Source: Pseudomonadota bacterium (GTDB lineage Bacteria; Myxococcota_A; Bradymonadia; Bradymonadales; GCA-2716585). Taken from it: a stretch of 64,000 nt of DNA. The position numbers were made by a program, and so were the translations under genes. Within the stretch, counting starts at the first letter, position 1; every line of letters begins with the position of its first letter. The stretch lies in assembly GCA_005804885.1 (NCBI GenBank), contig SYOX01000219.1:1-64000 (forward strand), in the 5' to 3' direction. The notes under the pieces are model-generated. The model saw only the letters and a program-made list of their open reading frames with translations. It searched no databases and was not told the origin of the DNA. Below are positions 1-64,000 of the stretch, one piece after another.

Positions 1-1
1 G

Positions 2-391
2 CTCAACTCCCAGCCTGGGGCTCCGCAGGCGGCCCAGAAGCTCGCCGAGGTCACGCGCGGCAAGCTGGAGTTGCCCTCCATCGTGACCCAGGACATCCCT
101 GAGATCGGCCTCAAGATGGCCGGCGCGGGCGGCAGCGTGGGCGACAAGAAGGACGACAAGCCGGTGGACAAGGTCATTGAGGGCGGGGGCGACAAGCCGG
201 TGGACAAGGGCGTGGAGGGAGAGGGGGACAAGGGCGCGGTGGCGGCCAGGAAGCCTGAGGAGATCCAGGCGAGCGAGCCCGCCGAGCCGAAGTCATCGGC
301 CGGCGGCTGCGCGACCGGCGGGGCCTTCGGGGGGGCCGCGTGGCCGATGGGGTTGCTCTTGCTGGGTTTGTGGGTGCGCCGCAGGACTTGA
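2..391 (+). CDS. C-terminal part of a secreted protein with MYXO-CTERM-like sorting tail (5' truncated)
   Basis: The frame is open from the first bases of the window, so the start lies upstream. The visible part has a low-complexity linker with DKPVDK repeats and many Gly, Asp and Lys, then a tail of the form Gly-Gly-Cys, a hydrophobic stretch (WPMGLLLLGLWV) and a terminal Arg cluster (RRRT). This Cys, membrane helix, Arg arrangement is that of MYXO-CTERM surface-sorting signals of myxobacteria, so the full protein is probably exported and anchored through the Cys. The TTG at position 71 is a possible but unlikely start, because coding character continues before it. No catalytic domain is visible, so function is unknown. 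Confidence 0.7.
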   Translation, partial: LNSQPGAPQAAQKLAEVTRGKLELPSIVTQDIPEIGLKMAGAGGSVGDKKDDKPVDKVIEGGGDKPVDKGVEGEGDKGAVAARKPEEIQASEPAEPKSSAGGCATGGAFGGAAWPMGLLLLGLWVRRRT

Positions 392-607
392 GGGTCGGCA
401 CGCAGGTTGCTCTTCGCCGTCGCGGCGCCCGCTCAAGGGGAGAGGGCGAAGGACGGGGGAGGGGCCGTGGCAGAGTCGAGGTGTGCGGCGGAGGTCGCGC
501 CAGCGGAGGGGGAGCGCCTTGACGCGGCGGGCGGGGGGCGGCCGGTCGAGCGCGGGGGTGTGAAGCGAGGTTCGCGCCGGTGGAGGGGCGAGGACGCAGG
601 CGGCTCG

Positions 608-1360
608 ATGGGCGCAGGCTGGCGGGGTGGGGTGGTCGCGGCGGCGCGGGCCGGTGCGGTGCTTGGGCTGGCGGCGGCGGCGTTGTTTGGCTTTGGCGCG
701 CTCTGTGTGCCCCTGGTGCCCTGGCGAGGGCTGCGGGTGAGGCTGAGCGGCCACCTTGGGCGGGCGCTGGGGCCAGCGAGCTTGAGGCTGCTTGGGGTTC
801 AAGTGGAGGGCGGCGAGGTGCCCATCACCGCCCCTGCGATCTATGTGTGCAACCACACCTCCCACCTTGACGTCTTCTTGTCTGCGGCGATGGCGCCGGT
901 GGGGACGAGCTTCGTGGCCCGTCGTGGGCTGCTGCTCTTCCCCTTCTTCGGGTTGCTCTACGCCTTGAGCGGGCACCTGTTGATCTCGCGGTCGAGGCCG
1001 GCGGTGGCGATCCGGGCGCTCCAGCGCAATGCGGCGCTGGTGCGGCGCGAGGGCTTGGGCGTGTGGATCCTGCCTGAGGGCACCCGCTCGGTCGACGGTC
1101 GCCTCAAGCCTGAGCTCAAGAAGGGCTTCGTCCACCTCGCCCTGGCGACGGGGCTGCCGGTGGTGCCCGTGCTCTTCGTGGGGGCTCACTGGCCCTGGCC
1201 GAAGGGTCGGTGGCTGTCGAGGCCGGGCCGCGTCGAGGTGGTCGTGTTGCCTGCGGTGGACACGGCCGGCTGGAGGGCGGAGACGGCGGCGGCCCATTGC
1301 GCGCAGGTGCACGGGCTGATGGCCGCGGCGCTGCCGCCGGATCAGCGCCCTCGTGGTTGA
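608..1360 (+). CDS. plsC: 1-acyl-sn-glycerol-3-phosphate acyltransferase family protein (PlsC-like)
   Basis: A 250-residue membrane protein likely to transfer an acyl chain to lysophosphatidic acid (or a related lyso-lipid) on the inner membrane in phospholipid synthesis. An N-terminal hydrophobic segment (about residues 8-35) is followed by the acyltransferase signature NHTSHLD (H-x4-D, catalytic His/Asp), block II with FVARRG, block III PEGTRS that binds the glycerol phosphate, and block IV near VPVLFVG. The frame is open further upstream from 407, but the upstream part is low-complexity Arg/Gly, so the ATG directly before the hydrophobic segment is preferred. The substrate may be another lyso-lipid (olsA, nlaB and lpxL-type relatives share the motifs); the family call is firm. 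Confidence 0.85.
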   Translation: MGAGWRGGVVAAARAGAVLGLAAAALFGFGALCVPLVPWRGLRVRLSGHLGRALGPASLRLLGVQVEGGEVPITAPAIYVCNHTSHLDVFLSAAMAPVGTSFVARRGLLLFPFFGLLYALSGHLLISRSRPAVAIRALQRNAALVRREGLGVWILPEGTRSVDGRLKPELKKGFVHLALATGLPVVPVLFVGAHWPWPKGRWLSRPGRVEVVVLPAVDTAGWRAETAAAHCAQVHGLMAAALPPDQRPRG

Positions 1361-1762
1361 GCGGAGCGAGGCGTCAGGCGGGCGACGTGAGGGCTTGGGC
1401 GGCGCGAGCGGCGTGGGGATCTGCCCGCGGTTGTGGGGTTGTCGTCAGGGCGGTGGTCGGGGCGGCGGTTGTCGGCGCGGCGCAGATCAAGAGAGAGGGT
1501 TGCTCCATCGGCGGGAGGACCTATATGCAATTCTGTGCAATTGTTCGCGGTTGTCTCATGCGATGGCTGGGGTATTCCGATCGGGGAGGTCATCCGGGTC
1601 GCCCTCGGCATCCTGGCGGCGTTGGCCGCCGTCCACCAGCGCGTCCTCTCAAGCCCGCTCCCGGTGATGATCTGCAAGGAGAGGAAATTTCTGGTGTTCT
1701 TGCCCCCGTAAGGGATCATCAAGGCGCATTGGCGTTGGATCGGGGGCAGACAGGAGAGCAGG
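1361..1762. other. Gap without a recognisable gene
   Basis: About 400 bases between the acyltransferase and the alpha/beta hydrolase. Short frames here are Arg/Gly-rich and show no conserved domain. Less GC-rich patches lie near 1510-1560 and 1685-1700 and may hold a promoter for the hydrolase gene, but no clear box could be assigned. A purine-rich AGGAG lies just before the next start codon. Confidence 0.4.
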
Positions 1763-2629
1763 ATGAAGCCCACAGAGCAGTTTCTGGCGCAGGCCGTGGA
1801 GTTCGTCGATGTGCCGGGCAGTCGGATTGCCTATCGCCGCTTCGGATCCGGGCCGCCCTTGATCTTCATCCACGGCTGGCCCTTCCACAGCTTCAATTAC
1901 CGCCTCGTCATCCCCGAGATGGCCCATCACTTCACCTGCTACGCGCTGGACCTGCCCGGCTGCGGATTGACCGAGTGGACCGACGCGACGGACTTCTCCT
2001 TCCTGCCCGGTCAGGTCGGGGCGCTGCATGAGTTCGTCACTGGCCTCGGCCTGACCCAGTACAGCGTCATCGCCCACGACACCGGCGCCACCATCGCCCG
2101 CTACCTCTCCGTCCGCGACCGGCGCCTGCGCCGCCTCGTCATGCTCAACACCGAGAGCCCCGGCCACCGCCCCCCCTGGATCCCCCTCTACCGCACGCTG
2201 ATGGCGCTGCCCTGGTCCGGCTTCGTCCTGAGCCAGCTCCTGCGCTCCAAGCTCTTTCTGCGCTCATCGGCCGGCTTCGGCGGCGCCTTCGCCGACATGA
2301 GCCACCTCGAAGGGGACTTCGAGCGGCACATCATCGCCCCCGCGCTCGCATCCCCCCGGCGCGTCGAGGGGCTCCGGCGCTACCTGCGGGGGCTGGACTG
2401 GAAGCTCGTCGACGAGCTGACCGAGATCCACGCGCGGATGGAGATCCCCGTGTTGATCATCTGGGGCGCCCAGGACCTCACCTTCCCCCTCTCGGCCGCC
2501 CGCGACATGGTCGCTCAGATCCCCGACTGTCGGGGCCTCCACGAGATCCAGGGCGCCCGCCTGCTGCCCCAGGAGGAGCGACCCCAGGAGGTCGCCCGGC
2601 TCTCCCTGGACTTCCTGCGCCACGGGTAG
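1763..2629 (+). CDS. Alpha/beta hydrolase resembling haloalkane dehalogenase/epoxide hydrolase type; catalytic His apparently lost
   Basis: A 288-residue alpha/beta hydrolase of cytoplasmic type (no signal peptide). The oxyanion region is IHGWPF, the nucleophile elbow is HDTGAT with Asp as nucleophile as in haloalkane dehalogenases and epoxide hydrolases, and a likely acid Asp sits in IIWGAQD. The C-terminal motif that normally reads GAGH followed by a few residues and PQEERP here reads GARLLPQEERP, so Leu occupies the position of the catalytic His. The nearest His is about eight residues upstream (LHEI). The protein may be a pseudo-enzyme, may trap a covalent intermediate, or may use another base. 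AGGAG lies before the ATG. The substrate cannot be predicted. Confidence 0.8.
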   Translation: MKPTEQFLAQAVEFVDVPGSRIAYRRFGSGPPLIFIHGWPFHSFNYRLVIPEMAHHFTCYALDLPGCGLTEWTDATDFSFLPGQVGALHEFVTGLGLTQYSVIAHDTGATIARYLSVRDRRLRRLVMLNTESPGHRPPWIPLYRTLMALPWSGFVLSQLLRSKLFLRSSAGFGGAFADMSHLEGDFERHIIAPALASPRRVEGLRRYLRGLDWKLVDELTEIHARMEIPVLIIWGAQDLTFPLSAARDMVAQIPDCRGLHEIQGARLLPQEERPQEVARLSLDFLRHG

Positions 2630-2688
2630 CGCCGGGTCGCGATCCTCGGCGCGGCGCAGGCAGGGTCATGGGCCTGCGGCGATCCGGG

Positions 2689-5600
2689 TCAGGGCTGGGG
2701 GATGATGTGGAGGCGGAAGGGCCCGGCGTCGACCTTGTTGTAGCCGCTGATCACGATGACGACGGGCTCGCCCTCCACGGCCTCGATGAGCAGGTTGGAG
2801 GTCACGATGGGGCCCTCGTCGTCGTCGCAGGTCAGCTCCCGCTCCCTGTCGCAGTCGGGCGGGTAGACCGAGATCGTCGTGTCAAAGTCAGAGCCCTTGG
2901 TCGACAGCACATAGCGCCCTGTCGCGGGGGCGGTCCACAGCAGCGCGCGGTCCCTGGACTCGCCGCCGTTGCCCAGCACGACGCAGTCGCCGGTGGTCCA
3001 GTCGTCGTCGTCCTGGCTCAGATCGCCGATGAGGACCGGCGCGCCGGTGCGGCGGCCCAGGTCGGCGTCCGCGCAGCCCTCGTGGGCGCAGATCGCGGCG
3101 CAGTCAGGGTCGTCGCAGTCGATGTCGCCGTCGCCGTCGTCGTCCTGGCCGTCGCCGCAGGCCGCTTCGAAGGCCAGCGGGCAGGCCTCGACGCCGACGC
3201 AGCCGGGGTCGTCGCAGTCGGTCAGGCCGTTGGCGTCGTCGTCGAGGCCGTCGTCGCAGATCGGCTCGTCGCAGGCCACCGAGGTCCGGCAGTCGGCGTC
3301 GTCGCAGTCGACGGCGCCGTCGCCGTCGCTGTCGAGGCTGTCGACGCAGTTGATCTCGACGCACTTGTCGCTGCGGGCGCACTGGCCGTCGTCGCAGTCG
3401 ATGTCGCCGTCGCCGTCGTCGTCCAGGTCGTCGTTGCAGCGCGTCTCGGCGCAGGGGAAGCGGCGAGCGCACTGAGGGTCGGCGCAGTCGGTCAGGCCGT
3501 CGCCGTCGTTGTCCGTGTCGTCGCCGCACTCCGTCTCGACGCAGGCCGGCGCCTCGACGCAGGCCGCGTCGGCGCAGTCGGTCAGGCCGTTCTCGTCGTT
3601 GTCCAGCGCGTCGTCGCAGATCCCCTCGACGCAGGGCGGGGTGGCGGCGCAGTTGGGGTCCTCGCAGTCGAAGAGGCCGTCGTCGTCGTCGTCGGCGCCG
3701 TCGCCGCACTGGGCCTCCAGGCGGGAGGCGATCTGGGGTGTGCCGCCCTGGCGGGCCGTGTCCCAGAAGCGCAGCGCCATCTCGCGCACCTGGGCCTGCC
3801 GATGGATGGTGAAGTGCCCCTCGACGGGGTGCAGGAAGGTCGCCAAGGTCAGCGGCGCGCCGTCGAGCGCCTCGACATTGCCCTGGACCGGCAGCGCGAC
3901 CGGCTCGATCTCCCAGATCCCGACCTCGTCGACCTCCCAGCCGGGCGGGTTGATGGGGGGCATGTCGGCGGCCATCGTCATGTGATCCATGCCGCGCGGG
4001 GTGGTGGTGTCGTCCACAAAGCCATTGGACACAAAGACATGGTTGCCGCCCGGGTTCTCCGGCCACCCTCGCCAGCGCCGCACGAAGTTGTGCGGATCGA
4101 CGGCCTCGGCGCCGAGCTGCATGAGCTGGACGACGGGGCTGAAGGCGTCGATCTCGCCGCGGATGCCGAAGATGCTCTTGACGACGAGCTGGAAGTCGAT
4201 GGGGGTCTTGCGGTGGAGCAAGGTCAGGGTCAGGTAGGCGCTCAGGCCGTTGAAGACGTAGGCGCTGAACTGATCCTCGACCGCGGCGACGATGGCGCCG
4301 CACAGGGCGCCCTGGGAGTGGCCGCCGTAGACGACTCGCCCGGTGTCCAGCGGCGGCAGGCCGTCGAGGCCGTCGATCTGCTCGCGCACGAGGCGCAGGA
4401 AGTAGGAGGTCTCGGCGGCCTGCTGTCGGAAGTTGCTGCGCCCGGCGGCGGGGTTGATGAAGTTGAAGGTGCTGATCTCGGGGCTGCCGCCGAAGCCGGC
4501 CCGGCCGCCGTGAAACTGAGGCATGAAGGACATGACGACGTAGCCGGCGTCCAGGGCGCTGTTGACCCACGTGCTGTAGAGCTGGAACCACGGGCTCCAG
4601 CCCGTGCCGTCGATGAAGACGAGCACGGGGCGCGGCCCCTCGAAGGGCTCGGTCAGAGTGCGGACGGCGACGGCGATCTCGACCTCCTCCCAGCGCTGGA
4701 CCACGGGCCTGCCCACCTCGTCGAAGACCAGCCCGCCGCCGGCCTGGGCGTAGGGCGAGTCGCCTTGCTGGAAGACGGGCATCTGGACGGCGCCGGTGTA
4801 GGTGGTCAGGCGCAGGTTCTTGCGGGTCCAGGGGTCCGAGCGCTCCCATCGGGTCAGGCCGCGCGTCTCGAGCGCCTCCGGGTCCATCACGAAGTCGCGC
4901 AGCCGCTGCATCTCCTCGACCGGGTCCTGCGGCGTGAAGACCGTCGCCATCGCCACGGCCTCCAGGGCCAGGTCCGTCTGCGGCAGACAGCGCCTCAAGG
5001 GCTCCAGAGAGGCCGCGAGGCGCCTCCCGAACTCCGACTCATCGGCGCCGTTGAGCACGGCGTCGAAGGCGGCCGGGCGAGGGGTGGAGCGGCCCTCGGG
5101 GGCGCCGAGATCTTGAGTAATGACGAGGGCATAGGGGGAGCCAGGGGTCAGGACGGTGCCGACGGTGTTCTTGATCTGGAGGACGTTGGGATCGGTGAAG
5201 AGATCGCCCTCGGCGCGGAAGGCGACGTCGATGGGGACGCGGCGGCCGCAGCCGCGCTCGCTCAGATCGATGAGCTGGATGGGGCTGGAGGGCAGGGCGG
5301 ACTCCAGGGTCGTCGGCAGGGAGGCCTCGGCGACGGGGTTGCGCAGCCCGACGTAGATCACCGGCATGGTGGCGAAGCCGTGAATCGAGCGCTCGATCTC
5401 GGTCAACACGGTGTCGACGACGCCCATTCGGCGCGGGAAGTCGCTCAGATCCGGCGTGCCGGCCTCCGTCAGCCGCCCGTCCGAGGGCCAGGGCACCCGG
5501 TAGAAGCTCTCCGACCCGGGATCAAAGCGCAGCCCGACGATGGACGGGTCGGGCTCGGGGTCGGGCTCCGGCTCGGGCTCCGGCGCTGGCCCGGGCGCCG

Positions 5601-5772
5601 GCTCCGGCTCGGCGGCGTCGGGGGTCGAGGCGTCCGGCTCGGCGGCGCCAGCGTCCGGGGCGGGCGTGGCCTCGGGGGTGGCGGGATCGCCGCAGGCCGA
5701 CAGCGCGAGGGCGGCGATCGCCGCGATCGCCGAGAGCGCGGCGCGGAGGCGCAGGGTGCGTGGGTCGAGCAT
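2689..5772 (-). CDS. Large secreted lipoprotein: esterase-like alpha/beta hydrolase with seven MopE-like Asp/Cys repeats and a PPC-like end
   Basis: The 1027-residue protein starts with a lipoprotein signal peptide ending LSAC (Cys27), followed by a Pro/Glu/Asp linker. The body contains an alpha/beta hydrolase fold with a nucleophile elbow GGHSQG (near residue 484) and FIDGTGW upstream, suggesting an esterase or lipase-like activity. From about residue 685 to 890 come seven repeats of the form C-x3-x-D-x-D-x-D-G-x-x-D-C-x-D-x-x-C, the pattern of MopE-type metal-binding motifs, which probably bind calcium or copper. The last 120 residues resemble a PPC (pre-peptidase C-terminal) beta domain. 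The start at 5772 is chosen because the signal peptide begins there; the frame is open to 5949 but that part overlaps repeat DNA. Substrate unknown. Confidence 0.8.
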   Translation of the reverse strand: MLDPRTLRLRAALSAIAAIAALALSACGDPATPEATPAPDAGAAEPDASTPDAAEPEPAPGPAPEPEPEPDPEPDPSIVGLRFDPGSESFYRVPWPSDGRLTEAGTPDLSDFPRRMGVVDTVLTEIERSIHGFATMPVIYVGLRNPVAEASLPTTLESALPSSPIQLIDLSERGCGRRVPIDVAFRAEGDLFTDPNVLQIKNTVGTVLTPGSPYALVITQDLGAPEGRSTPRPAAFDAVLNGADESEFGRRLAASLEPLRRCLPQTDLALEAVAMATVFTPQDPVEEMQRLRDFVMDPEALETRGLTRWERSDPWTRKNLRLTTYTGAVQMPVFQQGDSPYAQAGGGLVFDEVGRPVVQRWEEVEIAVAVRTLTEPFEGPRPVLVFIDGTGWSPWFQLYSTWVNSALDAGYVVMSFMPQFHGGRAGFGGSPEISTFNFINPAAGRSNFRQQAAETSYFLRLVREQIDGLDGLPPLDTGRVVYGGHSQGALCGAIVAAVEDQFSAYVFNGLSAYLTLTLLHRKTPIDFQLVVKSIFGIRGEIDAFSPVVQLMQLGAEAVDPHNFVRRWRGWPENPGGNHVFVSNGFVDDTTTPRGMDHMTMAADMPPINPPGWEVDEVGIWEIEPVALPVQGNVEALDGAPLTLATFLHPVEGHFTIHRQAQVREMALRFWDTARQGGTPQIASRLEAQCGDGADDDDDGLFDCEDPNCAATPPCVEGICDDALDNDENGLTDCADAACVEAPACVETECGDDTDNDGDGLTDCADPQCARRFPCAETRCNDDLDDDGDGDIDCDDGQCARSDKCVEINCVDSLDSDGDGAVDCDDADCRTSVACDEPICDDGLDDDANGLTDCDDPGCVGVEACPLAFEAACGDGQDDDGDGDIDCDDPDCAAICAHEGCADADLGRRTGAPVLIGDLSQDDDDWTTGDCVVLGNGGESRDRALLWTAPATGRYVLSTKGSDFDTTISVYPPDCDRERELTCDDDEGPIVTSNLLIEAVEGEPVVIVISGYNKVDAGPFRLHIIPQP

Positions 5773-5894
5773 GGGGGCTCCAAGGCAGGGTTTTGACCGC
5801 GTTCTGCTGGGGGGGGCGAGCGCGGCGTGGATCATCGTCAACGACCCGCCGGGTGAAGTCAAAGGTTGCGCTCGTCGCGCCGTCCCGCGCTCCT

Positions 5895-5957
5895 CGCCGA
5901 GCACCCCACGCTCGACGAGCACCCCACGCTCGACGAGCGCCCCACGCACGACGAACG
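5895..5957. repeat. Short tandem repeats flanking palindromic element copy 1
   Basis: Near-identical units of about 18 bp built on CCCCACGCTCGACGAG are repeated in tandem and lead directly into the terminal inverted repeat of the 5.96 kb element. Similar degenerate units flank the copy near 58.9 kb on both sides. They look like partial duplications of the element end. Confidence 0.7.
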
Positions 5958-6246
5958 CCCCACGCTCCTCGCACCGCCCCCCTGCGGGGGACGGGCTCGT
6001 CGGGTGGGGCTAGAATTTCAGGGTGGGCTGCGCCCTGTCGGTCGCAGGCCTGCGCACGGCCCAGGTCGACACCTGGGGACGTGAAAACCCCAATCTACAG
6101 GCCCACTTCGACGCGCTGATCCGGCCCTGCGATCCGCTCCCGGCCACCCGCCGGCCTGCGCCCAGCGGGCGCAGCCCCCCCGGGCATCCAAGCCCCACCC
6201 GACGAGCCCGTCCCCCCGTGTGGGGGGCGGTGCGAGGAGCGTGGGG
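5958..6246. repeat. Palindromic repeat element, copy 1 (289 bp, long imperfect terminal inverted repeats)
   Basis: Both ends carry CCCCACGCTCCTCGCACC facing inward, followed by GACGGGCTCGTCGGGTGGGG, so the termini are inverted repeats of roughly 90 bp with small differences. The core contains GTCGGTCGCAGGCCTGCG and GTGAAAACCCCAATC. Two more copies lie at 31588-31874 and 58897-59164. No transposase is encoded, so it is probably a non-autonomous (MITE-like) element or large REP-like sequence. Translation of the core is somewhat conserved between copies, but this follows from the DNA similarity and no start or stop pattern supports a gene. Confidence 0.8.
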
Positions 6247-6381
6247 CGATCGTGGAGCGCAGGGCGCTCGTTGGGTGGGCGCGAGGCGCTTGACTGTCCC
6301 GGGTCGGGGGGGCAGTCTCCGTGCGTTGGTTGGAGCAATGGGGCGGCTGGGCCGCTGTGGGCGCGGATGGGAGGTGTGCGG

Positions 6382-7587
6382 ATGGCTACGACACGACACA
6401 AGGTCGGGATCTTGACGGCGGGGGGGCTCGCGCCTTGCCTGTCCTCCTCGATAGGGGCGCTGCTGGAGCGTTATACGGAGGTGGACCCTTCGATAGAGAT
6501 CGTCTGCTATCGCGACGGCTACAAGGGGCTGCTGATCGGGGATTCGGTGGCGATCACGCCGGAGCTGCGGTCGCTGGCGGCGGCGCTCCATGAGCACGGC
6601 GGCAGCCCCATCGGCAACAGCCGGGTGAAGCTGACCAACGTGGAGGACTGCGTCAAGCGGGGCTTCGTCAAGGCGGGCGAGCAGCCCATGGCGGTGGCCG
6701 CGCGGCGGCTCACCGAGGACGGCGTCACGATCCTGCACACGATCGGCGGGGACGACACGAACACCATGGCGGCGGCGCTGGCCGCCTTTCTGGGCGAGCA
6801 GGGCCACAAGCTCACCGTCGTGGGCATGCCCAAGACGGTCGACAACGACGTCGTGCCCATCCGGCAGACCCTCGGGGCCGACACGGCGGCCGAGCAGGGC
6901 GCCGTCTTCTTCGAGAACGTCGTCAACGAGTTCTCCGCCAACCCTCGGATGCTGATCGTCCACGAGGTCATGGGGCGCAACTGCGGGTGGCTGACGGCGG
7001 CCACCGCCCGGCGCTACCGGGCGAGCCTGGAGGCGATGACCTTCTTCCCGGGCCTGAGCCTGAGCCGCCGCCACAAGGAGGTCCACGCCGTCTACATCCC
7101 CGAGCGGGCCATCGACCTCGACGCTGAGGCCGCGCGGCTCGGCGCGATTATGGACGAGCTCGACTGCGTCAACATATTCTTGAGCGAGGGCGCGGGGTTG
7201 GAGAGCATCGTGGCCCAGATGGAGGCCGCCGGCGAGCAGGTGCCGAGGGACGCCTTCGGGCACGTCAAGCTGGACAAGGTCAACCCCGGCCAGTGGTTCG
7301 GGGGTCAGTTCGCGGCGCGGATCGGCGCAGAAAAAGTCCTCGTGCAGAAGAGCGGCTACTTCGCCCGCTCGGCGGCCGCCAACGCCTTCGATCGCGCGCT
7401 GATCCGGGACTGCGCCCGCGTCGCCGTCGAGAGCGCGCTGTCCGGCGTCGAGGGGGTCGTCGGCCAGGACGAGGGCTTCGGCGGCGCGCTGCGCGCGATC
7501 GAGTTTGACCGGATCGCCGGCGGCAAGCACTTCGACCCCTCGGTCGGGTGGTTCGTCGAGCTGCTGGCCGAGATCGGGCAACCCTGA
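6382..7587 (+). CDS. pfp: Pyrophosphate--fructose-6-phosphate 1-phosphotransferase (PPi-PFK)
   Basis: A 401-residue cytoplasmic PfkA-superfamily enzyme that reversibly phosphorylates fructose 6-phosphate to fructose 1,6-bisphosphate in glycolysis. The phosphate-donor loop reads GGDDT, where the second Asp is typical of pyrophosphate-dependent enzymes (ATP-dependent ones have GGDGS). The catalytic loop is PKTVDND and the substrate motif is MGRNCGW, with a starting loop TAGGLAPC. The ATG at 6382 is chosen because GGGAGG lies about eight bases upstream and homology begins there; the longer frame runs into the repeat element. It stands alone between two repeat regions. Family assignment is firm; donor specificity is inferred from the two motifs. 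Confidence 0.92.
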   Translation: MATTRHKVGILTAGGLAPCLSSSIGALLERYTEVDPSIEIVCYRDGYKGLLIGDSVAITPELRSLAAALHEHGGSPIGNSRVKLTNVEDCVKRGFVKAGEQPMAVAARRLTEDGVTILHTIGGDDTNTMAAALAAFLGEQGHKLTVVGMPKTVDNDVVPIRQTLGADTAAEQGAVFFENVVNEFSANPRMLIVHEVMGRNCGWLTAATARRYRASLEAMTFFPGLSLSRRHKEVHAVYIPERAIDLDAEAARLGAIMDELDCVNIFLSEGAGLESIVAQMEAAGEQVPRDAFGHVKLDKVNPGQWFGGQFAARIGAEKVLVQKSGYFARSAAANAFDRALIRDCARVAVESALSGVEGVVGQDEGFGGALRAIEFDRIAGGKHFDPSVGWFVELLAEIGQP

Positions 7588-7686
7588 TCAGGGATCTGGA
7601 CGCGGCGACGGCGTCGGGTGTGTGCGTGGTGTCGGGGATTTGGGGTTGTGCGTCGTATCAGCCCGAGTCCATGGTCAGGCCCGCCC

Positions 7687-7900
7687 GCCCCAGGCTCGCG
7701 CCTGGGGCTACAGCTCGGTGACGCCCCTTTGGGGCTCTCGGCGGGGTGACAACCTGCGTGGGTCGTGTCCCAGACAACAACCGGCATCCTCAACACGGGC
7801 CTTGGAGATGAGGGACACACCCCACACCTGCTGGCTGCCCGTCGCCAGCCCCGAAGGGGCGTCCCTGCCCTGTAGCCCCTGGCGCGAGCCTGGGGGGCTC
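7687..7900. repeat. Second type of palindromic repeat element
   Basis: The left arm (CCCAGGCTCGCGCCTGGGGC, then CTACAG and GACGCCCCTTTGGGG) is matched by an imperfect inverted right arm containing GCCCCGAAGGGGCGTCCC and CTGTAGCCCCTGGCGCGAGC. The arms are about 85-90 bp and are separated by a short centre. Several smaller palindromes are nested inside. No protein is encoded. It resembles a MITE-like or large structured REP element and differs in sequence from the 5.96 kb element. Confidence 0.75.
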
Positions 7901-8075
7901 GGCGGAGGGACCGTGATCCCACCCATCGGAGTCGACCCGTCATGATCGACGTGCCCTCTCGCCCGATCCCCTCGGCGGAGGGACCCTGATCCCACCCATC
8001 GGAGCCGACCCGCCGCGATCGACGTGCTCGCCCGATCCCCTCGGCTCAGGGACCGCGATCTCGCCCATCGGAGAT
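7895..8075. repeat. Two and a half direct repeats of about 70 bp
   Basis: The block CTCGGCGGAGGGACC, then TGATCCCACCCATCGGAG, CGACCCG and GATCGACGTG, occurs twice in full and a third time in part, with a period of about 69-73 bp. A diverged relative is present near 33,590-33,645 (GAAGCCGACCCGTCACC, then ATCGACGTG). The last partial copy overlaps the 3' end of the gene on the minus strand. Function unknown. Confidence 0.65.
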
Positions 8076-8635
8076 CACGCTGGCTCTTCGGAGTCTCGCA
8101 TGGCCTCACGACCCTCCTCCTGCAACCCTTCGGCCTCGCTCGCGTCGTCTTGGTGAACCTCCAGACGAGGATCGCTGGCGTCGTCCGGCCCGATGGTCCC
8201 GCTGAGGAGGGCGGCGAGTCGGGCCCGTCGCCACCGCCGTTCTGCGTCTCGCAGCGCCGTGTTGCCGTAGGTGAGATCGTGGGCAGCGCTGTCGATGAGC
8301 CCCAGGGCTCGGGTGGGATCGCGCACCACCATCGAGGCCGCCTCGGTGATCTTCGCCAGCGCCAACCAGGCCCAGGGTCCGTCGTCGTCAGGCCACCCCG
8401 GCGGGCACTCGTTGGACAGGTCGGCGCAGCGGCGAAGGTTTGGGACTGCGTCGGCGGCCTCCTCACAGCGCTGGTCCGCGTCCGGAGAGTTCGCCTTGAC
8501 GGCCTCGACGGCCTTCCTGGCTTCGAGGCACTCGCCGGCCTTCATCTGGGCCAGGAGCCGCTCGACGCAGGCCACCGCGTGGCGCGTCGCGTCGTCGGGT
8601 GCCAGCTGCGAGAGATCATGGGTGTCGTCGCTCAT
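8075..8635 (-). CDS. Hypothetical protein, 186 aa
   Basis: I do not recognise this family. The protein is soluble and mostly helical, with two Cys in the first third (ACVERL and GECLEARK), an RRCADLSNECPPGW segment, and a helical core around WAWLALAKITEAAS and PTRALGLIDSAAHDLTYG, ending in an acidic tail. A clear GAGGAG lies six to seven bases before the ATG, and the codon pattern is that of a real gene. It follows the GH31 gene on the same strand with a gap of about 130 bp, so co-transcription is possible. No transmembrane segment or signal peptide. Confidence 0.65.
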   Translation of the reverse strand: MSDDTHDLSQLAPDDATRHAVACVERLLAQMKAGECLEARKAVEAVKANSPDADQRCEEAADAVPNLRRCADLSNECPPGWPDDDGPWAWLALAKITEAASMVVRDPTRALGLIDSAAHDLTYGNTALRDAERRWRRARLAALLSGTIGPDDASDPRLEVHQDDASEAEGLQEEGREAMRDSEEPA

Positions 8636-8764
8636 CTCGCCTCCTCGATGTCATCGGCTCCAGAGCGGGCTCGTTGACCCTTGCCCCGAGGGGTCACCTT
8701 CGGCGTTGCCTCCAGAGAGACAGGGGGTTGTTCTGCATCCTCGCCCGACGATCGCGCCAGCCCC

Positions 8765-11494
8765 TCAGCGATCCAGGTAGAGATCCCAGCGGATCCGGCG
8801 TGCGCTGCGGGCCGAGAGGGTCAGCCCCCCGGCCTGGAGGTCGCCCGCGGCCATCGAGAGGCGCAGGCGCTCAAGGCCGCCGGAGAGCGGCTCGCGCAGG
8901 TAGCAGCCGAGGCAGGTGGACAGCTCGGCCTCGTCGCGCGCCTCGACGAGCGCCGACAGATCAAGCCCCCCGCCCCAGGTGACCGACAGCGTGTCGCCGT
9001 CGTGCAGGGCGAAGGTGGCCCGCCCCGTCCGGGTCGTGAGGTAGCCGAGCACGTCGTAGACGTCGGCGACGTCGCCGGGGCCCACGACCTCGGGGTGCTC
9101 CTCGCGATCGTCGAGGGTGTCGATGGTCGGATCGAGCAGCGGGATCAGGCCCCCGTCGCGCACGAAGAGGGGCAGGCGCGCCAGCGGGGCCTCGACCTCG
9201 ATCGCGTCGCCCGCGCCCGGCGCGCCCTCGACGACCTCGGCGATGTCCACCGCGCGGGCCTCGTCGAGGAAGAGGAAGCGCCCCGAGGGCAGCGGCACGC
9301 GCCTGGTCCGGGCGCCGCGCTCGACGACCGGCGCCACCAGCAGCGCGGGGCCGAAGTAGTAGGTGTCGTCGACCGAGGCCAGCCGCGGCTCGTCGGGGTG
9401 CTCGAAGAAGAGGTGGCGCATCGTCGGCGCCCCGGTGGCCGTCGCCTCGTGGGCCAGCGTCATCAAGTAGGGCAGCAGCCGCGTGTGCAGCCGCGCGTAG
9501 GTCCGCCACGCCTCGGTCGCGGCCGGCGCGTCGAAGATGCTGGCCTTGCGGCCGCCGCCCTGGATGCAGGCGTCCTGGTCCTGCATGTTGGACGACATCG
9601 ACCCCTGCTGGATCCAGCGCACCAGCAGCTCCTCGTCGGCCGCCTCGGCGCCGTCCGCGATGCAATGGAAGCCGTTGATGTCGCCCCCCGAGTGCGGCGC
9701 CCCCGACAGGCCCAGGTTGACGCCCGCCCGGATCATGCTCGGCAGCCCGTCCGAGTCCTCAAAGGAGGCCGCCGGGTCCCCCGACCACACCATCGGGCTG
9801 TACTGCCACGCCCCCGTGTAGCCGCTGCGCGCAAAGCTCAACCATTGCCCCGCCAGCGGCCCCGCCTCCATGTGCTCCCACGCCGCCTTCTGGTACAGCA
9901 CCGGGTAGAGGTTGTGGACCTCCTCGCCCAGCATCCCATTGGCGGCCACGTCCAGCGGCTGGACGTACTCCCCGAAGTCGTACATCCACCCCGAGTAGCC
10001 CAGCTCCACGCCGATCGGCAGCAGTTCTTGCTGGAACCAGCCCGTCGCCTCGGGGTTCGTAAAGTCGATCATGGCCACCGTCACCAGCGTGCCGCTGATC
10101 AAGAAGACCTCCGAGGGCTCCCCGCTGGCGTTCTTGATGAACCACCCCTCCTCGATCGCCCGCTCGACGTGCGCCCGCAGCGGGTTGTCCTCGGCCATGT
10201 CCAGCAGCGAGTTGTAATAGCAGTTCATCCGGTAGCCCAGCCCGTCTCCGAAGGCCGTCCACGCCCGCAGCTCATCCTCGATCCCGACGTGGCTGCCGCG
10301 CGGCAGGACGTGCATCGCGTCGTCGGCCGACGTGATCGCCAGATCCATCTGCCGCATCGCCTCCAGCTCATGCACCCCCCCCTGCATGTCTCGACGGTTG
10401 ATCCGACGCCGCGGCCCGAAGGTCCACGCGGGGGGCAACATCGGCCGCCCCACCGTCCCCGTGAAGCGATCCAGCAGGTGGTGCGGCCACGGCCTCGGAT
10501 CGTCCGGGATAGGCGTGTAGACCTCGAAGGCCAGCCGCGTCCCGATGTGCTGCGCCCTCCAGGCCTCCGGGCGCTCGGTGGTCAGGTTGAACTCATTGCG
10601 CCAGGTCGTGTCGAACCAGAACCCGTAACCCCGCGTCGACATGAAGAAAGGCACCGGATAATAGGCCATCGCCTCGCCGTTCGGGATGGGGTTTCGCGGC
10701 CCCGCCAGATCCCCCTCGCCGGTCCCGATCCCGCCCTCCTCCGCGAAGCTGTAGACGTCCACCCCGCGCTGGTTCGTCCGGTTGAAGCGCTCCCCGAAGC
10801 CCAGGAAGCCCTCGTCCTCCGGCGACTCAAAGGCCACGCCCCACGCCCTCGGCGTCGGCGGCGCCCCATCCAGCGCGCTCAAGGACGCCTCGACCCGCAG
10901 CGCCGAGGGCCTCACCTCGAAGCGCACCTCCACCCGCAGCGGGCGGCAAGCCTCCGCCGCCGGATCAGGCCCCTGCAAGGTCAGCGTCAGCCCCTCCTCC
11001 TCCTCGGCCCCGATCACGACCCAGCCGTCTCGCCAGGGCTCCAGCCTCGGGTTGAAGTTGAAGTAGCCCGGCGACAGCCCAGGCCGCCACTGGATCGACC
11101 CGCCCGTCCACGCCAGCGCCCCATAGCCATCGCCCGACCCCGCCCCCAGCGTCCTCAACACCACCGCGCCGGCCCCGTCGCGCGCCTCCCACGACAGCGG
11201 CGACCGCCGCACCTCGACCGAGATCCCCTCGGCCTCAAGCCGCCAGCTCTCGGGCAGGCCGCCCCCGTCCGGGGCCTCGTCCACGGGCACGCACGGCTCG
11301 CTCGCGTCGGGATCGCCCGCGTCGGGATCGCCCGCGTCGCCCTCAAGCCCGGCGTCGGGCTCGGCGCCCGCGTCGGGCTCGGCGCCAGCGTCGTCGATCT
11401 GGAGCGGCGCGTCCGAGGTCTTCGGATCGCCGCACCCGCTCAAGGCGGCCATCAGCGCGATTGGAGCAACAGCCCAGGGGCGACGGGTCATCAT
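8765..11494 (-). CDS. Glycoside hydrolase family 31 lipoprotein (alpha-glucosidase-like)
   Basis: A 909-residue exported lipoprotein: the signal peptide ends LSGC, followed by an Asp/Ala/Glu-rich linker (repeated DAGAEPDAG). The catalytic part is GH31: the nucleophile lies in GWMYDFGEYV, and the acid/base Asp is likely the one in VWSGDPAASFED. LSGAPHSGGDINGF marks the conserved GH31 strand. A C-terminal beta domain follows. The enzyme should hydrolyse alpha-glycosidic bonds of oligosaccharides outside the inner membrane. The DFGEY form of the nucleophile motif occurs in sulfoquinovosidases, but I see no sulfonate-binding signature, so specificity is open. Two ATGs are adjacent (11494 and 11491) behind GAGGAG. 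Divergent from the CHAT gene, sharing a roughly 200-bp promoter region. Confidence 0.85.
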   Translation of the reverse strand: MMTRRPWAVAPIALMAALSGCGDPKTSDAPLQIDDAGAEPDAGAEPDAGLEGDAGDPDAGDPDASEPCVPVDEAPDGGGLPESWRLEAEGISVEVRRSPLSWEARDGAGAVVLRTLGAGSGDGYGALAWTGGSIQWRPGLSPGYFNFNPRLEPWRDGWVVIGAEEEEGLTLTLQGPDPAAEACRPLRVEVRFEVRPSALRVEASLSALDGAPPTPRAWGVAFESPEDEGFLGFGERFNRTNQRGVDVYSFAEEGGIGTGEGDLAGPRNPIPNGEAMAYYPVPFFMSTRGYGFWFDTTWRNEFNLTTERPEAWRAQHIGTRLAFEVYTPIPDDPRPWPHHLLDRFTGTVGRPMLPPAWTFGPRRRINRRDMQGGVHELEAMRQMDLAITSADDAMHVLPRGSHVGIEDELRAWTAFGDGLGYRMNCYYNSLLDMAEDNPLRAHVERAIEEGWFIKNASGEPSEVFLISGTLVTVAMIDFTNPEATGWFQQELLPIGVELGYSGWMYDFGEYVQPLDVAANGMLGEEVHNLYPVLYQKAAWEHMEAGPLAGQWLSFARSGYTGAWQYSPMVWSGDPAASFEDSDGLPSMIRAGVNLGLSGAPHSGGDINGFHCIADGAEAADEELLVRWIQQGSMSSNMQDQDACIQGGGRKASIFDAPAATEAWRTYARLHTRLLPYLMTLAHEATATGAPTMRHLFFEHPDEPRLASVDDTYYFGPALLVAPVVERGARTRRVPLPSGRFLFLDEARAVDIAEVVEGAPGAGDAIEVEAPLARLPLFVRDGGLIPLLDPTIDTLDDREEHPEVVGPGDVADVYDVLGYLTTRTGRATFALHDGDTLSVTWGGGLDLSALVEARDEAELSTCLGCYLREPLSGGLERLRLSMAAGDLQAGGLTLSARSARRIRWDLYLDR

Positions 11495-11692
11495 GCGATC
11501 TCCTCGACGTGTCGCGCCCCATGCGGGCGCCCCCCCCATTCTGAAAGCCCACCGCCTCCGAGGCAACCTCGCTCTGCTCTTCGCCCTCGGCGGTCTCTCG
11601 ACGACTTGATCCTGAAAGCGTCAGAGGGTCCTTTCAGCGCGCGGAGTCTGTTACAATGGGGAACAGAACAGGCCAGAGGTGGAGGGGGGATC

Positions 11693-14600
11693 ATGGGCGT
11701 GAGCGGGCGTTTGTGGGTTGTCGCGGTGCTTTCCTTGTCGCTGTGGGGGTGTCCGCCGACGGAGGTGCCGCCGCTCGCCGACATGGGGCTCTCGGCGCCG
11801 GAGGTGACGAACGCGGAGGCGGCCGATAGGGGCGTGTGGCTGCGGGCGGTGGCCGAGAAGGTCGCGGCGGGTGATGAGGCCGGTGTGCAGGCGATGGTGG
11901 ACGAGGCGCCGGCCCGCGCGATCGGCGCGGCGACGGATCTCGGCTTCGACATCCTCGACGCCAGCCTCTCCGACCCGCCCACGCCGCCGATGATCGAGGG
12001 CGGCCAGCGCGTCCTTGAGGCGCTGCTGGCGGCGCTTGGGCCGAGGGCCGCGGGGCTGGAGGGCTTCGCGGCGCGGGTGGCCGGGGCGAGCAAGGCGAAC
12101 AACACGCTTCAGGGCGGGGAGGCCGCGCACCCCGCCGAGCGCGCGCTCCACGGCTACCTGGAGGTGTCGAGCATCGAGGACATGAGCGCGCCGGGTCAGC
12201 GAGAGAGGAAGATCGCGCTGGCCGAAGCTTGCGCCCAGGACAGCGCGCGGGCGGGCTCGGTCAAGGGGGTGGCCTACTGCCTGAGCGCCCAGATCGTGGC
12301 GCGGATCGAGGACGAGGCGCTGCGGGAGCGGGGCGAGCGCGACATCGGGGCGATGTGCGGGCTGCTCGAAGGGCTCGGGGATCGCTACGAGATCGCCGCG
12401 TGTCACCTCATCCGGGCCTACGATCACCTGCTGTCGGGGCGCCTTGAGCCGACGATCGAGGAGGCCCGGGTGTGTCGGGCGATCATCGAGCAAGAGGGAT
12501 GGACGGGGACGCGCAATTACGAGAACTGCCTGGCGCTGGGGTACAACGCGGCCACGGCGAGGCAGGATCTGTCGGGCGCGGCGCTGGAGTTCGGGCCGCC
12601 GCTGGCCGAGCTCGTGCGGGCGCGCGACGGGGCGCAGGCGGCCTTGGGCATCGACGAGACCTTGACGCTGGTGGCCATCGGGGCGCTGGAGGGGATGGAG
12701 CTGGGGCGAGAGCCGGCGCGGGTCAAGGCGCTGGCGAGGCAGATGGCCGTGTCGGGTCAGTTCGCCGCGGAGGGTCACGCGGCGGGGGGCCGGCCGGAGA
12801 TCGCCGGGATCGTGGCGCTTCGGATGGGTCGGGTGGCGCTGGACACGCTGACGTCCAAGGATGAGGCGGTGATGCTGGCCCGCAAGGCGCTGGAGTTCTT
12901 CAAGGTGGCCGGAGAGACGCAGGATCCCAACGGGCGCGCGGCGCGGCACGCGGCGCGGGTGCTGCTGGGGCGGGCGCTGGGGGATCAGGAGGGGGTGCCG
13001 GTGCTGGAGGAGGCGGCGCGGCTGGCCGAGGCGCAGGGGATGATCGCCGAGGCGGGCCACGCGCGCGTGACGCTGGGGGACAAGACCAACGTCGAGCGCC
13101 AGAAGATCGCGGTGTACTGGCAGGCGGTGCAGGACGGTCGCAAGTCCGGGGACAAGCGCCTGATGACGATGGCGCTGGCGCGGATCGGGCATACGACCAA
13201 GGACAAGAAGGATTTTGGGGGTTTTCTCAAGCGGGCGGTCAAGGTGGCCGCCGAGGTCGGCCCGGATTACGAGGAGGGCTTCCGGCGTCAGCTCGTCGAC
13301 GACATGATGTCGCGCAAGCAATACAGGCAGGCGGTCAAGTACGCCGACGAGTGCGTGAGCTGGGCCGCGAATCAGGGTCGAAAGGGCGACGAGCTGGCCT
13401 TCGTGCTGGCCGCCGCCGGCGCGCGCGAGAAGCAGCCGGGCAAGGGGGGGAGGGCCGAGGCCGTGGCCTTCCTGGAGCGCTACGCGGCGGCCTTCGGCAC
13501 ACGGGGCGAGGCGGCCTTGCAGATCAAGGCGCTGGTGGAGCTGGCGCAGGTCAGGGCCAGGGGGCCTTCACCGGACTTCGAGGGGGCCGAGCGGGATCTG
13601 AGGTCGGCGGCGGCGATGCTGGGTCCGTCCAAGGCCTCGGCGGCGCTGATACGGGAGGTCGTGCAGCTGAACTTGATCCCGATGATGGGGCGGCGGGACT
13701 TCCACGAGGCGATGCTCAAGCGGGGCCTCAAGGCCGACGAGATCGGCTCGGGCGTCGTGGACAAGGTCAGGCCGATGTTCGACCGCAAGGCGATCGAGCT
13801 GCGGGATCAGGGCGCGCTGCTGGAGTCGGCGCTGGGGTTGATGGAGGGGACGGAGGACAAGGAGTCGCAGGCGCTGATGATGATGTTGCTGGCGAGCTTC
13901 TACGAGCGGGTGGGGAGGGCCGGGGAGGCGATGGGGCTGTGCCAGCGGATGCTGGAGCTGTCGGCGGCGCTTGAGGCCGGCGAGGGTGCGGGGCCGAGGC
14001 CGAACCCGACTCGGGAGCAGGTGATCTTCCCGATGCCCGTCAACCGGGCGCTGGAGTGCAAGGCGCGGCTGCTGCGGAGCCTCGGGCGGGCCTCCTTCGA
14101 CGGGGCGTTGAGGCAGGCGAGCCTGGATGAGGCGATCGAGATCCTGGATCTGGCCCGCGGGGTCAGCGAGGACAGCGTGGTGGGGATCGCGACGAGCTCC
14201 GGGGCGGTGATCAAGATCTCGGTGCCCTTCGACGAGGAGGGTTATGTGGAGATGCTGGTCGAGGCGGGGCACAAGGCCAGGGCGCTGGAGGCGCTGGAGC
14301 GGATTCGCAACGAGGAGATGCGCGGGCACCTGGAGCTCAAGACGCTGGCGCTCAAGGACGAGGGGGCGTCGAAGGCGCTGGCGGAGGTCGACGCGCTCGA
14401 GGCGCGCGAGAAGCAGACGATCCAGGCGATCCGGCAGACGCTGCAGCAGCCGGTGTCGGCGGACAAGGACAAGGCGCTGGCCGAGCTCAACGCGCAGCTG
14501 GCCGAGGGGCGCCGGGAGTTCTTCGCGCGGCTCCAGGAGTTGGAGGCGAAGTACCCGGAGTACGCGACGATGGTGCGCTTCACGTCGCTGGATCTGGCCG

Positions 14601-15688
14601 GTGTGCAGAAGCGGCTTCCGGCCGACGCGGTGTTGCTGGAGTATTTTCCGGCCCAGGATCAGCTCTACATCTTCGTGGTCACGCCGGAGGCCTTCGCGGT
14701 CGAGCGTGTGCCGATCCGGGCCGAGCAGCTCTTCGCGCTGACCGAGCGGCTCAGGGCGCTGGTGCAGACGGCGCCGCAGGGGCAGCTGGAGCTGGCCACG
14801 CGGGGGTTCAAGGCGCGGGCGGTGTCGCTGGAGGGGTCTGCGGGGGATCAGGGCGACGTGCTGGCGATCAGCGCGGCGCTTCACGAGGCCTTGATCGCGC
14901 CGGTGGAGCGCCTTGCGCCGCCGGGCAAGGTGTTGATGCTGGTGCCGGCCGGGCCGATGAACTACCTGCCCTTTGCGGCGCTGGGGCGGCCCTCGGGGGG
15001 GCGCTTCCGCTTCGTGGCCGAGGACTACGGGCTGGCGGTGCTGCCTTCGTTCAAGCACCTCGACGCGCTGCTGTCGCGCAAGGGGTCGCCGACGGACGCG
15101 GGGGCGATGATGGCGCTGGGCAACCCGGACGGGACGCTGCCGGGGGCCTCGACGGAGGCCAGGGCGGTGGCGGCGCTCTTCGAGGGGGCGCGGCTGCTGA
15201 CGGACGCGGAGGCGACGCGGGGCTGGTTCGAGGCCCAGTCGGCCAACAGCCAGCTGATCCACCTGGCCACCCACGCGGTGCTCAACCCGAAGGACCCGAT
15301 GGCCTCCTTCATCGTGCTGGGCAAGGGGGAGGGGGCAGAGGCGCGGCTCTCGGTGCGGGACATCTACGGCTTGCAGCTGAGCGGGTCGCCCCTGGTGACG
15401 CTGTCGGCCTGCAATACGGCGATGGGGCGCGAGAACCCGGGGGCGGAGCTGGCCTCGCTGGCCCAGGCCTTCGGGATCGCGGGGGCGCCGACGATCCTGG
15501 CCTCCTTGTGGGAGGTGCCCGACGAGGCCACGCGCGACCTGATGATCGCCTTCTACACGGGGCTCCGCAGCAAGCCGGCCGCCGAGGCGCTGGCGGCGGC
15601 CCAGCGCCAGATGATCCAGAACCCGGCCACGGCCCACCCCTTCTACTGGGCGGCCTTCTCGCTCATCGGCCACCCGGGCGCCCGCTGA
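11693..15688 (+). CDS. TPR-CHAT protease-like lipoprotein
   Basis: A 1331-residue protein with a signal peptide ending LWGC (lipobox), then a long helical region with TPR-like repeats (about residues 60-900), a coiled-coil-like part and a C-terminal CHAT domain. CHAT is a caspase-like peptidase fold; the catalytic pair appears intact, with His1194 in HLATHA and Cys1240 in LSACNT, followed by LASLWEVPDEAT typical of the family. TPR-CHAT proteins are usually cytoplasmic (for example the Craspase partner), so a lipid-anchored form would act outside the cytoplasm if the lipobox is used. GGAGGGGGGATC precedes the ATG; the frame is open for 3 kb upstream but is antisense to GH31 there. Substrate unknown. 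Confidence 0.88.
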   Translation: MGVSGRLWVVAVLSLSLWGCPPTEVPPLADMGLSAPEVTNAEAADRGVWLRAVAEKVAAGDEAGVQAMVDEAPARAIGAATDLGFDILDASLSDPPTPPMIEGGQRVLEALLAALGPRAAGLEGFAARVAGASKANNTLQGGEAAHPAERALHGYLEVSSIEDMSAPGQRERKIALAEACAQDSARAGSVKGVAYCLSAQIVARIEDEALRERGERDIGAMCGLLEGLGDRYEIAACHLIRAYDHLLSGRLEPTIEEARVCRAIIEQEGWTGTRNYENCLALGYNAATARQDLSGAALEFGPPLAELVRARDGAQAALGIDETLTLVAIGALEGMELGREPARVKALARQMAVSGQFAAEGHAAGGRPEIAGIVALRMGRVALDTLTSKDEAVMLARKALEFFKVAGETQDPNGRAARHAARVLLGRALGDQEGVPVLEEAARLAEAQGMIAEAGHARVTLGDKTNVERQKIAVYWQAVQDGRKSGDKRLMTMALARIGHTTKDKKDFGGFLKRAVKVAAEVGPDYEEGFRRQLVDDMMSRKQYRQAVKYADECVSWAANQGRKGDELAFVLAAAGAREKQPGKGGRAEAVAFLERYAAAFGTRGEAALQIKALVELAQVRARGPSPDFEGAERDLRSAAAMLGPSKASAALIREVVQLNLIPMMGRRDFHEAMLKRGLKADEIGSGVVDKVRPMFDRKAIELRDQGALLESALGLMEGTEDKESQALMMMLLASFYERVGRAGEAMGLCQRMLELSAALEAGEGAGPRPNPTREQVIFPMPVNRALECKARLLRSLGRASFDGALRQASLDEAIEILDLARGVSEDSVVGIATSSGAVIKISVPFDEEGYVEMLVEAGHKARALEALERIRNEEMRGHLELKTLALKDEGASKALAEVDALEAREKQTIQAIRQTLQQPVSADKDKALAELNAQLAEGRREFFARLQELEAKYPEYATMVRFTSLDLAGVQKRLPADAVLLEYFPAQDQLYIFVVTPEAFAVERVPIRAEQLFALTERLRALVQTAPQGQLELATRGFKARAVSLEGSAGDQGDVLAISAALHEALIAPVERLAPPGKVLMLVPAGPMNYLPFAALGRPSGGRFRFVAEDYGLAVLPSFKHLDALLSRKGSPTDAGAMMALGNPDGTLPGASTEARAVAALFEGARLLTDAEATRGWFEAQSANSQLIHLATHAVLNPKDPMASFIVLGKGEGAEARLSVRDIYGLQLSGSPLVTLSACNTAMGRENPGAELASLAQAFGIAGAPTILASLWEVPDEATRDLMIAFYTGLRSKPAAEALAAAQRQMIQNPATAHPFYWAAFSLIGHPGAR

Positions 15689-15726
15689 GGGTCGCGTCGG
15701 CTTCGTGGACGCACACGTCGAGATCG

Positions 15727-16090
15727 GCGAACTCCACCCCCTGTCCCCCTCCTCGCTCCACGAGGAGGGGGGACGCCCGTATTACGGGCAAGGTGGAGCG
15801 GCGAACTCCACCCCCTGTCCCCTCCTCGCTCCACGAGGAGGGGGGACGCCCGTATTACGGACACGTCGGGATCGATCCCCGCCCCGACGACTGTTCCCGA
15901 CGGGGTCTCGCCACCCGCCCCAGGCGGCCAGTGATCCCGGCGAAGGCTCCTGCGGCCCACCCCCCCAAGTCATCCTGCCCACCCAACGAGCCCACCCCCG
16001 ATCCACCGTGTCCGTATACGAGCGTCCCCCCGAGAGGCACTGCCTCCCTTGTGAAACGAGGAGGGGGACAGGGGGTGGAGTTCGCCGATC
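15727..16090. repeat. Three copies of a 35-60 bp repeat, two direct and one inverted
   Basis: Two direct copies of GCGAACTCCACCCCCTGTCC, CCTCCTCGCTCCACGAGGAG and GGGACGCCCGTATTACGG lie at 15727-15787 and 15801-15860. A third copy of the first half lies inverted at 16057-16090. Each contains a small hairpin CCTCG-ctcca-CGAGG. The rest of this roughly 500-base gap between the CHAT gene and the phospholipase-like gene contains no recognisable gene. Probably a REP-type intergenic repeat. Confidence 0.75.
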
Positions 16091-16185
16091 ACACCAGGGG
16101 CGCCGTGATGGTGGGTGTGGACGCGGCGCCGAGGTTGGAGTAGTCTTTCTGGAGCCAGAAATCTCCTGATGAAGCGGGGTCCGCA

Positions 16186-19100
16186 ATGAAGCAAGTCGAG
16201 CGGCGCAGTCGTTGCGCCTGTTGGGCGGTGTGCGCCGCGCTGTTGCTGTCGTTGGCGTGGTCGAGTGCGGCTGAGGCGTATCCGACGCGGGTGCACATCA
16301 TGCTGTCGAACAAGATCCGGGACGCGCTGGTGGCCTCGGGCGACGGGACGATCCAGCTTCGGGGCTCGCCGCACACGGTCAAGCTCCCGATGCAGGACGC
16401 CGACGCGATCGTGGACTTCCCGCTGGCCTTCCGGGCCGGCGCCGTCGGGCCAGACAACCTGCTCTTCCCGGGCATGACGGACGCGACCCACGGGATGCAC
16501 TTCCACCCCTTTGACCAGTGCGAGGCGCTCTACGAGGACGCCTTCAACGGCGAGGAGCGCGCCTACGCCCTGGGGTGCTTCCTGCACGGCTCGACGGACG
16601 CCGTCGCGCACCACTTCGTCAACTTCTTCGCCGGCGAGACCTTCACCCTCAACCCGATCACGAGCCGGCGCGAGAGCAGCTTCTCCAACGTCGCCCGGCA
16701 CATCCTGATCGAGGGGATGATCATGGACGCGGCCGCGGCCGGCGAGCCGGGCAACTTCGCCACCGGCAAGATGCTCCACGCGATCCCGCGCAGCTTCGTG
16801 ATGCGCAATTACTTCAACGATCGCAGCCCCTTGTGGGCCTACATGGGCACCCACCAGCTGGAGGCCTTCGAGACCGAGACGGCGCGGCAGGATCCGGACG
16901 CGCTGCTGGTCGACGTCCTGCGGGAGCTGCAGTACGCCGCCATCGACCACCTGATCATGCTGCCGGTCTACCTGCGGGACGCCGAGCGGCGCCTGGCCCA
17001 CCTGGAGACGCGGGTGCGCCGGGCGATCTCCGACTACCAGGACCCCCGGACCGAGCGAGGCGCCCTGCTCAGGGTCGGCCCTGGTCGGGACGGGGTGGTC
17101 GGGACGGAGGACGACACGACGGGCTGCTCGGTGACCTGCCCGGAGGATTACGCCAGGTACTTCGTCTACATGGGGCTCGTGGCGCCGCGCTTTGACGCCA
17201 TGGGCCGCGAGCTGCCCTCGGCCTACGACAAGATCGAGGGCGAGACGGTCGATCGCCTCTATGAGTTCCTGCCGATCCTCCTTCAGACCATCGAGTCGCT
17301 CTCGGGCGCGCTCAACGGCCCCCTCAACGTCGACGGCTCCCAGGGCATCGACCTGGACAACCAGCAGGTCCAGCGGCTGCTGGCCCCCCTGGACGACTGG
17401 GTCGAGCGCACCTCGGACATCGACCACGGCGCCGTGGCCTACGCCGTGGTCCCCGACTGGATCCTCTCGATCACCCGCGCGCTGGACTCGGTCGGGCTCT
17501 CCATCGACGTGCCCGACGTCCTGAACCTGCTCTTCGGCCCCATCGTCCACCAGATCACCGAGGCGATCACCGACTTCGTCATCGAGGGCGCGCGCTTCTT
17601 CATCGAGGAGCTGCTCGACTTCGTCCTGACCCGCAAGGCCATCATCACCGACGAGTACGAGGAGCGCCTGTGGGCCAGCGCCCCGCCCGACGCCCCCGGC
17701 CACGCCCTGACCGACTATTACAACTCGGGCCTCTTCATCCACTCCTTCAACTTCGCCGCCGCCGCCTTCGCCAACCACGCCCTCGTGCTGCCGCAGGGCC
17801 AGGGCGAGATCGGCCACGGCCCGACCTCCTTTGACGCCTCCTACACCCTGGACTGGTCCCAGGCCGGCCTCTGCGAGCACCTGCGCGTCCCCATCTTCCC
17901 CCTCGGCATGAACGTCCAGGGGCTGCTCTCGCTCTCGATCGACGGCCAGGCCCGCGCCGCGACCATGATCGAGAACGCCCCCGTCGAGTGTCACGACGGC
18001 GACCTTGACCTCTTCGGCGCGCCGAGCGCCCAGAGCTGCGAGATCGTCAGCCTCGACGACCTGATCGCCGACCCCGACCACCGAGGCTCCATCTCCCGCG
18101 CCTTCCCCCCCACCTTCGACCCCTCGCCGCCAGCCTGTCGCGATCTCGTCGTCGACGGCCTGCCTGAGCCCGACTGCGGCGACGACTGCGAGGAGCCCGG
18201 CTGCCAGATCGACGGCGACTGCGCCCAGGGCCAGCGCTGCCTCCAGGGCCAGTGCGTCCGCCAGGACGGCCCCGATCCCCAGCCCGAGCCCGAGCCGACC
18301 CCCGAGGCCGCTGAGCCCGACGACAACAACGGCTTCACCAACAACGACGGCTTCACCGCCGCCCCGGCCGCCGCCGACGAGGGCTGCCAGGCCGCCTCGG
18401 GCGGCTCCCTGGCCCGAGGCCCTCGGGCCTTCGGGCCGCTGGCCCTCTTGCTTCTTGCCCTTGGGCCGCTGGCCCTCGGGCTCCTCGCCCTTCGCCGAGG
18501 CCGCGCCGCCACCGCGCCCCGCGCCGCCCGAAAGGCGCTCGCCTTGATCGCCGCGGCCCTGGCGATCGTCGCCGGGCTCGGCTGCGGCGACGCCGAGGGC
18601 CCCGAGCCGCTGATCGGCCCCGGCGTCGACGGCGGCGCCGAGCCCGAGCCCGATCCCTTCGACATGAGGGACGCCGGCACCCCGGACGCGATGAACCAGC
18701 CCGAGCCCGAGCCCGTGGCCGAGCCCGAGCCTGAGCCCGTGGCCGAGCCCGAACCCGAACCCGAGCCCGAGGCCCCCGATCTGGCCCGCGAGCTTCGCCG
18801 CAAGCTCTACGGCACGATCTGGCACGGGGAGCAGGAGCGCGATGAGGGCGGCCGGGCCCGCAACCGGGGCTTCGAGCTGATCTTCGACGACGCCTCCCTC
18901 TGGGCCGAGATCCGCAACCCCTTCGGCCCCGCGCGCCAGCGCGTGCTGCGCTCCTACGTGATCGAGGCCGACGGCGCCACCGTCAACAGCGTCGTCCAGT
19001 TCCCCGAAGGCTGGGAGCGCCCCCCGCGCCCTGGCGCCATGGAGACCTGGACGGTGGTGGTCGAGGAGGGCAACCCCAGGCGGCTGCGCATCTCCGGCCA

Positions 19101-19770
19101 GGAGGGCACCGAGGTCTTCACCGAGGGCCCCTGGCCCGCCCCCGATCGCGGCCTGACCGCCCAGGTGCGGACCTTCGGCTCCGGGGTGATCGAGGACGCC
19201 TTCTGCACCTCGGGGGTCAGCGGCTTCGAGCATCGGATCTTCTGGGAGTTCGCCCGAGGCCAGAGCGACACCCCGCCGCGCAACTTCGACGTCGTCGCCG
19301 GCGCCAGCCTCAGCCCCTGGACCGACCCCAGCGACCAGAACCGCTTCGCCGTCACCGACGTGGACGGCTTCGATCAGCTCGGCGGCACCCTGCTGTCGGA
19401 CCAGCGCAACTTCGTCGTCCTCTACACCGGCACCGTCGACCACCCCGGCGGCGAGCTGGGCTTCCGCGAGCAGGACGACGGCGTCGAGGACGCCGTCTGG
19501 GTCTTCGTCGGCGACAAGGTCGGCAGCACCCTGGAGGTCGACATGTTCCTGGAGGTCCACGGCTTCTTCTGGCCCGACGGCACCGACGACGAGCCCGAGA
19601 TCATCCTGCCGGCCGGCCCCGTCGACGTCGAGGTCATCATCCCTCGCTGCTCCAAGCAGATCGCCGACGTCAACGTCGAGATCCGCATGGGCTCGGGCGA
19701 CTGGATCGCCATCGAGGACGCCCCCACCCACCCCGACATCCTCGAATCCCTCTTCCCCGACGCCCTCTGA
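16186..19770 (+). CDS. Zn-dependent phospholipase C-like protein with internal MYXO-CTERM, fused in frame to a lipoprotein domain
   Basis: A 1194-residue single frame made of two parts. Part one has a signal peptide (ending SSAAEA) and an N-terminal domain like Zn-dependent phospholipase C/S1-P1-fold enzymes, with the His/Asp motifs RVHIM, HGMHFHPFD and FLHGSTDAVAHHF. It ends with an acidic linker, Cys734 and a hydrophobic run followed by RRGRA, as in a MYXO-CTERM tail. Part two begins at once with a basic stretch (RAARK), a second hydrophobic run and a lipobox GLGC (Cys800), then an acidic linker and about 330 residues of unknown beta-rich domain with WKLYGTIW-like strands. No ATG, GTG start or ribosome site is apparent between the parts. 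It may be a gene fusion by stop loss, or a designed double-membrane hairpin. Confidence 0.75.
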   Translation: MKQVERRSRCACWAVCAALLLSLAWSSAAEAYPTRVHIMLSNKIRDALVASGDGTIQLRGSPHTVKLPMQDADAIVDFPLAFRAGAVGPDNLLFPGMTDATHGMHFHPFDQCEALYEDAFNGEERAYALGCFLHGSTDAVAHHFVNFFAGETFTLNPITSRRESSFSNVARHILIEGMIMDAAAAGEPGNFATGKMLHAIPRSFVMRNYFNDRSPLWAYMGTHQLEAFETETARQDPDALLVDVLRELQYAAIDHLIMLPVYLRDAERRLAHLETRVRRAISDYQDPRTERGALLRVGPGRDGVVGTEDDTTGCSVTCPEDYARYFVYMGLVAPRFDAMGRELPSAYDKIEGETVDRLYEFLPILLQTIESLSGALNGPLNVDGSQGIDLDNQQVQRLLAPLDDWVERTSDIDHGAVAYAVVPDWILSITRALDSVGLSIDVPDVLNLLFGPIVHQITEAITDFVIEGARFFIEELLDFVLTRKAIITDEYEERLWASAPPDAPGHALTDYYNSGLFIHSFNFAAAAFANHALVLPQGQGEIGHGPTSFDASYTLDWSQAGLCEHLRVPIFPLGMNVQGLLSLSIDGQARAATMIENAPVECHDGDLDLFGAPSAQSCEIVSLDDLIADPDHRGSISRAFPPTFDPSPPACRDLVVDGLPEPDCGDDCEEPGCQIDGDCAQGQRCLQGQCVRQDGPDPQPEPEPTPEAAEPDDNNGFTNNDGFTAAPAAADEGCQAASGGSLARGPRAFGPLALLLLALGPLALGLLALRRGRAATAPRAARKALALIAAALAIVAGLGCGDAEGPEPLIGPGVDGGAEPEPDPFDMRDAGTPDAMNQPEPEPVAEPEPEPVAEPEPEPEPEAPDLARELRRKLYGTIWHGEQERDEGGRARNRGFELIFDDASLWAEIRNPFGPARQRVLRSYVIEADGATVNSVVQFPEGWERPPRPGAMETWTVVVEEGNPRRLRISGQEGTEVFTEGPWPAPDRGLTAQVRTFGSGVIEDAFCTSGVSGFEHRIFWEFARGQSDTPPRNFDVVAGASLSPWTDPSDQNRFAVTDVDGFDQLGGTLLSDQRNFVVLYTGTVDHPGGELGFREQDDGVEDAVWVFVGDKVGSTLEVDMFLEVHGFFWPDGTDDEPEIILPAGPVDVEVIIPRCSKQIADVNVEIRMGSGDWIAIEDAPTHPDILESLFPDAL

Positions 19771-19848
19771 GATCCCGGGCTCCCTCCTCAAGCCGCGACC
19801 GCGCCGCGCCGATGGGAAAGGTGAAGGACCTGAACAAGGAGCCCGGCG

Positions 19849-20232
19849 ATGATCCTCACCCCCATTGAGCTCGATATCCTGGAGACGATCATCCACGAGG
19901 CCCTGGCCTACGAGCCGCCTTCGCTGGCGAGGCTCTGCCGGATCAGGGACATCGATCGGCCGTGGACGGCGCTGGTGCGCTTGATCAGGGCGGGCTTCGT
20001 GGAGTTCACCGACTGCGGCCGCTGCATCCCGCTCAAGACCCCCGAGGGGGCCGCCGTCGAGCTGCCCATGACCTTCCGCAACGCTCTGATGCGCGGCCCG
20101 GCGGCGCTGCCGATGATGCCGCCCCTCGAGCGCGTCGGCGGGCGCCTGCGCCTGGGATCGCCCTCCACGGGGGCCTTCGCCGAGGCCGCGCGCTTGACCC
20201 GCCAGGCCAGCCGCGCCTCCGCGGCCGGCTGA
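19849..20232 (+). CDS. Hypothetical small protein, possible winged-helix
   Basis: A 127-residue soluble protein. The order of predicted elements (helix around LDILETIIHEA, helix-turn-helix-like SLARLCRIRDIDRPWTALVRLIRAGFVEF, and a short beta wing ending IPLKTPEG) is compatible with a winged helix, so it could be a small regulator. The evidence is only this pattern. AAGGAG lies eight or nine bases before the ATG. It starts 78 bp after the phospholipase-like gene and might be read with it. It converges on the aldo/keto reductase gene. Confidence 0.6.
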   Translation: MILTPIELDILETIIHEALAYEPPSLARLCRIRDIDRPWTALVRLIRAGFVEFTDCGRCIPLKTPEGAAVELPMTFRNALMRGPAALPMMPPLERVGGRLRLGSPSTGAFAEAARLTRQASRASAAG

Positions 20233-20317
20233 CCCTCCCGCGCACCTGGAATCCGAGAAGCTGGCCGAATGGCGGGGGGGGCAACGGCGCTCACCCTCCC
20301 GAGCGCCTCAAATCCGA

Positions 20318-21178
20318 TCAGGCCCCGAAGCCGAAGCGCAGCGCCGCCTTGGACTCCCTGGCCAGCTTGCCGAAGCGCCGCATCTGCGCCAGCTCCTCGC
20401 CTTGCATCGGCCCCTTCTCCATCGCCTTGAGGTTCTGCTTGAACTGCGCGAGGTTCTCGGGGCCTGTCAGGACGACGTCGACGTTGGGGTCGCTGAGCGC
20501 GAAGCGGTAGCAGTCGCCGGGATCGGGGACGGCCCCGTTCCAGCCCGAAGGGGCCTGAAGCAGCTTGCCCCAGGCCGTGGCCGTGTAGGCGACCACGGCG
20601 GGGCGGCGCTTCGCCAGGTGCGGGAAGATGTCCTGCTCGGCGCCGGGGTGGGCGGCGTTGTAGCGGATCATGAAGAGATCCAGGGGGGAGTCGGCGGCCA
20701 GCTGCCCGGCCCGCGCTCTGTCGTGGATGGAGACGCCGATCCGGCGCACCGCCCCCGACTGGCGCAGCCGCACCAGCTCGTCGAGCATCGTCTGGGTCAG
20801 CGCCGAGGTCTTGCCCAGCCAGAAGAGCTGGAGGACGTCGAGGTAGTCGACGTCGAGCATCTTGCGCGACTTGTCCACCGCCTTGCGCAGCGACCCCGGC
20901 AGGAAGCCGAAGGTCGGCCCCGTCGTCACCACGTAGCGCTCCCGATCTCGCCTCAGGGCCTCCTTGAGCGGCTCGACCATCTTCGTCATCCTCGGCGTCC
21001 AGAAGACGTACTCCGCCCCCAGATCCAGCGCCTGCCGCATCTCATCGGCGCTGATCCCCTTGTCGCAGGCGATCCCCAGGCGGTTGACGGTGCGATCGAG
21101 CGCCGGGATGTGGCGGCGCGCGAAGGTATCTCCCGGGTGCTGGCCCGGGGTCAGGGCGTCGGTCGAGGCTTGGATCAT
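20318..21178 (-). CDS. Aldo/keto-reductase-like protein lacking the usual catalytic tetrad
   Basis: The 286-residue protein has the aldo/keto reductase TIM-barrel pattern: SRKMLDVDYLDVLQLFW (normally ending QIHW), GAVRRIGVSIHD, DLFMIRYNAAH, and ALSDPNVDVVLTGPENLAQ. Key residues differ: the catalytic Lys strand, normally IxTK, reads VVTTGP, the His in LxxxH is replaced (LFW), and the Tyr-containing loop is unusual (GAEYVFWTP). It may therefore be redox-inactive or bind another ligand. AAGGAG lies eight bases before the ATG at 21178; the longer frame upstream is antisense to the next gene. It is divergent from the lipoprotein at 21353. Function beyond the fold cannot be given. Confidence 0.75.
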   Translation of the reverse strand: MIQASTDALTPGQHPGDTFARRHIPALDRTVNRLGIACDKGISADEMRQALDLGAEYVFWTPRMTKMVEPLKEALRRDRERYVVTTGPTFGFLPGSLRKAVDKSRKMLDVDYLDVLQLFWLGKTSALTQTMLDELVRLRQSGAVRRIGVSIHDRARAGQLAADSPLDLFMIRYNAAHPGAEQDIFPHLAKRRPAVVAYTATAWGKLLQAPSGWNGAVPDPGDCYRFALSDPNVDVVLTGPENLAQFKQNLKAMEKGPMQGEELAQMRRFGKLARESKAALRFGFGA

Positions 21179-21352
21179 GGGGTCGCTCCTTCGATCTGCG
21201 TTGTGGCTGCACGAACACAAGATGCACGAGGGCCGCGTTTGATTCCAGCGCCCGCCCGCAATCACCGCGCCCATCGCCAGACGCCGCAGCGCTCGCCACG
21301 GCGCGCTGCCCGGGCTACAATACCGGCCATGACCTGAGGAGGTGCTCTGGAG

Positions 21353-22021
21353 ATGAAAAAGATGAAGAAGATCAACGTGCTGCCGCTGATCGCGCTGCTG
21401 ACGTGGGCGTGCCTGCCTGCCCTGGGCGCCTGCAAGACCGACGCCGGGCAGAAGGGCCAGGTCGCCATCGAGGACATCGAAACCCCCCCGACGCGCTCGC
21501 CCGAGGACGACAAGTTCGCCGACGTCTACAAGCCGCTGGACGGCACCTGGCGCGGCAAGTTCAACATCTACGTCCACGCCGACGGGCAGGCCGAAGGCCC
21601 CGCGCGCCCCAGGGAGCTCGACCCCGAGGCCTGGAAGAGCCCCCCCTTCAAGCTCTCCCAGACCATCGACGTCCAGCAGGTCTACACCTCCAGCTCGCCC
21701 ACCTTCCAGCGCGTCGCCATCACCGACACCCTGCCCGACGGCCGCGTCATCGAGAGCGTCGGCGTCAACAAGATCCAGGACGGCCGGATGTACTGCGTCG
21801 TCAAGAAGCCCGACGACCTCGTGATCCACGACGGCGCCACCGAAGGCCCGGGCACCATCCTCTGGTCCCGCGACCGCAAGGACCCCCAGGCCGTCGAGTT
21901 CTTCCGCGAGACCGTCGAGGCCGACCGCTACACCATCGTCGGCTGGGGCTACTACGGCGGCGCCGACACCTCCAAGGCCCCCAGCTACTACTTCCAGGCG
22001 GCCTACGAGCGCGTCCAGTAA
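21353..22021 (+). CDS. Hypothetical lipoprotein, 222 aa, lipocalin-like beta pattern
   Basis: The protein begins with a signal peptide rich in Lys (MKKMKKINVLP) and a lipobox LGAC, so it should be lipid-anchored. The mature part alternates beta strands (LDGTWRGKFNIYVH, QTIDVQQVYTS, ERVAITD-like, IESVGVNKI, YCVVKKPDDLVIHDG, TIVGWGYYGG). The LDGTWRG opening and this layout recall small beta-barrel lipid-binding proteins, but no specific family is certain. GAGGAGGT lies before the ATG, and a TACAAT sequence 33-38 bases upstream is a possible -10 box. It converges on the DUF2279 gene. Confidence 0.7.
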   Translation: MKKMKKINVLPLIALLTWACLPALGACKTDAGQKGQVAIEDIETPPTRSPEDDKFADVYKPLDGTWRGKFNIYVHADGQAEGPARPRELDPEAWKSPPFKLSQTIDVQQVYTSSSPTFQRVAITDTLPDGRVIESVGVNKIQDGRMYCVVKKPDDLVIHDGATEGPGTILWSRDRKDPQAVEFFRETVEADRYTIVGWGYYGGADTSKAPSYYFQAAYERVQ

Positions 22022-22092
22022 TCGCCGGCCCCTCGGCCGCGATCCCCAAGGCGCTGATCGCGGGCGGAGGGCGCGGCGAGCCTTCGGGCGCC

Positions 22093-23067
22093 TCAGTAGT
22101 CCGTGCTCCAGATCGAGTGAGCGGACAGCGCCGCGCCGGGGTTGGGGGTCGTGAAGGGCAGGCCGTAGAACTCGGAGACGACGCGGGTCGTCTTGAAGGC
22201 CAGCGTCTTGCGCCTCGGGTAGGCCTCGTCCAGCACGCGCTGCAAGTTGAGCGACAGGCCCAGGAAGAGCCGCTGCTCGGGCAGGACCGTGAGGTCGATC
22301 GGGCTGGGCAGGTAGTTGAGCGCCTGAAAGCCGACCACCAGATCGGTGTATTGCAGCCACGACAGCGGGGGCAGCCGCTGGACCGCCTCAAGCGAGGACA
22401 GGTGCCACGCCAGCAGGTAGGTCTGGCCCGAGTAGTCCTCGGCCGCGTCCACGACGCCCTCCTTGATCAGCTTCTCCACGTAGAGGTCCGTGGGCAGGTA
22501 CTCGACGCGGAAGGAGAAGCGCTCGTCGACCTCGGGGAAGTTGATCATCGCCAGCGCCAGCACATTGCCCGCCGTGTTGAAGGTCATGTCGCCCCACGAG
22601 AACCCGAAGCCCTTGTGGTAGCCGTCCTTGAACTCGATGGCCGTAAAGAAGGACATCGTCAGGACGGTCGACAGCAGCGACGAGGGCAGCGGCCCCCAGC
22701 CGCCCTTCTGCATCAGCGCGCTGGTCCCGCGCGTCAACAGGTAATTCGAATACATGTGGCCGAGCTTGTCGGCCCCCCCCGCGTAGGTCGTCGGCTCAAA
22801 CCAGCCCTCGTCGCGCACGATGAGCTCGGTCGTCAACTGCCGCCCCTTGTACCAGGCGAAGTAGGCCCAGGTGTAGGTGACCGCGTAGAGCGCGCCGATG
22901 CTCCCGAAGGTGGTCAGCTGGCTCGTCGGCGCCTCAAGCTGGCGCTCCTTGAGCGGCAGCGGCGCCTTCTGGACGGCGTCGGCCCAGGCCGGCGAGGGCG
23001 CGCTCAAGGCCGCGACCGCAGCGGCGATCACCATGACACACGCCACCTTCGCTCTGATCTTCACCAT
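22093..23067 (-). CDS. DUF2279/YfiM-family envelope protein
   Basis: A 324-residue protein with a signal peptide ending SPAWA, then several hydrophobic segments and the family motif GGADKLGHMYSNYLL, with later GFSWGDMTFNTAGN. This matches the DUF2279 (YfiM) family of predicted outer-membrane or periplasmic proteins of unknown role. CAGGAG lies seven bases before the ATG at 23067. The open frame continues upstream to 23334 without coding character. Divergent from the endonuclease/phosphatase lipoprotein at 23337. Confidence 0.75.
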   Translation of the reverse strand: MVKIRAKVACVMVIAAAVAALSAPSPAWADAVQKAPLPLKERQLEAPTSQLTTFGSIGALYAVTYTWAYFAWYKGRQLTTELIVRDEGWFEPTTYAGGADKLGHMYSNYLLTRGTSALMQKGGWGPLPSSLLSTVLTMSFFTAIEFKDGYHKGFGFSWGDMTFNTAGNVLALAMINFPEVDERFSFRVEYLPTDLYVEKLIKEGVVDAAEDYSGQTYLLAWHLSSLEAVQRLPPLSWLQYTDLVVGFQALNYLPSPIDLTVLPEQRLFLGLSLNLQRVLDEAYPRRKTLAFKTTRVVSEFYGLPFTTPNPGAALSAHSIWSTDY

Positions 23068-23336
23068 CGGCGCTCCTGTTGCACGCTGACCTCCGCGCGA
23101 CCCGCGCGTCGACGTCCCAGGGATCAGCGCCAAAGCACCGAGCGTGCCACCCTCCACGACCACCTCTCCTGCCGTGGCGACGAGGCGCCCGGACCCACCA
23201 ACGCCCCGCGACACACCCCGCCTGGCCATATCCCCTTGTCCATATCTGAGGTCCGGGTTGTCCACCGGCAAGCCCCGCCAGTCGCCGCGCCGCGCGCAGC
23301 CCCGAAATACCACATCCCCGAGCCTCGTTTCCAAGG

Positions 23337-24248
23337 GTGATGAGAGACGCCCTGACCAACATCGCCCTGTTGACGATCGCCCTCACCCTGGGGGGGTGCG
23401 CCTCTCTGCCTGCCCCCAGCCCACCCCCACCCGATGGCCTGCGCGTCATCAGCTACAACGTCGCCCTCGGCGCGCTCCTGTCCACTCCTTCGCCTCGTTT
23501 CAGCCGCCTGACCCGCAGCGAGCCCTCGATCCGGGCGGCGCTCATCGACCGCCCCGAGCTGCGCGACTTCGACATCCTCGGCCTCCAGGAGATCTGCGGC
23601 CCCGAGGTCAGCGCCCAGCTCGAAGCCCTCAAGACCCTCGGCCCCTACGCGATCTTCTTCGCCCGCGCCGACCTCGATCGCCCCGGCGAGTGCCGCAAGG
23701 GCCAGGCGATCCTCTCTCGCTACCCGATCCTCGACCAGGGCGTCATTCGCCTGCCCCCCGCCCGCAGAGTCGGCCGCGCCGCAGCCTGGATCGAGATCTC
23801 GCTGCCCGACGGCCCCACCCGCGTCCGCGTCTACAACGTCCACCTCGACAACAGCGCCAACCCCCCGCTGGAGCCACAGGAGGCCCGCCTCCTGCAAATA
23901 CAGCCCGTCCTGGCCCACATGCTGGCGTGGCGCCAGAGCCAACCCTCCAGCGCCGTGATCGTCCTGGGCGACCTCAACACCCTGGAGGAGCGCGACACCA
24001 CCGAGCGCGACCGCGAGCCCACCCTGCTGACCATGTCGGCCTTGCTGACCCCCTCCACGGATCGCTTCGTCAGCACGCACGCGCTCTCCTACCAGACCGA
24101 CTGGATCTTCTTCGACGGCCTGCGCCTGCGCCGCTCCGGAGCCGTCAGGCTCCTCCTCTCCGATCACTACCCGCTGGTCGCCGACTTCGACCTGCCCAAG
24201 CCCAGAGCGGCCGCGTCGCGCACCGCCCTGACCGATCCTTTGCGCTGA
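23337..24248 (+). CDS. Endonuclease/exonuclease/phosphatase (EEP) family lipoprotein
   Basis: A 303-residue exported protein with lipobox LGGC. The EEP fold is seen from VISYNVALG, LQEICGP (metal-binding Glu), VYNVHLDNS (catalytic His), LGDLNTLE (Asp/Asn pair) and SDHYPLVADF (terminal His). Such enzymes cleave phosphodiesters or phosphomonoesters: nucleic acids, inositol phosphates or sphingomyelin. The location outside the cytoplasm argues for an extracellular nuclease or phospholipase-type activity. The start may be the GTG at 23337 or the overlapping ATG at 23340. Catalytic residues look complete. Confidence 0.85.
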   Translation: MMRDALTNIALLTIALTLGGCASLPAPSPPPPDGLRVISYNVALGALLSTPSPRFSRLTRSEPSIRAALIDRPELRDFDILGLQEICGPEVSAQLEALKTLGPYAIFFARADLDRPGECRKGQAILSRYPILDQGVIRLPPARRVGRAAAWIEISLPDGPTRVRVYNVHLDNSANPPLEPQEARLLQIQPVLAHMLAWRQSQPSSAVIVLGDLNTLEERDTTERDREPTLLTMSALLTPSTDRFVSTHALSYQTDWIFFDGLRLRRSGAVRLLLSDHYPLVADFDLPKPRAAASRTALTDPLR

Positions 24249-24413
24249 ATTTCAGACCATCGACGCAACTCATGCGGGCCTGGAGCCTGGGGCGCACCCT
24301 TTGCGCCATAGGCCCTCGACGGCCTCGCCGCCGACTCGCGGCACCGATCTTGCTCCCCATCGCCGCGCGCCTTGGGATCCAGAGCGATCACCTGCCCCAG
24401 CATCGAGACGGCC

Positions 24414-25829
24414 ATGGACGCCATCGACCTCGTCGAGACACACATCTCCAGAGTCTTCCTCGTCGGCGACGAGGTCTTCAAGGTCAAGAAGCCCGTCGAC
24501 CTGGGCTTTTTGGACTTCACGACCCTCGAAGACCGCGAGCATTTCTGCCGCGAGGAGGTCCGCCTCAACCGCCGCACGGCGCCGGACGTCTACAAGGGCG
24601 CCGTCCCCATCCGACGCGGCGGCGAGGTGGTCGAATGGGCCGTCTGGATGCGCAGGCTGCCCGGCGACGCCACGCTCCAGGCGCGCTTGCGCGACGGGCG
24701 CTTGACCGAGCCCGACCTCTTCGAGGTCGCGCGGGTCGTGGCAGACTTCCACGCGCGGGCCGAAGGCGGCCCGGCCATCGCCCAGGCCGGCGCCTTCGAG
24801 GCCGTGGCCCGCCTCTGCCGCGAGAACTTCACCCAGACCTCGGAGCCCCACAACCCCCCGTGGGTGCGCGCCCGGGACGCCACGGAGGCCGCCCTCGTGC
24901 GGCTCGCCCCCCTCATCCAGGCGCGGGCCGAGCGCGGCGTCCCGCGCGACACCCACGGCGATCTGCGCCTCGACCACGTCTACCTGCTCCCGGAGGGCGT
25001 CACGATCATCGACTGCGTCGAGTTCTCGCCTGCGCTGCGCTGCGCCGATCCGGTGGCCGACGTCGCCTTTCTGGTCATGGAATTGCGCGCCGAGGGCCGC
25101 CCTGATCTGGCCCGCGCCTTCACCGACGCCTGGTTCTCGCGCCGAGGCGACGAGGAGGGCCGCGCGCTGCTCGACCTCTACGTCGCCTACCGCAGCGCCG
25201 TCCGCGCCAAGGTTCGAAGCATCGAGGCCGCCCAGGAGGGCATCCCCGAGGCGCAACGCGCCGCCGCTCTGCGGAGAGCCCGCGGCCACTGGCTGCTGGC
25301 CCTGGCGACCCTGGAGCCCCCCCGGCGCCGCCCCGCCCTCGTCGTCCTGTGCGGCCTGCCCGGCACCGGCAAGACGACGCTCGCGCGCCACATGGCCGCC
25401 GAGCACGGCTTCGAGATCGCCTCCACCGACCTCGTGCGCGCGGCGCAAGGCCCCAGCGACTACTCCGAAGGCGGCAAGGACGCCACCTACGCCCGGACCC
25501 TGGCGGCGGCGGCCGCCGCCCTCGATCTGGGCCAGCGGGTCGCGATCGACGCCGGCCTCTGGGACCAGACCTGGCGCCAGCGCTTCCTGGCCGAGGCCCG
25601 CGACCGCATGATCCCACACCTGCTCATCGTCTGCGAGGCCGACCGCCACGAGGTCAAGCGGCGCCTGGCTCAAAGGACCGGCGACGCCTCGGAGGCCGAC
25701 TGGTCCGTCTACGAGGCCGCCGAGCGGCGCTGGGTGGCGCCCACCTCGGCCCTCACCATCCAGACCGACGCGGCCGACGCGGGCCACGCCGCCCTGGCCG
25801 GGGCGCTTGGGGAGGCCGGGCTCGCCTGA
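24414..25829 (+). CDS. Bifunctional aminoglycoside-phosphotransferase-like / AAA kinase protein
   Basis: The 471-residue cytoplasmic protein has two halves. The first (about 1-300) is like small-molecule kinases of the APH fold: FLVGDEVFKVKKPVDLGFLDF at the start, then the catalytic loop THGDLRLDHVY and IIDCVEFSP for metal binding. The second (about 305-470) is a P-loop kinase with Walker A GLPGTGKTTLA and a lid region with RLAQRTGDASEAD. This fusion is common in proteobacteria; its substrate is not established. The ATG at 24414 is favoured because the conserved N-terminus begins there; a TTG exists at 24372. Confidence 0.85.
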   Translation: MDAIDLVETHISRVFLVGDEVFKVKKPVDLGFLDFTTLEDREHFCREEVRLNRRTAPDVYKGAVPIRRGGEVVEWAVWMRRLPGDATLQARLRDGRLTEPDLFEVARVVADFHARAEGGPAIAQAGAFEAVARLCRENFTQTSEPHNPPWVRARDATEAALVRLAPLIQARAERGVPRDTHGDLRLDHVYLLPEGVTIIDCVEFSPALRCADPVADVAFLVMELRAEGRPDLARAFTDAWFSRRGDEEGRALLDLYVAYRSAVRAKVRSIEAAQEGIPEAQRAAALRRARGHWLLALATLEPPRRRPALVVLCGLPGTGKTTLARHMAAEHGFEIASTDLVRAAQGPSDYSEGGKDATYARTLAAAAAALDLGQRVAIDAGLWDQTWRQRFLAEARDRMIPHLLIVCEADRHEVKRRLAQRTGDASEADWSVYEAAERRWVAPTSALTIQTDAADAGHAALAGALGEAGLA

Positions 25830-25851
25830 GCGGCTCGGCCTGCGGCGCGGG

Positions 25852-27075
25852 TCACCAGCGCACCACGCCGACGTCCCCCTCGATCTCGATCCGAGCCGCA
25901 TTGCCGGGGATGGCGCGCGTCCAGCCCTGAAGATCCTCGATGACCGAGCGCGCGAAGGGGCCGTCGAGCACGACCGGCGCGAAGTCGCACTTGGGCACCG
26001 TCTGAGCGCCGATCGACCACGACTCCAGGTTGTTGACGTAGAGCGGGATGAGCTTGACCTCGGCGATCTTGCCCCCCTCGAACACCACCTGGGCGATCAT
26101 CGACACCATCTTCGCGCCTGTCTCGTGGTGCCGGCTCGTGCGCGAGGCGAAGGCGAAGTTGCCCAGCGAGTGGAAGATCAGGCCCTCCTTGTAGCGCTCG
26201 ACCCCGCGGATGACGTGCGGGTGGTGCCCCAGGATCAGATCGGCGCCCGCGTCGACGAAGCCCCGGTAGAGCTTGATCGCGTGGCCGTCCGGCGCGTGAT
26301 CGTACTCCCGGCCAAAGTGCGACGACACGATCACCACGTCCACCTTCCCCCGAACCGCCCGGATCGCCTCCCGGTAGCCTGGATCGAGCGCCTGATGGAC
26401 CGGCGATCCTGGCTCGATGGCGTGCGAGGTGTTCTCGAAGCCCACGCTGAAGAAGGCAAAGCGGGTCCCCTTGCGCTCGAAGATCACCGGCGCGTAGCGC
26501 CCGGCGGGCTCGAGGCTGACCCCGGACCAGATCAGGGGCCTGTCGGCCCGCTGGCGCCGCTCCATCGCCTCGAGGGTGTCCTTGACGCCTTGCTCGCCGG
26601 CGTCGTTGGTGTGGTTGTTGGCCAGGCTGATGAGGTTGAAGCCCGCGTCGAGGATCCAGTCCAGGCGATCCGGGTGCATCGAGAAGGCGTACTTCTTCCG
26701 CACCGAGGGCGGGTTGGCCGAGATCGCCGTCTCGATGTTGACGAAGTTCAGATCCCCCTGGGCCAGCGTCGGCCGCGTCGAATCAAAGAGCTTCGGGCCT
26801 TGCGCGTTGACGAGCGGCGCGAAGGACTTGGTCGGCAGCGACAAGTCGCCCACCGCGTTGAGGACCACTCGCCCCTTGACCCTCCCGGCGTCCTGCGCCG
26901 ACGCCGCGATGCTGGCCGCCGCGATGCTCGCCGCTGCGATCCCCGCCGCCACGATCACCCCTGCGGCCCGCGAGACCAGCGCCCGCCTCTCGGGCGCGGC
27001 GCGAGCGCGCCAGGGATCGGCGGGCGTCGGCCTGCGGGTGGTGTCGGGGGTCGAAGCGGGCAGGTCGTGGTTCAT
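25852..27075 (-). CDS. CapA-type metallophosphatase (poly-gamma-glutamate/capsule synthesis family)
   Basis: The 407-residue protein has a basic N-terminus (RRALVSRAAG, resembling a twin-Arg type signal) and a hydrophobic segment to about residue 60. The calcineurin-like CapA fold follows: AVGDLSL, VNIETAIS, LANNHTNDAG, SSHFGREYDHAP, LGHHPHVIRG and HSLGNFAF, each with metal-binding residues. CapA proteins act in poly-gamma-glutamate or capsule export and anchoring, but many bacterial members have unknown roles. GGAG precedes the ATG. Divergent from the kinase at 27350, with about 270 bp between them. Confidence 0.85.
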   Translation of the reverse strand: MNHDLPASTPDTTRRPTPADPWRARAAPERRALVSRAAGVIVAAGIAAASIAAASIAASAQDAGRVKGRVVLNAVGDLSLPTKSFAPLVNAQGPKLFDSTRPTLAQGDLNFVNIETAISANPPSVRKKYAFSMHPDRLDWILDAGFNLISLANNHTNDAGEQGVKDTLEAMERRQRADRPLIWSGVSLEPAGRYAPVIFERKGTRFAFFSVGFENTSHAIEPGSPVHQALDPGYREAIRAVRGKVDVVIVSSHFGREYDHAPDGHAIKLYRGFVDAGADLILGHHPHVIRGVERYKEGLIFHSLGNFAFASRTSRHHETGAKMVSMIAQVVFEGGKIAEVKLIPLYVNNLESWSIGAQTVPKCDFAPVVLDGPFARSVIEDLQGWTRAIPGNAARIEIEGDVGVVRW

Positions 27076-27277
27076 GGCGTCTCCGGGGCGCGGGCAGGTG
27101 CCGTGGGGATCTGACCGGCGGCGTCGGTCTGCGGGTCAAGGTCTTGCGCGCTCGGGCGCGCGTCAAGTTTCATCCTCGGCGGTCGGCGTCCGCGCCCTGC
27201 CACCGCCAGACACGTCGAGATCGGAGAGGAGGCTTGGGGCGGCGGTGGGGATGGGGCGCAAACCCTTGAGCCCCATC

Positions 27278-27307
27278 AAGACAAGGCGCGCGCGGTGGGG
27301 ATATAAT
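27278..27307 (+). promoter_or_regulatory. Predicted sigma-70-type promoter of the kinase/AAA/TPR gene
   Basis: A perfect TATAAT at 27302-27307, an outlier in this GC-rich sequence, is preceded at 18-bp spacing by AAGACA (4 of 6 matches to TTGACA). Transcription would begin near 27314, about 36 bases before the kinase start codon. Confidence 0.6.
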
Positions 27308-27349
27308 CCGTGGCGAGTGATCGGGGTGGGCGAGGCGAGGTGGCGGTCG

Positions 27350-30300
27350 ATGGCGGTTGATGGGGTCAGGTTGGGGGCCTTTGTCCTGGGGGAGCGCCTT
27401 GGGATGGGGGGGATGGGGGAGGTCTTCCGTGGGCTCCACGAGGCCGACGGCGTGCCGGTGGCCGTCAAGATCGTCATGGGGCGGCTGGCCCAGGAGCCCT
27501 CCTATCGGGAGTCCTTCCGGCGCGAGGTGCAGGCCATCGCGGGGCTCAACCACCCTGGTGTCATTACAGTGCTCGATCAAGGCGAGGTGGACGGGCGGGC
27601 GCAGGCGACCTCGGGGGGGCGGCTTGTGGCCGGCAGCCCCTACCTGGTCATGGAGCTGGCCACGGGCGGGGCGCTGCACGGCGTCAAAAGGCCGCTGCGC
27701 TGGAGGGTCTTCCGCAAGGTCTTCCTGAGCCTGCTCGACGCGCTGGCCCACGCCCACGCGCGAGGCGTCCTGCACCGGGACATCAAGCCGGATAACATCT
27801 TGATCTGTCAGCGATCGGACCTCAGGCCGGGCTTGAAGTTGACGGACTTTGGCATCGCCCACGCGCTCGACAGGGTCGAGGGGCCGGGGGACCCCGAGGG
27901 CTTCATCTGCGGGACGCCGGAGTACATGGCCCCGGAGCAGTTCACCGATCAGTGGCGGGACTTCGGGCCGTGGACGGACCTGTACGCGCTCGGCTGCGTG
28001 GCCTGGGAGATGGTCTGCGGCCGTCGGCCCTTCAGCGCCGACATGGCCTCGCCGAATCGCCCCACGATCCTGGCCCGACAGCACCTCTACGACGCCCGGC
28101 CCCCCCTGGAGGCCGCCTGCCCGCTGCCCTCGGGCCTGGAGGCCTGGATCCACCGCATGATGGCGGTGGACCCCGCCGACCGCTTCCAGCGGGCCGCCGA
28201 CGCCGCCTGGGCGCTGGCCGCCTTGACCCTGGAGGGCGTCGATGAGCAGGTCCCTGGCTGGGAGGTCGCCACGTCCAAGGTCGCGATGCTCTCCACCGAC
28301 GGCCTCGAAGACCTGACCTCCAGCGCGACCCTGGCCTTCTCCGAGATCGCCCGCGCCGCTCCCCCCCGCGAGGCCGGGGGGCCGCCCCCTCTGCCGCCCT
28401 CGTGGCGCCGCCGCCGCGTCGAGGCCCCATTGCGGCTCGCCGGCGCCGGCCTCGGCCTCTACGGCCTGCGGGAGATCCCGATGGTGGGCCGCGAGGCCGA
28501 GCGCGACCGGATCTGGGCCGCGCTCGGGCAGGTGCAGGCCACCGGCCGCGCGCGCCTCGTGGTGCTGCGGGGGCCGGCGGGCGTCGGCAAGAGCCGCCTG
28601 GCCCGCTGGATGGCCCAGCGGGCCGACGAGGTCGGCAATGCCGCCGTCTGGCGCGTCTCCCACTCCGAGGAGGGCGGCCCCGCCGACGGCCTCGCCGCCG
28701 CCCTGGCCACCGCCATGCGCTGCGTCGGTCTCGACCGCGACGCCACCGAGGCCCGAGTCGGCGCCCTGCTCGCCCGCGTCGGCGCCCCCGACTCCTACGA
28801 GCGCCGCGCGCTGGCCGAGATCATCGCCCCCACCCCGCCCGGACAGGCCCGACAGGCCGGCCTCGTGCTGCGCTTCTCCAACCCCGTCGAGCGCTACGCC
28901 GCCCTGGCCCGACACCTCGAGCGCGTCAGCCGCGAGCGGCCCCTCATCCTCTGGGTGGAGGACGCCCAGTGGGGCCTCGACGCCCTCGGCTTCGTCGGCT
29001 ACATGATGAAGCGACAGCAGCACGCCCCTTGCCCCCTCCTCTTCCTCGTCACCGCCCGCGACGAGGGCCTGGCCGAGCACCGCGTCGCCTGGCTCGTCCT
29101 GGCCGAGCTGCTCACCCTGCCCGGCGCCCAGCGCGTCGACCTCGCGCCGCTGGACGCCGCCGAGCACCGCGCCCTCGTCGAGGCGCTGCTCGGCCTGCAG
29201 GGCGACCTCGTCGAGCAGGTCGAGGCCCGCACCATCGGAAACCCCCTCTTCGCCGTCCAGCTCGTCGGCGACTGGGTCCAGCGCGGCATCCTCAAGATCG
29301 GCCCCGCCGGCTTCACCCTGGCCGAAGGCGCCGCCGTCGAGCTGCCCGACGACCTCCACGACGTCTGGACCGCCCGCCTCGCCCGCTTCCTCGAAGGCCG
29401 CTCGCCCCAGGCCCGCGCCGCCCTGGAGATCGCCGCCGCCCTCGGCATGGAGGTCCACGAGCCCGAGTGGCGGGCAGCCTGCCTTGAGCGCGGCCCCGCC
29501 CTGGCCGCCCAGGTCGAGCCCGTGGGCGACGCCCTGGCCCGCGCGCGACTGGCCCGCTTCGAAGAGGGCAGCCTGCGCTTCATCCACGGCATGCTGCGCG
29601 AGTGCCTGGAGCGACAGGCCGCCGAGGCCGGACAGCTCCCCGCCCACCACTGGGCCTGCGTCCGCGCCCTGAGCGCCCTTCACCCCGACCCCGCGCCCGC
29701 CCTGCGCGAGCGGCTGGCCCGACACCTCGAAGGCGCCGGCCAGATCGAGGCCGCCTGCGCCGCGCTCCTGGACGCCGCCCGGGACCGCGAGCGCTGGGGC
29801 GAGCACCGCGCCGTCGAGGCCCTGCTCGACCGCCGCGCCGCGCTGATGGCCGCCCGCGCGCTGCCCCCCTCCGACCCGCGCTGGGGACAGGGCTGGATCT
29901 CCCGCGCCCGCGCCATGCTCCAGCGCGGGCAGCTCCCCGAGGCCATGACCCAGAGCCTGCGCGCCTACGAGCAGGCCGCCCTTTACGGCTGGAGCGACAT
30001 CGCCCGCGCCGCCACCCTCCAGCTCGGCCGCATCTACCTCCAGAACGGCGCCTTCGACGACGCCGAGCGCTTCCTCGCCGCAGCCCGCGACCTCTACGAC
30101 GCCGCAGGCGAGCCCCGCGAGGCCCTCGACGCCGCGCGCTTCCTCGGCAATGTCGCCCTCTCCCGCGGCGACCTCGACCTGGCCGAGCACCTCTTCAACG
30201 AGGCCATCGAGGGCTACCGACGCCTCGGCGACGGCTGGCGCGTCGGCCTCACCCTCGCCCGGCTGGCGGGCGTCCACAGCCGCCGCGGCGATCTCGATCT

Positions 30301-30889
30301 GGCCGAATCCGTCCACCGCCAGTGCCTCGACCAGTTCGAGCCCGCAGGCGTCCTGATCCAGACCGGCCACTGCCACAACTCCCTCGGCGATCTGGCCCGC
30401 AAGCGCGGCGACCTGGAGGCCGCCCGCGCCAGCTACGCCCGCGCCCTGGCCGACTTCGAAGCCATCGACTCCGGCTCCGCCCACCTCGTCCGCCTCAACC
30501 TCGGCCTCACCCTCCTGGCCCAGCGCCGCACCCTGGAGGCCGCCGACTTCATCCGCCCGACCATCGCGGTCTACGAGGCCACCGGCCGACGCCTGCTGGC
30601 CGTCTTCGCCTGCGGCGCCATGCTCGTCTGCGACGCCGCCGCCGCCGACTTCGACGCCTGGGATCGCCACATCAACGCCGTCGCCGCCTTCCTGGCCGAT
30701 CAGCACGCCGCAGAGCGCGACCTCGCGTGGTCCTTCCAGGCCGCCGCCGACCTCATGGCCACCCTGGACATCTCCAGAGCCCGCGTCGCGTGGCGGCTCG
30801 CCGCCGACCAGTGGCGCGCCGTCGGCCACCCCGACCACGCCGACGCCCTCCTGGCCCGCCTCACAGCCGCCGCCGATCCCCTCCCCTGA
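27350..30889 (+). CDS. Ser/Thr protein kinase with AAA-type ATPase and TPR regions (sensor kinase of PknK type)
   Basis: The 1179-residue cytoplasmic protein carries a complete eukaryote-type kinase domain (about residues 1-290): Gly-rich loop GERLGMGGMGEV, VAVKI, HRDIKPDN with catalytic Asp144, DFG and APEQ. It is followed by a STAND/AAA ATPase module with Walker A GPAGVGKSRLA (near residue 405) and Walker B-like LILWVEDAQW, and then a long helical C-terminal region with TPR units (about 750-1179). Such proteins probably sense a ligand with the TPR part and couple it to phosphorylation. A TATAAT promoter lies upstream. The frame is open further upstream from 26576, but that part is antisense to capA, so the ATG at 27350 is used. 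Targets unknown. Confidence 0.88.
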   Translation: MAVDGVRLGAFVLGERLGMGGMGEVFRGLHEADGVPVAVKIVMGRLAQEPSYRESFRREVQAIAGLNHPGVITVLDQGEVDGRAQATSGGRLVAGSPYLVMELATGGALHGVKRPLRWRVFRKVFLSLLDALAHAHARGVLHRDIKPDNILICQRSDLRPGLKLTDFGIAHALDRVEGPGDPEGFICGTPEYMAPEQFTDQWRDFGPWTDLYALGCVAWEMVCGRRPFSADMASPNRPTILARQHLYDARPPLEAACPLPSGLEAWIHRMMAVDPADRFQRAADAAWALAALTLEGVDEQVPGWEVATSKVAMLSTDGLEDLTSSATLAFSEIARAAPPREAGGPPPLPPSWRRRRVEAPLRLAGAGLGLYGLREIPMVGREAERDRIWAALGQVQATGRARLVVLRGPAGVGKSRLARWMAQRADEVGNAAVWRVSHSEEGGPADGLAAALATAMRCVGLDRDATEARVGALLARVGAPDSYERRALAEIIAPTPPGQARQAGLVLRFSNPVERYAALARHLERVSRERPLILWVEDAQWGLDALGFVGYMMKRQQHAPCPLLFLVTARDEGLAEHRVAWLVLAELLTLPGAQRVDLAPLDAAEHRALVEALLGLQGDLVEQVEARTIGNPLFAVQLVGDWVQRGILKIGPAGFTLAEGAAVELPDDLHDVWTARLARFLEGRSPQARAALEIAAALGMEVHEPEWRAACLERGPALAAQVEPVGDALARARLARFEEGSLRFIHGMLRECLERQAAEAGQLPAHHWACVRALSALHPDPAPALRERLARHLEGAGQIEAACAALLDAARDRERWGEHRAVEALLDRRAALMAARALPPSDPRWGQGWISRARAMLQRGQLPEAMTQSLRAYEQAALYGWSDIARAATLQLGRIYLQNGAFDDAERFLAAARDLYDAAGEPREALDAARFLGNVALSRGDLDLAEHLFNEAIEGYRRLGDGWRVGLTLARLAGVHSRRGDLDLAESVHRQCLDQFEPAGVLIQTGHCHNSLGDLARKRGDLEAARASYARALADFEAIDSGSAHLVRLNLGLTLLAQRRTLEAADFIRPTIAVYEATGRRLLAVFACGAMLVCDAAAADFDAWDRHINAVAAFLADQHAAERDLAWSFQAAADLMATLDISRARVAWRLAADQWRAVGHPDHADALLARLTAAADPLP

Positions 30890-30983
30890 TCGCGCCCCTC
30901 GCTCAACGATCGCGCCGCAGATCAACGATCGCGCCGCTGGAGGATCTTGCAGCCTCGGACAGGGCGAGCCGCGCTGACACCCC

Positions 30984-31358
30984 TCAGGGTTGAGGCTCCC
31001 TCGGGGGGGAGGCGAGCCAGCGCACCAGGGCCTCCGGGCTGGAGGACATGATCTGATGGACGAGCGCCTCGCGCCCCTCCGAGCGCAGCCGCCCTCGAAG
31101 CGCCTTGCGCTCGTCCTGTGTCAACCCGCGCCCCAGCCGCTCCCGCGTCACCAGATCCAGAAGCTCCTCTCGCTCTTCGGTCTGGCCTTCGACGTGGCCT
31201 TCCGCGTGACCTTCCGCGTGACCTGCGGCGCGACCTTCCGCGTGTCCTTCGGCGATGGCGGTCTCGCACTGTTGGCGCTCGTACTCCCTGAGCCAGGCGA
31301 TGTTGTCGATGAACTCGTCATCAAGGTCGGTGCGGTTGTCTTGTTGCTTGTTCTCCAC
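30984..31358 (-). CDS. Small protein resembling the C-terminal tail of Rpn-family nucleases/transposases
   Basis: A 124-residue acidic/helical protein with a run of GHAEG/GHVEG-type pentapeptides (residues about 35-62), as often found near the C-terminus of Rpn (PD-(D/E)XK transposase-like) proteins, followed by helices (LLDLVTRERLGRGLT, ALRGRLRSEGREALV). The PD-(D/E)XK core is absent, so it may be a truncated remnant or a small independent protein. The start decision rests on GGAGG six bases before a GTG at 31358; an ATG six codons earlier lacks such a site. It lies in an accessory patch next to repeat elements. Confidence 0.5.
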   Translation of the reverse strand: MENKQQDNRTDLDDEFIDNIAWLREYERQQCETAIAEGHAEGRAAGHAEGHAEGHVEGQTEEREELLDLVTRERLGRGLTQDERKALRGRLRSEGREALVHQIMSSSPEALVRWLASPPREPQP

Positions 31359-31511
31359 GGCGATCCTCCATCGCATGACAAGGGCCCAGAGCGCCTCCAG
31401 GGTCCTGTCGCCTCCTTTGCGGTCAAGATGAGCCTCCCTCGCCCTGACCGGCGAGTCAAGGACAAAATGGAGACATTTGAGCAGCGCCGGCGACCTCGCA
31501 ATGCAACCGCG

Positions 31512-31920
31512 CAGGTTTGCTCAGTGAAGGTTCCAAGGGCCGCGACGCCACGGCATCCCACGCCACGATCGTGCCGACGGCGTATCGCCCCACGCTCCTC
31601 GCACCGCCCCCGTTGGGGACGGGCTCGTCGGGTGGGGCTACAAGCTCAGGGTGGGCTGCGACCTCTCGGTCGCAGGCCAGCGCAAGACCGATGTCGACAC
31701 CAGAGGGCGTGAAAACCCCAATCCACAGGCCCACTTCGACGCGGCGATCCAACCCCACGATCCGCGCTCGTCCGCCCGCTGGCCTGCGCCCATCGGGCGC
31801 AGCCCTCCCGCGCCTCCAAGCCCCACCCGACGAGCCCGTCCCCCCTTGTGGGGGGCGGCGCGAGGAGCGTGGGGCGATCGGCGAGCGCGGCAGGACTTCA
31901 GGCTTCACTGAGCAAACCTG
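31512..31920. mobile_element. Palindromic repeat element copy 2 nested inside an 18-bp perfect inverted repeat
   Basis: The inner part 31588-31874 is the second copy of the element at 5958 (same terminal sequence CCCCACGCTCCTCGCACC, same core orientation). It sits inside a perfect inverted repeat CAGGTTTGCTCAGTGAAG at 31512-31529 and 31903-31920. The outer repeat is not seen around the other two copies. No transposase is encoded. It looks like a non-autonomous mobile sequence, either one element inside another or an extended version. Confidence 0.65.
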
Positions 31921-32054
31921 TGCTCCCTTGAGAACTCGCACAAAGGACTTGACTGACCCTTTAAATCGGGGCAGCCTCCACTCCTGTTGGCTGTCAAACT
32001 TTCCCGCGTCGTGATCACCCTCTTTCGCGCCGTGATCGCCTCTGGAGGACACCT

Positions 32055-32753
32055 GTGAGACTGATCTCTGTCGATTACGCTCTGTTGAGCTTCTGGGAGG
32101 ACCTCATCTTCCTGGAGGCGGCGCTGCTCTCCGTCGAGGAGACAAAGGGGCTGGCCGAGCCCGTCACGGCGCACCTCGCCACCTTCTCCGATCTCCTCAA
32201 CGCGGACTTGAAGTCGCGCCGCGAGGCGATCCAGGCGCGCGCCCTTGTCTCGATCCGCGACGTGCTGCTCGACGGAGGCCTCCGCGCGCTGCACAACGGC
32301 GCCCTCTTCCTCGTCGGCCAGGACCGCAAGGATCCGCGCTTCAAGGCCCTCTTCGCCTCGCCGATCAACACGGTCGTGCGCTTCGCCCTCAAGCGTCAGG
32401 TCGAGGTGGCCCAGGGCTTGCTCGACACCCTCGGCCTGCCCCCTTACGCGGGCAACCTGCGCGAAGGTCACGCCGAGGCGCTCGGGGGCCTGATCGCCCA
32501 GGGGGTCGCGGCGCTGATGCAGCGGCGGGGCGCCTCGCTGGGTCGGGCCGAGGCCCGCCTTGAGATCCAAGGCTGGAAGGAGGACGCCAACGCGCTGCGG
32601 CAGGCCGTCTACGGCGATCTGCTCAAGCTCGCAGCCCAGAGTCGCCAGGAGCCCGGCTGGGCCGACGCCTTCTTCATGCCGCGCTCGCCCCGCAGCGGCG
32701 CCCCCATCTCCGATCCCGAAGACGACCCCGAACCCCTCGACCCGACCCCCTGA
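32055..32753 (+). CDS. Hypothetical protein, 232 aa
   Basis: I do not recognise the family. The protein is soluble and helical (LLSFWEDLIFLEAALLSVEETKG; FALKRQVEVAQGLLDTLGL; GLIAQGVAALMQRRGASLGRAEAR) with a Pro/Asp tail. The start is a GTG with GGAGG seven to nine bases upstream. It stands alone in the accessory patch between the repeat element and two strong hairpins. Helical layout and length would allow a structural or regulatory role, but nothing specific can be said. Confidence 0.6.
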   Translation: MRLISVDYALLSFWEDLIFLEAALLSVEETKGLAEPVTAHLATFSDLLNADLKSRREAIQARALVSIRDVLLDGGLRALHNGALFLVGQDRKDPRFKALFASPINTVVRFALKRQVEVAQGLLDTLGLPPYAGNLREGHAEALGGLIAQGVAALMQRRGASLGRAEARLEIQGWKEDANALRQAVYGDLLKLAAQSRQEPGWADAFFMPRSPRSGAPISDPEDDPEPLDPTP

Positions 32754-32814
32754 GCGTCCGCCGCTCACTTCGCATCGCAGACCTGTCGTCGCGCACCCTC
32801 GGGGCGCTCGGTCG

Positions 32815-32904
32815 GCGCCGCAATGGTAGCTCCCCGACGTGTCGGGGAGCTACCATTGCGGCGCGATCCTGCCTCCCCGACGCGTCAGGGAGGCAGGATC
32901 GCGC
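32815..32904. repeat. Two overlapping near-perfect hairpins with related centres
   Basis: The first, 32815-32864, is a perfect 24-bp stem with a two-base loop, centred on CCCCGACGTGTCGGGG. The second, 32861-32904, has arms GCGCGATCCTGCCTCCC / GGGAGGCAGGATCGCGC and the centre GACGCGTC. They share the four bases GCGC. There is no U-run, so they are not typical intrinsic terminators, although they follow a gene by about 60 bp. They may be REP-like sequences or protein-binding cruciforms. Confidence 0.75.
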
Positions 32905-33159
32905 CCCCACCCATCGAACCTCACCCCACACGCCGCGAGGATCGCGGCGCTCACCCGCCTCCGCGACGGCTCGCGTCGCGGGGTGTGCGGCGCGCACCAG
33001 CCTCCGAGACGTTCAAGGCCGGGATCAAGCTGCGCTCAAGCCGGGATCAGGCCGGGATCAAGCCGCGCGAAGGCCGTGTCCGTCGAGCAAGGCGCATCGG
33101 TCGAGGCGGCGCGCGGCGAGCCCTCGGCGGGTTGTGTGTGGCCGGTGGCCCTTGTAAAG

Positions 33160-33310
33160 TGGGAGGAGGCTCGTGGGACAATGAGGCGTCAACCGGGTCA
33201 ACCGCGGCGGCAACTGGAACTCCAACGCCAGCCACTGTCGCGCCGCTCTCCGCGACAGGTTCGCGGCGCCAAGGCGCAACCTCAGCCTGGGTTTTCGCCT
33301 CGTGAGGTCT
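33160..33310 (+). pseudogene. Degenerate C-terminal fragment of a formylglycine-generating-enzyme-like (FGE-sulfatase) domain
   Basis: One frame reads GGGSWDNEAS (near 33165-33190) and, after a frame change near 33190, another reads RGGNWNSNASHCRAAL, then RDRF, RRNLSLGFRLVRS. Together these match the RGGSW ... CRAA-R-R ... GFRLVR end of the FGE-sulfatase/SUMF1 or related C-type-lectin-like domain. No upstream part of the gene remains, and the frames are interrupted, so this is a relic. It lies in a roughly 970-base gap that otherwise holds hairpins and diverged repeats. Confidence 0.55.
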
Positions 33311-33727
33311 TACGACTGGGCGGTGATCGCCGACGGGTTTGCCGCTGTCGCGGCTGCACCACGCGGCATCTCTGTTTCGCCCTGCTGGGCTCTTGGTGCT
33401 CTGGTCTGGGGTGGAGGCTTTGAGGGGCGTTGCAGGCGCGAGGGTTTGTGCAGCACCTTGAAGGAGGCCGTCGGGATCGCCGCCTCGGTCTGGCCCCGGA
33501 GGGGCATCAGCGCTTGATGGAGCCCGTCATGGTCGAAACAGAGGTGCCGCGGGTTCAGCCGGACCCGATCAGGGTTCGGCAAACCCATCGGTCCTCGGAA
33601 GGACCGTCTGTCCACCCAACGAAGCCGACCCGTCACCATCGACGTGTCTTTCGGTCAGGGTGTGGTGGAGGATCGGGATTGGGGCTGTGATCGTCGAAGG
33701 TGGCGCGCTCGTGGAGGGGGCAGGGGT

Positions 33728-35302
33728 ATGGTGAAGGGGCGGTTCTTCAATACGGCGGGGCCGTGCAGGGCGCACGAGCATTACATGGTGCCGCCGGAGC
33801 GACGACTGCCGGGCGTGCGGGAGTTGATCGGTCAGGGCTTGTACTTCGTGGTTCACGCGCCGCGTCAGGTGGGCAAGACGACCTGCTTGCGGACGCTGGC
33901 CGAGGTTCTGACGGCCGAGGGCGAGGTGGCGGCGCTGCACGCCTCGTGCGAGACAGGGCAGGTGGCGCGCGATGACGTGGAGAAGGGGGTCAGCGCCGTG
34001 TTGTACGCCATCGGGCGCGAGGCGCAGTATCAGCTCCCCGAAGAGCTCAGGCCGCCGCCGGTCGACGAGGTGTCGGGTGTCCCGCCGCAAAGCCGGCTTG
34101 CGGAGTTTCTGTCGAGGTGGTCGGAGCGGTGTCCGAGGCCAGTGGTGTTGTTTCTGGACGAGATAGACGCGCTGATGGACGACTCGCTGGTGTCGGTCTT
34201 GAGGCAGTTGAGGGAGGGCTACGTGCGGCGGCCTGCGAGCTTCCCGAGCTCGTTGGCGCTGATCGGACTCAGGGACGTGCGCGATTACAAGGGCCGGCTG
34301 CGACCGGATGCGGTGAGCCTGGGGACGGCCAGCCCCTTCAACATCAAGGTGGAGTCGATCACGATCCGGGACTTCGTGGCCGAGGAGGTCGTCGAGCTTC
34401 TGGAGCAACACGCCCAGGAGACCGGGCAGGCCTTCAGCGCCGAGGCGCAGGCGCAGGTCTTCGAGCAGACCCAGGGGCAGCCCTGGATGGTCAACGCCCT
34501 GGCGAGGCAGTGCATCGAGGTGCTCGTGCCCCAGCGCGACAGGACCATTGAGGTCGCCGATGTCGAGCGGGCCAGGGAGATCCTGATCCAGCGTCGAGAC
34601 ACGCACCTGGACAGCTTGATCGACAAGCTGCGCGAGCCCAGGGTCAGGCGCGTCATCGAGCCGATCCTGGCCGGAGAGCTGTTGCTGGGCGACAGGATCA
34701 ACGACGACATGGCCTACACGGAGGATCTGGGATTGATCAAGCGGCAGGGTCGTCACGTGCGGATCGCCAACCCGATCTATCACGAGGTGATCCCCAGGGC
34801 GCTGGCCTCTATCACGCAGCACACCATCCCGCACGAGACCGAGTGGTACGTGGACGCCGAAGGCAAGCTGGACATGAGGGGGCTGCTGGAGGGCTTCGTG
34901 GAGTTCTGGAAGGAGCACGGCGAGGCGCTGCTGGCGCACCAGCCCTATCCGGAGGTGGCGCCGCACCTGGTGTTGATGGCCTTCTTGCAGCGGGTGGTCA
35001 ACGGGGGAGGGTTCATCGACAGGGAGTACGCGGTGGGCTCGGGTCGGCTGGATCTGTGCGTGCGGTGGCCCTGGTCGGGGGGCGTGCAGCTGGAGGCGCT
35101 GGAGCTCAAGGCCCGCAGGAAGGAGCGCAATCCGCTCTCCAAGGGGCTCGACCAGCTGGCGGCCTACCTCGACAGGCTGGGCCTGGAGCGCGGCGTGCTG
35201 GTGATCTTCGATCAGCGCCCCGATGCGCCGGAGTTGACCGAGCGTGTGGCCTTCGAAGAGGAAGAGCACGAGGGCAAGGCCATTACCATCCTGTGGCTGT
35301 AG
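33728..35302 (+). CDS. AAA ATPase with C-terminal PD-(D/E)XK nuclease-like domain
   Basis: A 524-residue cytoplasmic protein. Walker A lies at APRQVGKTT (near residue 46), Walker B at VVLFLDEIDAL, and sensor-like LIGLRDVRDYK follows. A winged-helix-like middle region is followed by a nuclease-like core GSGRLDLCV ... LEALELKA, which has the Asp and Glu-x-Lys of PD-(D/E)XK enzymes. This ATPase family (AAA_14/AAA-ATPase-like plus PDDEXK_9) is widespread and often in mobile or defence contexts, without proven function. The ATG at 33728 follows GGAGGGGGCAGGGGT. Its neighbourhood of relics and repeats suggests acquisition. Confidence 0.8.
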   Translation: MVKGRFFNTAGPCRAHEHYMVPPERRLPGVRELIGQGLYFVVHAPRQVGKTTCLRTLAEVLTAEGEVAALHASCETGQVARDDVEKGVSAVLYAIGREAQYQLPEELRPPPVDEVSGVPPQSRLAEFLSRWSERCPRPVVLFLDEIDALMDDSLVSVLRQLREGYVRRPASFPSSLALIGLRDVRDYKGRLRPDAVSLGTASPFNIKVESITIRDFVAEEVVELLEQHAQETGQAFSAEAQAQVFEQTQGQPWMVNALARQCIEVLVPQRDRTIEVADVERAREILIQRRDTHLDSLIDKLREPRVRRVIEPILAGELLLGDRINDDMAYTEDLGLIKRQGRHVRIANPIYHEVIPRALASITQHTIPHETEWYVDAEGKLDMRGLLEGFVEFWKEHGEALLAHQPYPEVAPHLVLMAFLQRVVNGGGFIDREYAVGSGRLDLCVRWPWSGGVQLEALELKARRKERNPLSKGLDQLAAYLDRLGLERGVLVIFDQRPDAPELTERVAFEEEEHEGKAITILWL

Positions 35303-35330
35303 GATCAGCAGGTGCAGAGGTCTTTGAGGA

Positions 35331-35888
35331 TCAGCGGGTGCAGAGGGTCTTCGTGGCGTCGCCGGGATCGACGGCGCAGCGCTCGTCGTCGGGGCAGTCG
35401 ACGGTGTCGAAGCGGCCGTTGAGGTTGCAGATCTGGCGGGCGTTGCCGTTGCAGCGCTCGTTGCCGGGGGTGCAGACGGCGCCGCAGTCGATGGGGCAGC
35501 TGTCGGGGCTCTCGCCGGCCTCGCACTCGTCGTTGCCGCAGGCGGTCTGGGCGGCGCAGTCGGCGCAGAAGACGCCCTGGTCGGTGATCATGTCCACGCC
35601 GCACTCGCAAGGCACGAGGAACTGGCACAGGACGCTGCAGGTGCCCTCGCCGACGCAGGAGCCGGTGATGCTGCCATCCTGGGTGATGAGGTTGGCGTCC
35701 CCGGCGGCCTCGCACTTGCTGGCGGCGGCGGCGTCAAGGCGAGGATCGGAGCCGGGGGGGCATTGGGCGATGAGGTCGCTCTTGACGCACTCGGTGGCGA
35801 CCTCGGTGCCGTCCTCGCTGCACGCCAGCGGGCAGAGCGCGGCGGCGATCAGGGTCAGCAGGAGTCGGGCTCTGGGGTGGGCGATCAT
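35331..35888 (-). CDS. Cys-rich lipoprotein, 185 aa
   Basis: The signal peptide ends CPLAC (lipobox), so the product is a lipoprotein. The mature part is Cys-rich (about 20 Cys) with blocks such as CGNDECEAGESPDSCPIDC, which resembles a calcium- or metal-binding EGF-like/MopE-like motif, and CNGNARQICNLNG. Function unknown, probably a disulfide-stabilised surface protein. The start at 35888 is chosen for the signal peptide; GAGGT lies upstream. It converges on the AAA/nuclease gene. Confidence 0.7.
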   Translation of the reverse strand: MIAHPRARLLLTLIAAALCPLACSEDGTEVATECVKSDLIAQCPPGSDPRLDAAAASKCEAAGDANLITQDGSITGSCVGEGTCSVLCQFLVPCECGVDMITDQGVFCADCAAQTACGNDECEAGESPDSCPIDCGAVCTPGNERCNGNARQICNLNGRFDTVDCPDDERCAVDPGDATKTLCTR

Positions 35889-35971
35889 CAAAACCTCGGT
35901 GTTGGCCCGGTGCTGGGCTTGTCGGTTCATGGGAGCGCTGTGGCACCAGAGCCAGGGTAGCCCTTCACCGT

Positions 35972-36065
35972 CGAAATTCAAGAATCCCTGCGCCAGTGAG
36001 GCCTCAACGAGCCCTCTTGCAAGCTCACCCTCCAGCTGCCCCTTCGAAATTCAAGAATCCCTGCG
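35972..36065. repeat. Direct repeat pair, 21 bp at 73-bp spacing
   Basis: CGAAATTCAAGAATCCCTGCG occurs (first 20 of its 21 bases quoted here exceed nothing in length) at 35972-35992 and 36045-36065, with further similarity downstream (AGTGAGGC / AGCGAGGC). It sits upstream of the Cys-rich lipoprotein and may come from a local duplication. Confidence 0.6.
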
Positions 36066-36178
36066 ACAGCGAGGCGTTACCGGGGGTCGCTGACCTCTCG
36101 GGGGGGCGCTCGCATCAGGGCCACTGGCGGGTCGACGGGGCTCGTCGCGCGTGTGGAGCGCCAGCGGTCTGTGGGACG

Positions 36179-36385
36179 CATCAGCTCGGCGAGCAGGGCG
36201 CTGCGGTGCGCCAGCGGGCGGCTGCGGGAGGCCCATCAGCTCGACGATCAGGGCGCTGCGGTGCGCCGGCGGGCGAGCCGTGGGGATCAGGGCGCTGCGG
36301 TTCGCCAGCGGGCGGCTGCGGGAGGCCCATCAGCTCGACGATCAGGGCGCCGCGGTGCGCCAGGGGGCGGCCGCGGGGATCAGGG
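36179..36385. repeat. Degenerate tandem repeat (about 55-bp units)
   Basis: Units containing CATCAGCTCGACGATCAGGG, CGCTGCGGTGCGCC and AGCGGGCGGCTGCGGGAGGC follow each other about four times with deletions. The array ends at the stop codon of the RNA-repair gene on the minus strand, so the gene terminus may be affected by array changes. No gene is seen in the gap 35889-36379. Confidence 0.7.
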
Positions 36386-39300
36386 GTTGTGAGGGGCGTC
36401 GGGGGCGATGAGGGCGTGGGTGAGGGCGCAGCGCTCAAGGCCAGGTAGGGTCAGGAGGGCGGCGAGGCGCCCGACGGCCTCGTCGATGAAGCGGCGATCG
36501 GCGGCGCCCGAGCCGCGCAGGCCGATCTCGATGGCGTCGGCGCGGGGCGCGGGGGGGTAGGGGCGGACTTCGAGGTCGTCGTGGCGCTCCAGGTCGATCA
36601 GGAGGCCGAGGGCGCGCCCGCTCAGCGCGCCGTGCAGCGCGTCGAGGGCCTCGTCGTTGTCCGCGCGCAAGTGCAGCAGCAGCGTCGCCCCGTCGCCCTC
36701 GCCGGGATGGGCGGGGTCAAAGAGGCCCTCCAGGTCGCCGTGGTGGAGGCGATCCCAGGCGCGTTCGAACTCGCGGCGCAGGAGCCGGCGGGTGGAGCGG
36801 GTGATGTTGCGGGCGGTGTTCTGGCTCGGGGCGGTGGCGGTGAGGATGGAGATGCGGTCCTTGCGGGCGCGCGGCTTGAAGAGCGCGGCGTCGTCGGTCA
36901 GGCCCAGCGGGGTGTCCCAGTCCCAGGTGCTCATCTCGGCGAAGAAGCGCTCCAGCAGGGGTTGGGGGTCCAGGGCGCCGGCGCGCTGGCACGTCCAGGC
37001 GGCCAGGATCGCCCACGAGATCCCGCCGAGGCCGCCGAAGGCGGCGTTGTCCAGGCCGCGGACGGCGGCCCAGCGCTTGACGGCGCGCGCGAGCCCTTCG
37101 AAGCGCTGCCTCCCGGCGGCGCGCGCCCCTGCGGCGGCCAGCGCGTCGGCCTCGGCGCAGCCCTGCAGGGCGAGCAGGCTCGGCGGATCGAGGGCGGCGA
37201 ACAGGGCCTCGTCGGGGTCGGAGGGGTCGAAGGCGGCCAGGAGGTCGGCCAGGGTGTCAGGTGTCGAGGGGTCGAGCGCGGCGGCGATGGCGGCGTGGGT
37301 GGCGGCGTGGGCGGCGGTTGTCGAATGATTCTGCGGGGTTGGCGCGCTGTCGGGGTGGGCCGGGGCGGGGTCGTCGGCGGTCGAGGGGGTCGGGGGCTCG
37401 GCGGGGGGCAGGAGAGCGAGCTGGAGGTCGACGCGTCGGCCTCGGAGGGTGAGCTTGAGGTCGGGGGCCTGGGCGTCGAGGGCGAGCGTCGCGGATTCGA
37501 GGCCGCGCTCGGGGGTGAGTGCGGCGAGGATGGCGTGGAAGGCGGCGATGCGGTCGGCGCCGTGAGGGGCGAGCGCGACGAGGTCGAGGTCTGAGGCGGC
37601 CAGATCGGTGCCCATGCGGCGCGATCCGGCGACGAGGAGCTCGCAGGGCGCGGCGTCGGGGTGGAGCGCGCGCAGGGCCTCGGCGCAGAGGGCGCGCAGC
37701 TCGTCGATGAGGGCGTCGGTGGCCTGGTGGTGGCGCTCGTCGGGCAGGGCGCCCTGGCGCGCGAGCAGGGTGTAGAGGGGGTCGAGGTCGCGGTCGAGGG
37801 CGTCGCGCTGGCCCAGGGGGACGTGGTGTCGGGCCTGGAAGGGGTCGTCGCCGCGGCGGCTCAGGAGGTGGACGGCGTGGACGGGGAAGCGCAGCGGTCG
37901 CCAGCTCTGGCGCCAGACGTCGATCTGGGCGCGTGCGGCCTCGGGGGTGGGGAACTGGCCGAGGGTCAGGTGCGGGGTGAAGCCGTCGGGGGAGCGGAGG
38001 CTCTGGGCGTTGCACTGGGGCAGGGCGGACTGGAGGGCGGACTGGAGGGCGTCGAGGCGGCCTGGGGGGTCTGAGGTGACGCGCAGCCAGGCGGTGGTGG
38101 TGGCGCGGTGTTCGAAGAGGCCGAAGCCGTCGAGGATGAGGTCGAAGGGGGAGAAGGGCCCAAGGGCGCGGGCGAAGGCCGCCGCGGCGCGGGCGAAGGC
38201 GGCCTCGGGGACGAAGCCGTACAGCAGGTTGACGTGGGGCATCCAGCGGTCGACGTGGGCGTCGAAGCGCTGGCGGATGGCCTGGACGGCGGGCTGGGCG
38301 TCAGGGGGCAGGAGGAGGGCGGCGGCGCTCTGGTGGACGGGGTCCTCGGCGATGGCGGGGGCGTCGGGGTGGAGGTCGAGGTCGCAGACGAGGCCGAAGT
38401 GATCGGAGAGGAAGAGGGCGCCGTCGGTCAGGGGGGTCTGGGCGAAGAGGGCGGCGGAGCGGGGCGTGGCGCAGGCGGCGCGGGCGCGCAGCAGGGCGCG
38501 GTCGTAGCGTCGGCGGTCGCCGGTGGTGCTGGTGATCTCGGCCAGCGTGTTGAGCACGGGGTCGAAGGTGAAGCCGGGGTCGAGGGGGTGGAGGGCCGGC
38601 CAGATGTCGGCGAGGCCGCGCTGCCGGGTCTGGACCATCTCTTCGAGGTCGTCCTCGCAGTTGAGGTCGCCGGTGATCAGCGTGACGGGGGCGTTGATGA
38701 CGTCGAGGTGGTCGAGGATGACCTGGAGCTGTCGGGCGCGCTTGGAGCTGTTGTGCTGCCGGTAGTTGCTGGTCAGGTGGACGGCGGCGATGGCGGCGTG
38801 GCCGCCGGGCAGGGCGACGGTGGCGATGATGACGCGCTTCTGGGGCGAGAAGTCGCAGCGCCAGGCGGCCAGCGTCGGCAGGCGCGAGAGGATGAGCTGC
38901 CCGAGGGGCTGGACGGTGTCGCCCTCGGGGCGATCGGTCAGGGTGTAGCGCTCTCGGACCCAGGGCTGGCCGGTGAGGGCCTTGAGGAAGGGGGCGGTGA
39001 CCTCCTGGAGGCTGATCAGGTCGGCGTCGAGGTCGCGCAGGGTCTCCAGGGTGGCGGCGGTGCGGCGCTCGGTGTCCAGCTCTCCCGGGCGGTAGTGGTC
39101 GACCAGGACGTTGAGGCTGGCGATCCGCAGCGCGCGCACGGAGGGTGGGGCCGAGGAGGGGCGCGGCGGCGCCCACCGGCCCCGTTGGGGGTCAAAGCGC
39201 CACAGCGCGGTCGAGTAGAAGGCGTTGTGGTGCCGGGCGTGCCTGGACTTGCGGGGGGGCGCGGGCAGGGCTTCGTCGGGCTCGGGCGCGGTGAGGCGGT

Positions 39301-39523
39301 CGAGGCGGGTGCGGCGGTCCCAGACGAGGGTGTCGCCCTGTCGGATGGTCCAGACGCGGTGCCAGGGGATGTCGCCGTCGGGGACGAAGTCCAGCAGCGG
39401 GATCTCGCGGGTGCCGACGCGGCGATCCTCGTAGCCGATGGTGAACTTGCGGGCGTCGAAGCGGGCATCCCAACGGATCTGGTGGACGATCTCCCGGCTG
39501 GATTTGAACTTGTGGGCGGACAT
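36380..39523 (-). CDS. Predicted RNA end-repair protein: MJ1316 + EEP + 2H phosphoesterase + poly(A)-polymerase-like nucleotidyltransferase
   Basis: The 1047-residue cytoplasmic protein has four modules. Residues 5-80 match the MJ1316/DUF504 domain (REIVHQIRWDARFD, IPWHRVWTIRQGD), predicted to recognise cyclic-phosphate RNA ends. Residues 130-385 are an endonuclease/exonuclease/phosphatase domain (SLNVLVDHY, LQEV, GDLNCEDD, SDHFGLV). Residues 400-570 are a 2H phosphoesterase/2'-5' RNA ligase-type domain with His430 in PHVN and His518 in PHLTLG. Residues 600-1047 are a pol-beta nucleotidyltransferase with GSRRMGTDLAASDLDLV and a central domain with AVKRWAAVRGL and GGISWAILAAW, as in eukaryotic poly(A) polymerase. 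Together these could trim and heal 2',3'-cyclic ends and add nucleotides. GGAGGGA precedes the ATG. Function is predicted from domains only. Confidence 0.85.
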   Translation of the reverse strand: MSAHKFKSSREIVHQIRWDARFDARKFTIGYEDRRVGTREIPLLDFVPDGDIPWHRVWTIRQGDTLVWDRRTRLDRLTAPEPDEALPAPPRKSRHARHHNAFYSTALWRFDPQRGRWAPPRPSSAPPSVRALRIASLNVLVDHYRPGELDTERRTAATLETLRDLDADLISLQEVTAPFLKALTGQPWVRERYTLTDRPEGDTVQPLGQLILSRLPTLAAWRCDFSPQKRVIIATVALPGGHAAIAAVHLTSNYRQHNSSKRARQLQVILDHLDVINAPVTLITGDLNCEDDLEEMVQTRQRGLADIWPALHPLDPGFTFDPVLNTLAEITSTTGDRRRYDRALLRARAACATPRSAALFAQTPLTDGALFLSDHFGLVCDLDLHPDAPAIAEDPVHQSAAALLLPPDAQPAVQAIRQRFDAHVDRWMPHVNLLYGFVPEAAFARAAAAFARALGPFSPFDLILDGFGLFEHRATTTAWLRVTSDPPGRLDALQSALQSALPQCNAQSLRSPDGFTPHLTLGQFPTPEAARAQIDVWRQSWRPLRFPVHAVHLLSRRGDDPFQARHHVPLGQRDALDRDLDPLYTLLARQGALPDERHHQATDALIDELRALCAEALRALHPDAAPCELLVAGSRRMGTDLAASDLDLVALAPHGADRIAAFHAILAALTPERGLESATLALDAQAPDLKLTLRGRRVDLQLALLPPAEPPTPSTADDPAPAHPDSAPTPQNHSTTAAHAATHAAIAAALDPSTPDTLADLLAAFDPSDPDEALFAALDPPSLLALQGCAEADALAAAGARAAGRQRFEGLARAVKRWAAVRGLDNAAFGGLGGISWAILAAWTCQRAGALDPQPLLERFFAEMSTWDWDTPLGLTDDAALFKPRARKDRISILTATAPSQNTARNITRSTRRLLRREFERAWDRLHHGDLEGLFDPAHPGEGDGATLLLHLRADNDEALDALHGALSGRALGLLIDLERHDDLEVRPYPPAPRADAIEIGLRGSGAADRRFIDEAVGRLAALLTLPGLERCALTHALIAPDAPHNP

Positions 39524-39694
39524 GGAGCGCTCCCTCCGGGCAGGAGACCGGCCCGGTCTGGAGGCAGAGGGTGGGGCCACCAGCGCTCGCCGTCAAGGGC
39601 GCGGCGATGCGGGCCTGGCGCTCGCGGCGCGCGGGCTCGGCGCTCGCGGCGCGCGGGCTCCTGTCCCGGCGCGGCCCGCCGTCGCGGGGGGCGC

Positions 39695-41089
39695 TCAGCC
39701 GGTCAGCCTGGAGAGCATCAGGGTGGCGATCCCGAGGACGAGGAAGAAGCCGCAGATGTCGGTGATGGTGGTCAGGATCGGGCCAGAGGCCAGCGCGGGG
39801 TCCTGGTCAAAGCGCTTGAGGATCAAGGGGATGGCGCCGCCGATGGAGACGGCGACCATCGTGTTGAGGGCCAGGGCCGAGCCGACGACGAGGCCCAGGG
39901 CGGCGTTGCCCTTCCAGATCCACGCGACGACGCCGATCAGGGCGCCCAGGACCGCGCCGTTGAGGACGCCGATGCCGATCTCCTTGAGCCAGACGAAGAG
40001 GAGATCCTGGGGCTTGACGAGGCCGAGGGTGAGCTCCCGGATGCTGACGGCGACGGCCTGGTTGCCCGAGCAGCCGCTCATGTCCGAGATGATGGGCAGG
40101 AAGAAGGCCAGCGCGATGACGGCGGTCAGGGTCTCCTCGAAGAGCGCGATGACGCTGGCGGCGGCGATGTTCAGCAGGATGTTGACGCTCAACCACGACA
40201 GCCGCCGCTTCGAGCGCTCCAGCAGCGGCATGGTGCGCAGCTCCTCGCCGCCGACGATGCCCTGAGACTTGCGGTGGTCCGACTCGACCTTGTCGACCAG
40301 CGCCAGCCGCACCGACGAGCGGGTCACGAGCCCGATCAAGGCGCCCTCGCCGTTGACGACGGGGAGCGCCAGGAAGCCCTTGCGGTCGAAGATGTCGTTG
40401 AGGGCCAGCAGGTCGGTCTGCGCGCCTACGGCGACGGGCTTGGGGATCATGATGTCGCAGATGAGGCGCTCGCCGGGGGAGAAGAGCAGGTCGCGGATGC
40501 GCAGCACCCCGCACAGGCGCCCGTCCCCGTCGGCGACGAAGACGTACTGGATCTCAAGGTCGTACTCGTCGGCCTGCCGCCGGAGCTGATCGACGACGCT
40601 GGCGACCGTGTCCGCGGCGGAGACGACGCTGACCTCGGTGATCATCAGGCCGCCGGCGACGTCCTCGTCGTAGTCGGCCAGCTCCCGGATCTCGCGGGCC
40701 TCCTGCGGGTCCAGGGCGGCCAGGATCGCGCGGGCGTCCTCCTCGTCCAGCTCGCCGACGAGATCGGCCTGGGTGTCGCTGTCGAGCTCGTGGACGATCG
40801 CGGCGGCGACGCTGACGGGCAGGTGCTCGATCAGGTCGACGGCCTGCGCCATCGGCAGCGCCTCGATCAGGTGCGCGGCGTCGTCCGGGGACAGCGTCTC
40901 CAGAACCCTGTTCTGCTCCTCCTCCGACATGTGCGCCAGCGCGCGGGCGGCCTCGCCGGCCGTCAGCGACTCGACGTAGGCCTCCAGGCGCTCGGCGTCG
41001 CGCGTCTCGGCGATGGCCTCGAGCTGCTCCCAGGGTCGGGTGTCGGCCTCTTCGATCGTCGGTGAGTTGTCGGCCTGGGTCATGGGCAT
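39695..41089 (-). CDS. mgtE: Magnesium transporter MgtE
   Basis: A 464-residue inner-membrane Mg2+ channel. The N-terminal acidic helical domain (about 1-140) and CBS pair (about 140-270; CDIMIPKPVAV, RKGFLALPVVNGEGALIGLVT) sense cytosolic Mg2+. Five membrane segments follow, with the pore motif region IISDMSGCSGNQAVAVSIRE. Starts at 41089 or 41083 (ATGs two codons apart). It lies about 170 bp upstream of the RNA-repair gene on the same strand, so co-transcription is possible but not needed. Members of this family are normally about 450 residues, so it is full length. Confidence 0.9.
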   Translation of the reverse strand: MPMTQADNSPTIEEADTRPWEQLEAIAETRDAERLEAYVESLTAGEAARALAHMSEEEQNRVLETLSPDDAAHLIEALPMAQAVDLIEHLPVSVAAAIVHELDSDTQADLVGELDEEDARAILAALDPQEAREIRELADYDEDVAGGLMITEVSVVSAADTVASVVDQLRRQADEYDLEIQYVFVADGDGRLCGVLRIRDLLFSPGERLICDIMIPKPVAVGAQTDLLALNDIFDRKGFLALPVVNGEGALIGLVTRSSVRLALVDKVESDHRKSQGIVGGEELRTMPLLERSKRRLSWLSVNILLNIAAASVIALFEETLTAVIALAFFLPIISDMSGCSGNQAVAVSIRELTLGLVKPQDLLFVWLKEIGIGVLNGAVLGALIGVVAWIWKGNAALGLVVGSALALNTMVAVSIGGAIPLILKRFDQDPALASGPILTTITDICGFFLVLGIATLMLSRLTG

Positions 41090-41319
41090 CTCGCGGCTGA
41101 GGGGACGACCATCGCTTCGGCGCGCAGGGGCCGGGTCTGTCGTCGTGCTCGCCCCAGAGAAGGGCGGGCTGAAGATGCGCTCGTTGCCCCGAAGGGTCAA
41201 TGCGCCGCGGGCGCCGTGTCAGCGTCGATGGGGCGCGGGCCGACGTTTTTCTCGCGCGAAGTGTAAACGATCTCGAGGGATCGGCGTTGACAGGGCGAGC
41301 ACAGGACGCGAGGCGAGGT

Positions 41320-42801
41320 ATGATCGTGAAGTCATCGATGGTCAAGGGGATCTTGTTGTTGGGCGCAGGGCTCTCGGTGCTGGCCACGGCCAGCGCGCCG
41401 CAGGCTCAGGAGCGCCTGTCGATGCGCCGCTTGAAGGGTCCGGCGCTGACGCCGCTGCTGGAGCGCGAGGTCGTGGGCGGGCTGCTCAGGCCGGACTTCG
41501 CGGACAGGGGCAAGCGGCACGTCGGGCTGGAGGGCTGGGGCGGGACGCTGGGGCTGGCCGGGGTGGTCGAGGAGTCTGGCGAGGGCGCCGGGGGGCCGAC
41601 GCTGGAGCCTCGGGCGGTGTTGCTGGCGGCGGGCAGGCCCTCGGAGGCGCTGACCTTCGAGGCCGACGCGCAGCTCGCGCTGCCGGACCTCGTCCGCGCG
41701 CCGACGAACGATCCGGGGGACGGGGAGGCGCGGGCGGCGCGCGGGCTCTACAGCGCGGGCGGGCTCTACAGCCTGGGCGAAGGGTCTGGCCTGGATCTGA
41801 AGCTGGGGCTGGGCGCCGCGCACGGCGACGACCCCGCCAGGATGGCCCACAGCCTCGACGTCGGCCCTGGGGTCTTCTTCGACGGCGAGCTCAAGGCGGC
41901 GGCGCGGCCCTGGGTGGCCTTCTCCAAGGAGCACACCTACGCCCTGCAGTTCGAGTTCAACACCCGCCAGGTGCTCTACGGCGGCCAGGAGGCGCCGCTG
42001 AGCGGCTTCCACGCCGAGGAGGTCGCGGGGGGGCTGGCGATGTGCTTTGAGGAGTTCGGGCCGGCGCGCTGCCTCCAGATCCTGCGCTACACCTACTCGC
42101 GCACGAAGCTGGAGCGGGGATCGGCGCCGAGGGCGACCGGGGCGCTGACGGCGGAGGGGCGGCCGACGGCCATGGATCGCTACGACGTCCACTCGATCCA
42201 GGTGGGCTTCATCGACGCGCCGATGTTCGGCGACTTCGGCTTCTACGGCTTCATGTCGCCGACGTGGATCTGGGACGCGGGCGCCTGCACCTTCTTCGAC
42301 GAGGGGGGGCTCAGCTGCGAGGGCGAGGGGCACGAGAACCGGCGCGCGGGGTGGATGATGGGCGGCGGCGTCGGGGTGGAGTACGCCACCGAGGAGTGGG
42401 CCCTGGGCCTGGGCTTCGAGAACCGCCCCGGCCACAGCCCCGACGGCGCGCTGCTGGGCAGCATCCAGCGCGTGGAGACCGGGGTCGCCTTTGAGCACCC
42501 CGAGGCGCGCGGCCTCGGGGTGCGCCTCCAGGGCGCGCTGGAGCACTTCTGGGAGATCTACTGCCAGGAGTGCCTGGAGGGCGCGCCGCCGCCCGTTGAT
42601 CCTGAAAACTTCAAGGACAACGAGATGATACGGCTCAACCTGGGGGCCGACATGCACGTCGATCTGGAGGACGACGTCCGCCTGGGGCTGGGCTACGACG
42701 CGCTCTTCGGCACGCGGGTGGACGAGCGCAGCTGGGCGATCGACGAGGACCAGCGGCAGTGGCGCCACGAGGTCTCGGCCTACCTCTCCTGGCGGCCCTG
42801 A
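41320..42801 (+). CDS. Hypothetical secreted outer-membrane-like protein, 493 aa
   Basis: The protein has a signal peptide (GILLLGAGLSVLATASAPQA) and a mature part with many amphipathic beta strands (TYALQFEFNTRQVLYGG; VHSIQVGFIDAPMFGDFGFYGF; WALGLGFENRP; RLNLGADMHVDLEDDVRLGLGY), as in outer-membrane beta barrels, and it ends in SWRP. Family not recognised. Start ambiguous between ATGs at 41320 and 41338. Divergent from mgtE; a roughly 230-bp intergenic region lies between. Confidence 0.65.
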   Translation: MIVKSSMVKGILLLGAGLSVLATASAPQAQERLSMRRLKGPALTPLLEREVVGGLLRPDFADRGKRHVGLEGWGGTLGLAGVVEESGEGAGGPTLEPRAVLLAAGRPSEALTFEADAQLALPDLVRAPTNDPGDGEARAARGLYSAGGLYSLGEGSGLDLKLGLGAAHGDDPARMAHSLDVGPGVFFDGELKAAARPWVAFSKEHTYALQFEFNTRQVLYGGQEAPLSGFHAEEVAGGLAMCFEEFGPARCLQILRYTYSRTKLERGSAPRATGALTAEGRPTAMDRYDVHSIQVGFIDAPMFGDFGFYGFMSPTWIWDAGACTFFDEGGLSCEGEGHENRRAGWMMGGGVGVEYATEEWALGLGFENRPGHSPDGALLGSIQRVETGVAFEHPEARGLGVRLQGALEHFWEIYCQECLEGAPPPVDPENFKDNEMIRLNLGADMHVDLEDDVRLGLGYDALFGTRVDERSWAIDEDQRQWRHEVSAYLSWRP

Positions 42802-42979
42802 TCCTCTCCCTCGCCCGTCGCTCCCGCGCTGGATGATCCTCTTCCGCGCCCGTCGATCCCGCGCTGGAGCGACGCCAGCGCTGTCGCCCGCCCATCAGCC
42901 TGCGTGGCAGGAGCGACTCGGTCTTCAGGTGCTCGCGCTGGAGCGGCGCCAGCGCTGTCGCCCGCCCATCCCAGGCCGG

Positions 42980-43135
42980 CGCAGCTCCAGCGTTGTCGCC
43001 GGTCCATCCCAGGCCGCCGCGGCTCCAGCGTTGTCGCCCGCCCATCCAGGCCAGCGCGGCTCCAGCGTTGTCGCCCGCCCATCCAGGCCAGCGCCGCTCC
43101 AGCGTTGTCGCCGGTCCATCCCAGGCCGCCGCCTG
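42980..43135. repeat. Minisatellite of about 37-38 bp units
   Basis: About four to five units of GCTCCAGCGTTGTCGCC, CGCCCATCCAGGCCAGCGC occur in tandem, alternating CCCGCCCATCC and CCGGTCCATCCC forms. Related degenerate sequence extends upstream to about 42,860. It lies between convergent genes and codes for nothing recognisable. Confidence 0.75.
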
Positions 43136-43166
43136 TCGCTCCCGCGCCGAGCCGCCTCGGGTGGCT

Positions 43167-43571
43167 CTAATTCTCTTTGTCGGCCTCGATCTCCTTGTCC
43201 AGCGCCTCGATGAAGTCCTCGGCGTTCTCGGCCGTGATCAGCTCCTCGGCCTCATCTTCGAAGCGGGCCTCGAGCACCTCGTCGTCCTCCTCTTCGCCGT
43301 CCTCCTCACCGTCCTCGTCGTCGTCTTCGTCGGCTATCTTGTCGCCGTCATCCTCGTCATCGTCGGCTTTCTTGTCGCCCTTGTCCTTGTCGTCTTTCTT
43401 GTCGTCGTCCTCTTCCTCGTCATCGGCCTTCTTGTCGCCCTCCTCGCCTGCGGCGGGCGCCTCGGCGGCGGGCTTGTCGGCGTCCGAGGGCGCGGGGGTC
43501 TTCTCGCCACAGGCGAGGAGGGCGCTGACGAGGGCTGCACCGACGAGGATCTTGAGGGTCTTCTGGTCCAT
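43167..43571 (-). CDS. Acidic lipoprotein, 134 aa
   Basis: A signal peptide with lipobox LLAC is followed by an extremely acidic mature protein dominated by Asp, Glu and Lys, with runs such as EEDDDKKDDKDKGDKK and EDDDEDGEEDGEEEDDE. The C-terminal 40 residues (EELITAENAEDFIEALDKEIEADKE) look helical. Function unknown, with possible cation binding or a charged spacer. AAGGAG lies before the ATG. It is the second gene of a pair with the basic protein 24 bp upstream. Confidence 0.75.
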   Translation of the reverse strand: MDQKTLKILVGAALVSALLACGEKTPAPSDADKPAAEAPAAGEEGDKKADDEEEDDDKKDDKDKGDKKADDDEDDGDKIADEDDDEDGEEDGEEEDDEVLEARFEDEAEELITAENAEDFIEALDKEIEADKEN

Positions 43572-43595
43572 GGGGATCTCCTTCGTGGCGCAGGG

Positions 43596-44321
43596 TTATT
43601 GCTGCTCGGGCTTCTCGGGATTCTCGGACTTCTCGGCGCAGTCGCTCTGGATGCGGTCGAGCGCCTTCTGGTGGCGCGCCTCCTCCTTCTGGCGCATGGC
43701 CTTGACCTTCTCGGCCAGCTCGGCCTTGTCGGTGACCTCGGCGAGGTCTTCGAGGCGATCGAGCTGGGCGAGCCGCTTGAGGTGCTTCTGGCGCTCGTTG
43801 TTGAAGCGGCGGTTGAGCTTGCGGGCCTCCTTGCACTTGCCCTTGAGGTCCTTGCGGACCTCCTTGCGCTTCTCCAGGCTCTCCTTGCGGCGCTCCTTGC
43901 GGTCCTCCTTGCGGGCCTTGCGAAGCTCGCGCAGCTTCTCCTTGAGGGCCTCCCGATCCTCCTCGCTCGCGCCCTTGACCTCGTCCTTGAGGGCCTTGCG
44001 GGCCTCCTTCCGGTCCTCCTTGAGCTCCTCGCGATCGTCCTTGCGCTCCTCCCTTCGATCCTTGGCCTCTTCCTTGCGCTCGTCCTTGCGCTCCTCGCGG
44101 TCGTCCTTGCGCTCCTCGCGATCGTCCTTTAGATCCTTGGCTTTCTCCTTGGTCTTCTCCTTGGCCTTCTCCTTGGTCTTCTCCTTGGTCTTCTCCTTGG
44201 CTTTCTCGCGCCCCTCCTTGCCAGGGGGCTGATCCTGGGCCTGGGCCGCAGCCATCGGGGCCGCGAAGGCCGCGATGAGGCCGAGGCCGACGAGGGTCTT
44301 CATCCAACTCTTCCAGCGCAT
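43596..44321 (-). CDS. Secreted Lys/Arg/Glu-rich long-helix protein, 241 aa
   Basis: A signal peptide ends AAAQA, followed by a highly charged helix-forming sequence: KEKTKEKAKEK repeats, then DDREERKDDREERKDERKEE-type heptads and many Arg/Lys-Glu pairs at i,i+4 (single-alpha-helix or coiled-coil type) and a shorter hydrophobic coiled part near the end (LNRRFNNERQKHLKRLAQLDRLED). The net charge is basic. Two Cys occur (GKCKEA, QSDCAEK). AGGAGGT precedes the ATG. The next gene encodes the acidic lipoprotein, so a charge-complementary periplasmic pair is possible. Function not known. Confidence 0.75.
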   Translation of the reverse strand: MRWKSWMKTLVGLGLIAAFAAPMAAAQAQDQPPGKEGREKAKEKTKEKTKEKAKEKTKEKAKDLKDDREERKDDREERKDERKEEAKDRREERKDDREELKEDRKEARKALKDEVKGASEEDREALKEKLRELRKARKEDRKERRKESLEKRKEVRKDLKGKCKEARKLNRRFNNERQKHLKRLAQLDRLEDLAEVTDKAELAEKVKAMRQKEEARHQKALDRIQSDCAEKSENPEKPEQQ

Positions 44322-44614
44322 GGGTCAAACCTCCTGAAGGTCATGGGGCAACCTGCCGAGGCCATCATAACACCGCTCGATCTCCTTGTCTGGGGTCTCA
44401 TCGCGGCGCCCGGCGCTGGCGACTTGTGGCCCGCCAGTGTTCGCCGTACGGCCCGCTTCGGCTGGAACACTTCGCCTGGGTTGGGCTTCGGAGGCCGTGG
44501 TGGTCGATGTCCTTCAGCCTGGTTTTGAATATTGCACCCTCGCGGGCGCTCTGACTGATCATGGCCGCGGAGGGCAGCTTGCCGCGGTTGGACTTCAGCT
44601 GTGAGGGCAAGAAG
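44322..44614. other. Gap between divergent genes
   Basis: About 290 bases between the basic-helix protein (minus) and the Cys-rich lipoprotein (plus). It should contain both promoters, but no convincing box was recognised. A purine-rich GAGGG lies before the start of the lipoprotein gene. No small gene is seen. Confidence 0.4.
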
Positions 44615-45409
44615 ATGATGGACATGCGCACCTTGGGAATGACGATCATGGCTGGCCTGGCGTTGAGCGTGGGGCTGGTGGGCTGCGGCAACCTCATCGA
44701 AGACTGCGATCCGGAGTTCGATGAGGACTGCGCCTGCACGCTGGACGACGATCCCGGCGTGGACGTGACGGACGACTGCATCAATGGGGAGACGGAGGAT
44801 CAGGAGTTCTGCACCTGCACCATCGCGGGCGATTTGCTGGACGATGATGACGACGACGCGACGTGCGGAGACGGTGTTTGCGGGGACGATGAGAGCTGCG
44901 CGGTCGACTGCGGCGACTCGCCCTCGTTCCGCTTCGTGATGGTCGAGGATCTGACGCGGAACCCCTCGGGGGACTTCCCTGGCGCGGACGTGGACGCGAT
45001 CAGCCTCATCAAGCGCGACGGGGACGAGCTCTTCGCCGCTTCCCTCTCTTCAGACACCGACGTCGACTGCGCCGGCAACCGGGCCTGCGACCCCTCGGCC
45101 CTGCTGGGCCCGCCCGACGCGATCCGGGGCGGCAAGTGCTTCGGCGGCCAGCTCTCCCAGGTGGACGCGAGCACCTTCACGGCGCTCAACGGGGGCTTCG
45201 CGGTCGTCCAGTTCAGCGACCGGTCCAGGGACGCGAAGGTCGAGAACGGCGACAGGCTCCGGGTCTACGAGATCGGCGCGACGCAGTGCGGGGCCTTCGA
45301 CGACGATCCCTACAGAGTGTCGGTGTCGGTGTCGGATGATCTGGGGTCTTTCGTGGAGGTCGGGACAGGCGGGCGCGGGGTGATCACGATCCCGGTCACG
45401 GGGCTGTAG
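44615..45409 (+). CDS. Cys/Asp-rich lipoprotein, 264 aa
   Basis: The protein has a signal peptide ending VGLVGC (lipobox), then a Cys/Asp-rich segment (CDPEFDEDCACTLDDDP; DGVCGDDESCAVDCGD), which resembles the metal-binding repeats of other lipoproteins here. The C-terminal 150 residues are beta-rich and look like a jelly-roll or discoidin-type domain (DAISLIKRDGDELFAASLS; GGFAVVQFSDRSRDAKVENGDRLRVYEIG). Function unknown. The start at 44615 is chosen for the signal peptide. Its 3' end is duplicated downstream (45388-45495). Confidence 0.7.
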   Translation: MMDMRTLGMTIMAGLALSVGLVGCGNLIEDCDPEFDEDCACTLDDDPGVDVTDDCINGETEDQEFCTCTIAGDLLDDDDDDATCGDGVCGDDESCAVDCGDSPSFRFVMVEDLTRNPSGDFPGADVDAISLIKRDGDELFAASLSSDTDVDCAGNRACDPSALLGPPDAIRGGKCFGGQLSQVDASTFTALNGGFAVVQFSDRSRDAKVENGDRLRVYEIGATQCGAFDDDPYRVSVSVSDDLGSFVEVGTGGRGVITIPVTGL

Positions 45410-45495
45410 GTCTGTTTGAGAGGCAAGCCCCGCAAGGGGCCGAGGCGAATGAAGGCTGTGATCCCGGTCACGGGGCTGCAGGTCTGTTTGAGAGG
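45388..45495. repeat. Duplicated end of the preceding gene
   Basis: The 36-bp sequence GATCCCGGTCACGGGGCT, G(T/C)AGGTCTGTTTGAGAGG, at 45388-45423 includes the stop codon of the preceding gene and recurs at 45460-45495 with one change (TAG to CAG), a period of 72 bp. Downstream, GCGGCGGGCGAGCGCCC and GCGGCGCCCTCTTC also occur twice. No gene is seen in this roughly 215-bp gap. Confidence 0.7.
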
Positions 45496-45625
45496 AGGGT
45501 GCTGCGGCGGGCGAGCGCCCCGCGGCGCCCTCTTCAACCGCCTCCTGTCCGATCCCCGCAAGGGCGGGTTCGCCTGAAGTCGCGGCGGGCGAGCGCCCTG
45601 CGGCGCCCTCTTCGAGGCGCGGAGT

Positions 45626-46309
45626 TCACCTGGGGAAGGGTTCGACCCCCTCCCAGAGGGCCTCCAGGTCTCCTTCTGCGTGAAGGAGGTTCTCGCCGTT
45701 GAGCTCGGGATCGAAGATGACGAAGCCGGGCTCGACGGAGTCTGACGCTCGCTCTTTGTTCCCGACAAGCGCCGAGATGAGGTCGCAGGACTCCGGCGGG
45801 CTCCCCTCGATCGCTGGACCCAGGTCAAGGATCTCGTCCATGGCGGCGCCCATGTCGATGGGGGTGGCGCCCGGGAGAGCCTCCATGAAGGCCATGAGCC
45901 TGGTGCTGGCGACGCCTTGACCATGGTCAAGGGCGGTCGTGGCGCTGTCGACGGAGATGATCCCGCTGTCTTCGAAGAGGCTGTCCTTGACGGGGGTGGG
46001 TGGCGGGAGGGCGTCCATCGCCAGATGGCGAAGGCGCGCGTCGGCCTCGAACATGGGCACGTGGGCCTTGGCGAGGGAGGCGGGCACGGGCGAGCGGGCG
46101 GTCTGGGCCTTGTCCGGGGTCGCGGCGCGGTCGGCGCGCTGTGCGCGGAGGGCGAGCAGGGCGAGGGCCGTCGAGGCGACGAGGAGGGCGACGCCGGCGA
46201 AGGGCGAGGCGAGCGGGCCGCCGTCGAGGCTCTGGGTCAGGGTCAGCATCCACCAGGCCGTGAAGGCCAGGACACCGAGCGAGGCCGCGGTCATCAAGGC
46301 TTTTGTCAT
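45626..46309 (-). CDS. Hypothetical membrane protein with two N-terminal helices, 227 aa
   Basis: The N-terminus has two membrane helices (LMTAASLGVLAFTAWWMLT; FAGVALLVASTALALLAL), then an acidic, Ser/Asp/Ala-rich cytoplasmic or periplasmic part with LEDSGIISVDSATTALDHGQ-type sequence and no known domain. Function unknown. Upstream lies a Ser/Thr kinase on the same strand, 126 bp away, and the two could form an operon with the protein as a membrane-bound partner or substrate. The ribosome site is weak (GAGAG). Confidence 0.6.
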   Translation of the reverse strand: MTKALMTAASLGVLAFTAWWMLTLTQSLDGGPLASPFAGVALLVASTALALLALRAQRADRAATPDKAQTARSPVPASLAKAHVPMFEADARLRHLAMDALPPPTPVKDSLFEDSGIISVDSATTALDHGQGVASTRLMAFMEALPGATPIDMGAAMDEILDLGPAIEGSPPESCDLISALVGNKERASDSVEPGFVIFDPELNGENLLHAEGDLEALWEGVEPFPR

Positions 46310-46435
46310 GATTCGAGGCTCTCTTGTGGGCGCGGCGGGGCCTGCCAGGGCCGCCGGGCGAGGCCGATTCTACGTCAGGGTCAAGCGACGGCGCAACAAC
46401 TTCACTTGGAAAAACATGGTGTTGTGGGAGGTCGG

Positions 46436-47563
<1,128 letters not shown>

Positions 47564-47704
47564 GTCTCACCTCCTGGGTCCTCACGCGCATCATCGCCCA
47601 TGCGGGGTTCGCGGGGCAAGGGCGATGGAGATCTGAGGAGAACCATGACGCGCGTGTCGCGCTCTGGTAAACCCGAGTCGGGCGAGAGGCAAGGGAGGAG
47701 GATC

Positions 47705-49003
47705 ATGAGAGCGGTTTCAGGGGCGGCGCTGGTGGTCGCCTGGGGGCTCATGCTGTGGGCCGGGGTCGTCGAGGGGCAGGAGGCACCGGACGGCGCCGAG
47801 GGGGTGCCGGGCGAGGCGGCCGAGGAGGGCGAAGCCGACGCAGCGGGGGCCAACCCCGATGAAGCGGGCGAGCCTGGATCGGGCGGCGAGGACGCCGGGG
47901 TCGACGAGGCGGCGCAGGGCAGCGGGCCGGTGCCGCTGGATGAGGCGATCAAGCCCAAGGCGGTCGAGGCCGCCGAGCCTGTCGAGGAGCCCGTCGAGGC
48001 GCCCCTTGACCCGGCGGAGCGGGCCTGGTTCATCACGGCGCTCTACGCGATGGAGGCTGGCAAGTGGAGGTCGGCGCGCGAGGCGCTGGGGAGGTACCTG
48101 GAGAGGTACCCGAAGGGCCGTTACGCGGCGGCGGCGGCGGAGCTTGAAGAGATGGCGGCGCGCCTGGGCGCGGCGCAGGAGGCGGACAAGAGCGGTCGGA
48201 CGGAGCTCGTGATCTTCGGGACGGCGTACGGGGGGTGGCTGGGGACCGGGCTGGGCGTCATCGGCGACCTGGAGGAGGGCACGGTGGCGCTGTCGGCCCT
48301 TGGGGCGGCCGGGGGGCTGGGCCTGACGCTGGGGCTGACCTCGGGGGGGCGGCAGATTACGCGCGGGCAGGCGAAGCTGGTGACCTCGTCGGGGGTCTGG
48401 GGGACGTGGACGGGGCTGGGGCTGGGGCTGGGGGCAGGCGCGGGGGACGAGGAGCTGGCCAGCGCGGCGCTGTCGGCCGGGGCCTTGAGCGTCCTGACGG
48501 GGGCGCTCCTGGCAGGCCCCCTCGATCCTGGCGAGGGGGACATGTCGCTCTTCAACTCGGGGGGGTTGTGGGGGATGATGTTCGCGCTCTCGTCGCTGCT
48601 GATCGTCCAGCCCTCGGGCTTCGAGGAGGAGGACTTCTTGACCGCGATGGTGATCGGGGCCGACCTGGGGCTGATCGGGGCGGGGTTTCTGGCCAGGGAG
48701 GTTGACATGTCGCGCGGGCGCGTCTGGCTCATCGACGTCAGCGGCCTCGCGGGCCTCTTCGGCGCGGGGATCATCGTCGGGGCGGTGGCGGACGACGCGC
48801 CGTCGGCCGTCGCCGGTAGCCTGCTCTTGCTGGGCGCGGGCGGCGGGCTCTGGCTCGGCACCCTCTTGACCGAGGACTGGGACGCACAAGGAGGCGCCCA
48901 GCTCGATCTCGATCCGCCCGCGCCCTTCATCGCGCCGCGGGCGCGCGAGGGCGGCCAGCGGGAGGTGATCGTCGGCGTCCACCTGCTTCAGGGGCGGTTT
49001 TAA
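47705..49003 (+). CDS. Hypothetical envelope protein with TPR-like segment and multiple hydrophobic segments, 432 aa
   Basis: A signal peptide (to WAGVVEG) is followed by an acidic Glu/Ala/Gly linker and a TPR-like helical segment (AERAWFITALYAMEAGKWRSAREALGRYLERYPKG). The remaining 280 residues alternate Gly-rich hydrophobic stretches (AYGGWLGTGLGVIGD; ALGAAGGLGLTLGL; MMFALSSLLIV), as in a multi-helix membrane or Gly-rich barrel protein. Function unknown. GGGAGGAGGATC stands directly before the ATG at 47705; the open frame upstream has no coding character. Confidence 0.65.
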   Translation: MRAVSGAALVVAWGLMLWAGVVEGQEAPDGAEGVPGEAAEEGEADAAGANPDEAGEPGSGGEDAGVDEAAQGSGPVPLDEAIKPKAVEAAEPVEEPVEAPLDPAERAWFITALYAMEAGKWRSAREALGRYLERYPKGRYAAAAAELEEMAARLGAAQEADKSGRTELVIFGTAYGGWLGTGLGVIGDLEEGTVALSALGAAGGLGLTLGLTSGGRQITRGQAKLVTSSGVWGTWTGLGLGLGAGAGDEELASAALSAGALSVLTGALLAGPLDPGEGDMSLFNSGGLWGMMFALSSLLIVQPSGFEEEDFLTAMVIGADLGLIGAGFLAREVDMSRGRVWLIDVSGLAGLFGAGIIVGAVADDAPSAVAGSLLLLGAGGGLWLGTLLTEDWDAQGGAQLDLDPPAPFIAPRAREGGQREVIVGVHLLQGRF

Positions 49004-49124
49004 GGTCGCGTTGGATAAAACACTTCCCACCTGGGGCGTCGACTTCCCATGGATCGCGGGCGGCGAGCGGCGCTGGCGCCGGGCGGGCGCTGCGGTGAGC
49101 GAGCTTCGAAGGGGCTGCGGCCGT

Positions 49125-49140
49125 TGGCATGGAGCGTGCT
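49125..49140 (+). promoter_or_regulatory. Predicted sigma-54 promoter upstream of the cytochrome/TIR operon
   Basis: The sequence TGGCATGGAGCGTGCT has the -24 GG and -12 GC at the 12-bp distance required by RpoN and matches most positions of TGGCAC-N5-TTGCW. Transcription would start near 49151, about 130 bases before the start of the cytochrome lipoprotein gene. An enhancer-binding protein should be needed; its site is not identified. Confidence 0.5.
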
Positions 49141-49278
49141 CACCGATCCTGGTGTCTTGATGTGGGGTCAGAGTCTGCCTAGACTTCACCATCGCGGGTG
49201 AGAGGCAGCTCGGCGCTCGTCAGTCGGGACGAGGACGCCCAGGGTGGCGGGGCGGCGACGCAGCCGGAGGGAGTGAGT

Positions 49279-51339
49279 ATGAAGGGCAGGAGTCTTGGGA
49301 TCGTGGTGCTGGGCGGGCTCCTGGCGGGGGCCTGGGGGTGTGACTCGGAGTGCTCTGGTCTGCAGTTGAACGTGGATGATGAGTGCGGCGGGTTTCTGGC
49401 ATCGGGAGAGCAAGAGGGCACGGATGAATTCCAGGAGCCGACGCTGGCGCCGCGGGCGTTGAGATCCAGCGCGAAGCCGGCGCGGTGGGCGTCGAGCCGG
49501 GCGATGGCGCTGCGAGGTCAGACGCTCTATGTGGTGGATCAGGACAACGACGCGCTCGTGGTCATGGATCGCGAGAGCGGTCGGGTGATCCGCTCCCTTG
49601 CGCTCAAGGACCACCCCTACCATGTGATCGTGGGGCCGGACGGCGCGATCTACGCCACGGAGCGCTACGCGGGCTCGGTGGTGCGGATCGAGCCCGAGGG
49701 CAGCGCGGTGTCGGTGCGGGCCGACGTGGGCGGCGGCCCGACGAGCCTGGCGATGTCGACCCTGGGCGACGTGCTCTACGTGTCGCTGACCGAGAGCGAC
49801 GCGGTCGTGGCGCTCGACCCGGCGACGCTCCAGGAGACTGGCCGCGCCGAGGTCGCGCGCCCCAGAGCGGTCACGACGACGACCTCCAGCCAGGGCGAGG
49901 CCGTGACGGTGACCTCGGAGCACCCGTGGATCTCGCACATCAAGGCGAGGTGGATCGAGGGCCGGCTGGAGCTGGATCTGGACAGGCACACGTCGCTGCG
50001 CACGAACAACCCGCTGGAGACCTCGTTCTCGTTCAATGTGCGCCAGAGCCGACAGAACGCGGCCTTCGCGGCCGTCAGCCACCCGGAGACGAACGTGGTG
50101 CTGGTGGCGCATCAGCTGGCCTTCCCCGGCGGCGAGAACGAGAAGGTGACGCGGCCCTCGCAGGCGGACACGAGCTACGGCGGCGGCGGCGGGCCGGCGG
50201 TCGACGTGGGCAAGCCCGTCGAGGTGACGGTGACGCCCGCCGTGGACCAGCCGGGCGGCAACGTCGACAGGCCAGTCCTGCGCAGCGACACGCTCGACGT
50301 GAGCATGCCGACGGACATCAACCACCACCCGACGATCACCCTTGCGCTGGTGACGGCCAGCGGGACGAACAACCTCCTGGCGCTCAACACGACCGTCGGC
50401 GACCCGATGGCCTCGCCCCTGGGCGTCATCAAGGTCGGCAAGGCCCCCAGAGCGGTCGTCTTCTCGGAGGACGGCGCCCTCGCCTATGTGCTGGACGGCC
50501 ATGACTTTACGATCTCCGTGGTCGACATGGCGCCCTTCCTCGACATCGCCAGCCCAGGCGACGGCCCCCTCAAGGAGCGCCTGGTGGCCGACTCGCTGCG
50601 CCTCTCGCGCGACCGCGCCTTCCGCTTCGGCGTCGATCCGCTGCCCCTGGACGCGCGCCTGGGCCGCGACATCTTCACGAACAACAATTACCGGGGCCTG
50701 AGCCACCAGGGCTCCTTCGCCTGCCAGAGCTGCCACCCCGAGGGGGCCGAGGACCGCGTCGTCTGGCTCGGCGCCATCGGCCCTCGCCAGACGCCCTCGC
50801 TGGCCGGCCGGCTCATCGACACGGCGCCCTTCAACTGGGTCGGCAGCGAGGCTGACCTGACGGACAACTTCGTGCGGACGGTCAGCCGGATGGGCGGCAC
50901 GGGGCTGACCTCCCCGGAGATGGCCTCGCTGGAGCGCTTCGTCCTGGACGGCCTGACCCGCCCGCCGAACCCCAACCTGCGCCCCGATGGCTTGACCGAG
51001 CAGCAGGCCTACGGCCGCGCGCTCTTCTACAACCCCTCCATCGGCTGCGGCTCGTGCCACTCCGGGGCGGCGCTGACCGACGGGCTCGCCCACGACGTCG
51101 GGACCGTCTCCGACGCGGAGATCGCGCTGGCCGAGGGCGGCCTGCTGGACGTCGACTCCCTCGGGACCTACGACACGCCCTCGCTGCGCGACCTGTACCG
51201 CAGCGCCCCCTACCTGCACGACGGCAGCGCGCCGACCCTGATGGACGTCCTTGACCGCACCTCCACGACCATGGGCCGCACCGATCACCTCAGCGTCGAG
51301 CAGAAGCAGGCCATCGTCGACTTCATGACCACCCTGTAG
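49279..51339 (+). CDS. Secreted diheme cytochrome with YVTN-type beta-propeller domain
   Basis: The 686-residue protein has a lipobox (AWGC). Residues about 60-430 resemble a seven-bladed YVTN/surface-layer propeller (SLAMSTLGDVLYVSLTESDAVVALD; KAPRAVVFSEDGALAYVLDG). The C-terminal region is a cytochrome with two c-type heme sites, CQSCHPE and CGSCHSG, and a later DTPSLRDLYRSAPYLHDG, as in di-heme peroxidases/MauG-like proteins. Likely an extracytoplasmic electron-transfer or peroxidase-type enzyme. GGAGGGAG lies before the ATG; the lipobox supports this start. It is followed after 5 bp by the TIR-containing gene. Confidence 0.85.
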   Translation: MKGRSLGIVVLGGLLAGAWGCDSECSGLQLNVDDECGGFLASGEQEGTDEFQEPTLAPRALRSSAKPARWASSRAMALRGQTLYVVDQDNDALVVMDRESGRVIRSLALKDHPYHVIVGPDGAIYATERYAGSVVRIEPEGSAVSVRADVGGGPTSLAMSTLGDVLYVSLTESDAVVALDPATLQETGRAEVARPRAVTTTTSSQGEAVTVTSEHPWISHIKARWIEGRLELDLDRHTSLRTNNPLETSFSFNVRQSRQNAAFAAVSHPETNVVLVAHQLAFPGGENEKVTRPSQADTSYGGGGGPAVDVGKPVEVTVTPAVDQPGGNVDRPVLRSDTLDVSMPTDINHHPTITLALVTASGTNNLLALNTTVGDPMASPLGVIKVGKAPRAVVFSEDGALAYVLDGHDFTISVVDMAPFLDIASPGDGPLKERLVADSLRLSRDRAFRFGVDPLPLDARLGRDIFTNNNYRGLSHQGSFACQSCHPEGAEDRVVWLGAIGPRQTPSLAGRLIDTAPFNWVGSEADLTDNFVRTVSRMGGTGLTSPEMASLERFVLDGLTRPPNPNLRPDGLTEQQAYGRALFYNPSIGCGSCHSGAALTDGLAHDVGTVSDAEIALAEGGLLDVDSLGTYDTPSLRDLYRSAPYLHDGSAPTLMDVLDRTSTTMGRTDHLSVEQKQAIVDFMTTL

Positions 51340-51344
51340 GCTCG

Positions 51345-53147
51345 ATGGGCCACCTCCACCTCTCCTACTCCGAGCCTCAGGCCGCCTACGCCCGCGCGTT
51401 GGCCGAGGGGCTCGACGCCGCCGGCCAGAAGGTCTGGTGCCAGGCTCGCGATCGCCTGCTGCACGGCGCCGATCCCATCGACCGGGCGCGCCAGGAGCTC
51501 AGCGCCGCCGAGGGCGCCCTGGTGCTGCTCGGCCCCGAGGGGATCTCGCGCTGGCAGGAGGCCGAGCTGGGCTGGGCCCTGGAGCTCCGGGCCGCCAACC
51601 CCCACTACCTGATCCTGACGCTGACCCTCGGGCCGCTCGACCCGGCGAAGCTCCCCGGCCCGCTCCAGGAGGCGCCCGCGCTCAAAGTTCCGCCCGACGC
51701 CCAAGGCGTCGCTGGCGCGGCGGCGGGGCTCGCCGAGGCCATCGAGGAGGCGCGCCGGGCGCAGACCGAGCGCCTCAGCGGGCGGAACCAGCCCCTGAGC
51801 CGGGCCTCCTCGCGGGCGAGCTACCTGGCGGCGATGGGGCGCGAGGAGGGCATGATCGTCGGGGAGGCGCCGACGATCGAGGCCGTCGAGGTCGAGGCCG
51901 ACGGCCGCTCGCCCTTCCTGGGGGCGGCGCCGGTCGACAAGGTGCTGCTCCTGACGATCCACGGCGGCCGGGTCGTGCCGGCTCGCTTCATGCCCGAGGG
52001 CTGGCGCCAGCGGCGGGAGGTCGAGCGCGCCTTCGAAGTCGAGAAGGACTGGGGCGCCAACCAGCTGGCCTGGGCGCTGACGGCGCGGCTTGGCCTGTCG
52101 ACCTTCCACAGAGTCAACGTCGCGCGCGCGCTGATGGACTTCGGGCGCTTCCCAGGCATCACCGATCGCAGGGCCGACCACCTGCACCGCTTCGCCATCA
52201 GCGGCGTCTTCTCCGAGCTGCTCTCCCACGAAGACAAGCGATCGGTCTTGAGCGCGCATTACGACGCGATCTCGGACTACCTCGAGCCGAAGATCGCCGG
52301 CCGGACGCTCCTGCTGACCCTCCACACCTACGACGAGCACAACCACCCGTCCGGGACGCGGCGGCCGCCCATAAGCCTGATCCACACCCCCATCGGCTAC
52401 CACCGCGACAACGCGATGCCCTTCGGGGTCTTCGATCCGCTCTACCCCGACGAGCTCGGCGAGTCGACCGCCGATCGAAAGCTCGTCGCGCGGCTGGCGC
52501 TGGCCTTCGAATCGGTCGGCGCGGCCACCTACCGCCAGCTCCTCGGCGAGGGCTGGGACGGCTGGCGCCTGCAGGTCGGCCTCAACCACCCCTACCACCT
52601 GCCGGACGGCAGCCTGGAGGTGCGCGCCCAGGTCTGGCACTTCTTCGACTGGCTGCGGCAGGCCTTCGACAAGGAGCGCCCGGACCTGCTCGGCGATCCG
52701 GCCTTCGCGCTGGTGTGGAAGATGTTGCTGGACACCAACTTGCGGCGCGCGGACACCGTCGCCATGCGCAGCTTCCTGCACATGTACCGCGATCCGCCCG
52801 AGGGCAGCCTGCTGCTCTACGGCCAGGGGCCGGCGCCGGTGCGGGTGGCCGCCCAGGAGGTCATGGCCGCCTACAGGCAGGTCCAGGACTTCGTGCGCGC
52901 GGGCGAGGGCGCCGTCGTGCGGCGATACCGCCGATCGAGCGGGCGCCTGAGCGCCCTGACGGTGGAGGTCCGCAAGGATCTCCTGTGGCGCTTCCAGGAG
53001 CCGCCCGGCGGGCAGGCCGGCCGCCCGGTCGCGCGCACCGATCCAGACGCGGTGCGGCTGGACAACGTCCACCTCATCGCCCACGTCCTGGCCGAAGGCC
53101 TCGCGCGCTACTTTCGAGAGGACGTCGCGCCCGCCGAGCGCCCTTGA
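51345..53147 (+). CDS. TIR-domain protein fused to an N-formylglutamate-amidohydrolase-like domain
   Basis: A 600-residue protein without signal peptide. Residues 1-130 look like a TIR domain (LSYSEPQAAYARALAEGLDAAG, KVWCQARD, ALVLLGPEGISRW), including Glu74 in W-x3-E, the position of the NADase catalytic Glu. Residues about 195-400 match N-formylglutamate amidohydrolase/metallo-carboxypeptidase-like folds: TIHGG with His206, VNVARALMDFGR, and TLHTYDEH with His327. The remaining 200 residues are helical and unknown. The ATG is five bases after the stop of the cytochrome gene, so translation is probably coupled. TIR domains of bacteria often act as NAD-consuming effectors; the second domain suggests hydrolysis of an acyl-amino-acid or a sensor role. 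Function is inferred. Confidence 0.7.
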   Translation: MGHLHLSYSEPQAAYARALAEGLDAAGQKVWCQARDRLLHGADPIDRARQELSAAEGALVLLGPEGISRWQEAELGWALELRAANPHYLILTLTLGPLDPAKLPGPLQEAPALKVPPDAQGVAGAAAGLAEAIEEARRAQTERLSGRNQPLSRASSRASYLAAMGREEGMIVGEAPTIEAVEVEADGRSPFLGAAPVDKVLLLTIHGGRVVPARFMPEGWRQRREVERAFEVEKDWGANQLAWALTARLGLSTFHRVNVARALMDFGRFPGITDRRADHLHRFAISGVFSELLSHEDKRSVLSAHYDAISDYLEPKIAGRTLLLTLHTYDEHNHPSGTRRPPISLIHTPIGYHRDNAMPFGVFDPLYPDELGESTADRKLVARLALAFESVGAATYRQLLGEGWDGWRLQVGLNHPYHLPDGSLEVRAQVWHFFDWLRQAFDKERPDLLGDPAFALVWKMLLDTNLRRADTVAMRSFLHMYRDPPEGSLLLYGQGPAPVRVAAQEVMAAYRQVQDFVRAGEGAVVRRYRRSSGRLSALTVEVRKDLLWRFQEPPGGQAGRPVARTDPDAVRLDNVHLIAHVLAEGLARYFREDVAPAERP

Positions 53148-53251
53148 GCCCGCGCGCCCTGGCGGGACACCTCCCTGAACCGCCGCTGCTGGTCAGGGGG
53201 CGCCGAGTCGGTTAATCTGGACCTCGGCGACAGGCGATCAGGCAAGGAACC

Positions 53252-56200
53252 ATGGCTTTCAGATCGGTCCAGGTCGGGGACATCATCGACGGGCGATACC
53301 GCCTCGGACGGGAACTCGGCCGAGGGCCCTACACGCGAGTCTTCAAGGCCGACGAGGTGAAGCTCGATCGGGAGGTCGTCGTCAAGATCCTCATCTCCTC
53401 CGGAGAGTACGCCAACGCCGAGTCGCGCTTCGAGCGCGAGGCCTTCCTGCTCTCCAAGCTCGCCCACGAGAACACCCTGACCCTCTTCGAATCCGGCTGG
53501 GACAAGGGCCTGGAGCACCCCTTCCTCGTCACCGAGTACGTCCCCGGCCTGACCCTCTGGGAGGTCATCAGGCGCCAGGGGGCCATCGACGCGGTGCGCA
53601 CCGTCGGGATCGTGCGCCAGATCCTCCTGAGCCTGCGCGAAGCCCACGACAAGGGGATCGTGCACCGCGATCTGAAGCCCAACAACGTCATGCTCTACGA
53701 CACGGAGTACGAGCGCGACAAGGTCAAGGTGCTCGACTTTGGCATCGCCAAGCTCGTCCACGCCGTCCAGATGGAGGACGAGGTCGGTGACGTGACCCTC
53801 GAAGGGCGCATGGTCGGCACCCCCCGCTACATGGCACCCGAGCTGATCGCCGGCCAGGACCCCTCGCCGGCCACCGACATCTACGCCGTCGGGCTGGTCA
53901 TGTACGAGATGATCACCGGCCGCCGGGCCGTCCAGGGCAAGCTCCCGACCCAGATCATCGCCCGCCAGCTCAGCCGCGAGCCCATCGTCGCGGCCAACGA
54001 GCCCGACGTCCCCGCGCTGCTGCTCGACGTCCTGAGGCGCGCGACGGCCAAGAGCCTGAGGTCTCGCTTCGACACCGTCCAGCGCTTCATCGGCGCGCTG
54101 GACGCGCTGGACAAGGACGCGCTGGCGGCCGCGTCGCTCGCCTCGACCAAGGCGCCGAAGAAGGCCGAAGAGGGCGACGTGCTCCCGCCCGGGATCTCCC
54201 AGGCCCTGGTGATCCTGTCCAGCACGTTCTCGAACAACTCGGGCGGGGGCACGACCTCCTCCGAGGCGTGGCCCTCGCACGACGAAGGCAGCGCCCTCCA
54301 GCCCGTCGAGATCGGCCCCCAGAGCGAGCCCGACATCCAGATCTTCACCTCCCTGCCCTCGCCGGCCCGTGCCGCGCCGTGGGCCATCGCCCACGCTTCG
54401 CTTCAAACAGCCCCTCCGCTGGAGCGGTGCGAGGGCCTCAGTCTGCCTCAGCCCGAAGAAGTCATCGTTGATGTGGATAATGATGATTTGGCTCGATTTT
54501 TTGATGATCAGGGGCGGGACGACACCCCCCCCCTCGTCGATCCGGCAGGGCAGGGAGAGGACCTGGACGCAGAGGCGGAGGGCTCGTCGGACCAGGGCCA
54601 GGCGGCGCTTGAGCCGTCGAACTCGCCAGATCAGGCCGAGACCCCGCGAGAGCCGGCAGATGCTCTGACCACCTCGGAGCCGGCAGACGCGCTGGACATC
54701 TCGGAGCCAGCGGACCTTCTGGCTGAGGGCGCCTCAGAGCCGGCAGACGCGCTGGACACCTCAGAGCCGATGGATGCTCTGGACACCTCGGAGCCGGCAG
54801 ACTCTCTGGCCGAGGACATCTCAGAGCCGACGGACGCGCTGGACATCTTGGAGCCGGCAGATGTTCTGGCCGAGGGCGCCTCGGAGCCAGCGGACGTTCT
54901 GGCCGAGGGCGCCTCAGCGCCAACAGACGCGCTGGACACCTCAGAGCCGGCAGACGTTCTGGACACCTCGGTGCCGGTAGACGCGCTGGACACCTCAGAG
55001 CCGGCAGACGTTCTGGACACCTCGGAGCCGGTAGACGCGCTGGACACCTCGGAGCCGGTTGACGTTCTGGCCGAGGGCGCCTCAGCGCCAGCAGACGTTC
55101 TGGGCACCTCAGCGCCAGCAGACGTTCTGGGCGCTTCAGCGCCGATGGACGCTCTGGACACCTCGGCGCCGGTAGACGTTCTGGACACCTCTGAGCCAGC
55201 AGACGTTCTGGCCGAGGGCACCTCGGAGCCGACGGACGCGCTGGACATCTCGGAGCCGGCAGACGCGCTGGACACCTCGGAGCCGGCAGGCGTTCTGGAC
55301 ATCTCGGAGCCGACGGACGCTCTGGATACCTCGGAGCCGGTTGACGTTCTGGCCGAGGGCGCCTCAGCGCCGGCAGACGTTCTGGGCGCCTCAGAGCCGA
55401 CGGATGCTCTGGACATCTCGGAGCCGGCAGACGTTCTGGCCAAGGGCACCTCAGAGCCGACAGACGTTCTGGCCGAGGGCGCCTCGGAGCCGACGGACGC
55501 TCTGGACGCCTCAGAGCCGATGGAGGGTCTGGCCGAGGGCACCTCGGAGCCAACAGACGCGCTGGACACCTCAGAGCCGATGGATGCTCTGGACACCTCA
55601 GAGCCGGCAGACGCGCTGGACATCTCGGAGCCGGTAGACGCGCTGGACACCTCGGAGCCAACAGACGCTCTGGACGCCTCAGAGCCGATGGATGCTCTGG
55701 ACACCTCGGAGCCAGCGGACCTTCTGTCCGAGGGCGCCTCAGCGCCGATGGACGCTCTGGACACCTCAGAGCCGGTAGACGCTCTGGACACCTCAGAGCC
55801 GGTAGACGCTCTGGACACCTCAGAGCCGGTAGACGCTCTGGACACCTCAGAGCCGGTAGACGCTCTGGACATCTCGGAGCCGACGGACGTTCTGGACACC
55901 TCGGAGCCGGTAGACGTTCTGGCTGAGGGCACCTCAGCGCCAGCAGACGTTCTGGGCGCCTCGGCGCCGATGGACGCTCTGGACACCTCGGTGCCGGTAG
56001 ACGTTCTGGACACCTCGGAGCCAGCAGACGCGCTGGACACCTCGGAGCCAGCAGACGCGCTGGACACCTCGGAGCCGGTTGACGTTCTGGCCGAGGGCAC
56101 CTCGGAGCCGACGGACGCGCTGGACATCTCAGAGCCGGCAGACGCGCTGGACATCTCGGAGCCGGTAGACGCGCTGGACACCTCGGAGCCGGCAGACGTT

Positions 56201-57025
56201 CTGGTCGAGGGCACCTCGGCGCCGGCGGACTCTCTGGCTGAGGGCGCCTCGGAGCCGACGGACGCGCTGGACACCTCGGAGCCGGTTGACGTCACGGAGG
56301 CGGAGGAGCCTGAAGCGCCGTTGACCCGTCAGGAGGCCCCGGAGCCCTCGTCGGGGCCCGAAGAGGCCGAGAGCGCCCGAGGAGGAGAGGTGGAGGCGCT
56401 GCTCGTCGACGTGCCTGTCGGGGGCGGAGAGGCGCCAGCCACCTTGAGCGCACCGGCGGCGTCGGAGCACCGACGCCGCGGCACCGACGCCGCCGCCGAC
56501 GTGCAGCCCGCGCTTTGGTCCGAGCCGGCCGCGCGGCCACGGGGATTCGAGAGGTCCCCGGACCTGGACGCGATGGCCCCAAGGGCGACCGCACAAGCCT
56601 GGGCGGCCTCGGATCCGTCGCAGCCCTTGAGCCCTTCACCGCAGCCCGCGTCGGCGCCGCAGGCCGATCCTCGGGCGGCGAAGGCTCAGCCCGCGGCGCA
56701 GCCTGCGGCTCGGCCTGCGCCACGGCAGCCACTTGCATCGGAGGCCGCGCCGGTTGTGGAGGCGTCGATCGAGGAGCCCGTGATCCTGATGCCACGGCAT
56801 CTGCCCGGCTACCCGGAGCGCTTCGAGACCTACGGCGCCAGGCTCGTCAACCCGTGGGTGATCGCCACGATCATCCTGTTGTTGCTCGCGGTGGCGGTGG
56901 CGGCCCTGGCGTGGTGGTTGAGCCAGCAGCCGGCTCAGGAGGGCGGGTCGCCGGAGGCGCACAACGTTTTTGAGCTGCCCCAGACCGCCGAGCTCGGCCG
57001 CCCTTGTTCCTCAGCGCGGGGTTGA
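53252..57025 (+). CDS. Ser/Thr protein kinase with a 57-unit acidic repeat region and C-terminal membrane anchor
   Basis: The 1257-residue protein has a kinase domain (about residues 8-290): GRELGRGPYTRVF, VVVKI, HRDLKPNN, DFGIAK and APELIAG. A linker leads to a region (about residues 470-1010) of 57 consecutive 9- or 11-residue units, ADALDTSEP or ADVLAEGASEP and variants. A Pro/Ala-rich part and a single membrane helix near the end (VIATIILLLLAVAVAALAWWL) follow, leaving about 35 residues outside. The repeat region might serve as an extended, phosphorylatable spacer. The next gene starts four bases after its stop. ATG at 53252 with AAGGAAC upstream. Confidence 0.9.
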   Translation: MAFRSVQVGDIIDGRYRLGRELGRGPYTRVFKADEVKLDREVVVKILISSGEYANAESRFEREAFLLSKLAHENTLTLFESGWDKGLEHPFLVTEYVPGLTLWEVIRRQGAIDAVRTVGIVRQILLSLREAHDKGIVHRDLKPNNVMLYDTEYERDKVKVLDFGIAKLVHAVQMEDEVGDVTLEGRMVGTPRYMAPELIAGQDPSPATDIYAVGLVMYEMITGRRAVQGKLPTQIIARQLSREPIVAANEPDVPALLLDVLRRATAKSLRSRFDTVQRFIGALDALDKDALAAASLASTKAPKKAEEGDVLPPGISQALVILSSTFSNNSGGGTTSSEAWPSHDEGSALQPVEIGPQSEPDIQIFTSLPSPARAAPWAIAHASLQTAPPLERCEGLSLPQPEEVIVDVDNDDLARFFDDQGRDDTPPLVDPAGQGEDLDAEAEGSSDQGQAALEPSNSPDQAETPREPADALTTSEPADALDISEPADLLAEGASEPADALDTSEPMDALDTSEPADSLAEDISEPTDALDILEPADVLAEGASEPADVLAEGASAPTDALDTSEPADVLDTSVPVDALDTSEPADVLDTSEPVDALDTSEPVDVLAEGASAPADVLGTSAPADVLGASAPMDALDTSAPVDVLDTSEPADVLAEGTSEPTDALDISEPADALDTSEPAGVLDISEPTDALDTSEPVDVLAEGASAPADVLGASEPTDALDISEPADVLAKGTSEPTDVLAEGASEPTDALDASEPMEGLAEGTSEPTDALDTSEPMDALDTSEPADALDISEPVDALDTSEPTDALDASEPMDALDTSEPADLLSEGASAPMDALDTSEPVDALDTSEPVDALDTSEPVDALDTSEPVDALDISEPTDVLDTSEPVDVLAEGTSAPADVLGASAPMDALDTSVPVDVLDTSEPADALDTSEPADALDTSEPVDVLAEGTSEPTDALDISEPADALDISEPVDALDTSEPADVLVEGTSAPADSLAEGASEPTDALDTSEPVDVTEAEEPEAPLTRQEAPEPSSGPEEAESARGGEVEALLVDVPVGGGEAPATLSAPAASEHRRRGTDAAADVQPALWSEPAARPRGFERSPDLDAMAPRATAQAWAASDPSQPLSPSPQPASAPQADPRAAKAQPAAQPAARPAPRQPLASEAAPVVEASIEEPVILMPRHLPGYPERFETYGARLVNPWVIATIILLLLAVAVAALAWWLSQQPAQEGGSPEAHNVFELPQTAELGRPCSSARG
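54655..56289 (+). repeat. Coding repeat array of the kinase (27/33-bp units)
   Basis: The DNA is composed of 57 units of 27 or 33 bases with high identity (for example GCAGACGCGCTGGACACCTC). Such an array can change in copy number by slippage or recombination while the frame is kept. The reverse strand is open across the array because of the codon pattern, but it does not represent a gene. Confidence 0.85.
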
Positions 57026-57029
57026 TCCC

Positions 57030-58256
57030 ATGATCCCAAGAGTTGTTGTGTCTCTGACAGCCCTCTGGGCGCTCTGTCTCCTGAGTTCTTGCGCCAGCGT
57101 CGCGCCTTCGGGCGTCGAAGAGCGCTCGGCGGGGCCGCGCTACGGGATCATCATCGACGCCGGGACGACCGGCACGCGCGTCCACATCTACGCCCTGGAC
57201 GGGCGCGACGAGGAGGGGGTCCCGCGCGTCCAGGCCGCGCCGTGGCCTCGGGGGCAGGGCGAGCCGCTCTGGGAGATGCGCGTCGAGCCCGGCTTGATCG
57301 ACAGCGGGGGCAACCCCGAGGCGGCCATTGCGTCGATCGAGCCCCTGATCGCCTACGCCGCCGACCGCGTCGGTCCCGACGAGCGGGAGCTGCGCCGCAC
57401 GCCGCTGTTCCTGATGGCGACGGCGGGCATGCGGGCGCTGCCCGAGCAGGAGCGCGAGGCGATCCTCGGCCCCGTGCGGGCGTGGCTCAGGGCGTCGTCT
57501 CCCTTTCATGTCAAGGATGTGCGCGTCATTACAGGAGAAGAAGAGGCGCTCTTTGGCTGGCTGACGATCAATTACGCGGGCGGGACGCTCAACGCCCGAG
57601 GCACTCAGGAGACCCTCGGGGTGCTGGACATGGGCGGCGGCTCGACCCAGATCGCCTTCGCGCCGACGAAGGCCCCCGAGGCCCACGGGGTGTCCGTGGA
57701 CTTTGGCCCCAGCGCCCTCCAGCTCTACGCCAGGAGCTACCTGGGTTATGGCGAGGAGCGGATGCTGGAGCGCGTGGCCGATCCCAGGTGCTCGCCCAGA
57801 GGGGCGCCGCTGGAGGGCGGCCGGGTGGGCCAGGGGGATTACGCGGCGTGCCGGGCGGTCATCCTCAAGGCGCTTGAGGGGCCGTGCGACAAGGGCCCCT
57901 GCTCCTTGATGGGGGCCTGGCAGCCGCCGCTGCGGGGCGACTTCGTCGCCGTCTCGGCCTACTTCTACACGATGACCTTCGCCGAGGCGGGCGATCCGGC
58001 CTCGCTGGAGGCCCTGGAGCGCTTCGGCGTGCACTACTGCGCCTCGGAGTGGTCTGAGATCCTCAAGGCGCACCCCGAGGTCGACCCGCGCTACCTGGTC
58101 CAGTACTGCTTCAGCGCCGCGTACATGGTCTCGATCCTCCACGAAGGATACGGCTTTGACATGGAGACCACCCAGATCAGGGCCCTGGACAGGATCGGGG
58201 GCAATGACACCGGGTGGACCCTCGGGGCGATGATCTTCGAAGCCAGCGCTCTGTAG
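57030..58256 (+). CDS. GDA1/CD39-family nucleoside triphosphate diphosphohydrolase (ectoapyrase) lipoprotein
   Basis: The 408-residue protein has a signal peptide ending LSSC and all apyrase-conserved regions: ACR1 DAGTTGTRVHIY, ACR2 LMATAGMR, ACR3 GEEEALFGWL with the catalytic Glu, ACR4 LDMGGGSTQIAF and ACR5 near TGWTLGAM. It should hydrolyse extracytoplasmic nucleoside tri- and diphosphates to monophosphates. E-NTPDases are mainly eukaryotic; few bacteria have them (for example Legionella). The start ATG lies four bases after the kinase stop, so the two are probably co-expressed. No obvious ribosome site beyond coupling is seen. Confidence 0.9.
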   Translation: MIPRVVVSLTALWALCLLSSCASVAPSGVEERSAGPRYGIIIDAGTTGTRVHIYALDGRDEEGVPRVQAAPWPRGQGEPLWEMRVEPGLIDSGGNPEAAIASIEPLIAYAADRVGPDERELRRTPLFLMATAGMRALPEQEREAILGPVRAWLRASSPFHVKDVRVITGEEEALFGWLTINYAGGTLNARGTQETLGVLDMGGGSTQIAFAPTKAPEAHGVSVDFGPSALQLYARSYLGYGEERMLERVADPRCSPRGAPLEGGRVGQGDYAACRAVILKALEGPCDKGPCSLMGAWQPPLRGDFVAVSAYFYTMTFAEAGDPASLEALERFGVHYCASEWSEILKAHPEVDPRYLVQYCFSAAYMVSILHEGYGFDMETTQIRALDRIGGNDTGWTLGAMIFEASAL

Positions 58257-58309
58257 GGCGCGCGCCGCCCGGTCGTCCGTGACCGCCCTGGTGGGCCGCG
58301 CTCAACCCC

Positions 58310-58693
58310 TCAGAGCACCGACGGGGCCTCGATCCACTCGGGCACCTCGGGGGGGACGAAGGCGAAGTAGCGCGAGGCCGAGATGCTGCCGAAGGGCACG
58401 TAGCCCTCGTGGGGTCCCTCGAAGCGCTGCGAGGTCGATTCGAAGGCCAGCAGGCGATCGACCCTGAAGGTCTTCCAGCCCGTCGGCTCTCCAGACTCGC
58501 TGAAGCCCGAGCGCTGCCAGGCGCGCAGCAAGAGCGCGCCGAAGGCCGTCTCCCAGTAGCAGTGGGGCTCGATGACGCGCAGCTCGCCGTCCTTGTAGCA
58601 GAAGTAGAGCACGTGGCGGGCCTCGATGGCGGCGCACAGGCGCTCGTGAAGGCTGGGCCTGTGAGGGAGATGGGGGGTGGCGGTCACGGACAT
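58310..58693 (-). CDS. Small WYL-like domain protein, 127 aa
   Basis: A soluble protein with the pattern of a free-standing WYL-type ligand-binding domain: LCAAIEARHVLYFCYKDGELRVIEPHCYWE, GALLLRAWQRSGFSESGEPTGWKTFRVDRL, and a final extension. There is no DNA-binding domain attached. WYL domains often bind nucleic acid or nucleotides in transcription factors and defence systems. AAGGAGG lies before the ATG at 58693. A TATACT sequence upstream (58732-58737 on the minus strand) is a possible -10 box. Confidence 0.65.
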   Translation of the reverse strand: MSVTATPHLPHRPSLHERLCAAIEARHVLYFCYKDGELRVIEPHCYWETAFGALLLRAWQRSGFSESGEPTGWKTFRVDRLLAFESTSQRFEGPHEGYVPFGSISASRYFAFVPPEVPEWIEAPSVL

Positions 58694-58896
58694 GATGCCT
58701 CCTTGGGACGAAGGTGCTGATCCAACGAGCAGTATATCACCACCTTGTCTTTTGTTCAGCAAAAATCAGCCGACGGCACTTTTCGCTCGCCCACGCACGA
58801 CGCTCGCCCCAGGCTCGACGAGCGCCCCCCGCACGACGCTCGCCGTACGCTCGCCGACCGCCCCACGCACGACGCTCGCCGCACGCTCGCCGACCG

Positions 58897-59164
58897 CCCC
58901 ACGCTCCTCGCACCCCTGCGGGGGCTCGTCGGGTGGGGCTGGAGTTTCAGGGTGGGCTGCGCCCTGCCGGTCGCAGGCCCCCGCGCGGCCGAGAGCAGAT
59001 CGCAGGGCCGGATCACCGCGTCGAGGTGGGCCTGTGGATTGGAGTTATTGCTCCCCCTGGTGTCGACTTCGGTCGCCCGCTGGCCTGCGACCGACAGGTC
59101 GCAGCCCGACCGGGCATCCAAGCCCCACCCGACGAGCCCCCGCAGGGGTGCGAGGAGCGTGGGG
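58897..59164. repeat. Palindromic repeat element, copy 3, with core inverted
   Basis: The two outer parts match copies 1 and 2 in the usual orientation (CCCCACGCTCCTCGCACC at the left; GCGAGGAGCGTGGGG at the right), but the central part from about 58989 to 59107 (AGCAGATCGCAGGGCCGGAT, GTGGGCCTGTGGATTGG, CCTGCGACCGACAGGTCGCA) is the reverse complement of the core in copy 1. Tandem 12-18 bp units flank both sides. The gap 58694-59336 contains only this element and its flanks. Confidence 0.75.
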
Positions 59165-59336
59165 CGATCGGCGAGCGTAGGGCGTTCGTCGTGCGAGCGT
59201 CGTGCGTGGGGCGTTGGGGGGCGTCGAGCGTGGGGCGTCGAAGGGGCCTCCAGCCTTCCCTGAACCCGCCTGGGCTCGTCGAGAGCCCCGCAGGGGCGCC
59301 CTTGATCCGGTGTCACGGGCGCGAGCCCGGGGCGGC

Positions 59337-60953
59337 CTACCGATCGGCCCAGCGGATGACCGTGTCGGTGAGCGTCGCCCCCTCTCGGGCGACGGCCTGG
59401 CGGTTGTCGATCTCCTGGCCGCTGGCGGCCTTCTCGACCGTCTCCCAGCCGCCGCGCGTGTATTTGTATTCGAAGGGGGCCTGATCCGGCAGCGCGACCT
59501 CCGCTGCCCAGGTGTCGCCCCCCTGGTGCTCCAGCGCCACGCCCACCCCGTCCCATGATCCCAGCGCCGACGGCGACCCGCTGACGTGCACCCTGTCCGT
59601 GCCGGGCGGGGCCTCGACGACGAAGCGCACCGCGACCTGCGGGCGCTGACCGACGCGCAGAGTCGCCTCGGCGCTCCTGTCGCCGATCTGCGCCCGGACG
59701 CGCACCACGCCTGCGGCCAGCGCGACGATCCGGTCGCCTTCCAGGCGCACCACCCCCTCGGGCTCGAAGGTGATCCCCGCCAGCGGCGCCGGCCAGCTCA
59801 ACCACACCTCGCCTCCATGGAGGGCGCCCACCTCGACGTCCGTCACCTCGCCGATCTCCAGCTCGGGTCTATAGATCGTCAGTACGACCTCCTGCGGGGG
59901 CAGCTCGCCGACGGCCTCGTCCGAGAGCAGGAAGCCGAGGATCGAGGGCAGCCTGGCCGCCCAGGCCCCCTCGTTGTGCGGCGCCCCGATCACCTCCAGG
60001 TAACCGACCTCGCGGCCAAACTCGCCCCCGAGGGCAAGCGCCCGATCCCGCGCTCGGGCCGCGTCCCGGATCACCGTCGTGGCCCCGCCCGGGGTCTGCT
60101 CCCCCTCGGCCGATCCGCCGTCGAGCCAGAGGCGCGCGGGCAAGGCCGGCGCGCTCTGCTCAAGCCGTCGCAGCATCGAGCGGTCGTTCCACCACAAGGA
60201 GGGGCTGACGGCCGCCACCCTGCCGAAGACCCCAGGGTGCCGCTGGAACATGTCCAGGCTGATCAAGCCCCCCAGGCTCGACCCCGCCAGCGCCGTATTG
60301 TTCGCCCCGCAAAGCGTGCGGTAGCGCGCGTCGATGGCGGGCTTGATCCGCTCGACCACCAGCCGGCCATAAGCCTCCCCCCGCCCCCCGCCGAAGTCGG
60401 GGTCCGCGTCCGGCGTGTACTCGTCGATCCGCTCGCCCGTGTTGCCGATCCCCACCACGATCCACGGCCTGATGCGACCGCGCGCGCTCAGGTCGTCGAC
60501 CACCTCGTCGACCTCCCACGCCGCTCCGAAGGCCGCCAGCGCCGGGTCAAAGAGGTTCTGGCCGTCGTGCATGTAGAGGACGGGGTATCGCCCCTGTCCG
60601 GCCTCGTAGCCCTCAGGCAGGTGGATGAACAGGTCGCGCGCCGACAGCTCGCCCCCCCCGAAGCCCCGCGCGATCTCAAGGCGCCCCAGCCGCTCCACCT
60701 CCAGCGTCGCTGCCCCCGGATCGACGGGGCAGGCCTCGTCGACCGGCGCCTCCGCGTCGGGGTCCGCGTCCGCCCCCCCGTCGATCGGCTCAGGCTCCCC
60801 CTCGGGCTCCCCCTCGGGCGCGGCGTCCAGGCCCGCGTCCGGCGACGGGCTCCCCGGGCCTCCCTCAAGGCCCTGGGGATCGCAGCCGAGCGCGCTGCAG
60901 AGCAAGGCCAGCGCGAGCGACGCGCGGCGAAGGGATCGGGGCCGGGTGGACAT
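59337..60953 (-). CDS. Enterochelin-esterase-like lipoprotein with starch-binding (CBM20-like) C-terminus
   Basis: A 538-residue lipoprotein (lipobox SALGC) followed by an acidic linker. The central domain resembles Fes/IroE esterases (putative esterase, PF00756-like): VLYMHDGQNLFD, GIGNTGERIDEY, the nucleophile elbow ALAGSSLGGL and a late His in GAPHNEGAW. The C-terminal 100 residues look like a CBM20 starch-binding domain (HVSGSPSALGSWDG, FEYKYTRG, WETVEK, EIDNRQ), after a beta domain (VVRVRAQIGDRSAEATLRVG). It may act on esters of polysaccharides or glycoconjugates. The start at 60953 is chosen for the signal peptide. Confidence 0.82.
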   Translation of the reverse strand: MSTRPRSLRRASLALALLCSALGCDPQGLEGGPGSPSPDAGLDAAPEGEPEGEPEPIDGGADADPDAEAPVDEACPVDPGAATLEVERLGRLEIARGFGGGELSARDLFIHLPEGYEAGQGRYPVLYMHDGQNLFDPALAAFGAAWEVDEVVDDLSARGRIRPWIVVGIGNTGERIDEYTPDADPDFGGGRGEAYGRLVVERIKPAIDARYRTLCGANNTALAGSSLGGLISLDMFQRHPGVFGRVAAVSPSLWWNDRSMLRRLEQSAPALPARLWLDGGSAEGEQTPGGATTVIRDAARARDRALALGGEFGREVGYLEVIGAPHNEGAWAARLPSILGFLLSDEAVGELPPQEVVLTIYRPELEIGEVTDVEVGALHGGEVWLSWPAPLAGITFEPEGVVRLEGDRIVALAAGVVRVRAQIGDRSAEATLRVGQRPQVAVRFVVEAPPGTDRVHVSGSPSALGSWDGVGVALEHQGGDTWAAEVALPDQAPFEYKYTRGGWETVEKAASGQEIDNRQAVAREGATLTDTVIRWADR

Positions 60954-61105
60954 GGGCTCGCTCCGTGCTGATTGGACCTGCGGCGGTCGTGGACACCCTC
61001 CTTCCATACAGCCGGGCCGCCCCGGCGACAAGGAGGCCGACCACGAGGGCGCGGCCAGCCCGCGCCGCTGGCCGCCGAGCGCCCGCCGGGCTGCCCTTCG
61101 AGGTC

Positions 61106-61134
61106 GGTTATCCATTCTTATCGGATGTTATCCT
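61106..61134. promoter_or_regulatory. AT-rich inverted/direct repeat patch, possible enhancer (UAS) site
   Basis: GGTTATCCATTCTTATCGG, then ATGTTATCC, contains TTATCC twice and an ATCC/GGAT inverted pair. It lies about 75-105 bases upstream of the -24 element of the sigma-54 promoter, a usual place for a bacterial enhancer-binding-protein site. It is one of the few AT-rich patches in the window. Confidence 0.4.
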
Positions 61135-61208
61135 GTTGGCGCGCGTTTGGGAGCGTTCGAAGCGGCGTTCAAGGTGTCGATCCCGTGTTTGTCGGGGTCG
61201 GTGCGATC

Positions 61209-61224
61209 TGGCACGGGGGCTGCT
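61209..61224 (+). promoter_or_regulatory. Predicted sigma-54 (RpoN) promoter of the tRNA / tRNA-like RNA / TROVE locus
   Basis: TGGCACGGGGGCTGCT matches the RpoN consensus TGGCACG-N4-TTGCW in all but about one position, with GG and GC correctly 12 bp apart, followed by a T-run. Transcription should start near 61235, 56 bases before tRNA-Gly. A sigma-54 promoter drives the rsr-yrl-rtcBA RNA-repair operon of enterobacteria through RtcR; the same logic would fit here. Confidence 0.65.
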
Positions 61225-61290
61225 TTTGAGTGAGGTCGTCGAGGCAAGGCGGAACGAGGCGAGATGCTCAAGCCGACAACGCCCGACAGC

Positions 61291-61361
61291 GCCTGGGTGG
61301 TTCAAGGGTAGAATGCTGGCTTGCCAGGCTGGCGACACGGGTTCGAATCCCGTCTCAGGCT
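61291..61361 (+). tRNA. tRNA-Gly (GCC)
   Basis: A 71-nt cloverleaf: acceptor GCCTGGG/CTCAGGC (one G-T pair), D-stem GTTC/GAAT, anticodon loop TTGCCAG with anticodon GCC, T-arm ACGGG-TTCGAAT-CCCGT, discriminator T. CCA is not encoded. The structure looks fully functional. The anticodon stem includes wobble pairs. Confidence 0.9.
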
Positions 61362-61403
61362 CTCGGGGGTTGCGGTCGAAGATCGTGAATCCCGAATGAT
61401 CGC

Positions 61404-61476
61404 GGGTGTGTAGCTCAACTGGAAGAGCGCCTGATTGTCGATCAGGATGGTGCGGGTTCAAATCCCGTCGCTCCCG
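61404..61476 (+). tRNA. tRNA-Asp (GTC)
   Basis: A 73-nt cloverleaf: acceptor GGGTGTG/CGCTCCC with one T-T mismatch, D-arm GCTC-AACTGGAA-GAGC, anticodon arm CCTGA-TTGTCGA-TCAGG with anticodon GTC, T-arm GCGGG-TTCAAAT-CCCGT, discriminator G as usual for tRNA-Asp. CCA not encoded. Spaced 42 bp from tRNA-Gly. Confidence 0.85.
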
Positions 61477-61516
61477 CCTGGTTCTGGTTCTTCTGGCCCT
61501 TCGGGGTCCAGTCATG

Positions 61517-61649
61517 GGGGTTGTCTGGGGGATGGTTCCCCCACCTCTCGGTAAAAGAGGCCAACACAACCGGCATCCGAGCTCGATCCTCTTCGGGGGA
61601 TCTCCATCGCGCTGCCTACAAGCATGTGGTTCGATTCCACACAACCCCC
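61517..61649 (+). ncRNA. tRNA-like RNA 1 (Tyr-GTA-like) with an inserted conserved stem in the variable region
   Basis: A perfect 7-bp acceptor stem (GGGGTTG/CAACCCC), a D-arm-like hairpin with a GG loop, an anticodon-like arm CCTCT-CGGTAAA-AGAGG (anticodon GTA, but position 33 is G instead of T), and a normal T-arm TGTGG-TTCGATT-CCACA. Between anticodon arm and T-arm lie about 64 nt: ACC-GGCA ... hairpin GATCCTC-TTCG-GGGGATC ... TGCC-TACAAG. A decoding tRNA is unlikely because U33 is missing. See tRNA-like RNAs 2 and 3, which share the inserted motif. Confidence 0.6.
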
Positions 61650-61650
61650 C

Positions 61651-61789
61651 TGTTTTCGCCCCATCGGTTGTGCCTACAAGCGATAGTAGCTCATCGGTAG
61701 AGCAGCGGCCTTATAAGCTGTAGGTGGCAGGTTCAAATCCTGCCTATCCATCAAAACCGGCGCAACCACTCGGGCGATGACAATTTTTT
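61651..61789 (+). ncRNA. tRNA-like RNA 2 (Ile-TAT-like) enclosed by a long terminal stem; Y-RNA-like architecture
   Basis: The tRNA-like body (about 61680-61750) has GATAG/CTATC in the acceptor, D-arm GCTC-ATCGGTA-GAGC, anticodon loop CTTATAA (anticodon TAT) and T-arm GCAGG-TTCAAAT-CCTGC; the first two acceptor positions do not pair. The body is flanked by GGTTGTGCC-TACAAG on the left and ACC-GGCGCAACC on the right. These pair over nine bases and continue, after a 4x4 internal loop, with TGTTTTCGCCC / GGGCGATGACA, followed by ATTTTTT. A 5'/3' terminal stem closing a tRNA-like module is the layout of bacterial YrlA-type Y RNAs that bind Ro/Rsr. Confidence 0.6.
61771..61789 (+). terminator. U-run after the closing stem of tRNA-like RNA 2
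   Basis: The 3' strand of the closing stem (GGGCGATGACA) is followed by ATTTTTT at 61783-61789. The stem is formed with sequence more than 100 bases upstream, so efficiency as an intrinsic terminator is uncertain; it could mark the 3' end of RNA 2 or be a partial terminator within the locus. Confidence 0.4.
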
Positions 61790-61792
61790 CAC

Positions 61793-61930
61793 GGGGATGT
61801 AGCCTAATTGGTAAAGGCACAGAACTTAGTATTCTGCATACAGCACGACCGGCTTTGAACCTCGGCCCTCATGAGGGGCCTCCCTTCTGAGCCTACAAGC
61901 ATCATCCGGGTTCGAGTCCCGGCATCCCCT
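61793..61930 (+). ncRNA. tRNA-like RNA 3 (Leu-TAG-like) with the same inserted stem in the variable region
   Basis: A perfect 7-bp acceptor (GGGGATG/CATCCCC), positions 8-9 TA, D-arm GCCT-AATTGGTAA-AGGC, anticodon arm CAGAA-CTTAGTA-TTCTG (anticodon TAG) and T-arm CCGGG-TTCGAGT-CCCGG. Between anticodon arm and T-arm lie about 69 nt: ACC-GGCT, GAA/TTC, hairpin GGCCC-tcatga-GGGCC, AGCC-TACAAG-CAT. The inserted part aligns with that of RNA 1. Either a tRNA-Leu with an extreme variable arm or a tRNA-mimicking RNA. Confidence 0.6.
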
Positions 61931-61988
61931 CTCGTGCTTCAGCTTCTGATGGCGGTGGTCGTCGATTTGAACGGCCTCGCCTGGATCT

Positions 61989-62008
61989 GCCCCTCCGGTC
62001 GGAGGGGC
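61989..62008 (+). promoter_or_regulatory. GC hairpin in the leader of the TROVE gene
   Basis: GCCCCTCC-GGTC-GGAGGGGC forms an 8-bp hairpin about 90 bases before the start codon. No U-run follows, so it may be a processing or stabilising structure. Confidence 0.45.
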
Positions 62009-62096
62009 GCTCAACCGCCCCGATCCTCGCCTGCGCCGGCGTCTGCCGCGTCGCGGGCTTCTGTCTTCGGGGCCGACCTCAAAGGGAGGTGACGTC

Positions 62097-64000: not shown

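What the first reader, a model, noticed from the sequence alone, without database searches (positions are those of the whole stretch)
61517..61930. A conserved stem (ACC-GGC ... GCC-TACAAG) grafted onto tRNA-like bodies at two different positions
In RNAs 1 and 3 an approximately 60-nt alignable segment with its own hairpin sits between anticodon arm and T-arm; in RNA 2 the same junction sequences surround the whole tRNA body and pair into a long terminal stem. The bodies themselves differ (GTA-, TAT- and TAG-type anticodon loops). The shared part is thus an independent module, probably a protein-binding stem (Ro site) or a small intron-like insert, combined with different tRNA bodies. I know of no described family with this pattern.
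Basis: seen in the sequence. Interest (0 to 1): 0.9.

Follow-up and report, generated by a model that had tools for sequence, protein, structure and literature searches.

The report
tRNA-shaped partner RNAs of Ro60
Next to a gene for a Ro60-like RNA-binding protein, this bacterium and many giant phages carry arrays of odd tRNA-shaped RNAs, each with an extra conserved stem and usually a different anticodon arm, which look like a new form of bacterial Y RNA and may act as decoys for enzymes that cut tRNAs.

Summary
RNAs 1 and 3 (type A) are tRNA-like cloverleaves with a stem module between anticodon arm and T arm. RNA 2 (type B) is a tRNA body enclosed by a terminal stem, with the same YACAMG junction. 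Both stems covary in homologues.
The gene about 170 bases downstream encodes a protein that Pfam does not recognise as TROVE (0 of 46 homologues), but whose predicted fold matches Ro60 over nearly its whole length. Type A RNAs (model score at least 45 bits) occur in 9 of 377 phylum genomes, all among the 16 with this protein, and in 27 of 30 viral contigs chosen for the protein, where 68 of 83 hits lie within 10 kb of the gene.
They are best read as a new architecture of bacterial Y RNA: canonical YrlA has its ends at the Ro stem, a capped acceptor and no anticodon arm. Anticodon triplets are very diverse; 29 of 67 parsed type A loops lack U33, so many probably cannot decode. I propose decoys or sensors for tRNA-cutting enzymes; that function is inferred. 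The intron idea is not supported.

The parts
61517..61649 (+). RNA1, type A: tRNA-like cloverleaf with module between anticodon arm and T arm; triplet GTA
   Evidence: sequence; R2 83.3 bits, a training sequence; not found by Rfam tRNA at gathering
61544..61560 (+). RNA1 anticodon arm CCTCT-CGGTAAA-AGAGG (G at position 33)
61572..61616 (+). RNA1 module: outer stem GGCA/TGCC, CTCG 61582-61585, inner hairpin 61585-61602
61617..61623 (+). RNA1 junction motif TACAAGC
61666..61767 (+). RNA2, type B: tRNA body inside a 9-bp terminal stem (61666-61674 with 61759-61767); triplet TAT
   Evidence: R1 90.9 bits, a training sequence
61675..61681 (+). RNA2 junction motif TACAAGC
61680..61752 (+). RNA2 tRNA body (ARAGORN tRNA-Ile, tat)
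61793..61930 (+). RNA3, type A; triplet TAG
   Evidence: (91.5 bits, a training sequence)
61851..61893 (+). RNA3 module: outer stem GGCT/AGCC, CTCG 61861-61864, inner hairpin about 61864-61881
61894..61900 (+). RNA3 junction motif TACAAGC
62097..63971 (+). Ro60-like protein with C-terminal von Willebrand A domain, 624 aa
   Evidence: VWA_2 7.3e-6; predicted fold matches Ro60 1yvp_A E 5.9e-8, Z 14.3 over 422 residues; Pfam TROVE no hit
61291..61362 (+). ordinary tRNA-Gly (gcc) heading the array
61404..61478 (+). ordinary tRNA-Asp (gtc) in the array

Best explanation
The three RNAs are partner RNAs of the Ro60-like protein encoded just downstream: a new architecture of tRNA-mimicking bacterial Y RNA. 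In type A the module (outer stem, CUCG, capped inner hairpin, YACAMG junction) is an extra arm of a full cloverleaf with open acceptor ends. In type B the junction and a terminal stem close around the acceptor end of a tRNA body. Canonical YrlA is the alternative arrangement: ends at the Ro stem, acceptor capped, no anticodon arm. Shown here: the structures, their covariation, linkage to the protein, its Ro60-like predicted fold, and diverse anticodon arms. Inferred: that the protein binds the stem and junction; that the RNP uses the retained anticodon arms as baits, occupying or sensing enzymes that attack tRNA anticodon loops, with the E1/JAB-type genes of the operon acting downstream. My estimates: Y-RNA-type partner of this protein 0.8; decoy or sensor for tRNA-cutting enzymes, given that, about 0.45. 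The single figure below is a compromise between the two.
For: Stem covariation in 54 type A RNAs: outer stem 85.2% of cells paired, 5 of 5 pairs with changes on both sides; together with the T arm 92.4% paired against 24-51% in slid controls and 0 of 500 shuffles. Type B closing stem 77.2% against 27-44% slid. Genome association: 9 of 9 genomes with type A at 45 bits or more carry the protein, against 16 of 377 overall (Fisher 3e-14); two of the nine, G004 and G346, gave no training sequence. Viral contigs: 27 of 30 with hits; 68 of 83 hits within 10 kb of the gene, 9.2 expected if uniform. Fold: Ro60 1yvp_A E 5.9e-8, Rsr 2nvo Z 13.3 over 418 residues. Type B loops keep tRNA rules (U33 29 of 31, R37 31 of 31) with 24 different triplets; 67 parsed type A loops have 34 triplets but U33 in only 38, against 209 of 222 ordinary tRNAs in the same loci. 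GUA is commonest in type A, 8 of 67. In arrays the module is more alike (0.705) than the anticodon arm (0.51, near the between-array 0.487). ThiF/E1 lies downstream in the home genome and in 8 of 12 other loci from which I scanned chosen ORFs. Phage tRNAs counter, or are argued to counter, tRNA-cutting defences (abstracts of PMC11555353, PMC13096335, PMC10264068), and a competitive-inhibitor role was suggested for YrlA (passage of PMC7790460).
Against: No RNA or protein data. Pfam TROVE matches none of 46 homologues at E<=10. A sequence HMM of the type A module does not score YrlA higher when YrlA is rotated; only the T arm matches, so kinship with YrlA is shown at motif level at most. PMC7790460 reports that YrlA itself was not cut by the nuclease studied (passage). 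Triplets within an array are not more diverse than random draws (1 identical pair of 41, 1.4 expected). At least four type A RNAs seem to have no anticodon arm, so the arm is not indispensable. G004 has the protein without RNAs beside it, and 7 of 16 genomes with the protein have no type A at 45 bits. The only named phage found with the protein, Rctr197k, has no RNA above my thresholds in the stretches searched.
Confidence: 0.6

Rival explanations
1. Scaffold Y RNAs as in the Deinococcus Rsr-Y RNA-PNPase machine: the stem tethers Ro60, the tRNA-like body holds a nuclease or tRNA enzyme, and anticodon arms are a tolerated remnant of the tRNAs from which the bodies came.
For: This is the known role of YrlA-type RNAs (passages of PMC8394870, and PMC4726728). 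Type A loops are relaxed at U33 (38 of 67) and some RNAs lack the arm.
Against: Type B loops keep U33 (29 of 31) and R37 (31 of 31) and the anticodon stem is paired in 26 of 26, more than a remnant needs.
Confidence: 0.3
2. They are working tRNAs, stored or protected on Ro60: type A decodes with an extra arm, and type B is a tRNA precursor whose leader and trailer pair.
For: CCA follows the discriminator in 11 of 58 type A genes, far above chance and not far from ordinary tRNAs of the same loci (46 of 162). Type A has 7-bp acceptors (a selection criterion).
Against: 29 of 67 parsed type A loops lack U33; triplets include TTA and TCA, which would read stop codons, and several with A at position 34. 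Type B acceptor stems are poorly paired (10 of 26 at position 1, 16 of 26 at position 2) while ordinary tRNAs have 153-161 of 162 per position.
Confidence: 0.15
3. The stem module is a small intron or other removable insert in genuine tRNA genes.
For: Position inside the gene, and a normal-looking tRNA would remain.
Against: Stem and junction are conserved and covary; the module is in the variable region with no fixed splice motif; type B carries the junction at its ends; no Rfam intron match.
Confidence: 0.03
4. Degenerate tRNA arrays of mobile elements without specific function.
For: Phages and this genome have large, divergent tRNA arrays.
Against: Compensatory changes and linkage to one gene family show selection.
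Confidence: 0.03

Closest known systems
YrlA / bacterial Y RNAs (Rfam RF02553)
   Same: Encoded near a Ro60-type gene; stem plus tRNA-like domain; CTACA before the T arm in 7 of 8, and CTCG before the last stem strand in 8 of 8, of the YrlA hits read.
   Different: YrlA has its ends at the Ro stem, a capped acceptor and no anticodon arm (passage of PMC8394870). Type A has an open acceptor, capped stem and an anticodon arm; type B has the stem on the acceptor. RF02553 does not match RNAs 1-3.
Ro60 / Rsr (TROVE) proteins
   Same: Predicted fold matches Ro60 over residues 18-604, with a C-terminal VWA domain.
   Different: Not recognised by Pfam TROVE; the model has a block of beta strands at about residues 37-100 that may be extra.
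rsr-yrlBA-rtcBA RNA repair operon of Salmonella
   Same: Ro60 protein, tRNA-mimicking RNAs, and a link to tRNA damage (passages of PMC7790460).
   Different: Here the neighbours are an unknown protein, Prok-JAB and ThiF/E1; RtcB is encoded elsewhere in the genome.
Phage tRNAs that evade tRNA-cutting defences
   Same: Phage-borne tRNA genes, with altered anticodon loops in one study (abstracts of PMC10264068, PMC11555353, PMC13096335).
   Different: As described in those abstracts they are tRNAs, with no mention of a stem module or a linked Ro60 gene.
Ro60-type proteins of jumbo phages
   Same: A ROT/TROVE protein with a tRNA-like partner is noted for a small subset of jumbo phages (passage of PMC7824862).
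   Different: That passage describes no anticodon-bearing RNA arrays.

Membership tests
Bacterial Y RNA (YrlA, RF02553) | matches the family covariance model | tested here: not met
   In 61000-62150 the only YrlA match at E<=10 is 20.8 bits (cut-off 69) over the ordinary tRNAs; none on RNAs 1-3.
Bacterial Y RNA (YrlA, RF02553) | tRNA-like domain with D and T arms | tested here: met
   Rfam tRNA 54.3 and 53.0 bits for RNA2 and RNA3; RNA1 by inspection.
Bacterial Y RNA (YrlA, RF02553) | encoded next to a Ro60-type gene | tested here: met
   About 166 bases upstream here; near the gene in most relatives.
Bacterial Y RNA (YrlA, RF02553) | Ro stem formed by 5' and 3' ends, acceptor capped, no anticodon arm | tested here: not met
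   Type A has open acceptor ends and an anticodon arm; type B has a terminal stem but keeps the anticodon arm.
Bacterial Y RNA (YrlA, RF02553) | bound by Ro60/Rsr | not testable with these tools
   needs binding assays
Ro60/TROVE protein | Pfam TROVE match | tested here: not met
   0 of 46 homologues at E<=10.
Ro60/TROVE protein | Ro60 fold with VWA domain | tested here: met
   Predicted model, pLDDT 84, matches Ro60 structures.
tRNA | 7-bp acceptor, U33, decoding-competent loop | tested here: inconclusive
   Type A acceptors paired but U33 in 38 of 67 loops; type B loops intact but acceptors weak.
tRNA intron | removable insert in the anticodon loop, or a known intron family | tested here: not met
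   Variable-region position, covarying stem, no Rfam intron hit. Removal itself was not testable.
Circularly permuted tRNA gene | 3' half precedes 5' half | tested here: not met
   Normal order in types A and B.

The most novel reading that the evidence does not exclude
Jumbo phages and some bacteria carry a Ro60-based RNP loaded with an expandable set of anticodon baits: tRNA mimics with varied anticodon arms that absorb or report tRNA-cutting immune enzymes, coupled through an E1/JAB operon to protein modification.
Probability: 0.3. Interest if true: 0.92.

Novelty: new variant of a known kind. Interest (0 to 1): 0.77.

Why it matters
What bacterial Y RNAs do, and why they mimic tRNAs, is open. 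These RNAs keep a whole anticodon arm and come in arrays with many triplets, so the idea that Y RNAs are decoys for tRNA-cutting enzymes becomes directly testable, one triplet and one nuclease at a time. They also enlarge the range of Ro60 systems (a protein branch that Pfam misses), give jumbo phages a possible counter-defence, and warn that tRNA annotation of such phages mixes working tRNAs with mimics.

Tried and rejected
Rotated YrlA test: a sequence HMM of the type A module scored YrlA the same rotated or not; only the T arm matched. So I claim shared motifs and a consistent cyclic order with YrlA, not proven homology.

First structure model, with 6 sequences, was poor (pLDDT 55.7) and not searched. 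Sequence searches for TROVE failed before the fold comparison. No relative of the protein in plasmids.

YrlA scan of 356 phylum genomes: 99 with E<=1e-3 but 1 over the cut-off; 6 of 14 control genomes also rang below the cut-off, so weak YrlA hits mean little.

Anticodon diversity inside arrays is not above random draws. My first anticodon parser was too loose; the second left 36 of 103 unparsed, some for motif variants, mismatched stems or 8-base loops, and at least four because no anticodon arm is seen (L115:10448, L115:10997, L139:3286, L125:9909). It also holds some doubtful picks, such as hairpins taken from the D arm, so the triplet counts are approximate.

Rows left out or added: two R2 hits of 47 bits (L128:9801-9998, L125:4180-4325) and the repeat L194 (same RNA as in L110) were left out of the 103; the two 47-bit hits are included in the distance count. 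Four of the 58 filtered type A sequences (L115 two, L135, L139:3287) were not put into the alignment of 54. Thirty of 37 viral loci were given; left out were L109, L113, L122, L127, L134, L136 and L140, some of them near-duplicates of loci that were given. R2 hits between about 31 and 45 bits are a mixture of divergent type A, neighbouring tRNAs joined together and others and were not counted. R1 separates type B from ordinary tRNAs only narrowly (about 57 against 56 bits), so I made no whole-genome claim for type B. The 26 type B rows of A6 were picked by a model that rewards their closing stem, which inflates the share paired. The protein alignment for the second model left out L099 (internal stop).

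Virus Rctr197k (KX853510): protein and a ThiF-like gene present, but the best RNAs are 23.1 bits (R2) and 53.7 bits (R1), below the thresholds; by eye there is a degenerate type B near 175,300, 39.8 bits.

Papers: Chen et al. 2014 (RNA 20:1715) is not held; what I say of it is recalled, apart from what other papers' passages state. The RNA repair survey I looked for (gkw722) is not held either.

Full report
What is there. The window lies in an unnamed 9.86-Mb genome in 428 contigs. At 61291-61930 a tRNA-Gly and a tRNA-Asp are followed by three odd RNAs. RNA1 and RNA3 (type A) are cloverleaves with 7-bp acceptors and an extra arm between anticodon arm and T arm: outer stem, CUCG, inner hairpin, outer stem, then UACAAGC. 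RNA2 (type B) is a tRNA body enclosed by GGTTGTGCC/GGCGCAACC, with TACAAGC right after the 5' strand. A second array in the same genome (contig C20) repeats Gly, Asp, A, B; there the module and T arm are nearly identical to RNA1, whereas D and anticodon arms differ.

The neighbour gene. The 624-aa protein at 62097-63971 has a VWA domain and no Pfam TROVE match; none of 46 homologues has one at E<=10. A model from 46 sequences (pLDDT 84, pTM 0.68) has Ro60 as its best Foldseek match (1yvp_A, E 5.9e-8). VIA-align gives Z 14.3 over 422 residues for 1yvp_A and Z 13.3 over 418 for Deinococcus Rsr; isolated VWA domains score as high but cover only about 140-185 residues. Downstream lie an unknown 355-aa protein, a Prok-JAB protein, a ThiF/E1 protein and a deaminase-like protein. 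ThiF occurs downstream in 8 of 12 other loci from which I scanned selected ORFs (L105, L112, L117, L132, L133, L125, L121, L126; in L111 only a JAB was found; none in the ORFs tested of L139, L137, L087). The unknown protein recurs and has no convincing Pfam match.

Relatives. The protein occurs in 7 of 57 related genomes at E<=1e-3, one of them weakly, and in 16 of 377 phylum genomes at E<=1e-30. In IMG/VR it occurs in 37 loci, on contigs of up to 618,736 bases. Upstream of the gene, L083 has A and B, L084 and L085 one A each, L087 alternates A B A B A B, and L086 has none. A regex and acceptor search gave 90 raw candidates, of which 58 passed a filter; 54 were aligned to build model R2. R2 scores type A at 45-93 bits. 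Hits that I take for single ordinary tRNAs lie at about 31 bits or less, the window's Gly and Asp at 15.0 and 12.8; between 31 and 45 bits the hits are mixed and were not counted.

Structure. Outer stem of type A: 85.2% of cells paired, double-sided changes at all 5 pairs; shuffles 0 of 500, slid versions far lower. These sequences were chosen by motif, T arm and acceptor, not by this stem. Type B: 26 sequences outside the model set, closing stem 77.2% paired, double-sided changes at all 8 pairs, slid 27-44%; D, anticodon and T arms 100% paired. A motif of the YACAMG kind lies upstream of 21 of 26 type B bodies called by ARAGORN and of 11 of 222 other tRNAs in the same loci.

Association. R2 at 45 bits or more occurs in 9 of 377 phylum genomes (G000, G001, G002, G003, G004, G035, G208, G309, G346; 22 hits); all nine belong to the 16 with the protein (Fisher 3e-14). 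Related genomes are not independent, and seven of the nine gave training sequences; G004 and G346 did not. G004, without RNAs beside the gene, has one on another contig. Thirty viral contigs of 37 were scanned whole: 27 have hits at E<=1e-7; the three without are an 83-kb, a 12-kb and a 17-kb record. Of 83 hits at about 45 bits or more, 68 lie within 10 kb of the gene (9.2 expected if uniform), and 26 of 27 contigs have at least one there; shifting whole arrays at random gave at most 13.

Relation to Y RNAs. The YrlA consensus printed by cmscan runs outer stem, inner stem, CUAC, T arm, acceptor closed by a hairpin, D arm, back to the stems: it has no anticodon arm and its ends are at the stem. 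PMC8394870 (passages) describes the same, and PMC11472068 (passages) treats Y RNA and tRNA as circular permutations. Type A has the same cyclic order opened at the acceptor, with the stem capped and an anticodon arm added; type B is a third arrangement. All eight YrlA hits read have CTCG before the last stem strand, and seven have CTACA. An HMM test of the rotated sequences did not support sequence homology. I therefore call them Y-RNA-like partners of a Ro60-like protein, of new architecture.

Anticodon arms. Of 103 type A hits, 67 were parsed: 34 triplets, U33 in 38, R37 in 55; type B: 24 triplets in 31, U33 in 29, R37 in 31. Ordinary tRNAs of the same loci have U33 in 209 of 222. GUA is commonest in type A (8 of 67). 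Module identity within arrays is 0.705, anticodon arm 0.51 (between arrays 0.594 and 0.487). Triplet diversity within arrays is not above random. CCA follows the discriminator in 11 of 58 type A genes and in 46 of 162 ordinary tRNAs. Type B acceptors pair in 10 of 26 at position 1 and 16 of 26 at position 2.

How it may work. Shown: structure, covariation, linkage, Ro60-like predicted fold. Inferred: Ro60 binding at stem and YACAMG, and use of the body as a tRNA mimic. I favour a decoy or sensor for tRNA-cutting enzymes, because the anticodon arm is kept where YrlA has none, decoding is unlikely for many loops, and the setting is phage-rich. PMC7790460 (passages) raises a competitive-inhibitor role for YrlA, which was itself not cut. 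Abstracts of PMC11555353, PMC10264068 and PMC13096335 show or argue that phages counter tRNA-cutting defences with tRNAs, tRNA-Tyr among them. A scaffold role as in Rsr-Y RNA-PNPase is the main rival.

Novelty. Paper searches found phage Ro60 proteins (PMC7824862, PMC7765460, PMC12282133, all passages) and a Borg TROVE protein (PMC11208441, passages), but no anticodon-bearing Y RNA arrays. The library lacks most subscription papers, including Chen et al. 2014.

Noticed in passing
L066:527-660 (minus strand; genome contig C146): A tRNA-Arg-like gene with an insert of about 52 bases directly in the anticodon loop; the insert resembles an acceptor plus T-arm piece and lacks the YACAMG motif.
   Followed up: no
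L064:1113-2305 (genome contig C74): A second odd tRNA array with repeated, divergent Phe-like and Gly-like tRNA genes, some with unusual D arms.
   Followed up: no
L062:123-1190; L105:7236-8333; L112:6838-7824 and others: An unknown protein of about 310-365 aa directly downstream of the Ro60-like gene in bacteria and phages, without a convincing Pfam match.
   Followed up: partly
window 56970-58256: A GDA1/CD39-type nucleoside phosphatase (apyrase) in a bacterium (Pfam 4e-76).
   Followed up: no
window 53252-57025: A Ser/Thr protein kinase with a very long EPADALDTS-type repeat tract.
   Followed up: no
model of the window protein, about residues 37-100: A block of beta strands near the N-terminus of the Ro60-like model that may be an addition to the Ro60 fold.
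   Followed up: no
L115:10455-10563, L139:3287-3392: Type A-like RNAs that seem to lack an anticodon arm, intermediate towards canonical YrlA.
   Followed up: partly
KX853510.1 near 175,300: A degenerate type B-like RNA, unannotated, downstream of the Ro60-like and ThiF genes of Virus Rctr197k.
   Followed up: partly
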